Shown here: piece by piece, positions 1-64,000 of the stretch
Numbering within the stretch: the stretch's first letter is position 1
Layout of the letters: each line of letters opens with the position of its first letter
Origin: an uncultured SAR86 cluster bacterium
Lineage (GTDB): Bacteria; Pseudomonadota; Gammaproteobacteria; Magnimaribacterales; AG-339-G14
DNA length: 64,000 nt
NCBI GenBank assembly: GCA_902625415.1
Contig: CACOBG010000001.1
Span: forward strand, 1 to 64,000
Direction of reading: 5' to 3'
Notes under the pieces: generated by a model
The model's database searches: none
What the model was told of the DNA's origin: nothing
What the model saw: only the letters and a program-made list of their open reading frames with translations
Position numbers and translations under genes: made by a program

Positions 1-328
1 TACCGAAATCCATAAGATCTTCAAAGCTTTCGCTAACTTGTTTAATAATCTCAAAAGCTTTGGAAGAATCATTCAAGTCATCTTTTACTCTTAGTCGATA
101 TTTTTTAATGCCTTCGTTCATGAGCTTACTATCAAAAATCTTGACTCTTGAAGACATTATTTGAGTTTTTAATTTTTCAAGTCTTTTCCAAATAGCCTCT
201 TTTTCTTCTGAGGAAAAGCTATTCCAATTAATGATCTCATAAGAGAATCTTTTGCAACCCCTACAAACTTCATCTCCATAAGTTGTGGAACATATGCCTA
301 TACATGGAGTTCTTGTTCTTTTTGACAT
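1..328 (-). CDS. DUF1289 family protein, 3' end beyond window
   Basis: An open frame starts with ATG at 328 and runs leftward off the window edge for 109 codons without a stop. Near its N-terminus it has PCIGIC, then C-R-G-C-K-R-F, then W...F...EK. This is the hallmark of the short Cys-rich DUF1289 proteins, which look like small metal-binding proteins. The family is usually 60-90 residues of conserved domain. Here the Cys motif is in the first 30 residues and a charged helical tail follows. It is divergent from acnB with about 75 bp between the two starts. The molecular function of the family is not established. The call is firm for the family but the gene is partial, so length and C-terminus are unknown. 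Confidence 0.8.
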   Translation of the reverse strand, partial: MSKRTRTPCIGICSTTYGDEVCRGCKRFSYEIINWNSFSSEEKEAIWKRLEKLKTQIMSSRVKIFDSKLMNEGIKKYRLRVKDDLNDSSKAFEIIKQVSESFEDLMDFG

Positions 329-376
329 TGAAATATTTTAATCCAAATTTAAACTGAATAGACTATTGACGTCTCA

Positions 377-385
377 TGATATAAT
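377..385 (+). promoter_or_regulatory. Extended -10 promoter element before acnB
   Basis: The bases TGATATAAT form an extended -10 (TG, one base, then a perfect TATAAT at 380-385). No good -35 hexamer lies at the normal distance, which is typical of extended -10 promoters. The predicted transcription start is near 392, giving a leader of only about 13 nt before the ATG at 405. This is read from sequence only. Confidence 0.5.
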
Positions 386-404
386 AACTTTTTTTTTACA
401 TGAG

Positions 405-2987
405 ATGCTTGAGAATTATTTAAATTCGGTCAAGGAAAGAAATAGTATTGGAATTCCTCCGGTACCTTTAGATGCTGAACAGACTTCTGAGCTTATAGAA
501 TTAATAAAGAGGGATACCTCCAAAGATCAAAATCTTTTAAATCTTTTGACAGAACGAGTTCCGGCTGGAGTAGATGATGCAGCCTATATCAAGGCAGCTT
601 TTCTTTCTGATATAGCAAATCAAAAAATTAAATGTGGCTTAATTTCGCCAAATGAAGCGACTTTTTACTTAGGAACAATGCTTGGAGGTTATAACGTTGA
701 GCCTTTAATAGGATTACTTGATGATAAGGAATGCGGTGATGAAGCTGTAAAAGCTTTATCAAACACCTTGTTAGTTTTCGATGCTTTCAATGATCTTGCT
801 GAAAAATCTTCCACCTCAGAAAATGCAAAAAAAGTCATTGAATCTTGGGCAGCAGCTGATTGGTTTCTTTCAAAGCCTGAGGTTCCGGAAAAAATTGATA
901 CTGTAGTCTTTAAAGTTCCTGGCGAAACAAATACTGATGATCTCTCCCCTGCTCCAGATGCATGGTCTAGGCCAGACATTCCTTTGCATGCTTTATCAAT
1001 GTACAAGATGCCAAGAGAAGGTCTGACAGATAAACCTCTTGAGGAGATAGAAAAATTAAAAAAAACCGGATTGCCAGTAACTCTCGTCGGAGATGTTATG
1101 GGAACGGGCTCTTCTAGAAAGTCCGCAACTAATTCGGTTCTCTGGCATATCGGTGAAGATATCCCTTTTATTCCTAATAAAAAAACAGGTGGAATATGTA
1201 TTGGTGAAAAAGTTGCTCCGATATTTTTTAACACTATGGAAGATTCTGGAACGCTTGTCTTTGAAGCAGATGTTGAAAAACTAAATATGGGAGACAAAAT
1301 TTCTATTTATCCTCACAAAGGACAAATCAAAGACTCAAAAGGATCGATAATTTCAGAGTTTAATCTTAAATCTGAAACCTTTTTAGATGAGGTTAGAGCT
1401 GGCGGAAGAATACCTTTGATTATAGGCAGAAGTTTAACGGATAAAGCAAGAGAATTCTTGAAGTTATCTCCGTCAGACGTATTTGTTAGGCCTGGAATGG
1501 ATGATGATTCAGATGAAGGCTTTACATTAGCGCAAAAAATGGTTGGAAAAGCTTGCGGAGTAAAAGGAATTAGACCCGGAACTTATTGTGAGCCGATAAT
1601 GACGACCGTTGGATCTCAAGATACTACGGGGCCGATGACAAGAGATGAATTGAAAGAACTAGCTTGTCTAGGCTTTACTTCTGATCTTGTAATGCAATCA
1701 TTTTGTCACACGGTAGCTTATCCAAAACCTGTAGACATAGAAACTCAGCACACACTCCCAGAATTCATAAGAACAAGAGGTGGAGTAGCTTTAAAACCAG
1801 GAGATGGGATTATACATTCATGGTTAAACAGAATGCTTCTACCAGATACTGTAGGCACTGGGGGAGATTCTCATACGAGGTTTCCTATTGGAATTAGTTT
1901 TCCTGCTGGATCTGGGTTAGTAGCTTTTGGTGCAGCTCTAGGGGTTATTCCACTTGATATGCCGGAGTCAGTTTTAGTTAGGTTCTCAGGTGAAATGCAG
2001 CCTGGAATAACTCTCAGAGATCTTGTAAATGCTATCCCGTATGCTGCGATACAGAAGGGTCTTTTGACTGTAGAAAAAGAAAACAAAAAAAATATTTTTT
2101 CCGGTAGATGTTTAGAAATTGAAGGTCTTTCTAATTTAAAAATCGAACAAGCTTTTGAGTTATCGGATGCATCTGCAGAAAGGTCTGCTTCAGGTTGTAC
2201 GGTACTTTTAGATGAAGAACCTATTGTTGAATACTTGAAATCAAATATCGTACTTCTAAGATGGTTAATATCCGAAGGATATGGCGACGCTAGAACCTTA
2301 GAGAGAAGAGCGCAGAAAATGGAAGCTTGGGTTAAGAATCCAATTCTTTTAAAACCTGATAAAAATGCTTCATACGCTGCAACTATAGAAATAGATCTTA
2401 ACGAAATTAAAGAACCTCTCTTAGCTTGTCCAAATGATCCAGACGATGTAAAGCCTCTCTCTGAAATTGGAGAGCCAAAAATTGATGAAGTGTTTATAGG
2501 TTCTTGCATGACGAATATCGGCCACTTTCGGGCTGCAGGAAAGCTATTAGAAAATGTGAAATCATCTCTGCCTACTAGATTATGGATATCACCTCCAACA
2601 AGAATGGATAAATTTCAACTTGAAGAAGAGGGATTTTACAAGATCTATGAAAATGCTGATGTAAGAACAGAGGTACCTGGCTGCTCTCTTTGTATGGGTA
2701 ATCAAGCTAGAGTGGAGCCTAACTGCACAGTTGTATCCACTTCTACAAGAAATTTTCCAAATAGACTTGGAGATGGGGCTAATGTTTATTTATCCTCAGC
2801 TGAGTTAGCTGCTATCTCTTCAATATTAGGAAAATTACCTTCTCTTGACGAATATCATGAATTTATGAAGGACATCAATACAATGTCTTCAGATATTTTT
2901 AGATATATGAATTTCAATGAAATCGCTTCTTATAAAAAAGCTGCTTCTGAAGCTGTACTTCCTTCAGTAACAATTGAATCTAATTAA
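405..2987 (+). CDS. acnB: Bifunctional aconitate hydratase 2 / 2-methylisocitrate dehydratase (AcnB)
   Basis: AcnB interconverts citrate and isocitrate in the TCA cycle, and in other bacteria also hydrates 2-methyl-cis-aconitate. The product is 860 aa, close to the 865 aa of E. coli. The three [4Fe-4S] cysteines are visible as C701 (GSCMTN) and C760/C763 (GCSLCMGN), with the same 59- and 3-residue spacing as E. coli C710/C769/C772. The swivel-domain stretch [20 protein letters not shown] is intact. The frame is open back to a TTG at 366, but the ATG at 405 gives the family N-terminus (MLENYL, compare MLEEYR), so I use 405. Its stop overlaps the end of convergent purF by 8 nt. It could serve the prpBCD genes at 20-23 kb, which lack their own methylaconitase. 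Confidence 0.97.
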
Positions 2988-4473
2988 TTAAACCTTTTGT
3001 TGGTGATTTGTTAGAGTCCTTTCGGTCCACCTCAAGATTCATCAAATATTCCTCTGTCACAGAACCACATATATAATTTCCATCAAAAATGGATGTTTCA
3101 AAATTTTTCATTTCAGGATTTCCTTCTTGAGCAGCAGAAATTAAATCGGATAAATTCTGATATACAAGCCAATCCGCTCCAATAAAATCTGCAATCTGAC
3201 TTTCATCTCTTTGGTGGGCAATTAATTCTGTAGTTGCTGCCATGTCGATTCCATAAACATTTTGAAATCTCACGGGAGGAGCTGCCGAAGCAAAATATAC
3301 TTTTTTTGCTCCTACTTTTCTCACCATTTCAACTATCTGTTTACTTGTTGTGCCTCTTACTATTGAGTCATCAATTAAAAGAATGTTTTTTCCTTTGAAT
3401 TCGTATGACACAGGATTTAACTTTCTTCTTACAGATTTTCTTCTCATTTCTTGTTTGGGCATAATAAAAGTCCTTCCAATGTATCTATTTTTTACAAAAC
3501 CTTCCCGATAGCTTACCCCTAGTGTTTTTGCCACTTCAATTGCTGATGTAGTACTGCTCTCTGGAATGGGTATTACTGCGTCTATGTCATGATCAGGATG
3601 TAAAGAGAGAATTTTCTTCCCCAAATATTGACCCATTCTGAGACGAGATTTCATGACAGATATTTTGTCTATGACAGCATCAGGTCTTGCCAAGTAAACA
3701 TATTCAAAAATACATGGAAAGTGTGAAGGATTATCAAAACAGACTTTTCTTTCAACTTCTCCCTCTAAAGAAATAAAAACCGCTTCTCCAGGATTTACAT
3801 CGCCAACTACTTCAAAATTGAGAGTCTCCAAGGCTGGGCTTTCAGAAGCAATCATATAATCAGAACCAATTAAATCATTGTCTTTTTTTCCTAAAATTAA
3901 TGGCCTTATTCCGTTAGGATCTCTAAAGCCAACTATTCCAACCCCACAAATCATGATTACAACTGAATAAGCACCTTTAAGTCTTTGATGAGTCCTAGAG
4001 ACTGCTTCAAATATTTCTTTGGCAGATGGTTTCGTTCCGGGAAAGTTAACTTTGTAAAGTTCATGAGCAAAAACATTGAGAATAATTTCAGAATCCGAAT
4101 TGGTATTGATGTGTCTAAGATCTTCAAAAATTAGTTCTTTAGTAAGCTCTTTTGTATTAACAAGATTGCCGTTATGAGAAATGCTTATTCCAAAAGGAGA
4201 ATTTGAATACATTGGTTGAGCAAGCTCTCTATTTTGATCACCTGCAGTTGGATACCTGACGTGTCCAATGCCTAATTTACCTTTCAGTGAAAGTATGTGT
4301 TGTTGTCTGAAAACCTCTCTAACAAGTCCTAGTTGTTTTCTAATATGAAATTTTTCCCCTTCATTAGTAGCAATTCCAGCAGCGTCTTGACCTCTATGTT
4401 GGATCACTGTGAGTGCTTCATACAAAGCAGGAGCAGCATCCTCTTTTGAAACTATGCCAACAACGCCACACAT
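2980..4473 (-). CDS. purF: Amidophosphoribosyltransferase
   Basis: This enzyme makes phosphoribosylamine from PRPP and glutamine, the first step of purine synthesis. The product is 497 aa (E. coli 505). It begins MCGVVGIV, so Cys2 becomes the N-terminal nucleophile of the Ntn glutaminase domain. The C-terminal phosphoribosyltransferase domain has the PRPP loop [12 protein letters not shown] near residue 366. It is the last gene of the long aroC-to-purF run. cvpA lies 9 nt upstream, the same cvpA-purF pairing seen in many gammaproteobacteria. Its 3' end overlaps acnB on the opposite strand, leaving no room for a classical terminator. The identification is secure. Confidence 0.97.
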
Positions 4474-4482
4474 TTTGAGTAT

Positions 4483-5019
4483 TTAATTAAAGGGGTTTTG
4501 TTCTAAATCTAAATCTTCAGAATTAATTTCTTTATAAGGTAATTTACCTACAAAAGAGCCTAGATGGTCTGCACCAGTTAAAATATAGTCAGACATGTAA
4601 CTATCTTTCCACCATGTTTGTCGCATTATATACGTGTCTCCAACCAAAAACATTACAATTATTATTACAGAACCTCTAAAGCCTCCAAATAAACCCCCAA
4701 AAATTCTGTCTAAAAGACCTTTTTGCATAGAATTCATCCCCTTCATTATGGCCTTTCCCGTAATTCTAAAAATAATTAGTAAAACTATAAAAATTGAGAC
4801 AAAACTAAAAATACTTTTTATTTCTTTGTCATTCGTGAAATTATCAAAAATTTCCATAGGGTAGTAACGAAAAAACCATGCAATTAAAATAGCACTTATC
4901 CAAATAGCGTTTGAAATAATTTCAATATATAAACCTCTTGAAATACCAATCAAAAGCGAACTAAAAAAAATTAGTAATATAAAAAAATCAAAGGTATTAA
5001 GGTATAAAAGAAAATCCAT
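4483..5019 (-). CDS. cvpA: CvpA family inner-membrane protein
   Basis: CvpA is a small inner-membrane protein named for its need in colicin V production; its general role is still unclear. The 178-aa product has about four hydrophobic helices, the first two within residues 10-50 and others near 70-90 and 110-130. The glycine-rich GGLFGGFRG segment before the last helix is typical of the family. The ATG shares one base with the folC stop (TAATG), which implies translational coupling. It sits directly before purF, the classical position. The SPOR/DedD gene found between folC and cvpA in Pseudomonas is absent here. Confidence 0.9.
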   Translation of the reverse strand: MDFLLYLNTFDFFILLIFFSSLLIGISRGLYIEIISNAIWISAILIAWFFRYYPMEIFDNFTNDKEIKSIFSFVSIFIVLLIIFRITGKAIMKGMNSMQKGLLDRIFGGLFGGFRGSVIIIVMFLVGDTYIMRQTWWKDSYMSDYILTGADHLGSFVGKLPYKEINSEDLDLEQNPFN

Positions 5020-6242
5020 TACAAGACTTCTTTCAAACTATGAATGGAAATAGGGAGATTTCTTACTTCTAACAAACATTTAAAAAATTCACCAGAAAAG
5101 TAAAAAGAGCCAGTAAATAAATTGAGTTCATTCATGCTTTTATCTTTTGCAATTGAATAGAGACTTTTTATTGAATCTTTGACAATAAAGTTGAATTTAA
5201 GACTTCTTGTTTTTGATAAAACTTTTTTTGATGACATTAGTCTTTGATGAATGTTGTCTGCTATGAAGATTTTATCAACTATGCCTTCAAAAGGCTCTAA
5301 TAGTTTTTTTGGATCTTTATTATCCGAACACGCAAAAAATAAATTAATTTTTTTTTCTTTAAAATTTGAGCCAAGGTAGTTTATTAAATTTCTTACTGAG
5401 TCTTCGTTATGGGCAGAATCTACAAGAAAATTTTCAAATAAAGTCAACCTGCCAAAAATCTCAAAATCATCCAGGAATTTCTTTGTAATTTCAGAAGAAA
5501 AATCAAAAATACTGTTTTTTGAAACTTCTTTTAGGCAAAAAAGTACTTCTTTAGAAACAGTTCTTTTTTTAGAAAACTCATCAAGGGAATAACTTTTTTT
5601 TTCAGGAGAGATTAAAAAAGAATTAACTTTTGAAGCTTTTTCAATGATTGCGTTTGGTACATTTTCAGAGCCGAATATTAAAGGTTTTTCGGCTCTAGCA
5701 ATTTCAGCTTTCTCAGCTGCAATTTCTTCTATCGTATCTCCTAGATATTCTTGGTGATCCAGGGCAACCTTGGTAATTACAGATATATCAGGTTCAATAA
5801 AATTCATAGGATCTAACCTCCCTCCCATGCCTATCTCTAGGATCCAAAGATCTAAATCCGATTTATCAAAGTGATATAGAGCTGCTAAAGAAATTATTTG
5901 ATAGAAATTAAGACTATGACTTTCTTTGTATCGATTGAATCTCTTCAAAACGTCTAAAAGTATTTCGTCTGATATTTCTTTATCATTTACTCTAATACGT
6001 TCATTAAAATTTAGAAGATGTGGAGAAGTAAAGGTTCCAACTGATACTTTCTTTTTTAACGCAAGTTTAGTAATTAATTCGGAAAGCGACCCTTTTCCAT
6101 TAGTACCGCCAATTAGAATGGTTTCTTTAGGTTTTTTTAAATTTAAAGAGTTAAGAACTTCTTTATATCCATCTAAACTCCTTTTTTTGTAATTTTGGAT
6201 AAGAAGGTTTTCTTCAATCCATTTTGATAAATTTTCAGGCAA
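5019..6242 (-). CDS. folC: Bifunctional dihydrofolate / folylpolyglutamate synthase
   Basis: FolC joins glutamate to dihydropteroate and extends the polyglutamate tail of folates, using ATP. The 407-aa product has the Mur-ligase-like P-loop GGTNGKGSLSE near residue 45, the TFTSPHLLNFNERIR segment, and the EIGMGGRLDPMN motif. It then has the DHQEYLG histidine motif and a C-terminal glutamate-ligase domain with the SAHNEDSVRN motif. It is slightly shorter than E. coli FolC (422 aa). The start lies 4 nt after the accD stop. Codon and base use match its neighbours. Confidence 0.95.
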   Translation of the reverse strand: MPENLSKWIEENLLIQNYKKRSLDGYKEVLNSLNLKKPKETILIGGTNGKGSLSELITKLALKKKVSVGTFTSPHLLNFNERIRVNDKEISDEILLDVLKRFNRYKESHSLNFYQIISLAALYHFDKSDLDLWILEIGMGGRLDPMNFIEPDISVITKVALDHQEYLGDTIEEIAAEKAEIARAEKPLIFGSENVPNAIIEKASKVNSFLISPEKKSYSLDEFSKKRTVSKEVLFCLKEVSKNSIFDFSSEITKKFLDDFEIFGRLTLFENFLVDSAHNEDSVRNLINYLGSNFKEKKINLFFACSDNKDPKKLLEPFEGIVDKIFIADNIHQRLMSSKKVLSKTRSLKFNFIVKDSIKSLYSIAKDKSMNELNLFTGSFYFSGEFFKCLLEVRNLPISIHSLKEVL

Positions 6243-6246
6243 TGAA

Positions 6247-7107
6247 TTAACCGACGTGTAATTTAGATATCAAGCCTGAAATCTTATCTTTCATATGAGA
6301 TCTTTGAACAATCATATCTATCATTCCGTGTTTCAAAAGAAACTCACTTCTTTGAAAGCCTTCCGGAAGCTTTACTCTTACTGTATCCTCAATAACTCTC
6401 GGACCAGCAAAGCCTACTTGTGCTTTTGGTTCAGCAATATTTATATCCCCTAGCATCGCTAAACTCGCTGCAACTCCTCCATATATTGGATCAGTCAATA
6501 CCGAAATAAATGGGAGCTTCTTACTTTTTAATTTATTTAGCGCAGCACTTGTTCTGGACATTTGAAATAAAGAAAACAAAGATTCTTGCATCCTTGCTCC
6601 GCCACTAGTTGCTACACATATGAAAGGACAAGATTTTTCAATAGCAAATTCAACTGCATCGACGAATTTTTGACCAACTACCGAACCCATTGAGCCTCCC
6701 AAAAATCTAAATTCAAATACAGAAAGTACTACGTCTTTATCGTTGAGTTTTCCGTGAACAGAAATCAAAGCTTCAGTTTCATCTATATTTGTTTTTGCAT
6801 CATTCAACCTTTCTTTGTATTTCTTTGTGTCTGTAAACGAAAGCCAATCCTTTGTTTTAAGTTCAGATGAAATTTCTTCATATTCATCATGATCAATTAA
6901 GTAAGAAATTCTATGTCTAGCGCCTATTCTTATATGATGATCACAATTTGGACAGACATACATATTCGCTTCAAGATCAGGCCCATAGAGAATTTCTTTA
7001 CAATTTGAGCAAGTTTGCCAGAGCCCTTGAGGAACTGGACTTTTTTTCTCTTCTTTATGCTGTTTCCCGAGAGAAGGTAGGATCTTGTTAAACCAACTTT
7101 TAACCAT
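6247..7107 (-). CDS. accD: Acetyl-CoA carboxylase carboxyltransferase subunit beta
   Basis: AccD is the beta half of the carboxyltransferase that makes malonyl-CoA for fatty-acid synthesis; it works with AccA, which is not in this window. The 286-aa product has an N-terminal zinc ribbon with two CxxC pairs (CSNC about residue 33 and CPNC about residue 52). The crotonase-like carboxyltransferase domain follows, with SGGARMQE and the GFAGPRVIE stretch. The start is 1 nt after the trpA stop. The accD-folC order is conserved across gammaproteobacteria. Confidence 0.96.
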   Translation of the reverse strand: MVKSWFNKILPSLGKQHKEEKKSPVPQGLWQTCSNCKEILYGPDLEANMYVCPNCDHHIRIGARHRISYLIDHDEYEEISSELKTKDWLSFTDTKKYKERLNDAKTNIDETEALISVHGKLNDKDVVLSVFEFRFLGGSMGSVVGQKFVDAVEFAIEKSCPFICVATSGGARMQESLFSLFQMSRTSAALNKLKSKKLPFISVLTDPIYGGVAASLAMLGDINIAEPKAQVGFAGPRVIEDTVRVKLPEGFQRSEFLLKHGMIDMIVQRSHMKDKISGLISKLHVG

Positions 7108-7108
7108 A

Positions 7109-7885
7109 CTAATTTATAGCTTTTTTTAACGATTTAGTGAAGTTTGAGATTTTTGGGGTAGATTTTTTTTCTATGAAGTCAATGATTTTTGTCCCAACTA
7201 CTATGCCATCTGAAAAAGATGCCATTTTTTTTGCTGTTTGCGCATCTTTAATGCCAAACCCAACTACAACTGGAAGATTTGTAAGCGACTTAATATTCTT
7301 TACTTTATTTTTTACTTCGTTGAAGTTTTTTAACTCAGCTCCGGTGATTCCTTTCAGTGAAACGTAGTACAAATATCCAGATGAAGAAGCGAGCATTCTT
7401 TTCAATCTTTTGGCATCTGTTGTTGGAGAAATCAATCTTATGAGATCAATGTTTTCTTTTTTCAGGTTATTAAAAAAAGATTTGCTTTCATCGTAGGGCA
7501 AATCTACAACTATCACACCATCTACGCCAGCTTGGTTTAATTCTTTTGCCAATTTATTTTTGAGAGATAGAAATGAGTTCATATAACCCATGAGAACAAT
7601 AGGTACGTTTTTATTTTTAATTCTAATTTGTTTGCAAAGATTTAAAATATCTTTAAATTGAATATTTTTTTTAAGCGCCCTTTCATGCGCCTTCTGTATA
7701 ACTGGTCCTTCAGACATTGGGTCGGAAAAAGGCACCCCGATTTCTAAAATATCAGCCCCTGAGGCAATTAAATCATTGAGAATTTTTTTTGAACTCTCTA
7801 AATTTGGATCTCCAGCAACCGTGTAAGTTACTAAGACCTTATTTTTAGTTTCTTTTTGATTGAAGACTTTTTCTAAACGCGTCAC
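7109..7885 (-). CDS. trpA: Tryptophan synthase alpha chain
   Basis: TrpA cleaves indole-3-glycerol phosphate to indole and glyceraldehyde 3-phosphate and passes indole to TrpB. The 258-aa TIM barrel contains [14 protein letters not shown] with the catalytic Glu near residue 47, VDLPYDE with the catalytic Asp, and a phosphate-binding [11 protein letters not shown] segment. The family usually has YVSL.GVTG; here it is [11 protein letters not shown]. Its ATG overlaps the trpB stop by 4 nt, so the pair should be made in step. Confidence 0.96.
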
Positions 7886-9096
7886 AAAGTCATTCCATCT
7901 TCTTTAGCAACAGTAAACATATCTTTATCCCCCCTTCCGGATAGATTGATGACTATTGTCTTAGACTTGCTAAGTTTAGGTGCAATTTTGTTTACATATG
8001 CCAAAGCATGAGAAGTTTCTAATGCGGGCATGATTCCTTCTGTTTTAGTTAAATCATGGAAGCTTTTTAATGCCTGCTGATCGGTTGCACTTTGATACTC
8101 AACTCTACCGATATCTCTCAAATAAGCATGTTCTGGACCAACTCCTGGATAATCTAAGCCCGCTGAAACCGAATGTGTTGATAAAATCTGACCATTTTTG
8201 TCTTGCATAAGATAAGTTTTCATTCCATGCAATACTCCTACCTTACCATCACTTAATGGCGCAGCATGTTTTCCTGATTTCACTCCAGAACCTCCTGCTT
8301 CGACGCCAACTAATTTAGTTTTTGTTTCTTTTATAAAGGGATGAAAAATACCCATTGCATTTGATCCTCCTCCAACGCAAGCAACAATGATGTCGGGATA
8401 TTTACCAAACTCTTTTTTTGATTGAATCTTAAGTTCTTTTCCGACAATAGAATTAAAATCTCTTACAATTTCTGGGTATGGGTGAGGTCCTGCCACACTA
8501 CCAATAATGTAATGGGTATCCTCAACATTAGTTACCCAGTCTCTCATTGCTTCATTCATAGCGTCTTTAAGAGTTTTTGTTCCAGAATCTACAGAACAAA
8601 CTTCTGCTCCTAGCAGCTTCATTCTATATACATTGAGAGCTTGCCTTTCGATATCTTCTTCGCCCATGAAAATAATACATTCCAGTCCATGTCTAGCTGC
8701 GACAGTCGCGGTTGCAACTCCATGTTGACCTGCACCAGTTTCAGCAATGACTCGCTTTTTACCCATTTTTTTTGCAAGTAAAACCTGACCAACGGTATTG
8801 TTGATTTTGTGAGCTCCGGTATGATTTAAGTCTTCTCTTTTCAAATAAATTTTTGCTCCACCAAGTTTTTTAGTCCATCTTTCAGCAAAATATAATGGTG
8901 ATGGCCTGCCAACAAAATCATTTAAATCTTTTATTACTTCTTCTTGGAAAGATTTATCTTTCTTAACTTTAGCGTAAACTTTTTCTAACTCTTCAAGAGC
9001 TGTAATAAGAGTTTCAGAGACATATTTGCCTCCAAATTCTCCAAATCTTCCCTCATTATCGGGAAAAGCATAATTATTTAAGTTTTTATATTTCAT
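7882..9096 (-). CDS. trpB: Tryptophan synthase beta chain
   Basis: TrpB condenses indole with L-serine to give tryptophan, using PLP. The 404-aa product carries [11 protein letters not shown] with the PLP-binding lysine, [12 protein letters not shown], and the phosphate-binding [10 protein letters not shown]. The end of trpF overlaps its start by 11 nt and trpA overlaps its end by 4 nt. trpB and trpA are inserted between trpF and accD relative to Pseudomonas, an arrangement also seen in other gammaproteobacteria. trpE, trpD and trpC are not in the window. Confidence 0.97.
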
Positions 9097-9703
9097 CTAC
9101 AATTTTTAAAAAATGTTTTAACTCGGCTATATCTTTTTTTCTTGGTTTAGATTCTACTCCAGAAGCTAAATCAACACCGTAAGGCTTATAGCTCTTGATC
9201 AAAGACGCTATATTATTTGAATTTAACCCACCTGCAATTATTAAATTATTTTTTATTTCTTTGGGTATAAGCTTCCAATCAAAAGTTTTTCCAGTACCAC
9301 CTCTTATTTTTTGACCTCCGGAATCAAGAAGAATTGCAAATGCATCACCAAATTCTGTTATTTTATTTTGAAAGTCTTTCTCATTCATTGAAATAGCTTT
9401 TATGTAAGGTAGATTAAAAGAAGCGCAAAAGTCCTGACTCTCATCTCCATGAAATTGAAGAATAGGGTTTTTAAAATAACTTATAGCTTTTTTTATACCT
9501 TCTTTTGATTCATTAACAAAAACGATGACGGGAGAGATTTTTTCATTAAAACATTTTCCTGAAGATTCTAAAAACTCAAAAGAGACATATCTTGGACTAT
9601 CTTTATCTCTATTAAAGCCTATGGCGTCTATATCCAATTTGATCAGCTCTTTTAAGTCCTGATCATTTGTTACTCCGCAAATCTTAATATATGGTTTCAT
9701 CAA
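9086..9703 (-). CDS. trpF: Phosphoribosylanthranilate isomerase
   Basis: TrpF converts phosphoribosylanthranilate to carboxyphenylaminodeoxyribulose phosphate in tryptophan synthesis. The 205-aa barrel begins [14 protein letters not shown], with the catalytic Cys in KICG, and has the catalytic Asp in LLDSGG. The phosphate-binding [10 protein letters not shown] and GVDLASGVE segments are typical. It stands alone rather than fused to TrpC as in E. coli. It overlaps truA by 4 nt and trpB by 11 nt. Either of the two Met codons at the N-terminus could be the start. Confidence 0.94.
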
Positions 9704-10494
9704 CTCTTCAGCGTTAATTGATTGTTATATTTTGGCTTATATATTTTAAATGAAGGGTCATATTCTGGTCCTAAATAAAACAAACCCTTTGCTTCTGCAG
9801 TCTTACCTGCATGGGTTCTATCTCTAGCTTCTAAAATATCTTTCATTGATTCAGGTGAAATTATTTCTGAACCGACTTCTATAAGTGTTCCAACAATAAT
9901 TCGTATCATATTCAACAGGAAAGCATTAGCGGATATTTCTATAGATACAATATTTTGCCTTTTCTTAACCTTAACATCGAAAACGTTTCTGTTGGGGCTA
10001 TTTGATTGGCAGCCTGATCCTCTAAAAGAGGAAAAATCCTTTTCACCAATAAGATAATTTGAAGCTTTTTGCATCAAATTTATATCAAGAGGAGCTCTTA
10101 TCAGAGAAGTAAAATTTCTGTTTAAGACAGATTGTTTGTTGCCGTTGAGAATATGATATCTATAAGTCCTTTTGGTTGCTGAAAATCTGGAATGAAAATC
10201 TTCAGGAACTTTTTTAATCCAATTTATGCTTATATCTCTAGGAAGGATTGAATTACACCCTGCTAACCATGCTTTATTTAATCTATTTGCTGAAGTCTCG
10301 AAATGAATAACTTGCATCGAAGCGTGAACTCCCGAGTCAGTTCTACCTGAGCAAATCGTTTTTACACTTTCATTTGCAACCTTAGATAATGATTCTTCAA
10401 TCTTTTCTTGAATTGTCAGGTTAGTTTTTTTTTGTTTTTGCCAACCTTTGTAAGAAGTACCGATATACTCTATGCCTAATGCATATCTTTGCAT
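9700..10494 (-). CDS. truA: tRNA pseudouridine(38-40) synthase
   Basis: TruA makes pseudouridine at positions 38-40 of the tRNA anticodon arm. The 264-aa product begins RYALGIEYIGTSYKGWQKQ, typical of the family, and has the catalytic aspartate in CSGRTDSGVHA near residue 60. FLLNMIRIIVGTL near the C-terminus matches the FLRNMVR signature. It lies 1 nt after the small FimV-like gene. The asd-fimV-truA-trpF order is the Pseudomonas arrangement. Confidence 0.96.
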   Translation of the reverse strand: MQRYALGIEYIGTSYKGWQKQKKTNLTIQEKIEESLSKVANESVKTICSGRTDSGVHASMQVIHFETSANRLNKAWLAGCNSILPRDISINWIKKVPEDFHSRFSATKRTYRYHILNGNKQSVLNRNFTSLIRAPLDINLMQKASNYLIGEKDFSSFRGSGCQSNSPNRNVFDVKVKKRQNIVSIEISANAFLLNMIRIIVGTLIEVGSEIISPESMKDILEARDRTHAGKTAEAKGLFYLGPEYDPSFKIYKPKYNNQLTLKS

Positions 10495-10495
10495 A

Positions 10496-10798
10496 TTATT
10501 TTAGTTTTTGAGAGATTGTTTGATAAGTATTTTTTTCCTCTTCTTCTAATTGATCTAGTTTAATTTTATTTAGGAGTTCTTTAGCTTTATCTATTTGGTT
10601 CATTTCAGAATAAATGATGGCTAAATTTAAATTAATGGAATTATCTTTTCCAAGTTCATTATTAGATTTGTTCAATTCTTTCTGATTTCTTTCTTCCTCT
10701 TTTTTTGAATTATCAGCAAAAAGTAAAAGAAAAATTAAAAAGGCAAAAATTAAAATCCCAATTATTAAATAAATTTCCCTGGGTAAAAAAGTATCCAT
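10496..10798 (-). CDS. FimV-like remnant: one membrane anchor plus a C-terminal TPR
   Basis: This 100-aa protein has one strong transmembrane helix at about residues 9-27, a charged Lys/Glu/Asn linker at about 30-54, and one TPR-like helix pair at 55-100. The stretch INLNLAIIYSEMNQIDKAKE resembles the conserved C-terminal FimV segment (LARAYIDMGD..GAREIL). It lies exactly between asd and truA, where Pseudomonas has the very large fimV gene. From position plus motif I infer a drastically shortened FimV homologue that has lost the LysM-containing periplasmic region and most of the cytoplasmic region. It overlaps asd by 1 nt and precedes truA by 1 nt. It could instead be an unrelated anchored TPR protein. 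No function is proven. Confidence 0.65.
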   Translation of the reverse strand: MDTFLPREIYLIIGILIFAFLIFLLLFADNSKKEEERNQKELNKSNNELGKDNSINLNLAIIYSEMNQIDKAKELLNKIKLDQLEEEEKNTYQTISQKLK

Positions 10799-11811
10799 TA
10801 ATTTTGTTTTTCTATTAAACGTTTTAAAATTTGCATGCTATTCAATGCTGCGCCTTTCCTTAAGTTATCAGAAATAACCCACAAATTTACTCTGTTTTCT
10901 TTCCAAAGATCCTTTCTAATACTGCCAACAAAAACCTCATCTTTTCCTTCCGCGTCATCCAGGGGAGTTGGGTTAAATTCAGTATCAGAATTTATAACCT
11001 TTAAACCAGGAAATGACTGCATTTTAGAAATCATTTCGTCTAGATTTATCTCTAATTCTGTTTCTATATGAACTGCCTCGGAATGACCGTAAAAAACAGG
11101 AACTCTCGCACATGATGCTGTAACTTGGATGCTTTCATCTAATATTTTTTGAGCTTCCCAAGTCATCTTCATTTCTTCTTCAGTATATCCGTTATCTAAT
11201 TTAGGTCTATTTGCTCCAGGTAGAACATTAAACGCAATTTGTGATGAATAAATATTTTTTTTTATTTCATTGCCTTCAAGAAAATTTTTTGATTGATCAG
11301 TTAACTCATCAATGGCTTCTTTCCCTGTTCCTGATACAGATTGGTATGTTGCAACATCTACCCGTTTAACTTTATAAAGATCATGTATTGGTTTGATTGC
11401 AACCAGTAATTGAGAAACTGAACAATTGGGATTTGAAATAATTTGTGGGAGCTTCATATTATCCAAAAGTTCTCCATTAACTTCAGGGATAATCAGGGGA
11501 AACTCTTTGTCTTTTCTAAAACACGAAGAATTATCTATGACAGTGCAGCCAGACTCTTTTGCAATAGGTGCAAATTTTTTAGCAACTTCAGATCCGGCTG
11601 AAAAAAAAGCAAAATTGACTGAAGAAAAATCAAAATTTTCAATATCCTCTACAACTATGTCTGCGCCATTTAAATGGATTGATTTACCCGCAGACCTACT
11701 ACTAGCAACTATTTTTATTTTATCTATAGGTAGTTCATGAGTTTTTAAATATTCAATAAAAACTCTACCTACTGCACCAGTACCGCCAACAATCGCTAAC
11801 TTATTAGACAT
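10798..11811 (-). CDS. asd: Aspartate-semialdehyde dehydrogenase
   Basis: Asd reduces aspartyl phosphate to aspartate semialdehyde, the branch point to lysine, threonine, methionine and diaminopimelate. The 337-aa product begins with the NADP-binding GGTGAVGRVF and has the catalytic cysteine in SNPNCSVSQ. The substrate-binding segments near RVPVFYGHSE and the C-terminal DNLRKGAALN are characteristic. It overlaps leuB by 8 nt. The family often has NPNCST; the Val after the Ser is a mild variation. Confidence 0.96.
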   Translation of the reverse strand: MSNKLAIVGGTGAVGRVFIEYLKTHELPIDKIKIVASSRSAGKSIHLNGADIVVEDIENFDFSSVNFAFFSAGSEVAKKFAPIAKESGCTVIDNSSCFRKDKEFPLIIPEVNGELLDNMKLPQIISNPNCSVSQLLVAIKPIHDLYKVKRVDVATYQSVSGTGKEAIDELTDQSKNFLEGNEIKKNIYSSQIAFNVLPGANRPKLDNGYTEEEMKMTWEAQKILDESIQVTASCARVPVFYGHSEAVHIETELEINLDEMISKMQSFPGLKVINSDTEFNPTPLDDAEGKDEVFVGSIRKDLWKENRVNLWVISDNLRKGAALNSMQILKRLIEKQN

Positions 11812-12865
11812 AAGAGGCTATTCTATCTCCCATTTCAGATGTTGAAATTACTTTTGAATCTTTTTGTGCAATATCTTCAGTAGCATAACCTTCTGAAAGG
11901 ACTTTTCTTACTGCATCATTAATTTTGTTAAAAACAGTCGGTTCGTTAAATGAGTATTTCATAAGCATTGCAACAGATAGAATCGTAGCAATAGGATTAA
12001 CAATGCCCTTTCCAGCGATATCTGGTGCCGAGCCATGAACGGGTTCATAAAGCCCTTTCAAACTTTCATTTAGCGATGCAGAAGGTAACATTCCTATTGA
12101 ACCAGTCAGCATTGCTGAAATATCAGACAAAATGTCTCCAAAAAGATTTGAAGATACAATAACGTCGAATTGCTTAGGTTCTCTAACTAGTTGCATTGCA
12201 GCATTATCCACTAACATATGCTCGACTTTTACATCCGGATAATCAGATGATTTTTTATCAACTATTTCTCTCCATAATTGGGAAACCTCTAAAACATTTG
12301 CTTTATCTACAGAACAAAGTCTTTTATCTCTTTCCAGTGCACTCTTAAATGCAACATCAACAATGCGATCGATTTCTTCAGCTTTGTAAGACATAGTGTT
12401 GAAGGCGTAATCGTTATCTTTCTTTCTTGGTTCGCCAAAATAAATGCCGCTTGTGAGCTCTCTAACAATTAAAATGTCCAACTCATTTATCCTTGATTCT
12501 TTAAGAGAAGAAGAATGGATTACTTCTTTGAATGTTATAGCGGGCCTTAAATTAGCAAAAAAATTTAATTTTGATCTTAATTCTAATAATCCTTTTTCTG
12601 GTCTTTTTGAAGGAGACAAAGAATCCCATTTTGTTCCTCCTACTGCACCAAGGAGTATTGAATCTGCATTTCTTGCCTTATCCAAAACTTTTGAAGATAG
12701 AGGAGTTTTGAATTTATCTATTGAAGCTCCTCCAATTAAATCAATATCTATATCAAGCTCAAATGAAAGGTTAGACAAAGAATCGATAACTTTTCTAGCC
12801 TCATTACAAACTTCAGGACCGACTCCATCTCCCGGTAAGATTAATAATTTTTTTTGAGATTTCAC
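11804..12865 (-). CDS. leuB: 3-isopropylmalate dehydrogenase
   Basis: LeuB oxidatively decarboxylates 3-isopropylmalate to 2-ketoisocaproate with NAD, the third step of leucine synthesis. The 353-aa product shows the start LPGDGVGPEV, the LLGAVGGTKWD segment, VRELTSGIYFGEPR with substrate-binding Arg and Tyr, and the NAD-binding EPVHGSAPDIAGKGIVNP. It is close in length to E. coli LeuB (363 aa). It overlaps leuD by 4 nt and asd by 8 nt. Confidence 0.97.
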   Translation of the reverse strand: MKSQKKLLILPGDGVGPEVCNEARKVIDSLSNLSFELDIDIDLIGGASIDKFKTPLSSKVLDKARNADSILLGAVGGTKWDSLSPSKRPEKGLLELRSKLNFFANLRPAITFKEVIHSSSLKESRINELDILIVRELTSGIYFGEPRKKDNDYAFNTMSYKAEEIDRIVDVAFKSALERDKRLCSVDKANVLEVSQLWREIVDKKSSDYPDVKVEHMLVDNAAMQLVREPKQFDVIVSSNLFGDILSDISAMLTGSIGMLPSASLNESLKGLYEPVHGSAPDIAGKGIVNPIATILSVAMLMKYSFNEPTVFNKINDAVRKVLSEGYATEDIAQKDSKVISTSEMGDRIASYV

Positions 12866-13500
12866 TTAAATAGCCAAGGATTTTTTAATTGATAATTTTT
12901 TTCAAAAGACTTGATTTGGTCGGTAAATTTGAGTGATGCTCCTATTTCATCCAAGCCTTCCAAAAGACATTTTTTCTTATAATCATCTAGTTCAAATTTA
13001 AACTCAGAATCGCCGTAATAAAGCACCTGGTTTATTAAATCTATTTCTATGCTTTGTGCTGAATTTTCATTGAAGTTCTCGAAAATTTTAGATATTTCAC
13101 TTTTTTTTAAAATTAAAGCTAAAAGACCATTCTTAAAGCAATTATTGTAAAAAATATCAGCAAATGATTCTGCGACGACTGTTTTGATCCCAAAATCTTT
13201 TAGTGCCCAAACTGCGTGTTCTCTACTTGAACCACAACCAAAGTTTTCTCCTGAAACTAAAATATTAGAATTAGTAAATAGCTTGTTATTAAAAATAAAG
13301 TCTTTATTTACCGCCCTAGAAGAAGTTTCTTGATCTATGGTTCCTTCATCTAAATATCTCCAACCGTCAAATAAATTATCACCGAAACCTGTTTTTTTTA
13401 TTGATTTTAAAAACTGTTTTGGAATGATTTGATCAGTATCTACGTTTGATTTATCCAAACAAATGAAAGTACCTGAGAATTCATTTGAAATTTGTTTCAC
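12862..13500 (-). CDS. leuD: 3-isopropylmalate dehydratase small subunit
   Basis: LeuD is the swivel-domain subunit that completes isopropylmalate isomerase with LeuC. The 212-aa product has DTDQIIPKQFLK near the start and the active-site GENFGCGSSREHAVWAL near residue 85. It ends with the usual C-terminal extension (FEKNYQLKNPWL). Its start overlaps the leuC stop by 1 nt and its end overlaps leuB by 4 nt, so the three leu genes are translationally linked. Confidence 0.97.
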   Translation of the reverse strand: MKQISNEFSGTFICLDKSNVDTDQIIPKQFLKSIKKTGFGDNLFDGWRYLDEGTIDQETSSRAVNKDFIFNNKLFTNSNILVSGENFGCGSSREHAVWALKDFGIKTVVAESFADIFYNNCFKNGLLALILKKSEISKIFENFNENSAQSIEIDLINQVLYYGDSEFKFELDDYKKKCLLEGLDEIGASLKFTDQIKSFEKNYQLKNPWLFK

Positions 13501-14903
13501 TAAATTTCCCTCACGTCTATAAATCTTCCTTCGATAGCTGCAGCAGCTGCCATTGCTGGACTTACAAGATGAGTTCTTCCCTTGTATCCTTGTCTGCCCT
13601 CAAAATTTCTATTTGAAGTCGAAGCACATCTTTCTTCTTGATTAAGTTGATCTGGATTCATTCCTAGGCACATTGAACATCCTGCATCTCTCCAAGAAAA
13701 TCCTGCATCAATAAAAATTTCGTGAAGACCTTCTTCTTCAGCCTGTTTTTTTACAAGGCCTGACCCAGGAACAACCAAGGCTCTCTTTATGTTTTTTGCA
13801 AGCTTATTACCTTTAAGAATTTCTGCTGCAATTCTAAGATCTTCAATCCTGGAATTTGTACATGAACCTATGAAAATCTGATCAAGAGAGATATCAGTCA
13901 ACTTTGTTCCTGGTTTCAATCCCATATAATTAAGAGCATCCTCATAATTTTCTTTATTCTTAAAATCTCTTGGCTCAGGAACTTTTTCATCAATAGAAGA
14001 GACCATTTCTGGAGAAGTGCCCCAAGTCACTTGAGGCAAGATTTGTTCAGATGAAAAACTAAATTCCTTATCAAAAACCGCATCTGGATCAGATTTTAGA
14101 GAAATCCACATATCCAATGCTTTATCAAATTGATCTCCCGAGGGAGCGAAAGGCTTTCCTTTGATGTAGTCAAAGGTGGTTTGATCAGGAGCAACCATTC
14201 CAGACCTTGCGCCAGCTTCGATAGACATATTACAAAGAGTCATTCTGCCTTCCATAGACAAATTTTCAATTGTACTGCCAGCATACTCGATATTAAATCC
14301 AGTTCCTCCAGCTGTGCCTATTTGTCCAATAATGAACATAGTTACATCTTTTGCAGACACCCTTTCAAGCAGATCTCCTTCAATGTTAATTCTCATATTT
14401 TTTTGCTTGTAAGCAATCAAACATTGCGTAGCTAAAACATGTTCTACTTCGCTTGTTCCAATACCCATAGCCAAAGCACCAAAAGCTCCATGAGTAGAAG
14501 TATGAGAATCTCCGCATACTACTGTCATCCCAGGTAATGTAAGTCCTTGCTCAGGGCCAATTACATGCACAATTCCCTGTCTTTCGTCTCCTAAGCTAAA
14601 GAAATTAAGATCATATTTTTTTACATTTTCTTCAAGAGTTATGACCTGTAGCTTACTTATAGAATCGCTAATGCCTTTTGAGCCTTTTGCTCTATTCTCA
14701 GTTGGAACATTGTGATCGGGTGTAGCTATAATTGAATCAACTCTCCATGGTTCTATTTTTCTTTCTCTCAAGCCATCGAATGCTTGTGGGGAAGTAACTT
14801 CATGAATCAAATGTCTGTCTATGTAAATGAGAGAGCTTCCGTCTTCTCTTTTGGCTACATGATGGGCATCCCATAACTTATCGTATAAGGTTCTTGAGGA
14901 CAT
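13500..14903 (-). CDS. leuC: 3-isopropylmalate dehydratase large subunit
   Basis: LeuC carries the [4Fe-4S] cluster of isopropylmalate isomerase, which converts 2- to 3-isopropylmalate through a dehydrated intermediate. The 467-aa product has the cluster cysteines in FIGSCTNSR and GCSMCLGMN, and the substrate segments [13 protein letters not shown] and [10 protein letters not shown]. It matches E. coli LeuC in length (466 aa). It shares one base with aroC upstream and with leuD downstream. No leucine attenuator or leader peptide is seen because there is no gap before it. Confidence 0.97.
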
Positions 14904-16000
14904 TACTTTTTTTGTTTAATTGGCTTTAACTTAGATTTTACGTCAGCATTTTGTGCTCTATTTCTCAAGAAATGGTCCATAAGAGTTATTGCTACCATAG
15001 CTTCAGCAATAGGCGTAGCTCTCAAACCAACACAAGGGTCATGTCTGCCCTTAGTTTGAACTTTCACCGACTTACCGGATTTATTTATTGTATTTCCAGA
15101 GGACATGATGCTAGAAGTAGGCTTTAAAGCAATGCTTACGAAGATATCCTGTCCAGTGGAAATTCCACCAGTTGTGCCTCCAGAATTATTTGATATAAAT
15201 CCAGAAGGAGAGATTTCGTCTCTATTTTCTGTTCCTCGCAAAGATACAACCTCAAATCCCCTTCCAATCTCAACTCCTTTTACAGCATTAATACCCATCA
15301 GCCCATGCGCTAAATCAGCATCTAACTTATCAAAGACTGGTTCGCCTAAGCCAGGAGGAACATTTGTTGCCATAACTGAAATTTTTGCACCAATTGAATC
15401 TCCAGACTTTCTTAAAGAGTCAATCATATCCTCAATCTCGTGAACAATTTTCTTATCAGGACAAAAAAAAGGATTTTTATTAATTTGATTTTTCGAAAAA
15501 GAAGAAATCTTAATATCTCCAATTTGAGATAAAAAACCAAAAATCTCAATTTTTTGAGTTTTCTTGAGATATTTTTTTGCAATTGCACCTGCGGCAACTC
15601 TCATCACTGTCTCTCGAGCAGAAGATCTACCTCCGCCTCTATAATCTCTAATTCCATATTTTTGAAAATAACTATAGTCAGCATGGGAGGGTCTAAAGAC
15701 ATCTTTAATATTTTTATAGTCTTTGCTTTTTTGATCTTTATTTCTTACGAGAAGCCCTATTGGAGTACCTGTGGTTTTTCCCTCAAAAATTCCTGAAAGG
15801 ATTTCTATTTCATCAGGTTCTTTACGCTGGGTAGTATATTTATTTGAGCCTGGTTTTCTTAAATCTAGTTCTGCTTGGATTTCTTCTCTGGAAATTGTTA
15901 AGCCAGGAGGACAGCCATCTATTATGCAACCTAAAGCTTCGCCATGACTTTCGCCAAAAGTCGTAACAGAAAAAATTTTACCAATAGTATTTCCTGACAT
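14903..16000 (-). CDS. aroC: Chorismate synthase
   Basis: AroC eliminates phosphate from EPSP to give chorismate, the precursor of tryptophan, phenylalanine, tyrosine and folate. The 365-aa product begins with [19 protein letters not shown], has the catalytic histidine in that stretch, the [13 protein letters not shown] motif, [12 protein letters not shown] and [11 protein letters not shown]. It is the first gene of the 15-gene minus-strand run ending in purF. A good -10 lies at 16023-16028. It links logically to the trp and folC genes downstream. Confidence 0.97.
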
Positions 16001-16022
16001 ATCGTTTAAACTTGAAAACTAG

Positions 16023-16028
16023 ATTATA
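16023..16028 (-). promoter_or_regulatory. Predicted -10 of the aroC-purF operon
   Basis: On the minus strand this is a perfect TATAAT. The best -35 candidate at 17 bp spacing, TCGAGT at 16046-16051, matches only 3 of 6 bases. The predicted start near 16016 gives a leader of about 15 nt, too short for a leader peptide or attenuator. It shares the roughly 55-bp gap with the start of the divergent HAD gene. Confidence 0.5.
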
Positions 16029-16055
16029 AGCTATTAATCGTCCTTACTCGAATAG

Positions 16056-16709
16056 ATGCAAAAATTAAGATTTAGTTCAGTTTTTTGGGATTTTGGAGGC
16101 GTCATAACTTCAAGCCCATTCGAAGCTTTTTTAAAATTTGAGATAGATAATCATCTCCCAAAAGATTTTATTCGTAAGGTCAACTCAACTAATCATAAAA
16201 CGAATGCATGGGCTAAGCTTGAACAATCAAAAATAAGCCTAGATGAATTCGATGAGCTTTTCAGAGAAGAAAGCAAATCCCTTGGACACGAAGTTAACGG
16301 AAGCGAGGTATTAAGCCTTTTGCAAGGCGAAGTTAGACCAGAAATGGTAAGAGCTTTAGAAAGATTAAAATCAAAAAATTTTAAACTCGCTTGTTTGACC
16401 AATAATTTTAATTCCGGTGATAAAGACCTATCTGCTTTAGATGATGCTAATGAAGAAAGAATTAAAATAATGAATAACTTTGATCACATAATTGAATCAA
16501 AAGAATTAGGCATAAGAAAACCTGACCTTGATTTTTACCTTAAAGCTATAGAAATTACGGGAGCTGATCCCAAAGAGACAATTTTTTTAGACGATCTAGG
16601 TATAAATCTTAAACCCGCAAGGGAGCTTGGAATGGCTACTATAAAAGTCTTAGACAGCAATCTAGCTCTAAAAGAATTAACAGATTTAACAGGGATAAAT
16701 TTTGAATAA
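16056..16709 (+). CDS. HAD-family (IA) hydrolase/phosphatase
   Basis: The 217-aa product is a haloacid-dehalogenase-fold hydrolase. Motif I is WDFGGVIT near residue 11, with the nucleophile Asp but Gly in place of the usual acid two residues later, as in the subgroup near the N-terminal domains of epoxide hydrolase and ACAD10. Motif II is CLTNN, the lysine is in GIRKPD, and motif III is IFLDDLGIN. A helical cap lies between motifs I and II. The substrate is unknown. The last 8 nt overlap the acylase gene, implying co-expression. An acyl-CoA-linked role is only suggested by the subgroup. Confidence 0.85.
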   Translation: MQKLRFSSVFWDFGGVITSSPFEAFLKFEIDNHLPKDFIRKVNSTNHKTNAWAKLEQSKISLDEFDELFREESKSLGHEVNGSEVLSLLQGEVRPEMVRALERLKSKNFKLACLTNNFNSGDKDLSALDDANEERIKIMNNFDHIIESKELGIRKPDLDFYLKAIEITGADPKETIFLDDLGINLKPARELGMATIKVLDSNLALKELTDLTGINFE

Positions 16710-18810
16710 AATTCTTATTCTTCTGAGTATTACTTTTTTAGCTGGATGTCAGATGAATATTCTTGAATACGAAAATCAGATTATTTCAGATGCTCAGCAA
16801 TATCAGGCAAAAATTTCAAGGGATATTTGGGGTGTTCCCCATATTTCAGGAACAAGAGATGCCGATGTAGCATTTGGCTTAGCATTTGCTCATGCCGAAG
16901 ATGATATTAAAAACATTGCTGAGAATATGTATTTGTATCGAGCACAAATGGGACTAAAAGATGGCTCAAGTGGAGCTGTGATTGACTATTTAATCAAGGC
17001 TCTAAAAATCAGAGAAAGAGTTGAAGAGCAATATCAAAAAGTCCTTTCAGATGATGTTAGGTCGGTATTAGAAGCATACGCAACTGGTTTGAATTATTGG
17101 ATGGTTAAAAATCCCAATAACAGTTTCAAAAAACATTTTCCTTTTACTGCAAAAGATATAGTGGCTGGTTTTGCAATTCAAAATCTTTTATTTTCTGGTG
17201 TAGTGAGTTCAATTCAAAGTTTAGAAAAATTAGAAGATTCGTCAGAGCAAAGTTTCTCTAATTTATATGAAAAAGACGATTTGGTGACAGGCTCCAATGC
17301 ATATGCAATTAGCCCCAGCAAAAGTTCAGATGGATCCACTAGATTAATGATCAATTCGCATCAACCTTTAGAAGGCCCCTTAGCTTGGTATGAGGCTCAC
17401 ATCAAAAGTGAAGAAGGTCTCAATATGATGGGAGGTCTGTTTCCAGGTTCGCCTTTTGTTTTGGTTGGTTTCAATGAAAATTTAGGCTGGGGTTTTACAG
17501 TAAATAAACCGGATCTAACGGATATCTATAAATTAGTAATTAATCCAAATGATAAAGATCAATATCTTTTAGATGATGTTTGGTTAAATCTGGAAAAAGA
17601 AACCATCGAACTTCCTGTGAAAATATTTGGGCCAATTAATTGGACAGTGAAAAGAGAAGTTAAATATTCCAAGCATGGACCAGTTCTTGAAATAGGAGAA
17701 AAATCTTATGCTTTAAGGTTTGCAGGTATGGAAGATATCAAGCAAGTTGAACAATGGTATAAATTAAATAAAGCTAATAACCTCCAAGAATGGATAAGTG
17801 CAATGAGAATGAGATCTATCATTTCTTTTAATGGTGTTTATGCCGATAAAAAAGGGAATATCTATTTTCTTCATAATTCTTCTTCGCCAAAAAGATTGGA
17901 GGGCTTAGATTGGTCAGGAATTGTCGACGGGACTAGATCTAAATACATATGGGAAACATTTGTAGAATTCGATGAGATACCTCAAATCTTGAATCCCTCA
18001 TCAGGATGGCTTGCAAGTACCAATCAAGATCCATTTAAGGTCACTGATCCAAAAGATAACCTAAAAAAAGAAAACTACTCTCAAACTTTAGGCCTGCAAA
18101 CCAGAATGACAAATAGAGCTTATAGAATTAAAGAGCTTTTTATGGGAAAAGATCAAATAACTGAAAAAGATTTCGATGATTTCAAATTTGATAATTCTTA
18201 TTCAATAGATTCAAGGTCATATAAGTATGTTTCAGAAATTTTTGGGTTAAATTTTGAAAACGAAAATTTAAAAAAAGGTCAGACGATTCTAAAAAATTGG
18301 GATTTAAAGACAGATTTTGATAATGAGTCTGCAACTCTTGGGGTTTGTGTCTTGAGTCCCGAATGGCTAGCAGAGCAAGCAGCAGAAACTCCTCCAGAGT
18401 CAGAAGAAAGTTTTAAAACGTGTGTAGAAGACACTTTAAAAAATTATGGAAAATTAAATCCAAAATGGTCAGAAAGAAATTTCATGTATAGAGGAAAGAA
18501 AAAAATCCCTGTTCAAGGAGGTCCTGACGTTTTAAGAGCTATATATGGTCTTGAGCAAGAGGATGGTGATCTAAAAGCAGTCGGTGGCGATGGTCTTTAT
18601 ATTCACGTTAGTTGGGATAAAGAAGGGAATCAAGAATCAAAAAGTATTCATCAATATGGAAGCGCCACTCAAGATGAAAGCTCTTCGCATTTTTCTGATC
18701 AACTGGAGTTGTACATCAACGAAATGTACAAACCTACCTTTTATAAAGATGCAGCCTTAAAAAGAAACGTAAAGAAAGAATATATAGTTCCTTTTAAGTC
18801 GTCTCTATAG
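16702..18810 (+). CDS. Lipoprotein penicillin/AHL-type acylase (Ntn hydrolase)
   Basis: The 702-aa product belongs to the penicillin acylase family, which cleaves amides of beta-lactams, N-acyl-homoserine lactones or acylated peptides. It starts at a TTG (16702); only this start gives the signal peptide with lipobox LAGC, so it should be an anchored lipoprotein. The expected autoproteolytic site is Gly197-Ser198 in VTGSNAYAIS. The residue 22 after Ser198 is His, as in AHL acylases such as PvdQ, and the ASTNQDPF segment probably holds the catalytic Asn. IWGVPHI near residue 43 is typical of the alpha chain. Substrate preference cannot be read from sequence. It overlaps the HAD gene by 8 nt and the convergent GST gene by 17 nt. 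Confidence 0.88.
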   Translation: MNKILILLSITFLAGCQMNILEYENQIISDAQQYQAKISRDIWGVPHISGTRDADVAFGLAFAHAEDDIKNIAENMYLYRAQMGLKDGSSGAVIDYLIKALKIRERVEEQYQKVLSDDVRSVLEAYATGLNYWMVKNPNNSFKKHFPFTAKDIVAGFAIQNLLFSGVVSSIQSLEKLEDSSEQSFSNLYEKDDLVTGSNAYAISPSKSSDGSTRLMINSHQPLEGPLAWYEAHIKSEEGLNMMGGLFPGSPFVLVGFNENLGWGFTVNKPDLTDIYKLVINPNDKDQYLLDDVWLNLEKETIELPVKIFGPINWTVKREVKYSKHGPVLEIGEKSYALRFAGMEDIKQVEQWYKLNKANNLQEWISAMRMRSIISFNGVYADKKGNIYFLHNSSSPKRLEGLDWSGIVDGTRSKYIWETFVEFDEIPQILNPSSGWLASTNQDPFKVTDPKDNLKKENYSQTLGLQTRMTNRAYRIKELFMGKDQITEKDFDDFKFDNSYSIDSRSYKYVSEIFGLNFENENLKKGQTILKNWDLKTDFDNESATLGVCVLSPEWLAEQAAETPPESEESFKTCVEDTLKNYGKLNPKWSERNFMYRGKKKIPVQGGPDVLRAIYGLEQEDGDLKAVGGDGLYIHVSWDKEGNQESKSIHQYGSATQDESSSHFSDQLELYINEMYKPTFYKDAALKRNVKKEYIVPFKSSL

Positions 18811-19405
18811 CTTTTTTAAAAGCAGGCCTTGCTTCAATTCGTTCGACATAACCCTTTAAGTTAGGCATATCATCTGTGACACATCCTAAGTTAGATAATT
18901 TAGTACAACAGTGACCTGTCATGAATTCGACCCCTGAGAAGTCCCCGATTAAATATTCTTTTCCTTCAAGAGCCAATTCAATGGCTTGAAGGGATTTAGA
19001 AGCAAGCCTTTGAGCCTGACCTAAAACTGTTTCGTCTCTCCTTTCAGGCGGTAACAAAATGGTATGTACCACAATTGTGTTCATTGGTTGAGCAATCATG
19101 CCCTCACAAAAATGAAACCATTGAAGATAATAAGGATATTCAGGAGAATCTACGCTGGGTTTCAGTCCGCCGTTTTTATGTTTCTCGAGGACATAATCAA
19201 TAATAGCGCCTGATTCATATATGCTCACATCTCCATCCTCAAGAACCGGAATTCTTCCAAGGGGATGTCTTTTTCTATGCTCATCAGATTTTAGTGCTTC
19301 TGGATGAAATGGCATTGAATTTAGTTCGTAAGGTAATTCTAGTTCTTCAAGCAGCCAAAGAACTCTTTCTGCTCTTGAGGCAGGTGCAAAATGTAGTTTC
19401 AGCAT
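18794..19405 (-). CDS. Glutathione S-transferase family protein
   Basis: The 203-aa product has an N-terminal thioredoxin-like domain (KLHFAPASRAERVLWLLEEL, then HPLGRIPVLEDGDVSIYESGAI) and an all-helical C-terminal domain. These are the standard GST glutathione-binding strands, with the cis-Pro in RIPVLED and the ES pair that contacts the gamma-glutamyl group. It is the last gene of the cysB-thrH-prpBCD run, 18 nt after prpD. It has its own strong ribosome site GGGAG within CTTTGGGAGAA at 19411-19421. The substrate is unknown. Confidence 0.9.
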   Translation of the reverse strand: MLKLHFAPASRAERVLWLLEELELPYELNSMPFHPEALKSDEHRKRHPLGRIPVLEDGDVSIYESGAIIDYVLEKHKNGGLKPSVDSPEYPYYLQWFHFCEGMIAQPMNTIVVHTILLPPERRDETVLGQAQRLASKSLQAIELALEGKEYLIGDFSGVEFMTGHCCTKLSNLGCVTDDMPNLKGYVERIEARPAFKKAIETT

Positions 19406-19423
19406 AATTATTCTCCCAAAGAT

Positions 19424-20872
19424 TTATTCTTTTATTAAAATTTCCATAAAGTCTGTCACATTAAGGCTCTCTAAATCGTTTTGATCTTCACAAATTTTCA
19501 TTATTTTTTTAACGCGTTCTGTAGAAAATTGTGTTTTGAGGTTCTCTTCAAATTTTTTGATTAGGACAGGAATTCCCTCTTCCCTTCTTCTTCGATGACC
19601 AATTGGATATTCTACTTCTACTTTTTCTGTGGAAGAACCATCTTTGAAAATTATTTGCAGTTCATTCGCAATTGACCTTTTTTCGGGATCTAAATAGTCT
19701 TTGGAATAATTTTTGTTTTCCTCAACAAACATTTTATTTCTTAAAAAATCAACTCTTGGATCATTGGCAACATCGTCCTCATAATCTTCGGCAACCAAAT
19801 CACCTTTTAACAAACCGATTGCTGTCATATATTGTATACAGTGATCTCTATCTGCAGGATTATTTAATTCGCCTTCTTTACTAATGATTCTAATTGCAGA
19901 CTCATGCGTTGTAATATTTATTTTTTCTATTTCTTCTAATCTATCAATTATTTCGGGATGAAGTTTTACTGCAGCTTCAACCGCTGTTTGAGCATGAAAT
20001 TCTGCAGGGAAAGATATTTTAAATAATACATTTTCCATTACGTAGCTATCAAATTCCTGCGGCACAGAAAGAGATTTTCCTTTGAACAAAACATCTTGAA
20101 AACCCCAAGTTGGAGCCGTAATTGCACTTGGATAACCAATTTGCCCTTTTTGAGTAATTAGGACTAGATTCATAGCTCTACTAGTTGCATCACCAGCTGC
20201 CCAAGATTTTCTTGGGCCAGCGTTTGGAGCATGCCTATATGTCCTGAGACTTTGTCCATCAACGAATGCTTGTGATAGAGCATCTAAAGCTTGTTCTTTA
20301 GTTAGGCCCATCAAAAAAGAAATTACTGCGGTTGAAGCAACCTTAACTAACAAAACATGATCTAACCCAACTCTATTGAAACTATTTTCTAAAGCTAAAA
20401 CTCCTTGAATTTCATGAGCTTTTATCATGGCTGTTAAAACTTCTTTAATTTTTAAAGGATCTTTCCCAGAAGCTAAATTTCTTTGCGACACATAATCAGC
20501 GGCAGATAAGATACCTCCCAAATTATCAGATGGATGTCCCCATTCAGCTGCTAACCAGGTGTCATTAAAATCTAGCCAACGTACAATAGCTCCTATATCC
20601 CAAGCGCCTTTGACTGGATCTAGAACAAATTTAGTCCCAGGAACTCTAACTCCATTAGGCACCGATGTTCCCTCAACGTGAGGACCTAAAAGCTTCTCAC
20701 AATCTTTAAAGTTTAATGCCAAAAGGCCACATCCTATGGTATCCATTAAGCAATATCTTGCTGTTGTATATGCTTCTGAGCTGTTTATATCTTTCTCGTA
20801 AACAAACTCAATGATGTTTTGAATGATTTCGTCAAAATCTTGACGGACGTTGGATTCAACATTTGATGACAT
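19424..20872 (-). CDS. prpD: 2-methylcitrate dehydratase (MmgE/PrpD family)
   Basis: PrpD removes water from 2-methylcitrate to give 2-methyl-cis-aconitate in propionyl-CoA breakdown. The 482-aa product matches E. coli PrpD in length (483 aa). It shows the family segments [34 protein letters not shown], and [16 protein letters not shown] near residue 220, with C-terminal D-RDHCIQYM and GHRRRREEG. prpC is 18 nt upstream. Its product must be hydrated by an aconitase, and AcnB at 405-2987 is the obvious candidate because no acnD or prpF is present. Confidence 0.93.
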
Positions 20873-20890
20873 TTTTATACCTGATTAGAT

Positions 20891-22012
20891 TTATCTGTTT
20901 TCAATATCAACCCATTCAACGCTTTCAGGACCAATGTACTCTTCGCTAGGTCGAATGATTCTATTGTCTGCTCTTTGTTCAAATACATTTGCAGACCAGC
21001 CAGTAGTTCTTCCAATAACGAAAAGTGGAGTGAAGATGCTGGTTGGAATTCCTAAGTAATGATATGCAGACGCCATAAAAAAATCGGTATTTGCGAACAT
21101 GTTTTTTTCTTCGTCCATGATTTTTTCTATTTCTTCAGATACTTGATAAAGCATTTCGTTACCATCTTGAACGCTTAATTTTTTTGCCCATTCTTTAATG
21201 ACTTTGTTTCTTGGATCTTCAGTAGAATAAACTGCATGTCCAAAACCCATGATTTTTTCTTTTTTTTCCAAGAGTTCTAAAACTCCTTTTTTTGCTTCTT
21301 CTCTAGAGGAGAATTTCTCAATCATTTCCATTGCAGCCTCATTTGCACCGCCATGCAGAGGGCCTCTCAATGTGCCTATGCCAGCAGTAATACAAGAATG
21401 CAAGTCAGATAAAGTTGAAGCGCACGTTCTGGCAGCAAAAGTAGAGGCATTGAAACCATGCTCTGCATAAAGAATTAAAGAAGTATCTAAACATCTAATA
21501 TGATCCTCAGAAGGCTCTTTGCCGGTTAGTAACGATAGAAATTGTCCGCCAATTGTTTCGTGAGATGTTTCTGTATCAACACTTATCCCATCATTTGAAA
21601 ATCTATACCAATAACAAATAACTGAAGGCAATATGGCTAGAATTCTGTCAGCTGCATCCTTTTGATTTGAAAAATCACCCTCTGGTTCAAGATTACCCAA
21701 TACAGAACAGCCTGTTCTCATAACGTCCATTGGATGAGCAGAAGCAGGAATGAGTTCTAGTGTTTTTTTTAGCTCTTCGGGAAGTTTTCTATTTGAAATA
21801 AGCTTTTGTTGGTAGGCTTCTAATTCTGTTTTATTAGGTAGATGGCCATATAAGAGTAAGTAAGCGACTTCTTCAAATTTAGCTTTATCAGCTAAATCTT
21901 CTATTGCGTATCCTCTGTAAGTTAATCCATGACCTTCTTTCCCAACTGTTGAAAGGGAAGTCTGTCCTGCTACTTGGCCACGTAAACCCGCGCCTTCTAG
22001 TTTCTTTGCCAT
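20891..22012 (-). CDS. prpC: 2-methylcitrate synthase (citrate synthase family)
   Basis: PrpC condenses propionyl-CoA with oxaloacetate. The 373-aa product has the PrpC-type N-terminus GLRGQVAGQTSLSTVGKEG followed by GLTYRGYAIEDLA. It carries the catalytic histidines in LYAEHGFNAST and in MGFGHAVYSTEDPR, and the GPLHGGANEAA stretch. Length and N-terminus fit methylcitrate synthase better than the hexameric GltA. prpB lies 3 nt upstream. It may also have some citrate synthase activity, as known for the family. Confidence 0.94.
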   Translation of the reverse strand: MAKKLEGAGLRGQVAGQTSLSTVGKEGHGLTYRGYAIEDLADKAKFEEVAYLLLYGHLPNKTELEAYQQKLISNRKLPEELKKTLELIPASAHPMDVMRTGCSVLGNLEPEGDFSNQKDAADRILAILPSVICYWYRFSNDGISVDTETSHETIGGQFLSLLTGKEPSEDHIRCLDTSLILYAEHGFNASTFAARTCASTLSDLHSCITAGIGTLRGPLHGGANEAAMEMIEKFSSREEAKKGVLELLEKKEKIMGFGHAVYSTEDPRNKVIKEWAKKLSVQDGNEMLYQVSEEIEKIMDEEKNMFANTDFFMASAYHYLGIPTSIFTPLFVIGRTTGWSANVFEQRADNRIIRPSEEYIGPESVEWVDIENR

Positions 22013-22015
22013 GAA

Positions 22016-22879
22016 TTATTCCTTAGAAAATAAATCGTCTATTTTTTTTTCGTAAGTATGATAGTCGAGAATCTCATATAATTCATCTCGAGATTGCATT
22101 TTTTCGAGTATTTTTTCTACATTGCCGTCTTTAGAAATAGTGGAATAGACTTCTAGGGCGGCCTTAGACATTGCTCTAAAAGCACTTAAAGGATGAAGAA
22201 TAATACTTATCCCCGCTTTTTTTAATTCATCCTTTTTGAATAAAGGAGTCATTCCAAATTCTGTAATGTTAGCTAGAATCGGAACAGAAACTGTATCTGA
22301 TAAAGTTTTGTAGTCTTCAAGCGAAGTTATTGCTTCAGGGAAAAGTGCATTAGCACCTGCCTCTACGTATCTTTGGGCTCTTTCAATAGTGCCTTTCATA
22401 CCTTCGTTTGCAAAAGCGTCCGTTCTTGCCATGAGCATAAATTCATCGTCAGAAATTGCATCTCTAGCAGCTTTCATTCTGTCGCACATTTCTCCCGTTG
22501 AAACGATTTCTTTGTTTGGTCTGTGTCCACATCTTTTTTCTGATACTTGATCTTCAATATGAATTCCTGATGCGCCAGCAGAAATCATCTCTTTTGTGGT
22601 TTTTGAAATATTTAATGCTGAACCCCACCCTGTGTCGCAATCCACCAAAATTGGAAGATTGCTTATTCCTCTGATTCTTCTTAAATCTTCCAAAACATTA
22701 TCTAATGAGGTAAGAGCTAAATCTGGAAGGCCAAAAGAGGCGTTTGCAACTCCAGCACCAGATATATATAAAGCTTTTATGCCGGTTTTTTTAGCAAGTA
22801 AAGCTGAATATGGATTAATAGCGCCCGCAACCGAAAGTGGTTTTTCATTTTTTAAAACTTCAAAAAAAGAGGTACTCAC
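22016..22879 (-). CDS. prpB: 2-methylisocitrate lyase
   Basis: PrpB cleaves 2-methylisocitrate to pyruvate and succinate, the last step of the methylcitrate cycle. The 287-aa barrel has the PEP-mutase/ICL signature with KRCGHRPNKEIVS, holding the catalytic Cys, near residue 120. DCDTGWGSALN is the metal-binding region, and IHIEDQVSEK follows. The SGAGVANASFGLPDLAL segment near residue 40 is typical of PrpB. It shares one base with thrH upstream and is 3 nt from prpC. Confidence 0.95.
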   Translation of the reverse strand: MSTSFFEVLKNEKPLSVAGAINPYSALLAKKTGIKALYISGAGVANASFGLPDLALTSLDNVLEDLRRIRGISNLPILVDCDTGWGSALNISKTTKEMISAGASGIHIEDQVSEKRCGHRPNKEIVSTGEMCDRMKAARDAISDDEFMLMARTDAFANEGMKGTIERAQRYVEAGANALFPEAITSLEDYKTLSDTVSVPILANITEFGMTPLFKKDELKKAGISIILHPLSAFRAMSKAALEVYSTISKDGNVEKILEKMQSRDELYEILDYHTYEKKIDDLFSKE

Positions 22880-23475
22880 TAGATGTGCTCCTCTAAAATT
22901 TTCTTCAATTCATTGTGAGAAGATGCTGTAAGGAGATGAGGATATTCTTCTTTTATGTGCTCAGGCGCCTGAAAAAATATTCCCAAATCGGCAGTATTCA
23001 ACATATTGATATCATTATAGGAATCTCCGGAAGCAAAAACTTTAAATTTAAGTGATTGCAATGCCTCAATTACCTTTTGTTTGTTATTAGGCTGTCTAAG
23101 TTTGTAACCTGTAATTTTGTCGTTTTCCACTGTCATGTTGTGGCAAATAATAGAGGGATAACCTAGCTTTTCTACCAGAGGCCAAGCTAATTCATAAAAA
23201 GTATCAGAAACTATGGTGACTTGAAATTTTGATCTTGCCCAGTCTAAAAATTCTTGAGCTCCATCAAATGGATCTATATCTCTAACTATTTTTTGGATAT
23301 CGCTTAGCTTGATATTTTTTTCATTTACCACTTTCATCCTTAAAGACATAAGCTCATCGTAGTCTTTAAGGTCTTGTGTGGTTAACATCAGGTCATCTGA
23401 ATTAACTTCTTTTGCAAGACATTGCCAGATTTCAGGGATGAGCACTCCTTCAAAATCCAAACAGAGATGCACCAT
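22879..23475 (-). CDS. thrH: Phosphoserine phosphatase / homoserine phosphotransferase ThrH
   Basis: ThrH dephosphorylates phosphoserine and can transfer phosphate to homoserine. The 198-aa HAD protein begins LDFEGVLIPEIWQCLAKE, the ThrH-type motif I with the nucleophile Asp and Glu two residues on. It has motif II IVSDTFYELA, the CHNMTVEND insert, and motif III FASGDSYNDINML. These match Pseudomonas ThrH closely by eye. It lies between the cysB-like gene (2 nt gap) and prpB (1-nt overlap). thrH is also near cysB in Pseudomonas. Its link to serine, the precursor of the CysB inducer, is suggestive. Confidence 0.92.
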   Translation of the reverse strand: MVHLCLDFEGVLIPEIWQCLAKEVNSDDLMLTTQDLKDYDELMSLRMKVVNEKNIKLSDIQKIVRDIDPFDGAQEFLDWARSKFQVTIVSDTFYELAWPLVEKLGYPSIICHNMTVENDKITGYKLRQPNNKQKVIEALQSLKFKVFASGDSYNDINMLNTADLGIFFQAPEHIKEEYPHLLTASSHNELKKILEEHI

Positions 23476-23477
23476 CC

Positions 23478-24452
23478 TTACCTTCGGATGAGTTTAATGC
23501 TCTCAAATACTTTATCTAAATCTTTTTTAGATTTTGTGGCACAGGCCTTGGCGACAATTTTTTTCGTAAGATGTGGAGCAAACATATTAATAAACTCAAA
23601 TAAGTGACTTCTTAGATAAGTTCCTCGCCTAAAGCCCATGTATGTAGTTCCAGAGTCAAAAAGGTGATTTGCAGGTATTGAAATTAAATCTTTATCTTCT
23701 TCTTCATTAAAAGCCATGCTGGCAATAATCCCCACACCAGTTCCCATCTTTACATAGGTTTTTATTACATCTGCATCTGTTGCAGTGAAAACTACATTTG
23801 CTTTTAAACCCCTCTCAAAAAAAGCTCTATCCAAATCATTACTTCCAGTAAAACCAAAAACGTATGTAACTATTGGATACTGAGAAAGATCTTTAAGTTT
23901 TATTTTAGGTATTGAGGCTAAAGGGTGTCCTTTGGGAACAATGATACTTCTTGACCATTTATAACAAGGCATTTTGACAAGATTTTCACCCTTTTCTGTT
24001 GTTTCGGTCCAAAGAGCTATATCAACTTCTCCTTTAGCTGCCATCTCAACAGATTCGTCTGGAGTACATTGATGCATTTGGAAATGAACATTTGGATATC
24101 TCTTAACAAATTTATCCACGACTTTGGGTAAGGTGAATTTAGCTTGGGTATGAGTGGTAGCAATACTCAAAGTACCATACTCTTCATCTGAGAACTCTGT
24201 AGCTGCATGTTTGATACCATCAACTAAAGCAAGTATTTCTTCAATTTGCTCAAGAATTCTTTCTCCTACAGGAGTAATCGCCACTAGGTGTTTTCCTGAT
24301 CTTTCAAAAAGCTCTACATCCAGCTCTTCTTCTAAAAGCTTGATTTGTTTACTTATCCCGGGCTGAGAAGTGAATAACGTTTTAGAAGCTTTAGAAACAT
24401 TTAAGTTGCTTCTCGCTACTTCTCTGACATATACAAGTTGCTGAAATTTCAT
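23478..24452 (-). CDS. cysB: CysB-type LysR transcriptional regulator
   Basis: CysB family proteins are tetrameric LysR activators of sulfur assimilation that respond to acetylserine. The 324-aa product begins MKFQQLVYVREV, followed by LNVSKASKTLFTSQPGISKQ, the winged-helix DNA-binding domain. Ligand-pocket residues of E. coli CysB are all kept at the same numbers: T100, T102, Q103 (ATTHTQA), T149 (LWTE), W166 (CYKWSR) and T202 (GFTG). It heads the thrH-prpB-prpC-prpD-gst run, spaced 2 nt from thrH, and is divergent from lexA. The conserved pocket favours a real sulfur sensor, but control of the prp genes is an inference. Confidence 0.92.
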   Translation of the reverse strand: MKFQQLVYVREVARSNLNVSKASKTLFTSQPGISKQIKLLEEELDVELFERSGKHLVAITPVGERILEQIEEILALVDGIKHAATEFSDEEYGTLSIATTHTQAKFTLPKVVDKFVKRYPNVHFQMHQCTPDESVEMAAKGEVDIALWTETTEKGENLVKMPCYKWSRSIIVPKGHPLASIPKIKLKDLSQYPIVTYVFGFTGSNDLDRAFFERGLKANVVFTATDADVIKTYVKMGTGVGIIASMAFNEEEDKDLISIPANHLFDSGTTYMGFRRGTYLRSHLFEFINMFAPHLTKKIVAKACATKSKKDLDKVFESIKLIRR

Positions 24453-24530
24453 CTTTTAACGTTAATTTACTATATTTCGGTTAATTATTAAAAACTTTTT
24501 TTTAAATACTTTTTAATTGTAAATGAAACT

Positions 24531-24567
24531 ATTACAAAAATCTTAAATACTGTATATAATTACAGTT
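24531..24567 (+). promoter_or_regulatory. lexA promoter with overlapping LexA (SOS) box
   Basis: A perfect -10 TATAAT at 24555-24560 has a -35-like ATTACA (4 of 6) at 24531-24536, spaced 18 bp. The palindrome CTGTATATAATTACAG at 24550-24565 matches the gammaproteobacterial LexA box (CTGT-N8-ACAG) and covers the -10, so LexA binding should block its own promoter. The expected transcription start is at 24567-24568, the A of the ATG. No Shine-Dalgarno fits between box and start. Confidence 0.85.
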
Positions 24568-25170
24568 ATGAAAAATTTAACTAAAAGGCAAACAGAAATT
24601 TTTAATTACATTAAAGATGAAATTGAAAGTAATGGTTATCCTCCTACCAGGTCAGAAATTTCTAAAACCTTTGGGTTTAAATCGCCTAATGCTGCTGAAG
24701 ATCATTTAAAAGCATTGAAGAAGAAAGGAGTACTTGATTTAGCTGCTGGAACATCGCGGGGAATTACTTTGTCAAATCAATCATCAGGAATTCCTGTTAT
24801 TGGCTTGGTAAGTGCAGGAGGGCCTATCTTAGCTGAAGAAAATATAGAAAAAACTATCCCAAATAATCCAGGAATACTTTCACACGGCGTAGATTTTTAT
24901 TTAAAAGTAAAAGGAGACAGCATGATAGATGTAGGGATTTTTGAAAATGATCTTATTGCAATTAATAAAAACATTCCGGTTAAGAAAGGATCAATAGTAG
25001 TGGCAAGAATAAATGATGAAGTAACGGTAAAAACACTTACCAAGATTTCAGATTCTCAAGTAATTTTAAGGCCTGAAAACTCTTCTTACTCTGATATCGA
25101 AGTGAACCCTAAAAAAGATAATCTCATTTTTGAAGGAACATGCGTAGGTCTTTTAAGAGATTTTTCTTAG
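24568..25170 (+). CDS. lexA: LexA repressor
   Basis: LexA represses SOS genes and cleaves itself when RecA filaments form on damaged DNA. The 200-aa product (E. coli 202) has the winged helix with PPTRSEISKTFGFKSPNAAEDHL, the cleavage site Ala83-Gly84 in VSAGGP, and the catalytic pair Ser118 (GDSMID) and Lys155 (VTVKTL). It is autoregulated through the box that ends 2 bp before the ATG. The mRNA appears leaderless. The last 4 nt overlap the end of convergent topA. Identification is secure. Confidence 0.98.
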   Translation: MKNLTKRQTEIFNYIKDEIESNGYPPTRSEISKTFGFKSPNAAEDHLKALKKKGVLDLAAGTSRGITLSNQSSGIPVIGLVSAGGPILAEENIEKTIPNNPGILSHGVDFYLKVKGDSMIDVGIFENDLIAINKNIPVKKGSIVVARINDEVTVKTLTKISDSQVILRPENSSYSDIEVNPKKDNLIFEGTCVGLLRDFS

Positions 25171-27740
25171 AGCTTTTTGTATTGATCTATTGAAAAAGCC
25201 TCTTTAATTAAACTATCTTGTTCTGCTTCTTCTAATTTATAAAAATCATTGGGGCATTCAACCTCCTTCTCACCGCATTTTATAAATTTTACAAATTTAA
25301 AAGCTTTTCCAGGCTTTCTAATCTTTATGCCAATTGGTCTTTTATCTTCAGGATGAAAACCTAAGACTCTTAAAGATTTTAAAACAAACAATCTTGTGTC
25401 TTTATTTTCGTAATCAAGTTCATGAGGGTTGTAATATGAAACTTTAGGATTTTTAGGTTTATCTTCTGGCGGTAACTTAGATGCTTTATTGAAACCATCA
25501 AACTCAGTGTATTCGCCAAATCTTCCGTTCTTTAAAAAAATAGGAATACCACTATTCTCTTCTATGAACAAAATGTTTTCACCAGAGTCTCGTTCGATTA
25601 ATTCTACTGCTCTGTTTAAACCAATATCTAAGATGTTTTCATCCTCATCTGGACTACCAAATATTTTTTTATCATCTCTCATAGTCCATACGCATGGACC
25701 ATTAATGCTCATATCGGCAAAAATAGGCTCATTCAAATCGGGATGATTTCCTAACTCTTTTGGGAGTTCCTTGTAAGTTTCCCAAGTTGTAGAAAAATCA
25801 AAAGGTTTTTTTGTCCACTTACATTCAGAACAGCCAACAAAATAGCCAAACTTTCCTTTTTTTAAACTTGTTTGGCTATCGCATTTGGGGCAATCCCTAA
25901 TAATCTTTCCTGCTTCATCTCTAGGAAAAATAACTTCTTCTAGCTCTTCATTTAGCAAATCTAAAACCTGTCTGGTTTTAAAATTTTCGCTGTCATTTAG
26001 AGGTATTCCATCGATTTTTTTGCTCAAATAATTTTGAAGCTCTTCCCAAAATTTATCCAATACATCAGTCCACGAAATACTTCCTTCCGCAATTTTATCC
26101 AATTCTGTTTCCAATTCGGCCGTGAATTTGGTTTCGATAAAAAATTCTTTATAAACTCCAGACAAATATGAATTTAAGACTCTGCCTAAATCTGATGGAG
26201 CAATTGATTTAGCGCCATAAGCATATTTTTTATCTCTTAGACCCTTCACAGTGGATGCATATGTTGAGGGTCTTCCTATGCCAAGCTCTTCCATTTTTTT
26301 TATTAAAGAGGCTTCGGAATATCGATTAGGAGGGGATGTAAATTTTTGCTCAGAAATGAATTCAGCAAGACTTACATTTTCATTTTCTTTTAAATTTTCT
26401 GGAAATTCTATAATTTCTGAAGAATCTTTTTTGGAAAGAGTTTCAAAACCTTCGAAAAGAGTTTTTCTTGAAGAAGCATTGAAAACATATTTGTTTTCTT
26501 TAGAACAAACTTCTATTTTTTTTCTTTCATGCTGCGAGTTAGACATTTGACTAGAGAGAGTTCTATTCCAAATTAGGGTATAAAGCTTTTGTTCGTCTTG
26601 CCCAAGGTTAATATTTTCTGGATAAGTTTTTATGTTAGTGGGTCTTATAGCCTCATGAGCCTCTTGAGAATTTTTTACTTTAGATTTGTAAACTCTTACT
26701 TGGTCAGATAAAAATTTATCACCAAATTTTTCGACAATTACATTTCTAATTTCTTGTAAAGGAGGGGGTCCAGGATTCTCTTCGCTAAAGGGTTCTCCCG
26801 TATTGGGAGATGTACTGATATTTATGCCATCTGTTCTTAAGTATGTAATCAAGCCAGCTTCATAGAGATTTTGAGCTGCTCTCATAGTTCTATCTGCGGT
26901 AAACCCTAAAAAGCTGCTTGCAGTCATTTGTAAAGTTGATGTACGAAAAGGTGGATTTGGAGAACTGCTCTGAGGTTTTGTTTCAATAGATTTGATAAAA
27001 AACTCTGAAGATTTCAATTCAAATTCAATTTCTTTAACTTCTTTTTCTGAAGATATAGGGTTCTTTTTTAAATCCTCTTCACGGCGCTTAATTAACTCAG
27101 CATCAAAAATAAAATCGTTATATTTAAATTTACTAGATATCGGCCAATATTCTTTTTTAATGTGTTTATCTCTTTCGGTTTCTCTTTCGCAAATGATTCT
27201 TAAAGAGGGAGATTGAACTCTTCCGGCAGATTTAGCAGGTGGAGCATGTCTCCAAACCAAAGGAGATACTTTAAATCCAATCAGATGATCTAAAATCCTT
27301 CTTGCTAAATATGCGTCTACTAAATCTTGATCAATTTCTCTTGGTGAATTAATAGCTTGCTTTATAGCTGATGAGGTAATTTCATTAAAAGTGATTCTTT
27401 TGACTTCTTTGTCTTTGAGTAATTTTTTTTCGGAAAAATCTGAAAGTAAATGCCACGCAATGGCTTCTCCTTCTCTATCTGGATCAGTTGCTAAATAGAC
27501 AGTATTGATGGTTTTACAAATCTTTCTTAATTCTCTGATCGTTTTTTTTCCTTTTTGTGTTTCTTCCCAAGATAAATCCACCCAATTTTCTGGGTTAACT
27601 GCGCTTTCATCATCTGGAAGATCTCTAATGTGACCCAGGCACGCCGCAACTTCCCACTGCTGTTCTGGAAAGTTTTTATCCAAATATTCAGTAATCTTAG
27701 TTGCCTTCGCACCAGATTCAACAATGACTAAATTTTTCAT
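25167..27740 (-). CDS. topA: DNA topoisomerase I (type IA)
   Basis: TopA relaxes negative supercoils by cutting one strand. The 857-aa product starts with the TOPRIM domain (NLVIVESGAKATKI and TDPDREGEAIAW with the metal-binding acids). The active-site tyrosine is in GLITYLRTDG near residue 310; the usual TDS reads TDG here. A single C-terminal zinc ribbon (CPKCDSQ...GCSECKW) is visible near residues 610-640, followed by repeat-type C-terminal domains without cysteines. It lies 35 nt after pyrD on the same strand, and its end overlaps lexA by 4 nt. Confidence 0.96.
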   Translation of the reverse strand: MKNLVIVESGAKATKITEYLDKNFPEQQWEVAACLGHIRDLPDDESAVNPENWVDLSWEETQKGKKTIRELRKICKTINTVYLATDPDREGEAIAWHLLSDFSEKKLLKDKEVKRITFNEITSSAIKQAINSPREIDQDLVDAYLARRILDHLIGFKVSPLVWRHAPPAKSAGRVQSPSLRIICERETERDKHIKKEYWPISSKFKYNDFIFDAELIKRREEDLKKNPISSEKEVKEIEFELKSSEFFIKSIETKPQSSSPNPPFRTSTLQMTASSFLGFTADRTMRAAQNLYEAGLITYLRTDGINISTSPNTGEPFSEENPGPPPLQEIRNVIVEKFGDKFLSDQVRVYKSKVKNSQEAHEAIRPTNIKTYPENINLGQDEQKLYTLIWNRTLSSQMSNSQHERKKIEVCSKENKYVFNASSRKTLFEGFETLSKKDSSEIIEFPENLKENENVSLAEFISEQKFTSPPNRYSEASLIKKMEELGIGRPSTYASTVKGLRDKKYAYGAKSIAPSDLGRVLNSYLSGVYKEFFIETKFTAELETELDKIAEGSISWTDVLDKFWEELQNYLSKKIDGIPLNDSENFKTRQVLDLLNEELEEVIFPRDEAGKIIRDCPKCDSQTSLKKGKFGYFVGCSECKWTKKPFDFSTTWETYKELPKELGNHPDLNEPIFADMSINGPCVWTMRDDKKIFGSPDEDENILDIGLNRAVELIERDSGENILFIEENSGIPIFLKNGRFGEYTEFDGFNKASKLPPEDKPKNPKVSYYNPHELDYENKDTRLFVLKSLRVLGFHPEDKRPIGIKIRKPGKAFKFVKFIKCGEKEVECPNDFYKLEEAEQDSLIKEAFSIDQYKKL

Positions 27741-27775
27741 CCTTTTTTTAATATGGAGTACTTTTTACAGTTTTG

Positions 27776-28807
27776 TCAAGAAGATGAAATTTCTAGAGCC
27801 TTTTTTAAAAGCGAGTTGCCTTGATATATGTATCCACTATAAAGCTGAACTAAATCTGCTGAATTTATTAATCTTTCCTCTACGTCACTGGCGTTCATTA
27901 CTCCGCCTGAAGCTATTAAAATTGATTTTTCCTGCTTGAATTCAGCTACTTTTTTTTGCATATTTACTGCTTTTTTACTGAGCATTGCTCCACTCATGCC
28001 ACCTGCAATTGGATAATTGTGATCGGTGGTTGTGTTGCAACATATAAAGCCATCAATACTATTTTTTTCTGAAACTTCTATTAAGTTTTTTAAATTTTCT
28101 TCTTTTTCATCTGGAGAAAGTTTTACAAAAATTGGAGTATTTTTTTTATACATATCAATTAATTGAACTTTTTTTTGCGATATCTTTTCCAGTAAAAATT
28201 CAAGATTTTCTTGAGAAGATAATTCTCTGAGATTTTCAGTATTTGGAGATGAAATATTTATAGCAAGATAATCTGCTTCAAGATAAAAATAATCCATCAA
28301 ATGAAGATAATCTTGCCAAGCGTTTTTGGTTTTTGTGTTCTTGCTTTTCCCAATACTTATTCCAAGAACGCCATCAAACTTTGGTTTGTATTTTTTTATA
28401 TTTTTGAGAACTTGAACGGAGCCAACGTTGTTAAAACCCAATGAATTTACAAGTGTTTTATCCTTGGTAAACCTAAAAATTCTTGGCTTTGGATTCCCGG
28501 TTTGAGGTTCCAAGGTTACTGTACCGACCTCAACAAAACCAAATCCAAGGGAGCTGAAAATATGAAAATATTCTGCATTTTTATCCAAACCTCCAGCTAT
28601 TCCAATTCTGTTTTTAAGTGACAAGTTTTTTATATTTAGTTCAGATTTTTCGATGTTTCTTGAAGCAAATAAACCAATTAGATCTAAGCTATAGATTAGC
28701 TTTAACAGCCTGAGGGTTATAATTTTTGCTGACTCTGCAGGAAAAATTCTTAATGTTAATAAAGTTAGATCTTCTAAAAATTTTATCAATTTAGTTATTA
28801 AGCGCAC
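27776..28807 (-). CDS. pyrD: Dihydroorotate dehydrogenase (quinone)
   Basis: PyrD class 2 oxidises dihydroorotate to orotate at the inner membrane with FMN and quinone. The 343-aa product has an N-terminal amphipathic helical extension typical of class 2. The FMN-binding GIAGGLDKNAE is followed by GFVEVGTVTLEPQTGNP, the catalytic Ser in AINISSPNTENLR, and the phosphate loop ASGGVMNASDVEERL. The longest start is GTG at 28807, which overlaps the upstream gene by 17 nt; a later TTG start is possible. E. coli PyrD is 336 aa. Confidence 0.94.
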   Translation of the reverse strand: MRLITKLIKFLEDLTLLTLRIFPAESAKIITLRLLKLIYSLDLIGLFASRNIEKSELNIKNLSLKNRIGIAGGLDKNAEYFHIFSSLGFGFVEVGTVTLEPQTGNPKPRIFRFTKDKTLVNSLGFNNVGSVQVLKNIKKYKPKFDGVLGISIGKSKNTKTKNAWQDYLHLMDYFYLEADYLAINISSPNTENLRELSSQENLEFLLEKISQKKVQLIDMYKKNTPIFVKLSPDEKEENLKNLIEVSEKNSIDGFICCNTTTDHNYPIAGGMSGAMLSKKAVNMQKKVAEFKQEKSILIASGGVMNASDVEERLINSADLVQLYSGYIYQGNSLLKKALEISSS

Positions 28808-31487
28808 TTATTGCTGCTGCTGCAGTAGCAAAGTTTGCGAGAATTGGCGTAAAAATTCTAAAAATTGAGATCGCATTAAATGGAGTAGAATCTCTTGGAA
28901 CTATGATAGTGGAGCCTGGTTCTATTTTACTTCTGCCAATTCTCCATGAATCTAAATTTCTAACGGCTTGACCATTTGGAAGAATTACGAAAATTCCTCT
29001 TTTATCGGCAGAGTCTGCCAAGCCCCCAGCTAGTTTTATGTAATCATTCACCCTAAGGTTCTTTGAATAAACAAAACTTGTTGGAGCTAAAACTTCTCCA
29101 GTTACAGTAATAGTAGACTTCTCTGAAGGGATATAAATCCTATCGCCAGAATTTAAAACAATATCTACTTCGGGATTTTTTTTCAATTTTTCTAAAGACA
29201 TCTCAGTAACGATTCGACCAACAGGCGAGATATCTTTTAATCTGGTAATTAAGTTGGAAATTACTGAAAGAGCAAGCTGAGGGTTTCCTGTATTTGTGAT
29301 TGCTCCACTCGTTAAAGAAGTAGCTATGCCCTCCTCCAATTGATCAGCTGCTCTATTGAAAGCCTCCTTTTCTCTTTTAGCCACGGAAGATCTTGTAAAT
29401 ACTCCTCCATATGGATAAGCATTTTTTTCATATCCTCCAGCTCTTTCTAAAAGAGAACTTAGCTTTTCACCTTTAGAGATGGAATAAGTTCCTGGATTTT
29501 TAATAAAACCACTCACAGATACTGAGAAAGTTTCTTGTTTATCTGGATCTTGTTGCAAAACAATTGATTTTGGAAATGAGGAAGAAAAAATCATATTTTC
29601 TGATTCATCAAAATTTATGTTTTGAATATCTTTCTCAGAATAAAAAATTTCATAATTTCCAGATTTTCCTAAATTGGTTGCTCCTCCAGCAAAGGATGTT
29701 AGATTTTTTAAACTTATATTATTGGTTATTGGATAAAATCCGGGTTTCCTAATTTCCCCACTTACAAGAGAAGCATTTTCTAAAGCAACGATAAGTAAAT
29801 CTGGGTTGTCTTCAAATATTTTTGGACAGCCTTCATTTAAGCCCAAACGATCAGAAATATTAGTCTCTGAAGTTGAAAATTTTAAGCTTTTAAGATTTGA
29901 AACGAGCGTGGAAGCGTTAAACTTTGCCACATACTTCAAAGACTTACATGGATATCTATCGTCAGGTATAAATTTAGTTAAATTTTTACTCTTTAAGTTA
30001 AATTCCTCTCTTTTTTCTTCCTCAGTCTTTGTTGGTTGTCTTTGAAAAGGATCATTTTGATCGGGTGTAGTCACAGCAGCAGCATTGTTTTGTTCAGCCA
30101 GAGTTTTTTTTCTTTCCTCCTCATAAAAAAGATCAATTTTATTTTTATCTTCTTCTGATAAAAGTCCTAATGCATCTGCTAAAAGAGCCGAATTTATAAA
30201 ATCTATATCATATTGAGAAAATACGTAAATGAAGTCATTCGGCTTAAGATTAAACTCTTCTCTAGTTTTTAAATTTAGATCAGTAGGGAGAAATTCTCTC
30301 GAGCCATTGTCGTCTCGCCTAGAAATCACGCTAAACGGTAGATAGGTTTTGTCAGTTAAATCATTTTCATCGATGAAGTCGGAAATTTTTGAATTTTCGA
30401 TATAAGAATACACTCCTTTATTACTTAAAAAACCCTCTATCCGAATATTATTTGAAAGCTTCCCAGATAAATCATGGATGAAAATTTCATCAGAATCTTT
30501 TAATTTCATGGAATTAATATCTTTCAAGGAGTAATCAAAAAATTCTCTTTCTCCTTGATTACTTAACCTGCTTAAAGTGATTTTGTTTTTATCAGCCTTA
30601 CTTGATAGACCAGACGCAAAATTCAAAACATCCTGAAATGTTTCACCTTCTTTAATTTCATAAATTGCTGGTCTATTAACATTACCCCAAATTTTTACCC
30701 TGCTGCCCACAGGATTTACAAGCAATGCATCTCCAGATTGAATTCTTAAGTCATTTGAAGTGTTGGCATTAATTAGTAAGTCATACATATCTAGTGAGCC
30801 TATTTCTTTATTTGCTCTTTTTAGAGAAATGTTTCTTAAGGAGCCATTTTCAGTAGGTCCTCTGGTATTAAAAAGAATGCTCGAAATTGAAGATAGTGGT
30901 GAAAAATTATAGGAACCAGGTCTTTTTGAATTTCCCAGAACAAAGACTTGTATTGTTCTAAGCCTGCTCAAAGAAATTTCGACTTCTGTTCCAATCAAGG
31001 AAGCTTGGGTAATATTTTTTAATCTCTCTGAGGCCTCATCAAAGGTCAAGCCGCTAAAAGATATTGTTCCTAGTTCTCTTAAAAAAACATTACCTTCGCG
31101 ATTAACAGAAACTTTTTTTATGGCCTGAATACTTCCGGAAAAACTTATAGTCAATTCATCTCCGGGTCCTAAAACATATTCTCTAGGAGCTGCGATGATG
31201 CCGCTAGAGTCAAAGGAAGTTTCTATATCAAAAAGATCGTATCCAAAAAAAGCAGGGATTACGTTGTCAAATTCATCATACTCAACAGGTTTCTCTTCCA
31301 TTTCCATGAAAGATTCTCTCCTAAGCTGGTTTAACTCATCATAATCTGAGTCGTTTTCAACATCTGTTTTGATTCTAGATTCTACGGAAGACCTGACGGA
31401 GTCAGGTAAAAATCTAAGATATTCCTCATAATCACTTACTTGGGCATAAGAATTCGTGATAAAAAAGAGTAAGAAAATCTTTTTCAT
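28791..31487 (-). CDS. SLBB-domain polysaccharide export protein
   Basis: The roughly 898-aa product resembles Wza/KpsD-type proteins that form the outer-membrane or periplasmic part of polysaccharide export. I start it at 31487, where MKKIFLLFFITNSYAQ forms a cleavable signal peptide. The frame is open 20 codons further back, but only 1 nt then separates it from nadK at this start. After an acidic region comes the export domain (EYVLGPGDELTISFSG near residue 105) and then several SLBB repeats (for example VSGFIKNPGTYSI, VTGEVLAPTSFVY). There is no lipobox, unlike Wza. It stands alone, with no glycosyltransferase, Wzc or Wzx gene nearby. The exported polymer is unknown. Confidence 0.88.
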   Translation of the reverse strand: MKKIFLLFFITNSYAQVSDYEEYLRFLPDSVRSSVESRIKTDVENDSDYDELNQLRRESFMEMEEKPVEYDEFDNVIPAFFGYDLFDIETSFDSSGIIAAPREYVLGPGDELTISFSGSIQAIKKVSVNREGNVFLRELGTISFSGLTFDEASERLKNITQASLIGTEVEISLSRLRTIQVFVLGNSKRPGSYNFSPLSSISSILFNTRGPTENGSLRNISLKRANKEIGSLDMYDLLINANTSNDLRIQSGDALLVNPVGSRVKIWGNVNRPAIYEIKEGETFQDVLNFASGLSSKADKNKITLSRLSNQGEREFFDYSLKDINSMKLKDSDEIFIHDLSGKLSNNIRIEGFLSNKGVYSYIENSKISDFIDENDLTDKTYLPFSVISRRDDNGSREFLPTDLNLKTREEFNLKPNDFIYVFSQYDIDFINSALLADALGLLSEEDKNKIDLFYEEERKKTLAEQNNAAAVTTPDQNDPFQRQPTKTEEEKREEFNLKSKNLTKFIPDDRYPCKSLKYVAKFNASTLVSNLKSLKFSTSETNISDRLGLNEGCPKIFEDNPDLLIVALENASLVSGEIRKPGFYPITNNISLKNLTSFAGGATNLGKSGNYEIFYSEKDIQNINFDESENMIFSSSFPKSIVLQQDPDKQETFSVSVSGFIKNPGTYSISKGEKLSSLLERAGGYEKNAYPYGGVFTRSSVAKREKEAFNRAADQLEEGIATSLTSGAITNTGNPQLALSVISNLITRLKDISPVGRIVTEMSLEKLKKNPEVDIVLNSGDRIYIPSEKSTITVTGEVLAPTSFVYSKNLRVNDYIKLAGGLADSADKRGIFVILPNGQAVRNLDSWRIGRSKIEPGSTIIVPRDSTPFNAISIFRIFTPILANFATAAAAISALNN

Positions 31488-31488
31488 A

Positions 31489-32322
31489 TTATTTAACAAT
31501 TGGAAGACCCCAATAAAGTTTTGATCTACACGCTTCAAAGTAATCATAATCAGTAGGATGAATTAAACGATATCTTGTTGTACTGTTTTTTATCTTTAAA
31601 GAATCTCCAGAATTTAAATCAAACTCATTATGCCCATCAAGAATGACTTTTGCTTTTTCATCATGTTCATATTTAAGCTCCAATTCATCTTCGGCTGGAA
31701 CAATTAATGGCCTAGTGGATGAACTATGTGAAAACATCGGCATGATAGCAAAAACATCTAATGTGGGATACAAAACTGGTCCGCCGCCTGAATACATATA
31801 AGCTGTTGATCCAGTCGCGGATGAAACAATTAATCCGTCTGATTTATGATTAGCGATTAATTTATTATTTTTAAAAAGAGAAAAGCTTGTCATTTTTGCT
31901 AATTCTCCTGAATGGAGAACAACTTCATTTACCATTAGAAAAGAATTATTTCTATCAGAAACTTCTAAAAGATTTCTTGATTCTTCTTGGTAATCACCTT
32001 TTAAGATTTTAGGTAATTCAAGTTCTAAAGAGCCTAATTGCAAATCTGTTAAGAAGCCGAGTTTGCCAATATTCACTCCCAAAAATGGAGTATTTAAATG
32101 ACAGAGATCCCTTATTGCCCCTATCATTGTTCCGTCTCCACCAATTACCAAAATAAGATCTTCGGAAGCGTCTAATTTTTTCAATTCTTTTTGAGACTTA
32201 TTTGCCACAATGTGTTTGATGACAACATTATTTTCTTCCAAAGTTTTTTCACACCTCATTAAGGTTTCTTTGTAGTCTCTAGATGAGGAATGAATGATAT
32301 TTATTGACGAAATTTTATCCAT
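31489..32322 (-). CDS. nadK: NAD kinase
   Basis: NadK phosphorylates NAD to NADP with ATP or polyphosphate. The 277-aa product has the GGDGTMIGA motif near residue 62, LGVNIGKLGFL, a NEVVLHSG segment, and the glycine-rich SATGSTAYMYSGGGPVL. It is slightly shorter than E. coli NadK (292 aa). It overlaps the YhhQ-type transporter gene by 8 nt and lies 1 nt before the SLBB gene. Confidence 0.96.
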   Translation of the reverse strand: MDKISSINIIHSSSRDYKETLMRCEKTLEENNVVIKHIVANKSQKELKKLDASEDLILVIGGDGTMIGAIRDLCHLNTPFLGVNIGKLGFLTDLQLGSLELELPKILKGDYQEESRNLLEVSDRNNSFLMVNEVVLHSGELAKMTSFSLFKNNKLIANHKSDGLIVSSATGSTAYMYSGGGPVLYPTLDVFAIMPMFSHSSSTRPLIVPAEDELELKYEHDEKAKVILDGHNEFDLNSGDSLKIKNSTTRYRLIHPTDYDYFEACRSKLYWGLPIVK

Positions 32323-33055
32323 TTGTCGTTTGTAAATCCTTTGGATTAAAGTTTCTCACGAAATAAATAAATATTGTATCTACTATTGCTATAAAAAACT
32401 TAAAAACGTACTTGGTTAAAGCAATTCCTAAGGCTACTTTAAATGACATTTGTCCTGCTAAAACCCATACGAAAGTATAAATAAAAGTATCAAGAGCTTG
32501 GGAACTCAAAGTTGAAACGTTATTTCTTAGCCAAAGATACTTATCTCCAGTTATGGTTTTAATTTTATGAAAAACCCAAACGTCAAAAGTCTGACTTACT
32601 AGGTAAGCGGTTATAGACCCTATTACGAATATAGGCGAGTAAAGAGCTAAAGTTGATATTGCTTGATGGACTTCATTGGCCGAAGAAGCTATTCCTGATG
32701 GTAAATAATAAGTACTCAGAACCAGAGTAAACATTACTATTACGTTTGCTACTGCCCCGATTATTACAGCTCTATTTGCTTCTGCTCTACCATATTTTTC
32801 ATTCAATAAATCTGTAGCGAAGTAAATTCCCGAGTACATTATCGCTCCCATGCTAACTACAAATGTATTTCCAAAAATAGTTAGCTCACTTACTTTGCCG
32901 CCCTGTAAGTTTGCAAGAATAATTCCTAAAATAACGGCTGTATAGAGTCCATTTTTTCCAAAAAAGTAAAATAATATTATTGCCAAGGTAAGATCATAAA
33001 ACACCGTAAATATCCATAATAATTCTGGGTTTTGGCTAAAAAATTCTAAGTTCAT
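32315..33055 (-). CDS. Queuosine precursor transporter (YhhQ/VUT family)
   Basis: The 246-aa product is a polytopic inner-membrane protein with about six or seven helices. It carries the family segments YFATDLLNEKYGRAEANRAV and FDVWVFHKIKTITGDKYLWLRNN, followed by STLSSQALDTF. YhhQ of E. coli imports preQ0 and preQ1 for queuosine synthesis. No queuosine gene is nearby, so the substrate rests on family alone. It is the first gene of the transporter-nadK-SLBB-pyrD-topA run and is divergent from the acyl-CoA dehydrogenases. Confidence 0.88.
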   Translation of the reverse strand: MNLEFFSQNPELLWIFTVFYDLTLAIILFYFFGKNGLYTAVILGIILANLQGGKVSELTIFGNTFVVSMGAIMYSGIYFATDLLNEKYGRAEANRAVIIGAVANVIVMFTLVLSTYYLPSGIASSANEVHQAISTLALYSPIFVIGSITAYLVSQTFDVWVFHKIKTITGDKYLWLRNNVSTLSSQALDTFIYTFVWVLAGQMSFKVALGIALTKYVFKFFIAIVDTIFIYFVRNFNPKDLQTTNG

Positions 33056-33138
33056 GGCTGATTAATTATCAAAAATTGCTACAATTAGACACGTTTGGAA
33101 ACAAAAAATCACTTAAAAACTTAATATTAAAAAAAATT

Positions 33139-34356
33139 ATGGAAAATTTAGATCAATTTAGAAAAGAAACAAAAGAATGGCTTGAAGAGAATTGTCCGCC
33201 TGAAATGAGAAAACCAATGGGTCCCGGAGATGTAGTATGGGGTGGAAGAAACTGTAAATTCCCCCATCCTGATGCGAAATTGTGGTTAGAGAGAATGGGC
33301 GAAAAAGGCTGGACCTGCCCTACATGGCCAAAAGAATATGGTGGCGGTGGTTTGAGCTTTGACGAAAATAAAATTCTGCAGGAAGAATTGATGACTATCA
33401 GAGCTAGGCCAGCTTTATCCAGTTTTGGTATCTGGATGCTTGGGCCGGCATTACTTGAATTTGCCTCAGAAGAACAAAAAAAGAAATATATTCCTGAAAT
33501 TGTTAAAGGTGAAATTAGATGGTGCCAAGGTTATAGTGAACCTGGATCTGGATCAGATCTTGCAAGCCTTAAAACCAAGGCCGAAGATAATGGAGACCAC
33601 TTTGTAGTAAATGGCCAAAAGGTTTGGACTTCTTATGCTGATGACTGTGACATGATCTTTACTTTAGTCAGAACAGGTCCGCAAGAACCTAAACATGATG
33701 GTATAAGTTTTTTACTTATCGATATGGATCAACCTGGAGTAACTACTAAGCCAATTAAACTTATCTCAGGAAAGTCTCCCTTTTGTGAAACTTTTTTTGA
33801 TAATGCGATTGTTCCAAAAGAAAATTTGGTTAGCGAATTAAATAAAGGTTGGGATGTTGCAAAAAGACTTCTTCAACATGAAAGAAACATGATTGCTGGA
33901 ATGGGTCTAGGAGGTGCAGGTTCTGCCAAAAAGAAAAAAGATCAAACAATTTCATCTGGAATGGCAACCATGGCGAAGACATATGTTGGAGAAGAAGAAG
34001 GAAAATTAGCAAATCCTGGTTTAAGACAAAAAATTGCATCTTTTGACATTAACTCGCATGCATTTTCTCTTACCATGAGAAGAGCAAGCGAAGAAAGTAA
34101 ATCTTCTAATTCTGGGCCAAGTCCAGCTTCGTCAATGTTCAAGTATTATGGTAGTGAGAGCAATAAACTCAGATATGAGTTAATGCTTGAGGCAATGGGT
34201 ACTAAAGCTCTTGGTTGGGAAGGAGATGGCTTTGGTCCTGCAGAACTTGCAATTACCAGAGAGTGGCTAAGAACCAAGGCTAATTCAATTGAAGGCGGAA
34301 CTTCAGAAGTCCAGCTCAATATTATTGCGAAGCGAGTCTTGGATCTTCCTCAATAA
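33139..34356 (+). CDS. Acyl-CoA dehydrogenase family protein
   Basis: The roughly 405-aa flavoprotein introduces a trans-2 double bond into an acyl-CoA. It has the FAD-binding WCQGYSEPGSGSDLASLKTKAE near residue 130 and VWTSYADDCD. The C-terminal EGGTSEVQLNIIAKRVL matches the family end. I start at the ATG at 33139 (MENLDQFRKE); 21 extra open codons lie upstream but look like the spacer. It pairs with the next acyl-CoA dehydrogenase 24 nt downstream, probably as a heteromeric enzyme of the type known from steroid side-chain or branched-acyl degradation. The substrate is not readable. Confidence 0.92.
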   Translation: MENLDQFRKETKEWLEENCPPEMRKPMGPGDVVWGGRNCKFPHPDAKLWLERMGEKGWTCPTWPKEYGGGGLSFDENKILQEELMTIRARPALSSFGIWMLGPALLEFASEEQKKKYIPEIVKGEIRWCQGYSEPGSGSDLASLKTKAEDNGDHFVVNGQKVWTSYADDCDMIFTLVRTGPQEPKHDGISFLLIDMDQPGVTTKPIKLISGKSPFCETFFDNAIVPKENLVSELNKGWDVAKRLLQHERNMIAGMGLGGAGSAKKKKDQTISSGMATMAKTYVGEEEGKLANPGLRQKIASFDINSHAFSLTMRRASEESKSSNSGPSPASSMFKYYGSESNKLRYELMLEAMGTKALGWEGDGFGPAELAITREWLRTKANSIEGGTSEVQLNIIAKRVLDLPQ

Positions 34357-34380
34357 TAAATATTTCTTTGGGAGAAAAAA

Positions 34381-35517
34381 ATGTCATTAGTTCTAAATGA
34401 GGAGCAAGTCTTTCTAAAAGATAGTGCTAAAAAATTCGCATCAGAAAAGACACCTACTACTCACTTTCGTGAAGTTAGGGATAGTGAAATCGATAACTGC
34501 TATGACGATAAAATTTGGCAGGAAATGGTGTCACTAGGTTGGACTGGTATTTTAGTCCCTGAAGAATTTGGTGGTTCAAATTTTGGAGTAGCTGGAATAT
34601 CTTCTATTTTAGAAGAACTTGGTAGAACTCTCACTCCCTCGCCTTTATTTTCTACGGCCGTGGTAGGTGTAAGTCTTATAAAGCATGCATCCAATGATGT
34701 AAAAAAAGACGTCCTTACAAAGGTTGTTCAAGATGGTCTGAGAATTTGCTTTGCCATCGAAGAAAGTAACCATCATGATCCGGTAAAAATTTCTTGTGAA
34801 GCGAAAAAAGACGGAAGTAACTTCATCATTTCAGGTGAAAAGTCCTTTGTAATTGATGGCGGTTTCGCAGACAAAGTCATTGTTGCCTGTAGGACATCTG
34901 GAGAAGAAGGCGCTAAGGATGGGCTGTCTCTTTTTGTTTTGGATTCTGATTCCAAGGGTTTAACCATTGCGCCTACTAAGATGGTAGATTCTAGAAACGC
35001 GGCAAATATGAAATTTGAAAATGTAAAAGTATCTTCAGACATGTTAATTGGCAAAGAAGATGATGCTTATGAAATTATTGAATCAGTGCTGGATATTTCT
35101 AGAGCTGCAATTTCTGCTGAAATGTTAGGTAGCGCTCTTCAAGCTTATGAAATTACTCTTGATTATTTAAAGGAAAGAGAACAATTCGGTTCAAAAATAG
35201 GTTCTTTTCAGGCCCTCCAGCATAGAGCTGCAATTATGTTTTCTGAATTAGAACTATGTAAATCATGTGTTATTGAATCTATTACTTCCTTTGATGAGGG
35301 AGGAAATGATTCTGAAAGATTAGCAAGTCTATCGAAAGCTAAAGTTGGAGAAGTATTTCATTTAATCTCTAATGAATCGGTTCAAATGCATGGTGGAATA
35401 GGTGTTACAGACGAGTATGATATTGGACTTTACCTAAAACGAGCTAGAGTAGCTGAACAAATTTTTGGAGATTCTAATTTTCATAAAAATAGATATGCTG
35501 AATTAACAGGCTATTAA
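34381..35517 (+). CDS. Acyl-CoA dehydrogenase family protein, partner subunit
   Basis: The 378-aa product has the acyl-CoA dehydrogenase fold (GWTGILVPEEFGGSNFG, IEESNHHDPVKI in place of the usual FAD motif, REQFGSKIGSFQALQHRAA, and QMHGGIGVTDEYDIGLYLKR). The motif that normally reads TEP..GSD is degenerate here, as expected for a non-catalytic or differently binding partner of a heteromeric enzyme. It is preceded by a strong ribosome site GGGAG at 34370-34374 within CTTTGGGAGAA. Together with the gene before it, it forms a two-gene lipid or sterol catabolic unit. Confidence 0.9.
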   Translation: MSLVLNEEQVFLKDSAKKFASEKTPTTHFREVRDSEIDNCYDDKIWQEMVSLGWTGILVPEEFGGSNFGVAGISSILEELGRTLTPSPLFSTAVVGVSLIKHASNDVKKDVLTKVVQDGLRICFAIEESNHHDPVKISCEAKKDGSNFIISGEKSFVIDGGFADKVIVACRTSGEEGAKDGLSLFVLDSDSKGLTIAPTKMVDSRNAANMKFENVKVSSDMLIGKEDDAYEIIESVLDISRAAISAEMLGSALQAYEITLDYLKEREQFGSKIGSFQALQHRAAIMFSELELCKSCVIESITSFDEGGNDSERLASLSKAKVGEVFHLISNESVQMHGGIGVTDEYDIGLYLKRARVAEQIFGDSNFHKNRYAELTGY

Positions 35518-35526
35518 AGTTTAGTC

Positions 35527-35910
35527 GTGCATGAAAATAAAACAGAAAAACTTCTCAAAATTATTTCTGAATTAAGAGATCCCATTTCTGGATGCGAGTG
35601 GACTAAATCTCAAACTTCAAAAACCCTCCTCCCTTTTATAATCGAAGAAGCAACAGAGGTTCATGATGCTTTTGAAAAAGGAGATATCGGAAACCTCAAA
35701 GAAGAGTTAGGCGATCTTCTTTTGCAAATAGTTCTCCAAAGTAAAATAGCTGAAGAAAATAAACTATTTTCTTTTAATGAAGTAATTGATAACTTATGTG
35801 AAAAGCTAATTAGAAGACATCCATATGTTTTCCAGGATAAAAGACCTCATACAATAGAAGAACAAAAGGAAGCATATTTTAAGATTAAAGAATTTGAGAA
35901 GAACAAGTGA
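35527..35910 (+). CDS. mazG: MazG-type nucleotide pyrophosphohydrolase, single domain
   Basis: MazG hydrolyses (d)NTPs to monophosphates and can lower ppGpp. The 127-aa product keeps LRDPISGCEWTKSQT near residue 16, the metal-binding EExxE in IIEEATEVHDA and the second acidic pair in LKEELGDLL, and KLIRRHPYVF. E. coli MazG is 263 aa with two repeats; only the N-terminal-type domain is here. It starts at GTG (35527), 9 nt after the dehydrogenase, and overlaps the acyltransferase gene by 4 nt (GTGA). Confidence 0.9.
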   Translation: MHENKTEKLLKIISELRDPISGCEWTKSQTSKTLLPFIIEEATEVHDAFEKGDIGNLKEELGDLLLQIVLQSKIAEENKLFSFNEVIDNLCEKLIRRHPYVFQDKRPHTIEEQKEAYFKIKEFEKNK

Positions 35911-36788
35911 AGTTTATATTTGAAAATTTAATAGGGATAACATCCATCACCATTTTGGTATTAAACACAGTCATACTGTCATGTTTGTTGATACCCTTAG
36001 GAATAATTAAATTTTTCTTACCAATCACTTCACTAAAAGTGTTATTTACAAAATTTATCATAAAGGTAGGTGAATTATGGATTTTCACCAATAAAATTTG
36101 GGTAAAGGCTTTGCATAAGCCCAAATGGCAAATAATTGGTAAAGAAAATATCAAGTCTAACGGCTGGACAATAGCAACTTCAAATCATCAATCGTTTGCG
36201 GACATATTTCTTTTACAGGATATCACTAATAGAAAGATGCCTATGCTTAAGTTCTTTATGAAATATGTTCTGATTTACGTTCCAATTATAGGTCTCTCTT
36301 GGTGGGCTTTAGATATGCCGTTTTTGAAAAGGTATACAAAAAAACAACTAGAAAAAAATCCCAAGCTGGCTGGAAAGGATGTAAGAGAAATGAAAAGAGC
36401 TTTAAAACATTACGCTCTTTATCCTGTAACTGTTTTTAGTTTTGCTGAAGGAACAAGATTTACTCTAAAGAAACATCATAATCAAAATAGTCCTTTCAAA
36501 AATCTTTTGAGGCCCAAAGAAGGAGGCTTGGCTACAGCGTTAAGTCTAGTAACCAAGATTGATTCCCTTATTGATTTTACAATCAAGTTTGATTCAAAAA
36601 AAAGAAGTTTTTGGGACTATCTTTGCGGAAGAATGAATTCAGCTAAAATTATTATTAAGGAAATAAAAATCCCAGAAAAATTTTTAAATGAAAATTTATT
36701 AGACAATCATCCTTTGAGGTCAGAATTCAAGGAATGGATAAATTCATTATGGCTGGAAAAAGACCTTTTGCTCAGTTATAGAGACTAA
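35907..36788 (+). CDS. YihG-like lysophospholipid acyltransferase
   Basis: The 293-aa membrane protein has an N-terminal hydrophobic stretch (residues 5-50), then the PlsC motifs: NHQSFAD (NHx4D) near residue 92 and FAEGTRF near residue 180. WWALDMPFLKRY between them is typical of E. coli YihG-like enzymes. Such enzymes move acyl chains onto lysophospholipid at the inner membrane. It begins at GTG, overlapping mazG by 4 nt, and prc follows after 4 nt. The exact acyl acceptor is unknown. Confidence 0.9.
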   Translation: MKFIFENLIGITSITILVLNTVILSCLLIPLGIIKFFLPITSLKVLFTKFIIKVGELWIFTNKIWVKALHKPKWQIIGKENIKSNGWTIATSNHQSFADIFLLQDITNRKMPMLKFFMKYVLIYVPIIGLSWWALDMPFLKRYTKKQLEKNPKLAGKDVREMKRALKHYALYPVTVFSFAEGTRFTLKKHHNQNSPFKNLLRPKEGGLATALSLVTKIDSLIDFTIKFDSKKRSFWDYLCGRMNSAKIIIKEIKIPEKFLNENLLDNHPLRSEFKEWINSLWLEKDLLLSYRD

Positions 36789-36792
36789 ATCT

Positions 36793-38832
36793 ATGGTATC
36801 CAAATTATATAAATTTCTTGTTCTATTAGTTTACTTTCTGGCTTCACTTAATCTCCCGAGTGAAGAAACTTTGGAGGTAAAAAACGAATATAAACCGGTT
36901 GTAAATGAAATTATAGAAATTCTGGACCAAAATCACTTTAAAAAAAATATTGAAATAAATGAACAAAAAGTTATTGATAACTTTTTGGTAAATATAGATA
37001 AAGAAAAAATTGTATTTACTTCAGTTGAGTTCAACTCATATAAAGCTAAATTCAAGAACATTTTTAACCTAGATGAAATTTTTAAAATTTATCAAGATTA
37101 CTCTGATAGGACGCTTGAATTGATTAATTATCAAAAAGACGTTGTTGATTTGATTGATACTTCAGCCGACTTAAATACAACAGAATTTGTTGAAAAAAGT
37201 AGAGAGGATGAAAAAAGATTTAATTCCTTAGACTCAATCAAAAATTATCATGCTCTTTTAATAAAAAACGAATTAATAAATATTCTTTTGTCTAATGATA
37301 ATTTTGAAAACTCTAAGTCAAAACTCCTCAAAAGACTCAAAAATAGAGTAAAAAGTTTAAAAAGAATTAAGTCAGACGATATCTTTTCTTTATATATAAA
37401 TTCGATTACCTCTCTTTACGATCCTCACACAAATTATTTATCTCCAAAATCTCAAGAAGACTTTGAGATAAATATGAGTCTCTCTCTAGAAGGTATTGGA
37501 GCAATTTTATCTACAGAGGATGGAATTACTAAAATAGTAAGATTAATTCCAGGAGGGCCAGCTGATAAATCAGGTCTCCTAAAAGTAAATGACAAAATAG
37601 TGGGGGTGGCCTCTCTGCCAGAAAATGATATAGAAGATGTACGAGATTGGAGAATCGATGAGGTGGTTCGACTCATCAGAGGTCCAAAAAATACCAAGGT
37701 CAGACTTGAAGTTATTCCTAATTCTTCTCCGGATGATATTTTAGGTAGAATCATAGAAATCACCAGGGGGTTAGTAAAACTAGAAGATCAGGCTGCAAAG
37801 AAAAAGAAGGTAGAGATATATAAACCAAATAAATCTTACAATATTGGAGTAATAGATTTACCTGCTTTTTATATGGACTTTGATGCATTTAGCAGAAATC
37901 AATTTAACTACAAAAGTAGTTCAAAAGATGTCAGGAACCTATTAAGGGAATTAAAAGAAGAACAAGTAGATGGAGTCATTCTTGATTTGAGAGGGAATTC
38001 CGGAGGTTCACTATATGAAGCTTACTCGCTTGCCAAGCTTTTCATTGGAAAAGGAAGTATTGTTCAAGTAATGGAGTCAAATGGCTCGATTCAGCCTCTG
38101 GGTCACACAAGAGGAATTCAAAACTATGATGGGCCAGTAATGATTTTGGTTGATAAATTAAGTGCCTCGGCTTCGGAAATTCTTGCAGGAGCTTTTCAAG
38201 ATTACAAAAGGGGATTAATTGTGGGCTCAAACACTTTCGGTAAAGGGACAGTGCAAAGGCTGGAAAATCTTTCTTATGGGCAACTAAAATTCACAGAACA
38301 GAAGTTTTATAGAGTCTCTGGGAAAAGCACACAAAATTTAGGAGTTATACCTGATATCAACCTGCCTTATGTTTTTGATAGTGAAGAAGTTGGAGAAATG
38401 TCTCTTGAAAACTCTCTTCCTTATGATGATATTTCATCTTTAGAGTATGAACCTTTTAATTCAACTTCAAATATAGAGATGATTCAAAGTTTCTCAAAAA
38501 AAAGAGTATCCGATTCAAACTTGAATGAGTACATTAAAGATCAAAAAATTCACAGCAAAAACGAATTGGATAAAAAATTGATTCCCGTAAATTATTTAGT
38601 TAGAAAATCTGAAAAAAAAGCGCAAGAAGAAAAAAGACTCTTCATTGAAAATAGATTTAGAGTTTCTGTAGGTTTAAAGCCCTATCTAAATTTTCAAGAG
38701 TTTTTGGATGCTGATCCTGAAGAATTGAATGAGTTTTCGGAGAAAATGGTTCTTGAAGAAGCAGCGAGAATTTTAATTGATCAAATTAATTTTAATAAGC
38801 CCAAAAGACTTTCTAGCTCAGACTTCAGATGA
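36793..38832 (+). CDS. prc: Carboxy-terminal (tail-specific) processing protease
   Basis: Prc is a periplasmic S41 protease that degrades proteins with nonpolar C-termini and trims envelope proteins. The 679-aa product (E. coli 682) begins with a signal peptide of about 25 residues. It has a long N-terminal helical region and a PDZ domain near residues 225-310 (LEGIGAILS...GGPADKSG). The catalytic Ser459 is in SASASEI and Lys484 in TFGKGTVQ, spaced 25 as in E. coli S430/K455. The C-terminal helical DUF3340-type region follows. xthA overlaps its stop by 4 nt. Confidence 0.95.
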   Translation: MVSKLYKFLVLLVYFLASLNLPSEETLEVKNEYKPVVNEIIEILDQNHFKKNIEINEQKVIDNFLVNIDKEKIVFTSVEFNSYKAKFKNIFNLDEIFKIYQDYSDRTLELINYQKDVVDLIDTSADLNTTEFVEKSREDEKRFNSLDSIKNYHALLIKNELINILLSNDNFENSKSKLLKRLKNRVKSLKRIKSDDIFSLYINSITSLYDPHTNYLSPKSQEDFEINMSLSLEGIGAILSTEDGITKIVRLIPGGPADKSGLLKVNDKIVGVASLPENDIEDVRDWRIDEVVRLIRGPKNTKVRLEVIPNSSPDDILGRIIEITRGLVKLEDQAAKKKKVEIYKPNKSYNIGVIDLPAFYMDFDAFSRNQFNYKSSSKDVRNLLRELKEEQVDGVILDLRGNSGGSLYEAYSLAKLFIGKGSIVQVMESNGSIQPLGHTRGIQNYDGPVMILVDKLSASASEILAGAFQDYKRGLIVGSNTFGKGTVQRLENLSYGQLKFTEQKFYRVSGKSTQNLGVIPDINLPYVFDSEEVGEMSLENSLPYDDISSLEYEPFNSTSNIEMIQSFSKKRVSDSNLNEYIKDQKIHSKNELDKKLIPVNYLVRKSEKKAQEEKRLFIENRFRVSVGLKPYLNFQEFLDADPEELNEFSEKMVLEEAARILIDQINFNKPKRLSSSDFR

Positions 38833-39641
38833 AAATTTTTTCTTTTAATGTAAATGGCTTAAGAGCAAGGCTGCATCAGATGAGTGCTTTAATTGATAAG
38901 CACTCGCCAGACATTATTTGTCTGCAAGAAACAAAAGTAGACAATCAAAATTATCCCATGGAAAGCATAAATGAATTGGGTTACAAAGCTATAATTAATG
39001 GACAAAAAGGACATTACGGAGTGTCAACTCTCTACAAGTCTGAACCTTTGGATTTTCAAATAGGCTTTCCGACAGATGAAGAAGACGCTCAATGCAGGCT
39101 AATCTCTTCAAGACACAAGTTTTCTTCTCAAGAAGTAACTATTATCAACGGGTATTTCCCTCAAGGAGAAAGTAGAGATCATCCAAAAAAATTTCCTTAT
39201 AAAGAAAAGTTTTTTAAGGACCTGATGATCTATTTAAATGGGAACTTTTCTCCAGACGACAATATTATTATCTTGGGAGACCTAAATATTTCCCCAGAAG
39301 ACATTGATATAGGAATTGGAGAAAACAATAGAAAAAGGTGGCTTGCCACGGGAAAATGTAGTTTCTTGCCTGAAGAAAGAGAATGGTTAGAAAAAATAAA
39401 AACTTGGGGATTTTTTGATTCTTATAGAAAATTTTTCCCAGATTCTAATGATAAGTTCAGCTGGTTTGATTACCGCAGTAGAGGGTTTGATGATAATCCA
39501 AAAAGAGGTTTAAGAATTGATCATCTATGGGTAACAAAACCTCTTTTAGAGATGGCAATCGAATCCGAAATAGATTACGAAATAAGAGGTATGGAAAAAC
39601 CTTCTGATCATGCTCCAGTTTGGACTGAATTTAAAATCTAA
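38829..39641 (+). CDS. xthA: Exodeoxyribonuclease III
   Basis: XthA is the main AP endonuclease and 3'-phosphodiesterase of base-excision repair. The 270-aa product (E. coli 268) begins MKIFSFNVNGLRARLHQ, has the metal-binding Glu34 in CLQETK, GDLNISPEDIDIG with the catalytic Asp and Asn, and the final SDHAPVW with the catalytic His. It overlaps prc by 4 nt (ATGA) and the end of convergent tadA by 4 nt. Confidence 0.96.
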   Translation: MKIFSFNVNGLRARLHQMSALIDKHSPDIICLQETKVDNQNYPMESINELGYKAIINGQKGHYGVSTLYKSEPLDFQIGFPTDEEDAQCRLISSRHKFSSQEVTIINGYFPQGESRDHPKKFPYKEKFFKDLMIYLNGNFSPDDNIIILGDLNISPEDIDIGIGENNRKRWLATGKCSFLPEEREWLEKIKTWGFFDSYRKFFPDSNDKFSWFDYRSRGFDDNPKRGLRIDHLWVTKPLLEMAIESEIDYEIRGMEKPSDHAPVWTEFKI

Positions 39642-40105
39642 TTTCTTCTTTCTTGAAAAAATTTCTTTAATAACTCAGAACTTTCATCTGCGAGAATTCC
39701 ACTTGAAACTGAAATTTTATGGTTAAAGAAACTTTCTTCTTGTAAATTCAAATTATTTATCACTACTCCTGATTTTTGATCCTCTGTAGCAAAGATTAAT
39801 CTATCTATTCGAGCATGAATGCATGCCCCAAAACACATCAAGCAAGGCTCCAAAGTAACGTAGAGACTAGCTCCATTCAGTCTATAGTTGTCTACTTTTT
39901 TTGCAGCATCTCTCAGCACGTTCATTTCTGCATGCCCAGTAGGATCGTTTTTGCTTATTGATTGATTGTGCGAATGAGAAATTACTTCATCGTCTTTGAC
40001 TAAAACCGCACCAACTGGAACTTCTTTTTTTGAATAAGCTAATTTGGCCTCGTCTAAAGCCAATTTCATGTAAATCAAATCCTTTTCGGATTGGAAGTTA
40101 TTCAA
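39638..40105 (-). CDS. tadA: tRNA-specific adenosine deaminase
   Basis: TadA deaminates A34 of tRNA-Arg(ACG) to inosine and is essential. The 155-aa product has the zinc-site GHAEMNVLRDA (His and the proton-shuttling Glu) near residue 60 and PCLMCFGACIHARI with the two zinc cysteines. Most bacterial TadA enzymes read HAE followed by I or M here, so this is ordinary. It is the last gene of the def-to-tadA minus-strand run, overlapping the SRPBCC gene by 8 nt. Confidence 0.95.
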   Translation of the reverse strand: MNNFQSEKDLIYMKLALDEAKLAYSKKEVPVGAVLVKDDEVISHSHNQSISKNDPTGHAEMNVLRDAAKKVDNYRLNGASLYVTLEPCLMCFGACIHARIDRLIFATEDQKSGVVINNLNLQEESFFNHKISVSSGILADESSELLKKFFQERRN

Positions 40106-40481
40106 GAATCTTTTTAATCATCTCGATAGATGATTCCATGCCGTCTGAAATTAATTTTTCGAACTCGTCTGGTTCAACTTCGGAGGTCCAAACTAATTTT
40201 GAGAAGTCATTATCTTCAAGCACTATAACTTTGGCTAGATGGTGATTCAGTGGTGCGGGGGATTTTATGACGCTATAAGTCAAAGATTTATTTGCCTGAT
40301 CCTTTTCAATGATCTTTTCCTTGATTTCACCAACGCCATCCATTTTGAAAGTCCTTACGTCGTTTTCGAGAACAATTTCGTTTGCAAAAGGTACCCAATC
40401 AGATCTCGTAACGTCAGCAAATAGTTCCCAAAGTGAATCGGCTGAACATTTAATCTGTTTTTCTATTCTAATTTTTTTCAT
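40098..40481 (-). CDS. SRPBCC (START-like) domain protein
   Basis: The 127-aa product shows the SRPBCC pattern: an initial strand KKIRIEKQIKCSADSLWELFAD, a middle strand with GVGEIKEKII, and a long C-terminal helix (FEKLISDGMESSIEMIKKIL). Such domains bind hydrophobic ligands or act as cyclases and ring-open polyketide-like substrates. The substrate cannot be told. It overlaps the upstream phosphotransferase-like gene by 14 nt and tadA by 8 nt. Confidence 0.8.
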   Translation of the reverse strand: MKKIRIEKQIKCSADSLWELFADVTRSDWVPFANEIVLENDVRTFKMDGVGEIKEKIIEKDQANKSLTYSVIKSPAPLNHHLAKVIVLEDNDFSKLVWTSEVEPDEFEKLISDGMESSIEMIKKILE

Positions 40482-41538
40482 TAAATTCCTGTCTTAAGTA
40501 ATTTGATACGTGATTATTGACATGAAAATCGCTATCTAAAGGCATTATTTCATTATGAATTAATTTTTTTGCAACTCTAATCATTATCACAGAAAATTTA
40601 AACAGACATAATATTCGGTAATAAAAGAAATTGTCAGCTGAATAGCCGGTATTTTTTTCCCAAAATTTTATCGCCTCTTCGTTTGAAATCGAACCTGGAA
40701 GCTTTTCAATATTTAGCCCATAGCTGCTGACATCATCGGTTGTAAGTCCCCAAGCTAAATCACATAAAGGATCTCCAATGGTTGCCATCTCCCAGTCAAG
40801 TAAACTCCTTACCTGAAAATCTTCAAAAAGTACATTTCCTATCCTTGAGTCTCCCCAACAAAGTTTTTTTGGATTTGGGTTTAGGGGAAGATTTTCAGAT
40901 AACCAAATAAGAACTTCTTCTAAAAACGCATTTGCTTCTCCGTCCATGCCCCATTCCATGAACGATTTGTAGTATTGAAGATCAGACTGTAGATGAGAGC
41001 TTTCATTTCTTCTCTTGTTAATCATACTCAACTCTAAATCTTCGAAACTTATTTTATGGAAAGATACTAAATTTTCTAACCAACCAAGCCAAACTGATCT
41101 AATTTGATCTGAAGAAGCTCTCCCCATCATGCCTTCAGGATCCATATGGTATGGCGGATTGTCGGAAGGCGCCTCTCCGCTGACGTATTTCATTACATAA
41201 AATTCTGATCCGATGATTTCTTCATTTTGTTCAGAAAATAAAATTTCCGGAACAGGAAATTTAAGATATTTCAATTGCTCCATAATTTCGACTTGCAACC
41301 CAAGATCATATTCAGGAAAAACTTGAAAACCGGTTGGCTTTATTCTCAAGACTATATCCTCATCAATGTTATTCCCTATAATTTTGCAAGAGAAAGTTTC
41401 ATTTGAAAAACCACTTGCCTCTGATGATTCGTGTGGCTGTATTGAAATATTTTGTTTCTTGTAACGCTCTTTCGTTTCGAGCCAGCTTTTAAAAATTGAT
41501 AATTTTTTTTGGAAATTTTTTTCTGAAGAGACAGGCAT
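40468..41538 (-). CDS. APH-like phosphotransferase (ACAD10/aminoglycoside kinase fold)
   Basis: The 356-aa product has the kinase-like APH fold. The nucleotide-binding region is VLRIKPTG, the catalytic loop is CWGDSRIGNVLF near residue 228 (Asp and Asn kept, Trp instead of the usual His before Gly-Asp), and the metal-binding DWEMATIGDPLCDLAW follows. It resembles the ACAD10-type kinases, which phosphorylate hydroxyacyl-CoA, rather than true antibiotic kinases. Its neighbours, including many acyl-CoA genes nearby, fit that reading, but the substrate is not proven. It lies 2 nt after the DUF7064-like gene. Confidence 0.82.
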   Translation of the reverse strand: MPVSSEKNFQKKLSIFKSWLETKERYKKQNISIQPHESSEASGFSNETFSCKIIGNNIDEDIVLRIKPTGFQVFPEYDLGLQVEIMEQLKYLKFPVPEILFSEQNEEIIGSEFYVMKYVSGEAPSDNPPYHMDPEGMMGRASSDQIRSVWLGWLENLVSFHKISFEDLELSMINKRRNESSHLQSDLQYYKSFMEWGMDGEANAFLEEVLIWLSENLPLNPNPKKLCWGDSRIGNVLFEDFQVRSLLDWEMATIGDPLCDLAWGLTTDDVSSYGLNIEKLPGSISNEEAIKFWEKNTGYSADNFFYYRILCLFKFSVIMIRVAKKLIHNEIMPLDSDFHVNNHVSNYLRQEFNEKN

Positions 41539-41540
41539 TA

Positions 41541-42638
41541 TTAGGGCTTATCGAAAAGGTCCTTAAACCCACTAGGCTCGTGAGGCCCCAAAAACAATTG
41601 TTCTAAAACACCTCGACCTTGAAGCTCTTTTTCCGGAGTCTTAAGCTGAACTTCACACAATGATTGAATATGAAGAAATGGCGGATCTTGGGGATCGTCA
41701 TTTAAATCATAAGTGTCATAGTGGGTTTCTAATTCTCCTTTGTATTGGCCATGACCCCAATCAGGGTGCATGTACCCTAAACCACACATAAACATATTTA
41801 CTTCAGGAGTAATTTGAAATTCAAACGAATCATCTTGTGAAGTTTTTAAGTTCAAAGATAACGATTCAACTCTTCTTGTTTTGGGTAAGTAAGAGATAGA
41901 CTTTTGATGTGAAACAAAATTAGATTGTTCTTTTCCGTCATCGAATTGAATTTTTGCGAAAGCATTATCAGCTTCTCCTTTTTCGTTATCAATGTAATAA
42001 ATGTGGGTCGCTAACTCGTCAAAATGAACGGGAGCCCAAAGCCAAAAAAATTGTGGCATTTCAAAGGGCACCATAGGTTGACTGTCGCCGGCACCAACAG
42101 GTCTAACCCCCCAAGATCTGTCTCTCGTTCCAATAAATTCTTTTGGAGATATTTTGATAACTTCATCTTTTATTTTAATTTCTCCAGACCAATTTCCATG
42201 CTGAGTTAGCCTGCAGGTATCCATTATTTTTCTCGGACCATTAAAAAGAGTCATATTTGGCTCCTGCATGGGTTCAAATCTTTTGGTGAATTCTAGCTTT
42301 GCTGTAATGTCTGAATCATTATTTGTAAGTTCAACTGAAAGCTTTTCTAAAGGCTCAAGAACTTTAACTTCTATAGGGCCTACTTTTGTATCAAGTCTTT
42401 CGAGGCCCAGAATTCTTGAAGACCTTATATTATGCTGCTTTCCATCAACTGCCAAAGTGAAAGAAGCGTCCATGATATTCAAATTAGGATACAAGCAAAG
42501 TACAGCAGCAAAATAAAAATCTTCTTTTTTGGAATACCCATTAAAAAAATATCGATCATAAAAATTTCTTTCAGTACCAACTTCTGAAACAGGATGAGGT
42601 AGTTGGTGAATTGGATAATCGTCTGCTTTAGTAATCAT
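41541..42638 (-). CDS. Uncharacterised protein resembling DUF7064/DUF7065 (AttH/CrtC-like beta fold)
   Basis: The 365-aa product has no signal peptide or membrane helix. It is rich in beta-strand-like sequence with aromatic motifs (YDRYFFNGYSKKEDFYFAA, GTRDRSWGVRPVG, MPQFFWLWAPVHF, GLGYMHPDWGHG). The GxRDRSWG segment is typical of the AttH/hydroxyneurosporene-synthase-like lipocalin-type proteins often found beside APH-like kinases. I recognise the group but not a function. It is followed at 2 nt by the kinase-like gene, suggesting one pathway. The family assignment is from memory of motifs. Confidence 0.6.
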   Translation of the reverse strand: MITKADDYPIHQLPHPVSEVGTERNFYDRYFFNGYSKKEDFYFAAVLCLYPNLNIMDASFTLAVDGKQHNIRSSRILGLERLDTKVGPIEVKVLEPLEKLSVELTNNDSDITAKLEFTKRFEPMQEPNMTLFNGPRKIMDTCRLTQHGNWSGEIKIKDEVIKISPKEFIGTRDRSWGVRPVGAGDSQPMVPFEMPQFFWLWAPVHFDELATHIYYIDNEKGEADNAFAKIQFDDGKEQSNFVSHQKSISYLPKTRRVESLSLNLKTSQDDSFEFQITPEVNMFMCGLGYMHPDWGHGQYKGELETHYDTYDLNDDPQDPPFLHIQSLCEVQLKTPEKELQGRGVLEQLFLGPHEPSGFKDLFDKP

Positions 42639-42653
42639 ATTTTTTTAATTTTG

Positions 42654-43196
42654 TTATTTAGAAAAGCTCATCGAAGCTATATCAATTTCCATATCAAAAT
42701 CTCTTCCAGAAGCTTCAACGCCAATAAGTTTTATTTTTTTAGGGTTAAGGTTCCTTTTTTTTGGGCTTTTATTACTGTAACGAATGAATTCATTAAATTC
42801 AATTTCAAAATCTTGCCATTCGTTAGTGACTTCAAATTCACTGAGATATCTCACCCAAGGAAAGATCGAGCCTCTAGTTTTTATATGGATAAAATATTTT
42901 TCGTTATTACCTCTTGCCTTGAATTTTACTTTAGAAAAGTCATTTAGATCATTTGCATCAATTTCTTTCCTGAACATTAAGAATCCTCCACCATCGGTAG
43001 AAACGTTTCCTTTTGCAGAGATAAAATCAAAATTTTCATTTGTAGATTTATTTAATGCCATGAAACCATCAGATTTACCTCCCATGACCTGATCTTTTAT
43101 AAAACGCCAATCATCCATATCGATATTTTTTTTGGGCAGAATTTCAAAAGAAAGCATATTCAAAGACAAGATGATTAATAAAAAATATTTCAGCAT
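42654..43196 (-). CDS. CIA30-like secreted beta-sandwich protein
   Basis: The 180-aa product begins with a hydrophobic signal peptide (about residues 1-18). It then has W-R-F-I-KDQVMGGKSDGFMAL and GNVSTDGGGFLMFRKEID, the signature of the CIA30 (complex I intermediate-associated 30) jelly-roll domain, which resembles a carbohydrate-binding module. In eukaryotes it aids complex I assembly; in bacteria its role is unknown. The signal peptide places it outside the cytoplasm. It lies 5 nt after def. Confidence 0.8.
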   Translation of the reverse strand: MLKYFLLIILSLNMLSFEILPKKNIDMDDWRFIKDQVMGGKSDGFMALNKSTNENFDFISAKGNVSTDGGGFLMFRKEIDANDLNDFSKVKFKARGNNEKYFIHIKTRGSIFPWVRYLSEFEVTNEWQDFEIEFNEFIRYSNKSPKKRNLNPKKIKLIGVEASGRDFDMEIDIASMSFSK

Positions 43197-43201
43197 TATA
43201 T

Positions 43202-43762
43202 TTAGTCTAAAAGTTTTTTTGACGCTATATTAGTTAATTCTTCTTCGAAAACTAAGTCTTTTGTAGAATTAAGTCTATCCACATATAAAAATCCAAATAA
43301 ATGATCAAGTTCATGTTGGAATACTGTTGCCAAGAAATCTTCAACTATTACTTCTTTTTTATCAGCATTTTCATTGAAATAATTAATCTTAAGCTTTCGC
43401 GGCCTTTCAACATAACCTCTTAAGCCAGGAACACTCAAACAACCCTCCCAAAAGCCTTGTTTTTGTTCATCAATAACTTCTAGCTTTGGATTAAATATGA
43501 CAAATTCTTCAGAATTTTCTAAATTATCATATCTTTCTGAGTCGCTTTCCAATTTTATGACCGCTAACTGGATTGATATTCCTATTTGGGGCGCGGCCAA
43601 GCCAATTCCTCCAGCTTTTTTCATGACATCCCACATTTTAGGAATTAATTCTTGTATTTCGGAAGATAAAATTTCTTCTTTAGTAAGTTCTTTTGCAGTT
43701 TGTCTTAAAATGGGATTCCCTAATTTTAAGATTTCGAACTCATTTTTAGAGATTTTTGTCAT
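43202..43762 (-). CDS. def: Peptide deformylase
   Basis: Def removes the formyl group from new proteins. The 186-aa product has all three signature motifs: GIGLAAPQIG near residue 50, EGCLSVPG with the metal-binding Cys near residue 108, and HELDH with the two metal-binding histidines and catalytic Glu near residue 150. A C-terminal tail is slightly longer than usual. It is the first gene of the def-to-tadA run. In many bacteria def is paired with fmt; here no fmt follows. Confidence 0.96.
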   Translation of the reverse strand: MTKISKNEFEILKLGNPILRQTAKELTKEEILSSEIQELIPKMWDVMKKAGGIGLAAPQIGISIQLAVIKLESDSERYDNLENSEEFVIFNPKLEVIDEQKQGFWEGCLSVPGLRGYVERPRKLKINYFNENADKKEVIVEDFLATVFQHELDHLFGFLYVDRLNSTKDLVFEEELTNIASKKLLD

Positions 43763-43804
43763 AAAAATACCAGTTTTTATTGTTAAATTTAGCTTTCACT
43801 AAAA

Positions 43805-43833
43805 TTGACTTAAGTTTTTAAAGGTCTTAAACT
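43805..43833 (+). promoter_or_regulatory. Predicted sigma-70 promoter before the small lipoprotein
   Basis: TTGACT (5 of 6) at 43805-43810 and TAAACT (4 of 6) at 43828-43833 are spaced 17 bp. The predicted start is near 43840, leaving a leader of about 36 nt with an AGGAG ribosome site just upstream of the ATG at 43876. This is one of the better-formed promoters in the window, by eye. Confidence 0.45.
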
Positions 43834-43875
43834 TGCCGTCGTAAGGGCATATTAAGTGTCTTAGGAGAATTATCA

Positions 43876-44367
43876 ATGATTTTAACTAATTTAAAGAACT
43901 TATTTGGTCAATTTTCAAAACTATTAGCTTCACTGGCTTTATTAGTTTTAGTTGGTTGTTCAAGCACTCCTTTTATGCAGAATAATATTGTTGCAACAAA
44001 ATACCTTTTGGACAATTTTGTTGAAGATGCTGGAGGAAAAGGACAAGTAAATGCTGAAACTTATCATTGGGAAGTAGATGCCACAGCTTTAGGTTGTGCC
44101 GAACTTCAGGCTGAAAGAATCAGGCATTCTGCTTTAATTGATAGTGTTGCAGAAAAAGTAATTGAAAATTCATCTAGATCAACTAGTTATGCTTCATATG
44201 GTCTTGAAATGCATGATCCTACTGCAGGAACAAGTTTTATTGGTGTTAAATCTACGGGGTTAAATCCTGAGGTCGCGGAGTATAGAAAATTAAAATTAGC
44301 TGTTGAAAAGTTAAAATCCGCTTCAATTGATAAATGTACTTCTGCTGAAGTAATGAGAACTCCCTAA
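43876..44367 (+). CDS. Small outer-membrane-type lipoprotein of unknown function
   Basis: The 163-aa product has a long N-region, a hydrophobic segment and lipobox LVGCSS, so the mature protein starts at Cys28. The mature part has no recognised family. It has two further cysteines (in LGCAELQ and DKCTSAE) that could form a disulfide, and is mostly helical and polar. A good ribosome site (AGGAG) and promoter precede it. It stands as a single gene between divergent def and convergent acyl-CoA carboxylase. Confidence 0.8.
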   Translation: MILTNLKNLFGQFSKLLASLALLVLVGCSSTPFMQNNIVATKYLLDNFVEDAGGKGQVNAETYHWEVDATALGCAELQAERIRHSALIDSVAEKVIENSSRSTSYASYGLEMHDPTAGTSFIGVKSTGLNPEVAEYRKLKLAVEKLKSASIDKCTSAEVMRTP

Positions 44368-44379
44368 TTAAGGGAAAAT

Positions 44380-45894
44380 TTAGCCAGTTTCCAAAGCTTT
44401 TAAAATTATCGACCTAGTATCTGCTGGGTCGATAACAGCATCTATCTCTAGTTGTGTGGCAGCCTCCAACGCCTTTCCAGCATCGTACATTTTTTGAACA
44501 AGCTTATTGAATAATTCTTCTCTTTCATTTTCATCTTTGACAGCTTCTAACTCTTTTTTATATCCTAATTTAACTGCTCCTTCTAAGCCCATACCGCCGA
44601 ATTCTCCAGTCGGCCAAGAAGCGGTGAAAATAGGCATATAAAAACTTCCTCCAACCATAGCCATTGCGCCCAATCCATAGCCTTTTCTTAAAAAAATTGC
44701 TACTAGAGGAACTGAAATATTTGCTCCTGCATTAAAAAGGCTACCCATTTTCCTTACAGCACCTTCTCTTTCGCTATCTACGCCAACCATAAAGCCAGGA
44801 GTATCTGCTAGAGAAACTATTGGAAGATTATGTTCATTACAAATCGAAATAAACTGTCCAGCTTTTTCAGCTGAAGTTGCATCCACAGCTCCGCCCAAAT
44901 GCTGACAGTCGTTTGCAATAAGAGCAACTGGCTTGCCTTCTAATCTCATAAACCCAGTAATTACACTGCGACCATAAATTTTTCTTACTTCCAGAAAAGA
45001 ATCTTTATCTGCGATGGTTTCTATAATATCTCTTACTGAGTAAGCCATTCTTCTATTTTCTGGAATAAGATTTCTTAAAATTGACTGGTCCTTAGCTTCC
45101 CATTCAATTTGGTTTCCTTGAAAGTAAGAAAGTAATTTCTTTGCAAAACTTGTTGCATCTGATTCGTCTTCTGCAAGATAATCAATAACACCTAATTTTT
45201 CTTGTTCTTCAGCTGGGCCAATATCTTTTGGATTTACCTTGCCAAGTCCTCCGCCTTCAATCATTGCAGGGCCTGCCATTCCCAGCCAAGAATTTTTTGT
45301 AGATATGCAAAAATCTGCTGTTCCAAATAATGCAGCGTTGCCAGCAAAACAATATCCATTATTGACAGCAATTCTTAGACTTTTTCCCTTTAATTTAGCC
45401 CAATTACTAAAAGAAGGGATCTGTAATCCTGCGAATTGAACATGTACATCTGTATCGCCTGGTCTTCCTCCGCCTCCTTCTGTATACATTACGACGGGTA
45501 AATTTTGTTTTTCGGCTGTCTCGCAAATCCTATCTAATTTCTTGTGGTGATAATAACCTTGAGTTCCTGCTAAGACCGAATAGTCGTTTATGATTATTGC
45601 CGAAAGAGCTTTTTTATCATCTAGGATTTCACTATTAATTTTACCAAATCCTGTAATTATTCCATCAGCAGCCGTTTCGGTTCTTAACTCTTCAAGTTCT
45701 CTTCTACTTTTTTGCGCTGCAATAGCAAGCTGGCCATATTCTACAAAGGAATCTTTATCTACTAAATCATCAAGATTTTCTCTAGCTGTTCTGTATCCTT
45801 TTTCGTATCTCTTTTCTCTTGCAGCTCCTCTTTCTTCATCCAGAGTTTTAGATAATCTATTGTGAAGTTCTATGAGCTCTGATCTATCTGACAT
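44380..45894 (-). CDS. Acyl-CoA carboxylase, carboxyltransferase (beta) subunit
   Basis: The 504-aa product has both halves of the carboxyltransferase domain: CFAGNAALFGTADFCI with the oxyanion-hole segment and the biotin-facing GGAVDATSAEKAGQFISIC, and DTPGFMVGVDSEREGAVRKMG. This is the propionyl-CoA/methylcrotonyl-CoA carboxylase beta-type family. No biotin carboxylase or biotin-carrier gene is in the window, so the partner must be elsewhere. It starts directly after the acyl-CoA ligase stop with no gap, implying coupled expression. The acyl substrate is unknown. Confidence 0.88.
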   Translation of the reverse strand: MSDRSELIELHNRLSKTLDEERGAAREKRYEKGYRTARENLDDLVDKDSFVEYGQLAIAAQKSRRELEELRTETAADGIITGFGKINSEILDDKKALSAIIINDYSVLAGTQGYYHHKKLDRICETAEKQNLPVVMYTEGGGGRPGDTDVHVQFAGLQIPSFSNWAKLKGKSLRIAVNNGYCFAGNAALFGTADFCISTKNSWLGMAGPAMIEGGGLGKVNPKDIGPAEEQEKLGVIDYLAEDESDATSFAKKLLSYFQGNQIEWEAKDQSILRNLIPENRRMAYSVRDIIETIADKDSFLEVRKIYGRSVITGFMRLEGKPVALIANDCQHLGGAVDATSAEKAGQFISICNEHNLPIVSLADTPGFMVGVDSEREGAVRKMGSLFNAGANISVPLVAIFLRKGYGLGAMAMVGGSFYMPIFTASWPTGEFGGMGLEGAVKLGYKKELEAVKDENEREELFNKLVQKMYDAGKALEAATQLEIDAVIDPADTRSIILKALETG

Positions 45895-47436
45895 TTATGA
45901 TATTGCTGGGGCTGATTTTCCCAGTTTTTGTTCTCTTAAAGTTCTTTTCAAAACTTTCCCTGTAGCATTTCTCGGTAAAGCTTCGATGAACTCCACACTT
46001 TTTGGTATTTTAAATTTTGCTAAGTTTTTAAGACAATGATTAATGATATCCTCTTCAGATAAATTTTCATTTGGCTTTAAAGCAATAAAAGCAAGGCCAA
46101 CTTCTCCCCACTTTTCATCAGGTATACCTATGATTGCAGCTTCTGCAATTTGAGGTAATTGATAAAGCACATTTTCTACTTCAGCTGGATATACATTTTC
46201 TCCGCCAGAGATGTACATATCCTTTTGACGGTCAACAATGTAGATGAAACCCTCATCGTCCATTTGTGCAGCATCTCCTGTCTTTAACCAACCATCCACA
46301 AAAGAATTTTTTGTTGCCTCTTCATTATTCCAATATCCTGGAGTGATATTAGGGCCTTTGATAAGTATTTCTCCTACTTCACCTTGCTTTACTTCATTGC
46401 CCTTTTCGTCGACTATTTTTACCTCTGTATGTAATAAAGGTTTTCCTGCTGAACCAATTTTTCTCGCAGCATCATCGCCAGATAATCCAATTCCGCCAGG
46501 GCTGGTTTCTGTCATTCCCCAACCTTGCCATAATTCTACGCCCTTGTTTTGCCAAGTCTCTATGATGACTTCAGCGCATGGTGCTCCACCTACACCGGCT
46601 CCTTCAATTCTTGAAAAATCTGTTGTCGCAAAATTAGGATGTTGCATCATAAACTGGAAAGGTGCAGGCACAGCAAAAAAATGTGTAATTCCAAAATCAG
46701 GATTATTGATAATTTCCAAAGCCTTTCCTGGATCAAACTCTTTCATCAAAACGATTTGTCCGCCATTATGCAAAATTGGATTTGCATAACAATTCATGCC
46801 ACCTGTATGAAATAGTGGCAAAACAACAAGTTGAATTGTTTTATCAGTAATTCTGGCAGTAGCTCCTAAATTTACTGTATTAAAAAATTGCATTTGATGA
46901 TTGATCATAGCGCCTTTAGGGTGACCAGTCGTACCGGACGTATACATCAACATAATTAAGTCATCATGATTACTTTCTACAGTTTCGAAATCATTATTTT
47001 CTGAAATAGCTTGTTCATATTCACTACCGTAATTGTCCTCTTCAAGCATTAAAGAGTTTTTTATTCCACAATCTTTTATTAGTTCTTGAGCAATATCCTT
47101 AAACTCGACAGAATAAATCAAACACATTGGCTTGCTATCATTGAGAATGTATTCAAGTTCTGGCTTGGTAAGCCTCCAGTTAAGAGGTAATTCAACACCG
47201 CCAATTTTTCCACAGGCAAATTCAAGTTCAAAAACTTCGGCACAATTATGGGCTAAGATCGCAACTCGATCTCCTTTTTTCAGACCTTTCTTTTGCAACC
47301 ACCCCGCCAATGATTTAGATCTTTGATTCAATTCATAATATGAGGTTTCTCGACCATTTGAGATCTCTTTGATAGCAATTTTTTTTGGCCTAAAGTTAGA
47401 TTGATACTCTACCCAATCATAATATCTTACAGTCAT
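45895..47436 (-). CDS. AMP-dependent acyl-CoA synthetase/ligase
   Basis: The 513-aa product has the AMP-binding signature (LIMLMYTSGTTGHPKGAM near residue 160), GWGMTETSP, GDAAQMDDEG and the C-terminal catalytic lysine region RNATGKVLKRTLRE. It activates a carboxylic acid with ATP and transfers it to CoA. It lies directly before the acyl-CoA carboxylase, so the pair may activate and carboxylate one acyl substrate. Chain length is not readable. Confidence 0.92.
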   Translation of the reverse strand: MTVRYYDWVEYQSNFRPKKIAIKEISNGRETSYYELNQRSKSLAGWLQKKGLKKGDRVAILAHNCAEVFELEFACGKIGGVELPLNWRLTKPELEYILNDSKPMCLIYSVEFKDIAQELIKDCGIKNSLMLEEDNYGSEYEQAISENNDFETVESNHDDLIMLMYTSGTTGHPKGAMINHQMQFFNTVNLGATARITDKTIQLVVLPLFHTGGMNCYANPILHNGGQIVLMKEFDPGKALEIINNPDFGITHFFAVPAPFQFMMQHPNFATTDFSRIEGAGVGGAPCAEVIIETWQNKGVELWQGWGMTETSPGGIGLSGDDAARKIGSAGKPLLHTEVKIVDEKGNEVKQGEVGEILIKGPNITPGYWNNEEATKNSFVDGWLKTGDAAQMDDEGFIYIVDRQKDMYISGGENVYPAEVENVLYQLPQIAEAAIIGIPDEKWGEVGLAFIALKPNENLSEEDIINHCLKNLAKFKIPKSVEFIEALPRNATGKVLKRTLREQKLGKSAPAIS

Positions 47437-47614
47437 TATTTATCTACATTTATGAAAACCAGTCATTTAACTATGCTTTAAATAAATTTTGGATGCAATA
47501 ATTTGAATGAGAAATAATTTGTAATAAAAAAATTTTTTTTAATAAATTTTATATAAAGGTATAAGCAAAAATTAAGAATTGATTGTCTATTATATCTTTC
47601 TCCTAAGAGATGAA

Positions 47615-47722
47615 ATGATTAGTGAATATTTAAAATCAGTTTGGAATTTTTGTAGAGAATATCCTTTTTATGCAGTTGCCTTTTTTTATGGCGGCTACCT
47701 AATAGGTGTAGTCTACTTTTAG
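47615..47722 (+). CDS. Predicted 35-residue single-pass membrane microprotein
   Basis: An ATG at 47615 opens 35 codons, ending at a TAG at 47720-47722. The peptide begins MISEYLKSVWNFCREYPF and ends in a hydrophobic YAVAFFYGGYLIGVVYF segment long enough to cross a membrane. A weak ribosome site (AAGAGA, 47605-47610) lies just upstream. Its stop abuts the stop of convergent PhyH at 47723 with no gap, exactly the packing seen at other convergent ends here, which argues that it is a real gene. The function is unknown. Confidence 0.5.
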   Translation: MISEYLKSVWNFCREYPFYAVAFFYGGYLIGVVYF

Positions 47723-48616
47723 TTATTTTGTAGATTTTTGAACCAGTTCTTTAGGATCTGGGATTGCAGAATACTCGTCAAAAGCTCTGTCTTTAAACAT
47801 GTTTTCTGGTGAAACAGATTCATATTCTGCATTTTTATCTAATGGATCAGAATAAAAACCTAGTACGTAGCCTCCCTTTGAATATCCTATTAGTGATCTT
47901 ATTTCCGGCGAAATGTCTTTTGCAATCTCAGGAGGACAGGATAAATATTGATTTTCTTCTTGGCGAAGCCAATTAAGAGCATAATGCAGAAAAACTCCAG
48001 TTCGAATATCATTTTTTGAAGTATTTTTTCCCCCGCCATGCAGTACAGTTCCGGTATAAAGGAGTACTGATCCCGCTTTCATTTCAGCATAAGCTATTTC
48101 ATCATCATTAGGAATACGGTCTTTTTCCCAGAGATGAGATCCAGGAACAATCTGCGTGGCTCCATTTTCCTTAGTAAAATCTGTTACTGCCCAAATGGTA
48201 CTCATAAGTGGTTCAACTTTTCTAGGTAAATAACCACCCCAAATTCCTCTATCTCTATGGAGAATTTGTTTACTTTCTCCTGGGCCAATACTTACAGCAG
48301 AAGTGAAATGCAGTTGATAGCCGTCGCAGTAAGGAGCTAAATATTTTTCGGAAACTTCATTGATTAAAGGATTTAAAGCTAATTTTCTACAGGCTTCAGA
48401 TCTTGCAATTAATGCTCCAACTCTCTTAGTTTTGAATCCAGTAAATTCATCTCTTCCAAACACATCATGTTTTAAATATGGCTTGAGATCGTCATTGATT
48501 CTAGAAATGTCATCTGAGTGCAAGAGGTTATCAATTATCACTCCAGCATCCTTATTTAGAACATCGATGATCTCTTCCGAAGAAGCCGAATTCGAAAGGT
48601 GAACTAAATCAGCCAT
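47723..48616 (-). CDS. Phytanoyl-CoA dioxygenase (PhyH) family protein
   Basis: The 297-aa product is a probable Fe(II)/2-oxoglutarate dioxygenase. The metal triad is visible as His and Asp in ILHRDRGIWGG near residue 138 and the distal His in TGTVLHGGGKN. The 2-oxoglutarate-binding Arg is likely in IRTGVFLHY. SAR86-type marine bacteria carry several such genes. PhyH relatives hydroxylate varied small molecules, including branched lipids, phosphonates and antibiotics, so the substrate is not predicted. Confidence 0.9.
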   Translation of the reverse strand: MADLVHLSNSASSEEIIDVLNKDAGVIIDNLLHSDDISRINDDLKPYLKHDVFGRDEFTGFKTKRVGALIARSEACRKLALNPLINEVSEKYLAPYCDGYQLHFTSAVSIGPGESKQILHRDRGIWGGYLPRKVEPLMSTIWAVTDFTKENGATQIVPGSHLWEKDRIPNDDEIAYAEMKAGSVLLYTGTVLHGGGKNTSKNDIRTGVFLHYALNWLRQEENQYLSCPPEIAKDISPEIRSLIGYSKGGYVLGFYSDPLDKNAEYESVSPENMFKDRAFDEYSAIPDPKELVQKSTK

Positions 48617-48646
48617 ATAAGAAATATACTATTAAAAGCAAGAAAC

Positions 48647-49690
48647 TTAAAAAGATTTTTGATAGCCGAATACTATTTTGGTTTTGTCCTTCATCTGGAG
48701 ACCATTTTTTTCATTTATTACTGGATAAATAATCTCTAATGCAAGTCTGTCTTCAGACCCAGGAAAGATTTGGGTAAGAAAATTAAAACCCAAACCAACT
48801 TCAGCTGTAAAACCTCCATAATTTGATGTTATAGAAGTCTGAACTGGAGCCTTAATATTGGAGTCAAATCCTGAAATGTCTTGCTGATGATTGAGTCTCA
48901 ATCTCGATGAAATAGAAAAGTTTCTTCTAACTGAATATTGATACCAAGAATCAAAATAATTTTTGTCGCCAAAATGCCATTCCTTAGATGACACATTTCT
49001 AAAAAACCTAATTTGATTTCCAAAAGTATGTACATCAGATAATGTATAAAGGTTGGTAAAGCCAACAATCATAGCAACAGAATCATCGCCTGATTGCATG
49101 CCATAAGGCAAGAGCATATCCATATTGGCATTCATGGGAGTAAGTACTTTGCCTTTTTCTTTTTTATCTCCAACAGAAAACTTCAAGCCAATTTCTGCAT
49201 GCCACCTGCTTTTATCTTGCTCATCAATGTTTACTAATGCAGAGAAAGATAAATCAGAAAGATCCGAAGATGATGAATTGAATAAGCCAATATTATTTCT
49301 CGTCATTGCATGATAAGTATTTAAGTTCATGGATTTATCCATAAACATTGTCATGAACATCAAAGTAACTTTATCCGTTGGAGCATACATGCCTCCAAGC
49401 ATTAACATTTTCATGCTCATTTCGATTGGAACAACACTGAGTTTTGCTGGTGAGTTTGAAAATGGGTTGTCTATAACTAAAATTTCGGTATCCGAGATTG
49501 AATTTCCATCTAAAGAATTATCTTTCATTTTCATATAAGAGGCTCTCAAAGAAATCATTGATTCGCCTTTTTTGTGTATGTGATCAGCCATTACTCCAAT
49601 TGGAGCATGACCAATTGCCTGAGAACTAAATGCCGAAATCGAGAAAACTAAAAGAAAAATTATTTGAATGAAGCGCATAAATTTGCGCAT
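48647..49690 (-). CDS. Met-rich outer-membrane beta-barrel-type protein (transporter-annotated family)
   Basis: The 347-aa product has a signal peptide cleaved near residue 26 (AFSSQA). The mature start has a His-rich motif (GHAPIGVMADHIHKKGE). A Met-rich region MSMKMLMLGGMYAPTDKVTL and MFMTMFMDKSMN follows. The rest alternates in beta-strand style and ends in a terminal Phe (YQKSF), as in outer-membrane barrels. It resembles the family often annotated just as transporter and related to phenol-MetA-type barrels. The clusters of Met and His suggest metal, perhaps copper, binding; this is an inference. No metal gene is nearby. Confidence 0.7.
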   Translation of the reverse strand: MRKFMRFIQIIFLLVFSISAFSSQAIGHAPIGVMADHIHKKGESMISLRASYMKMKDNSLDGNSISDTEILVIDNPFSNSPAKLSVVPIEMSMKMLMLGGMYAPTDKVTLMFMTMFMDKSMNLNTYHAMTRNNIGLFNSSSSDLSDLSFSALVNIDEQDKSRWHAEIGLKFSVGDKKEKGKVLTPMNANMDMLLPYGMQSGDDSVAMIVGFTNLYTLSDVHTFGNQIRFFRNVSSKEWHFGDKNYFDSWYQYSVRRNFSISSRLRLNHQQDISGFDSNIKAPVQTSITSNYGGFTAEVGLGFNFLTQIFPGSEDRLALEIIYPVINEKNGLQMKDKTKIVFGYQKSF

Positions 49691-49706
49691 TTTATCTTAT
49701 TGAGAA

Positions 49707-50453
49707 TTATTGAAGAAGGAAATTTACTCCACCTATATGAATTAGATCATTCTTTATAAGGCCAAGTTCTTTTGCTTTTTCATAGACAATGTTTTTGTTT
49801 TTTACTGACAACTCAAAGGCATTAATTCCCTCGCCTCTCTGATCAAGATCATCAATAAACTTGATTTTAGAGTCTGAGAAATTAATTTGAAGATCTTCAT
49901 CTGCTTTAACTCCAAAAGCTTTTTCCCATTTTCTACAAAGAGCAAATTTGTCATCGGATTGCATTACAACGCCGCATAATCTCTCCGCATTATCATTTTT
50001 CGATACACACTTTTCCCAATCAAGGCCTGCCCAAAGCCAAGCTGTTTCGGGTTCCATTTTATCTATTGAAACTATTGCCCCACCAATATGTTTAGGATGC
50101 AAGTGAATGGTTTTTCCAGTTACGTGGCCTTCGCTTCTCTCAACTTCATAAACAATTCCGATATTCTCGTTGGTTACTCGCTCTTTTTCTTTGGAAACAT
50201 CATCGCAATCCACAATTACCATGTAACCACCATTTCCGCCTCTGCGATTTAGAAATCTTTCTGCGGTAGTGTTTTCTTTCACAGGAGTGACAATCTCTAT
50301 AAAAGTATCACCTAAAGGAATTAATGAATTTATGAGTCCAAAGTGAATTAGGCCATCATCGTGAAAAGCTACTTTTAAATCAAATACATCACAAATTTGA
50401 TTTGCAACAGAATCTCTCTCTTCAGCAACGATAACTAACTGTCTTAATCTCAT
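49707..50453 (-). CDS. VOC/glyoxalase-like domain protein
   Basis: The 248-aa product is made of two vicinal-oxygen-chelate-like halves. The first has MRLRQLVIVAEERDSVANQICDVFDL and ends near residue 115. The second starts near residue 125 with KTIHLHPKHIGGAIVSIDKME. Such domains bind a metal and act as dioxygenases, isomerases or resistance proteins, but the conserved metal ligands are not clear here. It is divergent from the enoyl-CoA hydratase with 46 bp between starts. Confidence 0.75.
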   Translation of the reverse strand: MRLRQLVIVAEERDSVANQICDVFDLKVAFHDDGLIHFGLINSLIPLGDTFIEIVTPVKENTTAERFLNRRGGNGGYMVIVDCDDVSKEKERVTNENIGIVYEVERSEGHVTGKTIHLHPKHIGGAIVSIDKMEPETAWLWAGLDWEKCVSKNDNAERLCGVVMQSDDKFALCRKWEKAFGVKADEDLQINFSDSKIKFIDDLDQRGEGINAFELSVKNKNIVYEKAKELGLIKNDLIHIGGVNFLLQ

Positions 50454-50499
50454 AATATTTGTAAAATAATACTTTAAGGATAAATAAAAGGAGAGAAAA

Positions 50500-51315
50500 A
50501 TGAAAGAAATAGATATGGGAACAGATCACCTTAAAGCTCTGAAAGGAGATGGTTTGGGAAAAATTATAATGAACAGACCTGAAGCTAGAAATGCTATGTC
50601 GGATGAAATGAATGCAGCGATGATGGCAACTTTAGAAGATTTTGAAAATGATTCTGAAGTAAGAGCGGTCATTCTTACAGGTTCTGAAGGTGCTTTTTGT
50701 GCTGGTGGAGATGTAAAAGGCATGGCCAATAAAAAAGATGATACTAAACGAACAATTGATATAGCTATCCATGAGCAAAGGATTCACCAAAGAGGTACCT
50801 CGGGTAAATTATTCAAAATGCCCAAACCAACAATTGCTGCAGTGAATGGGCCTGCAGCCGGGGCAGGAATGTCTTATGCTCTTTCTTGTGACCTTAGAAT
50901 AATGTCCGATAGTGCTTTTTTTACAACAGCTTTTGCAAAAGTAGGCTTTTCTGGTGACTATGGCGGAACCTACTTCATGACTCAGTTAGTGGGTTTATCA
51001 AAGGCAAAAGAACTTTATTTTTTATCAGATAAAATTCCTGCTGAAGAAGCTCTTAAACTTGGTCTTACCAATTGGGTTGTAAAACACGAAGAGCTCGAGC
51101 AAAAAACTTTAGAAATAGCTAAACAACTTGCTGAAGGTCCAGCAGTTGCTTTTCGATACATGAAGGAAAACCTTAATAGAGCTGTTAGTGGAGAAGTAGA
51201 TGATTGTCTTGATCTAGAGGTAACGCATCATGTTCATTGTGGTCAAACAGAAGATCATAAAAATGCTACAAAAGCTTTTGTTGAAAAAAAACAGCCAATA
51301 TTTAAAGGTCGATAA
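50500..51315 (+). CDS. Enoyl-CoA hydratase/isomerase family protein
   Basis: The 271-aa product has the crotonase fold: the oxyanion-hole segments GAFCAGGDVKGMA near residue 65 and NGPAAGAGMSYALSCDLR near residue 115, and FAKVGFSGDYGGTYFM. The catalytic Glu position before the last segment reads Asp-Tyr-Gly-Gly, so hydratase versus isomerase activity is uncertain. A strong ribosome site (GGAG at 50491-50494) precedes the ATG. It is a single plus-strand gene whose stop is immediately next to that of convergent MDR reductase. Confidence 0.9.
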   Translation: MKEIDMGTDHLKALKGDGLGKIIMNRPEARNAMSDEMNAAMMATLEDFENDSEVRAVILTGSEGAFCAGGDVKGMANKKDDTKRTIDIAIHEQRIHQRGTSGKLFKMPKPTIAAVNGPAAGAGMSYALSCDLRIMSDSAFFTTAFAKVGFSGDYGGTYFMTQLVGLSKAKELYFLSDKIPAEEALKLGLTNWVVKHEELEQKTLEIAKQLAEGPAVAFRYMKENLNRAVSGEVDDCLDLEVTHHVHCGQTEDHKNATKAFVEKKQPIFKGR

Positions 51316-52449
51316 TTACTTGTGAGGAGTAACTAAATACTTTTGTCCGGTTGCCTGTTTAGCGTAATTTTTGAGAATCTCTGGATCGAGCATTTCTTCG
51401 AGAGAAATTTCAGCAGTATAAGAACTTGAAAAAGTAGTAGTAATTTCATTGGCTACTCTTTCTCTCATTTTCAAGAAAATTTCTGGACCTGCTTTACCAA
51501 TGAACGGTGTTAAAAGCCATCCTCCTAAACCCCACTGCAATCCATAAGATCTATTGAGGACAGTTGGTGTTGGATCAAGACCACCATAAATATAAACTTG
51601 TTTATAGGTATCCGAACCATACCTACTGTACTCGGAAGCTTTTTTGTTTGCTGAGATTTCCATTGCAGATAAAATCTGTCCTGCTAATTTTCCCTCATTA
51701 CCTCCTCCGGTAGCATCAAATCCTAAGGTCGCACTAGTAGCATCAATTGCTGCTATTAAATCTGCCATAAAAGAATCTTCACTCATGTTGCAAACATATT
51801 CCGCACCAAGATCTTTTAAGAGATTCACATGTTCTTTCTTTCTTACGATATTTACTAAAGGAATATCATCAGCCTTACATATTTTTACTAACATCTGACC
51901 CAAATTTGACGCAGCGGCAGTGTGGATCATAGCTGTATGATTTTCCATTTTCATGGTTTCTGTGAATCCAAGAGCAGTCAAAGGATTAACAAAAGAGGAA
52001 GCAGCCTCTTTTGGAGTAGTACCTTCATTCATAACGAGACAACTATCAACAGGTACGCATCTGTATTCAGAATACATCGCGCCACCTGCTACTCCTACAG
52101 TTTTACCAATTAGACCTTTTCCAGCTTCGCCGGCATCGACAACAACCCCGCCTCCTTCGTTTCCGACTTTCATAGATTTATCAAATCTTGCAGTCATAGT
52201 TTTATGTAATGCAGGCAAAATGCTCATTGTTGTAACTTTGTCATCTCCAGAACCTTCTGTGGTTATGGAACTAAGATCTGCTGCAAAGCTTATAAGTAAT
52301 CCCAAGTCAGAAGGATTAATAGGAGAAGCTTCAACTTTTAATAAAACCTCATGATCTTTGGGTGAAGGCATTTCTACACTTTCAATAGATAGCTTTAACT
52401 GACCATCGCTCGTTACTTCCGAACGAATTTCTCTTGATGTATTAGACAT
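51316..52449 (-). CDS. Zinc-independent MDR-type alcohol dehydrogenase / quinone oxidoreductase
   Basis: The 377-aa product has the N-terminal GroES-like domain (SPKDHEVLLKVEASPINPSDLGLL), the NADPH-binding core TAAASNLGQMLVKICK, and the DATGGGNEGK segment. The four structural-zinc cysteines are absent, so it belongs to the quinone-oxidoreductase-like side of MDR. A strong SD (AGGAG) lies upstream of the ATG. It follows the CmcJ-like gene by 39 nt. Confidence 0.88.
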   Translation of the reverse strand: MSNTSREIRSEVTSDGQLKLSIESVEMPSPKDHEVLLKVEASPINPSDLGLLISFAADLSSITTEGSGDDKVTTMSILPALHKTMTARFDKSMKVGNEGGGVVVDAGEAGKGLIGKTVGVAGGAMYSEYRCVPVDSCLVMNEGTTPKEAASSFVNPLTALGFTETMKMENHTAMIHTAAASNLGQMLVKICKADDIPLVNIVRKKEHVNLLKDLGAEYVCNMSEDSFMADLIAAIDATSATLGFDATGGGNEGKLAGQILSAMEISANKKASEYSRYGSDTYKQVYIYGGLDPTPTVLNRSYGLQWGLGGWLLTPFIGKAGPEIFLKMRERVANEITTTFSSSYTAEISLEEMLDPEILKNYAKQATGQKYLVTPHK

Positions 52450-52488
52450 TTACTCTCCTATATAAATTCGATAGTTTTTATCTTTTGC

Positions 52489-53301
52489 CTAATCAAATAG
52501 ACAAATCGCTCTTACTTCAATGCTCTCGCGAGGGGAAACTTTTGAATCACAACTCAAATCATCAAAGGCGCTATGCAAAGTAGGCATAAAAGGATTTTCA
52601 TTAGAATCATAAGTTTTAAACATCACTACTTCATCTCTGTTCATTTTTGGATAAAAGTACCATTTGTGATTATCGCTGTTCATTGATTGATATATTTCAA
52701 CTGTAAAACCATTTTCATCGGCTAAAGTTTCATTTTTTTCCTCTTCTTTTCCATAATTGAATAAATCAGTAGGTATTAATTCTTTTTCAGAAACTGTTCT
52801 GGAATCGCAAAGGGCAAAGGGTGCATCCATCCCGTCTTCATCAAAACGCCTCCATAAATTATAGACAGTGATTCTACTGGGGTTGGAACCATTCTCATCA
52901 AGTAAGGGTTGAATGGTTTGTTTGAAATTCGGAGTAAAGTCATTGTGCACCAATCTATGAGCGCCTAATCTTTTGCCTTCAGCAGCTTCGGCTTCATTTC
53001 TTGTGATATGACTTACGATAAAAACTTGAGCAGCCCCAGTCTGTTTTTTAACCAAATCTGCCATTTCATCGTAATAAACTTCTGTTACTTCTTTGTCATT
53101 ATAAAAATCAGTTGTTGCTGATTTATGATTTAATAAGATGAATCCGGATTGACTTAGAGAATGGTCTTCTTCTCTAGCATTGAAAACTTCTTTCATGAAG
53201 CCCTTGTGATCGGGCCTATCTGGATCTGGCTCCTCAACTCCAAAAGCTGGCTTTGGTTCACCTTTTTTTAATGGATTTCTGTAAAAAAATTCTGCTTTCA
53301 T
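52489..53301 (-). CDS. CmcJ/NvfI-family oxidoreductase-like protein
   Basis: The 270-aa product carries the family segments HNDFTPNFKQ, YNLWRRFD, and the C-terminal block HKWYFYPKMNRDEVVMFKTYD followed by RESIEVRAICLFD. CmcJ takes part in cephamycin C-7 modification in actinomycetes and NvfI is a fungal homologue; in bacteria such as this the role is undetermined. The His and Asp of HNDFT may be metal ligands, in line with a dioxygenase-like site. It lies 21 nt after the aminotransferase gene. Confidence 0.8.
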   Translation of the reverse strand: MKAEFFYRNPLKKGEPKPAFGVEEPDPDRPDHKGFMKEVFNAREEDHSLSQSGFILLNHKSATTDFYNDKEVTEVYYDEMADLVKKQTGAAQVFIVSHITRNEAEAAEGKRLGAHRLVHNDFTPNFKQTIQPLLDENGSNPSRITVYNLWRRFDEDGMDAPFALCDSRTVSEKELIPTDLFNYGKEEEKNETLADENGFTVEIYQSMNSDNHKWYFYPKMNRDEVVMFKTYDSNENPFMPTLHSAFDDLSCDSKVSPRESIEVRAICLFD

Positions 53302-53322
53302 AAAGTAATTTTAAACTAAAGT

Positions 53323-54711
53323 TCAACAAACGCCCATTTCTTCTTGCCATTCATCTAAAGATTCATTAAGGCGATGCATTAAATCGTCTATTTGATTTTT
53401 GTTTATAGAAATTGGAGGAGAAATCATTAAAGGTAATCCTCTTTTAAAAATGGGTTCTCTTCTTGCTCCATATAATGTGCTGTAAAAAGCTAGGCCGTTT
53501 TTTAAAGCTATAGATTGAAAAACTCCTTCGGCTCCTTTGCTGGATTCAAAGTACTCGCCAGATTCTTTACTAGCTACAACCTCTAAACACATCATTAAGC
53601 CCCAGCCTCTCACATCTTTTATACTGGGTCTATCCAGTAATTCTTCTTTAAAGCTGTGTAAATAACTTCCCATTTTATTTGAATTATCAATTAAGTTGTC
53701 TTCTTGATAAATTTCTAGAGCTTTCTTAGCTGCTGCACAGCCAAGTGGATGACCGCCGTTTGTAAAACCATGAACAAAGTATGCTCCTCCGGACTTGAAT
53801 GGTTCATTAACCTTATCGGATACAACCACCGCTCCCATAGGAACGTAGCAACCTGTTATACCTTTGGCAACGGTCATGATATCTGCTTCAACATTGAAAT
53901 GTTCCATGGCAAACCATTTACCTGTTCTTCCAAAACCGGTCACTACCTCATCTGCGATTAACAAAACATCGTAACGGTCACAAATTTCTCTTATTCTTTG
54001 CCAATATTCTTTTGGCGCGACTGCTGCATAATCAGAACCACAACCTTGAGGCGTAGCAATGTAAGCAGAAACGGTTTTAGGTCCTTCAAAATAAATCATT
54101 TTTTCTAAACGTTCTGCACATTTTAGGCCCCATTCTTCTCTGCTCATACCCTCTGGCTTATCATGATCGGAGTATTGATGGATATGAGGCCACTTAGTAA
54201 GCATTTCCCCAAAATGTCTTTGATAACCTGGATTTCCAGAAAGTCCTTGTGTTGCAAGAGTCATTCCATGATAACTACCATAATTTGATATGACTTTGTG
54301 CTTTGAAGGATTTCCAGAAGCTAAATGATACTGACGAGCCGCCTTGATAGCAGTTTCTACCGCTTCAGAGCCTCCACAAACTAGGTATGAAGTATTTAAA
54401 TTTTTAGGGGTAACTTCTGCAAGCTTCGAACAATAATCTGCCTGAGGTTTATTTGAAAGCGTAGGATGAACATGAGTAAAATTTTCCATCTGTTTAGAAA
54501 TAGCTTCTTTCATTCTTTTATCACCATGAGGAAGAGTAAATGCCATTGGTCCTCCAGAAGCGTCAATATATTTATTTCCGTTCACGTCATAAAAATAAAT
54601 TCCTTCTGACTTTGCAACTTCAATGTCCATAGTGTGGTACGAAAATACATTTGACCAAGGCCCTTCAGCTTTTAAAGGACCGGGTCGATTCATTTGAGTT
54701 TCTGTAACCAT
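53323..54711 (-). CDS. Class III PLP-dependent aminotransferase
   Basis: The 462-aa product has SEAVETAIKAAR, the PLP-contacting LLIADEVVTGFGRTG near residue 255, and AKGITGCYVPMGAVV with the Schiff-base lysine near residue 290, followed by HGFTNGGHPLGCAAA. It should transfer an omega-amino or similar distal amino group, as do beta-alanine or putrescine aminotransferases. A strong ribosome site GGGAG precedes it (within 54717-54725). The exact amine is unknown. It is the middle gene of the hydroxyacid oxidase-aminotransferase-CmcJ-MDR run. Confidence 0.92.
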   Translation of the reverse strand: MVTETQMNRPGPLKAEGPWSNVFSYHTMDIEVAKSEGIYFYDVNGNKYIDASGGPMAFTLPHGDKRMKEAISKQMENFTHVHPTLSNKPQADYCSKLAEVTPKNLNTSYLVCGGSEAVETAIKAARQYHLASGNPSKHKVISNYGSYHGMTLATQGLSGNPGYQRHFGEMLTKWPHIHQYSDHDKPEGMSREEWGLKCAERLEKMIYFEGPKTVSAYIATPQGCGSDYAAVAPKEYWQRIREICDRYDVLLIADEVVTGFGRTGKWFAMEHFNVEADIMTVAKGITGCYVPMGAVVVSDKVNEPFKSGGAYFVHGFTNGGHPLGCAAAKKALEIYQEDNLIDNSNKMGSYLHSFKEELLDRPSIKDVRGWGLMMCLEVVASKESGEYFESSKGAEGVFQSIALKNGLAFYSTLYGARREPIFKRGLPLMISPPISINKNQIDDLMHRLNESLDEWQEEMGVC

Positions 54712-54761
54712 ATTTCTTCTCCCAATTAAAAATATAAATTATCTTTTTTTGTTATTTATTT

Positions 54762-55916
54762 CTAGCGAAATCTGATCATTGATGTATTTAATTCACTAAT
54801 TTTTTTTACTCCCATTAGCTTCATATCTCTTTCAATTTCATTTTTCATATTTCCAAGAGCTTTTTCAACTCCTTCTTGCCCAGCAGCAGCTAAGCCAAAC
54901 AGATACATTCTTCCACCTGAACATGCTGTAGCACCCATTGCTAGTGCTTTTAAAACATGAGTTCCTCTTTGAATACCGCCATCAAGAATAACCTCAATTT
55001 CTCCGCCTACTTCTTGAAGAATCTCATCGAGTTGATCAAAGGAACTTCTTCCTCCGTCAAGTTGCCTACCGCCATGATTTGAGACCATAATTGCATCAGC
55101 TTTCATTTCTACTGCTTTTCTAGCATCTCTAGGGCTCATAATACCTTTGAGACAAAATTTTCTACCCCAATTTTCTTTGAGCTTTATGACGTCGTCCCAC
55201 GTCATACTTTGATCAAGCATAGTAGTAAAATAATCTCCAACAGATATAGAGATATTCGTTCCCTCATTAACATGACTAGATAATTGAGAAAGTTCAAACT
55301 TTTCTCTAAACAAATAATTTAAAGCCCAGGCAGGTTTTATGCCAAATTGAAAAATACTTTTTGGCGTTAATTTTGGAGGAGTAGTAAAACCTGTTCGTAA
55401 GTCTCTCTCTCGATTGCCTCCGGTAATGGTATCAACAGTTAAAGTTAAAATTTCAAAATTGGCCTCTTGAGCCATAGAAATCATCGAATCATTCAAGCCT
55501 CTATCCTTGTGAAAATAGAACTGAAACATTTTAGGAGTTTTGATCAATTCGTCTATATCTTTAAGTTTCACTGTCCCTAAAGAAGACACACCAAATAAAG
55601 TGTTGAACTTTTCAGCTGCTTTAGCAACTGCCCTCTCGCCTTGGTAATGAAACAATCTTTGTAAGGCTGTTGGGGAACAAAAAATTGGTAATCCTAACTT
55701 ATAACCCATTACCTCTACTGACATGTCAATATTTTCCACTCCAGCAAGGACATTTGGAACTAAATCAACATCTTGGAATGCTTCTGTATTTCTTTGATAT
55801 GTAGTTTCGTCTTCTGCTGCTCCATCTATGTAATGAAAAATCGGGCCAGGCAATCTTCTTCTAGCTAAGTCTTTTAAATCTTGAAAGTTGTTACAGTTTT
55901 TTAGAGATCTAGGCAT
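54762..55916 (-). CDS. FMN-dependent alpha-hydroxy-acid oxidase/dehydrogenase
   Basis: The 384-aa product is a TIM-barrel flavoenzyme of the LldD/glycolate oxidase family. It has FHYIDGAAEDETT near the start, the FMN-binding LKGIMSPRDA, and the catalytic SNHGGRQLDGG near residue 280 with the active-site His and Arg, followed by ILDGGIQRGTHVLKALAMGA. It oxidises a 2-hydroxy acid to a 2-oxo acid. Next to an aminotransferase, it could supply or remove the keto acid. It is divergent from the SDR gene. Confidence 0.93.
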   Translation of the reverse strand: MPRSLKNCNNFQDLKDLARRRLPGPIFHYIDGAAEDETTYQRNTEAFQDVDLVPNVLAGVENIDMSVEVMGYKLGLPIFCSPTALQRLFHYQGERAVAKAAEKFNTLFGVSSLGTVKLKDIDELIKTPKMFQFYFHKDRGLNDSMISMAQEANFEILTLTVDTITGGNRERDLRTGFTTPPKLTPKSIFQFGIKPAWALNYLFREKFELSQLSSHVNEGTNISISVGDYFTTMLDQSMTWDDVIKLKENWGRKFCLKGIMSPRDARKAVEMKADAIMVSNHGGRQLDGGRSSFDQLDEILQEVGGEIEVILDGGIQRGTHVLKALAMGATACSGGRMYLFGLAAAGQEGVEKALGNMKNEIERDMKLMGVKKISELNTSMIRFR

Positions 55917-55989
55917 GATATTTTAAAAATCTATTTTAAACGGCAATCTTCTTATGTAATAGTAATGATTAAAAAAAACAGAGGTTAAA

Positions 55990-56769
55990 ATGTCAGAATA
56001 CAAAACACCAAACTTTTCCATAGATTTGTCAGGTCAGATTGCCTTGGTTACAGGGGCATCTTCAGGTCTGGGATACCGTTTTTCTAAAGTATTAGCTTCC
56101 TGTGGAGCGAAAGTAGCAATATCTGCTCGAAGGAAAGAAAAACTGGAATCATTAGCTGAAGAAATAAAGTCTGCTGGAGGCGAATGCATGGTTGTACCAA
56201 TTGATATGACTGACAGAAAAAGCATAAAGTCAGCGGTAGATACTGTTTCTAAAGAAATGGGCACTATTGATACTTTAGTAAATAATGCTGGCATCCCAGA
56301 TGCACAATGGGCTGTTAAACAATCGGAAGAGTTGATCGATAATGTAATGGAAACCAACCTTACAGGTCCATATATTCTCTCTTGTGAAGTAGCGAGAAAA
56401 TTAATTGATGAAAAAAAACCCGGCAGGATGGTAAATATTGCTTCGGTTGCAGCTTTCAATACTACGCCACAATCAGCAGCTTCTCTTTATTCAATAACTA
56501 AAAAAGCTGTAGTGAGAATGACTGAAGCCTTAGCTGTTGAATGGTCAAAAAGTTATATAAATGTGAATGCTATTGCTCCAGGTGCTTTTTCATCAGAAAT
56601 GCTAGATGGGATGATAGAAAGAGTCGGTGACTTTAGCCAAGCATTTCCAAGAAAAAGGATTTGTACTCCTGAGCAGATGGATTCAACTCTGTTATTTTTA
56701 GTTTCTCCTTCTTCAGAGTGCGTCACCGGAACTTGTATAAAGATTGATGATGGACAGGGCCCTAGATAA
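55990..56769 (+). CDS. SDR family NAD(P)-dependent oxidoreductase
   Basis: The 259-aa product has the NAD(P)-binding TGASSGLGYRFS near residue 22, NNAGIPDA, the catalytic Ser region NIASVAAFNTT, and YSITKKA with Tyr and Lys spaced 4 apart. It ends in the classical substrate-loop and tail of short-chain dehydrogenases. A ribosome site AGAGG lies upstream. The substrate is not predicted. It is divergent from the FMN hydroxyacid oxidase and convergent with the NTF2-like gene. Confidence 0.92.
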   Translation: MSEYKTPNFSIDLSGQIALVTGASSGLGYRFSKVLASCGAKVAISARRKEKLESLAEEIKSAGGECMVVPIDMTDRKSIKSAVDTVSKEMGTIDTLVNNAGIPDAQWAVKQSEELIDNVMETNLTGPYILSCEVARKLIDEKKPGRMVNIASVAAFNTTPQSAASLYSITKKAVVRMTEALAVEWSKSYINVNAIAPGAFSSEMLDGMIERVGDFSQAFPRKRICTPEQMDSTLLFLVSPSSECVTGTCIKIDDGQGPR

Positions 56770-56774
56770 ATAAT

Positions 56775-57200
56775 CTATGCTTTCATTCTTTCAAGCATAT
56801 CTTGCATTTGTTGATGAAGCTTATTTACTGCTTGAAGAGGTCTTACAATAACTTTGAACTCCGTGATTTTGTTTTCTTCGTTCCAAGAGATTAAATCAAT
56901 GCCGTTGACATAAATTCCGTCGATCTCTGTTTCAAATTCTAGAACTGCCGAATTTTCACCAATGATTTCTTTAATGTACTTAAATTTCGACGGACTTTTT
57001 TCATCCAAGATTTTTTTTGGCGAATCTTCGCCTCCAAAAACTCCACCCGCTGCCATCAAATATGTCTTAGTTATTTCTCTACCTCTTTGGGGTGTATAAA
57101 CCACCGGAGAATAAAAAACACAATCTTCAGCTAAAATTTCATCGTATTTATCTGGATTATCTGATTTGATTACTTCGTACCATTTTTCTATAGCGTGCAT
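56775..57200 (-). CDS. NTF2/SnoaL-like protein
   Basis: The 141-aa product has the SnoaL/NTF2 cone pattern: an N-terminal helix IEKWYEVIKSDNPDKYDEILAED, strand CVFYSPVVYTPQRGREI, and paired C-terminal strands (SAVLEFETEIDGIYVNGIDLISW). Such proteins are often isomerases, hydrolases or small ligand binders. The ligand is unknown. An AGGAG ribosome site is visible just upstream of its ATG. Confidence 0.8.
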   Translation of the reverse strand: MHAIEKWYEVIKSDNPDKYDEILAEDCVFYSPVVYTPQRGREITKTYLMAAGGVFGGEDSPKKILDEKSPSKFKYIKEIIGENSAVLEFETEIDGIYVNGIDLISWNEENKITEFKVIVRPLQAVNKLHQQMQDMLERMKA

Positions 57201-57285
57201 TTTTATCTCCTAACTTGAATTCAAAAAAAATTTTTTGAAACTGTATGATAATCTTAATTCAAAGTACTAGTATTTGGAAAAGAAT

Positions 57286-58668
57286 ATGGATGAATTGATA
57301 AAAAAAGGTGCCGTTGAATTAGGACAGCTTATAAAAAAAGGGGAAACTTCAAGCCAAGAAGTTGTAGAAGCCCACCTGAAAAGAATAAAAGAAGTAAATC
57401 CAGAAATTAATGCTATTACGATTTCTTTGGAAGAATCTGCTTTGGAATTAGCTATTAAAAGTGATAATGCCTCCAAAGAAGATAAAAGAAGACTTCTTCA
57501 TGGAGTTCCTTTTACCATTAAAGAAAACATCGATTTCATAGGTTCGCCTACAACTAATGGCTTGCCATTCCTTGCCGAAGAATTTCCGCCAAAAAATGCC
57601 CCTATAGTTGATCGAATGCTAAATGCAGGAGCTATTCCAATAGGCAGAACCAATCTTCCTGAAATGGGCTTGCGCTTGGATACCGATAATCCACTTAGAG
57701 GTCGAACATTCAATCCGTGGAATAAAAAATTAACTCCTGGAGGATCGAGCGGAGGAGAAGCAGCGGCGATCGCAACTGGAATGTCTCCTATTGGACTAGG
57801 AAATGATGTTGGAGGCTCTCTAAGAAATCCTGCCTATTGCTGTGGGATTAGTTCAATTAAACCAACTGTTGGAAGAGTTCCAGGGGTCCACAGTGGCGCT
57901 ATGGAAAATATTGGGTTAATTGCTCCTTTTTTGACTGATGGACCAATGGCAAGAAAAATTGAAGATATTAAAGCTGGTCTTTCAATTCTAGCAGGGAGAC
58001 ATGTTGATGATCCTAATTCGGTTGATGTTCCATTGGAAGGAAAAATACCTGAGAAATTAAAGGCTGCCCTTGTAAAAGAGATTGATGGTATTGAACTTCC
58101 TCCACCTGTAGTTAAAGAAATTGAAGAAGCAGGAAGAATTCTTTCTGAAAATGGCTGGAATGTTGAGGAAGTAAAGGCTCCTGAATTGGATAAAGTCTAT
58201 GACATTTGGGGGGTGATTCTTGCTGAAGGTGCGTTGGAAATGGTCCCAAGAGAAGTTTTTAAATCTGAGACTGCGGCATATCTTGATAGATTTTCTGAAA
58301 CCTTTAGCCATATTAATTTATCAACAGACGAAAAATTTATTGAGAGATTTAGGCTAAGAAAAGTTTGGTCAAATTTTCTGAACGAATATCAAGTTTGTCT
58401 CGGTCCAACTTGGTGTAATTTACCCTGGCAAATTGATACAGATTTAGATCCAAAATTAGGAGATGACGCGCTAAAGAAAAGTTTTTACTTTATTGCTCCT
58501 GCTAATGCCTTAGGATTACCTGCAGTGGCTTTAGCTACTGGAGTTTCAGAGGGAATTCCCACAGGCATTCAAATATATGCTGATTTATTCAGAGATGATT
58601 TGGCTTTATTAGCGGCTGAAATAATTGAGAAAGAAAAACCTTGCCCTTCGCCAATTAATCCTTTGTAA
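57286..58668 (+). CDS. Amidase signature family enzyme
   Basis: The 460-aa product has the Ser-cisSer-Lys triad: Lys in VPFTIKENIDFIG near residue 80, cis-Ser in GGSSGGEAAAIA, and the nucleophile Ser in GNDVGGSLRNPAYCCG. The glycine-rich region is complete. It hydrolyses an amide or related C-N bond. I start at ATG 57286 (MDELIKKGA), which has GGAAA just upstream; a TTG four codons earlier is also open. Divergent from the NTF2-like gene. Confidence 0.92.
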   Translation: MDELIKKGAVELGQLIKKGETSSQEVVEAHLKRIKEVNPEINAITISLEESALELAIKSDNASKEDKRRLLHGVPFTIKENIDFIGSPTTNGLPFLAEEFPPKNAPIVDRMLNAGAIPIGRTNLPEMGLRLDTDNPLRGRTFNPWNKKLTPGGSSGGEAAAIATGMSPIGLGNDVGGSLRNPAYCCGISSIKPTVGRVPGVHSGAMENIGLIAPFLTDGPMARKIEDIKAGLSILAGRHVDDPNSVDVPLEGKIPEKLKAALVKEIDGIELPPPVVKEIEEAGRILSENGWNVEEVKAPELDKVYDIWGVILAEGALEMVPREVFKSETAAYLDRFSETFSHINLSTDEKFIERFRLRKVWSNFLNEYQVCLGPTWCNLPWQIDTDLDPKLGDDALKKSFYFIAPANALGLPAVALATGVSEGIPTGIQIYADLFRDDLALLAAEIIEKEKPCPSPINPL

Positions 58669-58702
58669 ATTTAATTAATCGCTTATAATCCTTTTTCAAA
58701 AA

Positions 58703-59365
58703 ATGATTGTTAACTTTCACAATATAGAACTTGAAACGTCTGAAGATGCATTTCGTCCTACTCTAATAAGCGAAGAATGTGCTCTTAAAGCTGATTTCAA
58801 TAACAAAAAAGTGTTGGATATGGGATGTGGCATTGGGCCTCTCGCAATTTATTTCGCAAAGAATGGAGCTGCAGAAGTTGATGCTTGTGACATCTATGAT
58901 AAGCACTTAGAACTAACGAAACTTAACGCAAAACGAAACGACGTTTCGATAAATATCATTGAATCCGATTTATTCCAAAACGTGACTAGTAAATACGATT
59001 TAATCTGTTGTGACGTTTCTGGGGTATCAAAAAATATAGCAGAAGTAACTGGATGGTTTCCAACAGAAGTTCCCAAAGCAGACGATACTGGTTCAAATCT
59101 GATTGTGAGGGTTGTGGAAGGGAGTCCCGAACATCTTAAAGAAGGCGGTTGTTTAAATATCTGTACAACCTCTTTCTCAAATATTCATGAAATTGAAAAT
59201 ACCATGCAAAAATCTTTTCCAGATAAATGGGAAAAGATTTTAGAAAAAGAAGTCCCTTTCTCAAAGCGCTTGATAGCTAATATAGATTTATTAAAAGACG
59301 AAATGTATCTAGAAAAAGATGGAAGCTATTTTTGGATATTCTCCATGTACAAATTAAGTAAATAA
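58703..59365 (+). CDS. Class I SAM-dependent methyltransferase
   Basis: The 220-aa product has the SAM-binding motif I VLDMGCGIGPLAIYFAKNGA near residue 36, the acidic residue of motif II (VDACDIYD), and the CDVSG segment in place of the usual N/D-PP-Y/F of rRNA and protein-N5 methylases. The rest is less conserved, so the substrate is unknown; it could be a small molecule or protein. A TATAAT at 58684-58689 gives a very short leader. Its end overlaps the aldo/keto reductase by 12 nt. Confidence 0.82.
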   Translation: MIVNFHNIELETSEDAFRPTLISEECALKADFNNKKVLDMGCGIGPLAIYFAKNGAAEVDACDIYDKHLELTKLNAKRNDVSINIIESDLFQNVTSKYDLICCDVSGVSKNIAEVTGWFPTEVPKADDTGSNLIVRVVEGSPEHLKEGGCLNICTTSFSNIHEIENTMQKSFPDKWEKILEKEVPFSKRLIANIDLLKDEMYLEKDGSYFWIFSMYKLSK

Positions 59366-60331
59366 ATTCTCTAATTCTTTAATTTGTTCTTCATTTAATT
59401 CATTCATTTTTTCAGTTTCAAGGCATTCTTTTAACTCTTGAGTATTTTTCACTCCCAAAATCACTGAGCTTACTTGTTGTATCGAAAGAGCATAACGATG
59501 GGCTAGAGAAGCAGGAGATTCTCCCCACTTTTTTGCAAGTTCTCTAAAAGGCTCTGCTCTTTCATAGTCATCAAAGTCAGGTTTGTCTCTTCCTGAGGGA
59601 TGAGGTTCTCGGTCCATTCTTGAGGTTAATGCTCCTGCTTGAACCGCTCTTATAGCCAAAATGGGAATGTCTTTGTCCTGACACTCTTTAAGAATTCTAT
59701 TTGGGTCGGATTTTTTGCTAATGTAACCAATAGCCCCAATAGAATTCATTACGTTCACAGCACACTGCATAGCTTCAGGTTGTTTTTCATGATTTATTGC
59801 AGAAATTAAAGCCCCTTCTTCACCTAAACCTATTCCCCAATTATCTATTTTTCCTTCAGACCTCAATCTTTCAAATGCTGGAATCACAGAATCGTAATAA
59901 CAAGATAGAGAAGTTGTAATTGAATCTCTTAAATCATTTAAAATAGGTAGTTGATAGTCATCTTTGATTAATTGAGAGTGTAAAAGAAATAAGTTCACCT
60001 TATCAATTTTCATTCTCTCGAAACTTTCCATAAGAGATTCGTTGAGTTTGTCATAAACCCTATTATGAGGAAGAGTGCCCAACTGACATTTTGTTGTGAT
60101 CTTCAATTTAGACAAATCTCTTTGTTTTAGAGCTTCTCCTACGACCAGCTCGGCCTCTCCTTTACCATACATTGGAGCCATATCAAGATGGTTAATACCA
60201 GAATCTATAGCATATAGAACGGTGTCAACCGCCTCTTTTCTAGTTGTTTTCCCCCATACGTTTCCAATTCCACCTCCACCTAAGCTCAAAGCACTTACTG
60301 ATTCAAAAGGTTTAAAATTTCTATATTTCAT
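59354..60331 (-). CDS. Aldo/keto reductase
   Basis: The 325-aa TIM barrel has the catalytic set: Asp and Tyr in HLDMAPMYGKGEAE near residue 49, Lys in KITTKCQLG, and His in FLLHSQ. IDNWGIGLGEEGAL and SVILGVKNTQEL are typical. It reduces an aldehyde or ketone with NADPH, substrate unknown. The FAD monooxygenase is 21 nt upstream on the same strand. Confidence 0.9.
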   Translation of the reverse strand: MKYRNFKPFESVSALSLGGGGIGNVWGKTTRKEAVDTVLYAIDSGINHLDMAPMYGKGEAELVVGEALKQRDLSKLKITTKCQLGTLPHNRVYDKLNESLMESFERMKIDKVNLFLLHSQLIKDDYQLPILNDLRDSITTSLSCYYDSVIPAFERLRSEGKIDNWGIGLGEEGALISAINHEKQPEAMQCAVNVMNSIGAIGYISKKSDPNRILKECQDKDIPILAIRAVQAGALTSRMDREPHPSGRDKPDFDDYERAEPFRELAKKWGESPASLAHRYALSIQQVSSVILGVKNTQELKECLETEKMNELNEEQIKELENLFT

Positions 60332-60352
60332 ATGTGTGTCCTGATTAAAATT

Positions 60353-61528
60353 TTATTTTGAAATAGCATCGTATTTATAAAAACTGTCCATAGTTTTTTT
60401 TATAAAAAATTTCATAACTAAGTTTCTAAAAGGAGCAAAGAAATCTGAAAGATGAAAAATTATTGCATTCCTGGTGGCAGTTCTTTGTGCCTTTGCCGTT
60501 CTATACTTTCTTTTATTCTCATAATCATTAAGTCCTAATTCAACACTATCGAAAGAAGAAAGGCTTGAGGCCAGAACAATTCCATCCTCGATAGCCATAG
60601 CAGCTCCTTGGGCAACAAACGGTAACATTGGATGAGCAGCATCTCCAAGCAAACTAAGTCTTCCTTTACTCCATTTATTCATCGGCGCCCTATCGTGCAG
60701 TCCCCACTTATATAAACTACCGGGTTTGGTACTTTCTAAAATCTCTTGAATTTCGGGATGCCAGTCGGAAAAAATATGCTTCAGCTCAGAGATGTCTCCT
60801 TTTTCAGACCAATCCTCATTCGTCCAGTCATTTTGTTCAACAAGACATACGCAATTTAAGAAATTTCCCCCTTTAACCAAATATTGCACAAAGTGCTTCT
60901 TGGGTCCTAACCAAACTTTGGTATTTTGTTGTAAGAATTTTGAAGATATTGCTTCTATTGGGACTAGCATTCGCCATGCTACATTACCTGTAAATCGCGC
61001 TTGATCCTCCCCCCATAGCTTTTTTCTTACAATTGAATGAATTCCATCTGCTCCGATTACAGCATCTGAGCCAATCACCCTCTCTTTAGTTTTAATAAAG
61101 GCACTATTTTCTTCTTCATATATATCTAAGATTTCAGATTTTTTTTCAATTTGAATTTCTTGTTTATTGATAATTTTTAAAAGAGCTTTTTGTAAATCAG
61201 CTCGATGAACATCATAATTTGGAGAACCATATATCTTTACTGAAGAACCTTTTAAGGCCTGTTGAGCTAAAACTTTTCCAGTTCGATAATGAACAAATTG
61301 AAGCGCTTCCGGTTCGTATACATCAGCCTGTAATTCTTCGATAACGCTAAGATATTTAAGTACCTTGTTAGCATTTGGTGATAGTTGAATTCCAGCTCCA
61401 AGTTCACTTAAAGATTCTGTCTTTTCGTAGATTATTGGTTTATGACCTCTTTTTTTCAAGGCTAAGGCAGCTATCAGTCCTCCAATACCTGCTCCAACAA
61501 TTGAAATTTCTAAAGGTTCTGATTTCAT
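60353..61528 (-). CDS. FAD-dependent monooxygenase (salicylate-hydroxylase-like)
   Basis: The 391-aa product has the Rossmann GxGxxG (GAGIGGLIAALALKKRG) near residue 12, the DG-type segment IGADGIHSIVRKKLWG near residue 158, and the FAD-binding GDAAHPMLPFVAQGA near residue 295. These are the features of group A aromatic or polyprenyl hydroxylases. The substrate is unknown, but the adjacent SnoaL-like gene and the aldo/keto reductase fit a small oxidative pathway. Confidence 0.9.
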   Translation of the reverse strand: MKSEPLEISIVGAGIGGLIAALALKKRGHKPIIYEKTESLSELGAGIQLSPNANKVLKYLSVIEELQADVYEPEALQFVHYRTGKVLAQQALKGSSVKIYGSPNYDVHRADLQKALLKIINKQEIQIEKKSEILDIYEEENSAFIKTKERVIGSDAVIGADGIHSIVRKKLWGEDQARFTGNVAWRMLVPIEAISSKFLQQNTKVWLGPKKHFVQYLVKGGNFLNCVCLVEQNDWTNEDWSEKGDISELKHIFSDWHPEIQEILESTKPGSLYKWGLHDRAPMNKWSKGRLSLLGDAAHPMLPFVAQGAAMAIEDGIVLASSLSSFDSVELGLNDYENKRKYRTAKAQRTATRNAIIFHLSDFFAPFRNLVMKFFIKKTMDSFYKYDAISK

Positions 61529-61540
61529 AAAAATTAATAA

Positions 61541-61987
61541 TTAATGAACAGGAGAAGAATGGTGAATCTTTATTTTCATTTCTCCTTCTTCAAGACAAAA
61601 AACAAATGTAAAAGCAACTAAAGTCGTCTCGCTAGATGAGACTGGTTTAAATGAAAACGTACCCATTGCAGTGGTTAAATTTTCCTCATTTAAAATATTC
61701 AATTCTTGAAGATTGATTTCTTCCCATGGCTTTAAAGCAAAGCCATTATCTTCTGAAAATTTTCCCTTAACAAAATAAGACAAAGCTTCTTCTAAGCTAT
61801 TTCTAAATATTTTTTCTTTGGTAAAAGTCGGTTTAAAAAGGATCTGTTGAGTTTTAAATGCGTAGTGCTTAGATAAAAATTTCAAAGCTTCTTTTTCAAA
61901 ATCCTCTTTATTTGAATAAGCTTGGCCTATATCAATGACTCCTTTGGTCCATGAATCGATAAACTCTTTAATTTTAGATTCGTTCAT
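61541..61987 (-). CDS. SnoaL/CaMKII-association-like protein
   Basis: The 148-aa product begins with a helix (IKEFIDSWTKGVIDIGQAYS), has LFKPTFTKEKIFRNSLEEALSYFVKG near residue 45, and ends with the hallmark KIKIHHSSPVH. This matches a group of NTF2-fold proteins that databases often mislabel as phosphoribosyl-AMP cyclohydrolase. The function is unknown. It lies 12 nt upstream of the FAD monooxygenase on the same strand and could be a partner. Confidence 0.72.
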   Translation of the reverse strand: MNESKIKEFIDSWTKGVIDIGQAYSNKEDFEKEALKFLSKHYAFKTQQILFKPTFTKEKIFRNSLEEALSYFVKGKFSEDNGFALKPWEEINLQELNILNEENLTTAMGTFSFKPVSSSETTLVAFTFVFCLEEGEMKIKIHHSSPVH

Positions 61988-62039
61988 CGAATCATGATAA
62001 TTAATTTATTTAGGTATTGAAACTTAGTAAGATTAATTC

Positions 62040-62864
62040 ATGAGTTTATATGAAGATAAAAAAGTCCTAATCACAGGCGCATCAACTGGAATAGGCTATG
62101 CCTTAGCTGAAGAATTAAATAAAAGAGGTGCAGAAGTTATCTTGACTGCAAGATCAGAGGATAAATTGCATGCACTTGCTGAAAAAATTAAAGCTTCTGG
62201 TGGGAAAGCACATATCTTTGTAGAAGATCTTTCTATTCAAGGGTCAGCTGAAGCTTTATATAACAAAATAAAATCGCAAAATTTATCTGTCGATATCTTA
62301 ATTAATAATGCCGGATATGGTAGATGGGGAGAATTGACTAGCTTTGAAAGAGATGATTATGCAGAGATGTTACAACTCAATGTTGTGACACTGACTGATC
62401 TTTGCCATTTGTATTTGCCCGATATGGTTCGACAAGGTGGTGGTGGCATTATAAATGTTGGCTCTATGGCCTCTTTAGCACCAATACCATATGCAAGTAT
62501 TTATTCTTCTTCAAAAGCATATGTTTTGATGTTTTCTGAAGCTATTAGGTTTGAATATCAAGACAAAAATATCAAAGTTATGGCCCTCCTTCCCGGAGGA
62601 ACGGAATCAGAGTTTGCCCGAGTAGCTACAGAAAAATCGGAGGAACTTACAAAAAGATATCAAAATCGAGATAACTCAGCTTCTGGTATGTCTATGCAAA
62701 CTTCGCATGATGTTGCCCTAGAATGTCTCGAGGGTTATGAAAAAGATAAGCAATTCGTTATATGTGGTACAGGCAACAGAATATTAAATTTTGTTACTGG
62801 CTTTATGAGTAGAAAAACCGTTTTAAATTTTACTGGGAAAATGTTTAAACGTATTGCCGGCTAG
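62040..62864 (+). CDS. SDR family NAD(P)-dependent oxidoreductase
   Basis: The 274-aa product has the NADP-binding TGASTGIGYALAEEL near residue 13 with TARSEDKL, the NNAGYGRWGEL segment, the catalytic Ser in NVGSMASLAP, and YSSSKAY with Tyr and Lys. It resembles DltE/YqjQ-like SDRs with a hydrophobic C-terminal tail (FVTGFMSRKTVL), possibly membrane-associated. It is a single gene between divergent SnoaL-like and convergent GST. Confidence 0.9.
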   Translation: MSLYEDKKVLITGASTGIGYALAEELNKRGAEVILTARSEDKLHALAEKIKASGGKAHIFVEDLSIQGSAEALYNKIKSQNLSVDILINNAGYGRWGELTSFERDDYAEMLQLNVVTLTDLCHLYLPDMVRQGGGGIINVGSMASLAPIPYASIYSSSKAYVLMFSEAIRFEYQDKNIKVMALLPGGTESEFARVATEKSEELTKRYQNRDNSASGMSMQTSHDVALECLEGYEKDKQFVICGTGNRILNFVTGFMSRKTVLNFTGKMFKRIAG

Positions 62865-62884
62865 AAAAAAAATTTAAAATTTTT

Positions 62885-63640
62885 TTATAAGCTCAAATCA
62901 GAAGCGATTTCATTCAAATGGCTAAAAGTCTCTAAATTGGCTTTCATGATAATTTCCATTTCGGGAACTGTTTCACTTATGTCTCCCATTTTAGTTAAAA
63001 CCATGTGAACGTCATCGTGATAGGGAAGCTTGCTCATATCCTCCAGCCAACGACTTAGATTTTCAAAGTCGCTATAGTCATAGAGATTGGTAAATTGCGT
63101 ATTCAGCTGAGCAATTTCAACATAGGCTGAAAAGTCGGCAATGGTGACATGTTCCCCTGCAATAAATTTATTTTTTTTAAGCCACTGAGTTTCTAATGCT
63201 TTGAGGGCGTTATTGAACATTTTTTGAGACATATTGATTAAGTCTTCTGAAAGTCCCAAGTCAGGTCTCAAAATTGGTGCAAAATAACCAGTAGATGCCT
63301 CTTTAATACTTCGGTGATGATAGTGAAGATAATGATCGACCTTTCCTCTCAGTTCAGGATCTGCTGGATATAAATCGTCCCATTTGTGTTTGTTACACAA
63401 GTAACACATGATTGCAATCGACTCCGATAATAAATATCCGGTATCGGGATCTTCCAAACCAGGAATAGTTGCATTGGGATATTTTTCTAAATAAGAAGGA
63501 TGACGAGTTCCATTTTCTTTTGGAGAACCTGGAGCGGTGATAATCAATTCAAAAGGCAATTTTTTATAAAGCATCATCCATAGAACCGTCCTTACAGCCT
63601 GAGACATGGGAACACCAAAAATTTTAAGTTTACTACTCAT
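62885..63640 (-). CDS. Glutathione S-transferase family protein
   Basis: The 251-aa product has the thioredoxin-like domain (KLKIFGVPMSQAVRTVLWML, cis-Pro in NATIPGLEDPDTGYLLSESIAI) and the all-helical domain with GEHVTIADFSAYVEI. It is a theta-like GST with a C-terminal extension of about 30 residues. It lies 2 nt after the YghU-like gene, so these two GST-fold genes form an operon. Confidence 0.9.
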   Translation of the reverse strand: MSSKLKIFGVPMSQAVRTVLWMMLYKKLPFELIITAPGSPKENGTRHPSYLEKYPNATIPGLEDPDTGYLLSESIAIMCYLCNKHKWDDLYPADPELRGKVDHYLHYHHRSIKEASTGYFAPILRPDLGLSEDLINMSQKMFNNALKALETQWLKKNKFIAGEHVTIADFSAYVEIAQLNTQFTNLYDYSDFENLSRWLEDMSKLPYHDDVHMVLTKMGDISETVPEMEIIMKANLETFSHLNEIASDLSL

Positions 63641-63642
63641 GT

Positions 63643-64000
63643 TTAATCAAGATCGCTGGCATCGTGCCTTTCAGGAATTGCATTATCTTCTGGTCCACTA
63701 GGAGGTCGCCCTACTCTAGCTCCTCTTTTAAAGGCGGGTCTCTCAGAAATTTCCTCGGCCCAACGAACGACGTTTTTATAAGACTTCACGTCTAAAAATT
63801 CTGCTGCGTTGTATGCATTTTTTAGCACCAAATAACCATACCAAGGATGAATTGCCATATCGGCGATATTGTATTCATCACCACAAATGAATTTTCTATT
63901 TTCTAAATTTTTATCCAAGACATCCAATTGACGCTTAACTTCCATGGCAAAACGATTAATGGGATATTCAAATTTTTCTGGAGCATAGGCATAAAAGTGT
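63643..64000 (-). CDS. yghU: YghU-like glutathione S-transferase, 5' part beyond window
   Basis: The frame is open from the right edge to the stop at 63643, so the internal ATG at 63945 is not the true start. The part seen, about 118 aa, has HFYAYAPEKFEYPINRFAMEVKR, GDEYNIADMAI, and the C-terminal ERHDASDLD. This matches E. coli YghU, a GST with disulfide-bond reductase activity that binds two glutathiones. The N-terminal thioredoxin-like half is off the window. The family assignment is firm; the specificity is inferred. Confidence 0.88.
   Translation of the reverse strand, partial: HFYAYAPEKFEYPINRFAMEVKRQLDVLDKNLENRKFICGDEYNIADMAIHPWYGYLVLKNAYNAAEFLDVKSYKNVVRWAEEISERPAFKRGARVGRPPSGPEDNAIPERHDASDLD

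Follow-up and report, generated by a model that had tools for sequence, protein, structure and literature searches.

A conserved 35-residue microprotein gene of SAR86 bacteria, common to uncultured phages and preceded by sigma-54 promoters in one SAR86 family

The microprotein gene and its neighbours

SAR86 is an abundant heterotroph of the surface ocean. A stretch of 64,000 nucleotides from an uncultured SAR86 cluster bacterium (contig CACOBG010000001.1, positions 1 to 64,000; hereafter the window) was analysed around a small ORF that lies in a gap of 286 bp between the genes of an AMP-binding enzyme and a PhyH-family dioxygenase (Table 1). An earlier note, made from the sequence alone, had placed a 35-codon ORF in a gap of about 290 bp, with its stop abutting that of a convergent PhyH gene, and both points hold: the ORF is present, its stop ends at 47722 and the PhyH stop starts at 47723, and the PhyH name is confirmed by Pfam. 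The contact of the two stops had been taken as an argument for a real gene and deserves little weight, since other SAR86 genera keep the microgene at other loci. The ORF alone is also unremarkable and proves nothing, since shuffling or Markov randomisation of the gap yields an ORF that starts with ATG and has 35 or more codons, on one strand or the other, in about 14-15% of cases. A chance ORF without a product, to which these randomised gaps lend some colour, is nevertheless barely credible, being refuted by the frame conservation, the pN/pS ratio and the cellular and viral family members described below.

Table 1. Features of the microprotein locus in the window and, where a locus handle is given, features of related loci
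Feature	Position	Strand	Basis or remark
AMP-binding enzyme (acyl-CoA ligase type), divergent neighbour	45895..47436	-	Pfam
Conserved block TATAAGYAAAA-N12-TTGTCTATTAT	47560..47593	+	exact at 13 of 14 same-genus loci, not at L002
AAGAGA, ribosome-binding-site-like, 4 nt 5' of the ATG	47605..47610	+	read from sequence
Microprotein gene, 35 codons plus TAG, MISEYLKSVWNFCREYPFYAVAFFYGGYLIGVVYF	47615..47722	+	ATG ORF; profile matches; pN/pS; predicted structure
PhyH-family dioxygenase, convergent neighbour	47723..48616	-	Pfam
tRNA-Arg(ACG) directly 5' of microgene (g6/g9 type)	L174:1245-1322		also L178, L181, L208, L209, L027, L024
Small membrane-type ORF after PhyH (g2)	L231:2398-2592		equivalents in L232-L234
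Run of tiny membrane-type ORFs, T4-like contigs (within L253-L283, for example)	L262:2501-3120		
Run of tiny membrane-type ORFs, T4-like contig	L161:7707-8283		
Alternative oxidase (AOX), T4-like contig	L161:8612-9187		PF01786, E 3.3e-67
Ammonium transporter, T4-like contigs	L151:11585-12760		PF00909

The ATG at 47615 is the likely start, because the in-frame extension further 5' (to a TTG at 47579) is not conserved among relatives and this ATG is kept. The sequence AAGAGAT precedes the microgene in 11 of the 12 close genomes, with TAGAGAT in L011; L013 and L014 differ. A sigma-70 scan gave two sites (shuffled mean 3.1), and a terminator scan gave none. At the locus of genome G012 (L013) the AMP-binding neighbour is absent beside the microgene and PhyH stands alone, and the two same-genus genomes that lack the microgene frame also lack a match to the PhyH neighbour at E 1e-40.

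Conservation, selection and distribution

A tblastn-type search with the microprotein gave matches in 40 of 101 genomes at E ≤10, the weakest of which are chance. A profile (A1) of 22 SAR86 rows, collected without the degenerate DNA pattern described below, matched 74 of the 203 genomes of the order at E ≤0.1, and strong homologues (E ≤8.7e-7) were present in 57, with the next genome at 0.0015 and thus a clear gap; among the 57, G117 matches only in part, at the end of its contig. The distribution is uneven among the SAR86 genera and families, which are labelled here g and f: the microgene was found in 2/7 genomes of g2, 0/9 of g3, 6/8 of g4 and part of the genomes of families f3 (genera g6, g9, g10 and g15) and f4 (genus g7), and the profile had no strong match in family f2 among the order genomes. 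Weak f2 matches, lying in an ORF of 117-126 residues, were treated as chance (L294 tests as FtsB/DivIC and L293 is alike).

The earlier note had proposed to judge the ORF by conservation of its frame and by synonymous against non-synonymous change in close relatives, and both came out in its favour. The frame is intact in 14 of the 16 genomes of the window's genus (g1), its own included. In 12 close genomes of the genus the gene has 11 nucleotide versions and 4 peptides, with 12 synonymous and 3 non-synonymous variable codons, a mean pS of 0.190 and a mean pN of 0.0059 (pN/pS about 0.03). Frame conservation and pN/pS together make the microgene more than chance, and the ORF is a genuine SAR86 protein gene under strong purifying selection.

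Strong matches among 369 genomes of the class were confined to G000, G016 and G041, all of the SAR86 order, and the best other match had E 0.0014. The sole other match in 398 genomes of the phylum (L142, E 5.7e-4) is a dissimilar 86-residue frame and was rejected. The degenerate DNA pattern of the family, an exact pattern that misses diverged members, was run over 84,980 bacterial and archaeal species and hit 65 stretches, namely 49 members (43 under SAR86 and 6 under Gammaproteobacteria names), 15 unrelated frames and one phage-like contig. By this search the cellular carriers are only SAR86-type genomes and one phage-like MAG contig. The latter (L185, JAAXIF010000105.1) is a 121-kb contig binned in a Sphingobacteriales MAG, with a T4-like phage look over the 8 kb that were read; the genes flanking its copy resemble those of the T4-like contig L161, on which the gene identities were tested. 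Its place in that MAG is possibly a binning error or a host clue. The reverse strand of another locus (L295, G178:C3) has, about 1.3 kb from the intact copy, a further partial frame that ends in AFFFCGFVIGETYFIL, as if the gene had been partly duplicated.

Structure and family searches

The AlphaFold2 model (mean pLDDT 96) has a helix at residues 2-15, a break at 16 and a helix at 17-34, with P17 directly after the break and G27-x-x-x-G31 on the second helix. Five residues (F12, P17, F23, G27 and G31) are invariant and three (F24, I30 and Y34) nearly so in a 27-row alignment, whose viral rows were found with a pattern demanding some of the invariant residues and weigh less than is apparent; the 22 SAR86 rows collected without the pattern show these five residues invariant as well. 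The hydropathy of the best 19-residue window, on the second helix, is a modest 1.46, which counts against the explanation preferred below. A single helix inserted in the membrane may be supposed, and the basic residues before P17 suggest an N-in/C-out topology. The earlier claim of a real microprotein gene with a membrane helix is supported by homologues, selection and predicted structure, the helix being a prediction.

No credible family match was obtained for the 27 members in Pfam, NCBIfam or PADLOC, or for five members in PHROGs; against solved structures (PDB) the best profile match had E 0.14 and Foldseek gave no match. Three of the 27 members resemble FixP_N of Pfam weakly (best E 0.014). 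In the available parts of the literature on SAR86 small proteins, SAR86 sigma-54, SAR86 phages and small phage genes, outside the global small-protein catalogue PMC11364881, the family is not named.

Genomic context and upstream elements in SAR86

The context was read at sixteen SAR86 loci of eight genera, the gene functions outside g1 being putative and read from sequence. The microgene occupies about seven different sites, among them the AMP-ligase and PhyH site of g1, a site in g4 with a glycosyltransferase-like gene and a NagZ-like gene, and one common site in g6 and g9 with panC/panD-type genes. No operon partner was recognised in the sixteen contexts, which counts against the explanation that we prefer below. 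A tRNA-Arg(ACG) gene stands directly 5' of the microgene in seven of seven g6- and g9-type loci scanned (Table 1), a classic integration spot. PhyH is present in the g2 and g3 genomes looked at, without an adjoining microgene; in g2 other small membrane-type ORFs, 64 and 56-57 aa long, come after it, and the 64-aa ORF of L231 has no Pfam match.

The conserved block upstream of the microgene in the window's genus is the sole match of its kind in its own genome at up to 3 mismatches and is probably a promoter or regulator site. No strict sigma-54 site was found at the 14 microgene loci of this genus, and no RpoN match at E 1e-10 in the nine g1 genomes tested. A second block, TTAAGTCA, lies 97-104 nt 5' of the F12 codon in 10 of 14 loci of g2, g4 and f4, the sequences in which it was itself noticed. 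Neither block was found in 20 stretches upstream of ammonium-transporter genes in these lineages, so that nitrogen control in the window's own genus is unsupported and would be an extrapolation from f3; this counts against the preferred explanation.

Sigma-54 promoters in family f3

A total of 28 loci were taken as f3 (five of them named records, placed by sequence) and gave 27 distinct upstream regions, all of which lie within one substitution of the sigma-54 (-24/-12) promoter TGGCAY-N5-TTGC. By script 21 have this form and five TGGTAY-N5-TTGC, and L209 was read by eye as CGGCAT-N5-TTGC; the strict form occurred in 2 of 10,800 sequences of a Markov null. The motif starts 57-58 or 71-74 nt 5' of the F12 codon, in two distance classes.

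RpoN was searched in 75 genomes at E 1e-10 and matched in 44 (29/34 in f3, 10/10 in f2, 0/8 in f4 and 5/23 in f1). The f1 matches are only 78-84-residue frames of the end of the DNA-binding domain (G019, G021, G022, G024 and G030), and from these sequences RpoN appears to have been lost in f1 and f4. The RpoN of the f3 genome G044 is full-length and passes TIGR02395, and all 12 of the f3 genomes with the microgene among those tested have RpoN. The ten f2 genomes have RpoN and none has the microgene, which counts against the preferred explanation.

Five f3 genomes were scanned with the motif TTGGCAY-N5-TTGCW and, as a control, with the motif backwards: G041, G044, G059, G095 and G062 gave 5, 7, 5, 7 and 2 sites (control 0, 0, 0, 1 and 1), and G000 gave 3 (control 1). 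With regulon annotations tested on one example each, a site was found before a TorF-type porin-glnK-amtB operon in 5/5 (the amtB frame of G059 ends at a contig end), between a Xan_ur (purine-type) permease and a TonB receptor in 4/5, before the microgene in 4/5 (G062 has no microgene) and before glnA-ntrB-ntrC in 1/5 (G095). In G095, NtrC exceeds the TIGR01818 cut-off and the NtrB-like kinase falls just under its own (239.5 of 240 bits). The sigma-54 site, RpoN and the like sites at glnK-amtB, glnA-ntrBC and the permease place the f3 microgene in a regulon that is mainly one of nitrogen acquisition. Activation by NtrC itself may be supposed from this company; a scan for simple NtrC palindromes found none at nine f3 microgenes, none at five glnK-amtB operons and two at glnA. 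The latter, TGCACTAAATAAGTGCA and GCACTATATAAGTGC, are candidate activator sites of the SAR86 glnA; measured back from the end of that gene's sigma-54 site in G095 (L347), they start at 39 and 92 nt. Some of the f3 sigma-54 sites lie inside genes and are probably chance. AmtB is present in 70 of the 75 genomes, so its co-occurrence with the microgene is uninformative.

A sigma-54 site also precedes an ORF of 125-134 residues followed by msrB- and murJ-like genes (putative names) in three of the five f3 genomes, of three genera (L356, L349 and L351). In f3 not every gene behind such a site has a nitrogen role, which counts against the preferred explanation and speaks for another, in which the microprotein is a general membrane-protein helper or envelope-stress protein with a housekeeping partner, the sigma-54 control being wiring specific to f3. 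It would fit this that f1 and f4, with no full RpoN match, have retained the protein behind different upstream elements, and that no element is common to their microgenes and their ammonium-transporter genes; yet the f3 regulon keeps mainly nitrogen-acquisition company, and the sigma-54 site is found in every distinct f3 upstream region. We regard a general helper as unlikely.

Viral relatives

In IMG/VR, a scan derived from the profile returned 93 stretches, 41 of them encoding relatives, and a broader DNA pattern hit 53 stretches on viral contigs, of which 50 are family members and three (L301, L309 and L337) are not. Counted from the likely start, the viral ORFs are about 32-42 residues long and contain a core resembling [IV]WEFCK-x-x-P-x-W-A-x-x-FFFCGY-x-IG. 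Many of the 50 uncultured contigs are T4-like, and at least six kinds of contig carry the microgene, the gene names resting mostly on one tested example or on a reading of ORFs: T4-like contigs with the microgene between UvsW and a late sigma factor; contigs with it between tail tube and UvsY, next to a hydrolase of the SleB type, or overlapping the gene of the small terminase, the large one lying farther along; and contigs with it behind a large structural-type ORF, ribonucleotide-reductase-like genes being present, or downstream of a tail-fibre gene. The window peptide had no match by tblastn in 50,697 phage records, and a phage peptide had one, at E 3. No strict sigma-54 site was found within 170 nt 5' of the phage copies L101-L165, which counts against the preferred explanation.

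In many T4-like contigs the site that separates the UvsW region from the late sigma factor holds a variable run of tiny membrane-type ORFs, of which the microgene is an optional member. The run, read at 25 of the 43 loci of a protein A, comprises A (about 54 aa) and ORFs of 32-33, 62-68, 53-58 and 37-43 aa (Table 1). The copies of A that were tested had no match in INPHARED, PHROGs or Pfam, its best match in 61 SAR86 genomes had E 0.02, and neither A nor the 68-residue neighbour was found in cultured phages. Gene order is the same in the cultured marine phages Mosig, Melnitz and P-HM1, which are relatives, and the run is missing there; two of the three have small ORFs at the site, which are unrelated.

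Some phages have a nearby SleB-type cell-wall hydrolase or an endolysin-/spanin-like cluster (the latter read from ORFs), as would suit a holin-like or pinholin-type lysis protein retained in SAR86. Such a role is very improbable: PHROG matches of five members included no holin family, no lysis gene was recognised adjoining the microgene in the UvsW, terminase and tail-tube contexts, and a lysis toxin would hardly be expected as a single, strongly selected gene on the chromosome. Small membrane proteins of the superinfection-exclusion kind are known, for example T4 Imm, and a family common to several phage lineages and one bacterial order could be a phage-borne exclusion or immunity protein domesticated by SAR86. 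Against this stand the near-invariant sequence in 12 genomes, unlike that of an arms-race gene, the lack of any PADLOC family in 27 members and the sigma-54 nitrogen control in f3, which does not fit, so that we consider immunity quite improbable.

An alternative oxidase gene lies about 0.5 kb from the microgene on one T4-like contig, and an ammonium transporter gene about 3.5 kb from it on T4-like contigs (Table 1). In the viral stretches examined the transporter was found in two contigs, as identical copies, and AOX in one, so functional links on the phage side are thin. The AOX neighbour, with the FixP_N resemblance, is what suggests a small subunit or regulator of the respiratory chain, which phages would pair with AOX to sustain respiration. 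Among 75 SAR86 genomes 23 have both genes, 6 the microgene only, 19 AOX only and 27 neither (Fisher p 0.0018, relatedness ignored); yet three g10 genomes with the microgene lack AOX, eight of nine g2 and g3 genomes tested have AOX and one has the microgene, and no oxidase gene was seen beside the microgene in the sixteen SAR86 contexts. AOX was rejected as the partner, the statistical link ignoring phylogeny and having many exceptions, and a respiratory role is improbable.

Four unrelated frames (L193, L200, L215 and L230) were removed before a tree was built from 41 SAR86 and 26 phage peptides over 36 columns. It did not resolve, did not reject one SAR86 clade (p-AU 0.243) and so does not decide the direction of transfer between SAR86 and phages.

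Interpretation and comparison with known systems

We favour, tentatively and at somewhat less than an even chance, the reading that the family is a nitrogen-stress microprotein of the inner membrane, working on a larger partner by helix packing, and that copies of it also serve phages. A short N-terminal helix would lie at the cytoplasmic face and, after the proline hinge, one helix would cross the membrane and end with the chain; its invariant glycine face (G27-x-x-x-G31) would pack against a larger protein of the inner membrane and alter that protein's activity or stability, the partner being most likely a transporter of nutrients or the transporter's sensor. In f3 nitrogen limitation would switch on the gene's sigma-54 promoter along with the rest of the NtrC-type nitrogen regulon (glnK-amtB, glnA-ntrBC and the purine-type permease). 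T4-like and other uncultured phages, which carry copies, would presumably impose the same state during infection, to their benefit. Where no full RpoN is recognisable, as in the window's genus, the lineage would have kept the protein with different elements upstream. A bolder form of this reading is possible and lies on the unlikely side: a SAR86 nitrogen-starvation microprotein, taken from or given to phages, that tunes an inner-membrane nutrient system on both sides and is the heterotroph's counterpart of hli and NblA.

No library searched here names this family, which SAR86 and uncultured phages have in common and which is wired to nitrogen limitation in one SAR86 family. It offers a concrete and testable link of nitrogen stress, a microprotein and infection, and a candidate auxiliary gene of only 35 codons can escape notice. 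If the bolder form of the reading is true, a 35-residue peptide would be an element of nutrient control in virus-infected cells, and the microprotein may be a tiny tool by which cells and viruses manage nutrient shortage.

Several known systems invite comparison. AcrZ, KdpF, MgtS and CydX have about 30-50 residues and one membrane helix and pack against a large partner; the microprotein is like them in size, predicted helix and supposed packing, and differs in having no Pfam or NCBIfam match and no recognised operon partner gene. The high-light-inducible proteins (Hlips) of cyanobacteria are very short, stress-induced proteins of one helix, and NblA is soluble. The microprotein has a like economy, being also very short and probably stress-linked, with copies in cell and phage, but its host is a heterotroph, not a cyanobacterium, and the 27 members gave no chlorophyll a/b-binding-type Pfam match at E up to 1. 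Like NblA it is small, linked (in f3) to nitrogen starvation and copied in phages, but no Pfam match of the NblA kind was found in the 27 members. As described in the available part of PMC5083919, hli genes are common to cyanobacteria and their phages, and NblA is a small nitrogen-starvation protein of cyanobacteria that acts in phycobilisome degradation and has copies in freshwater cyanophages. Virus-borne glnK-amtB occurs in marine phages, and one capture has been placed in Gammaproteobacteria, on a T4-like contig (available part of PMC8115048). A channel and a PII regulator are concerned there and a 35-residue protein here, with an ammonium transporter in only two viral contigs; the likeness lies in the capture of nitrogen-linked genes by phages.
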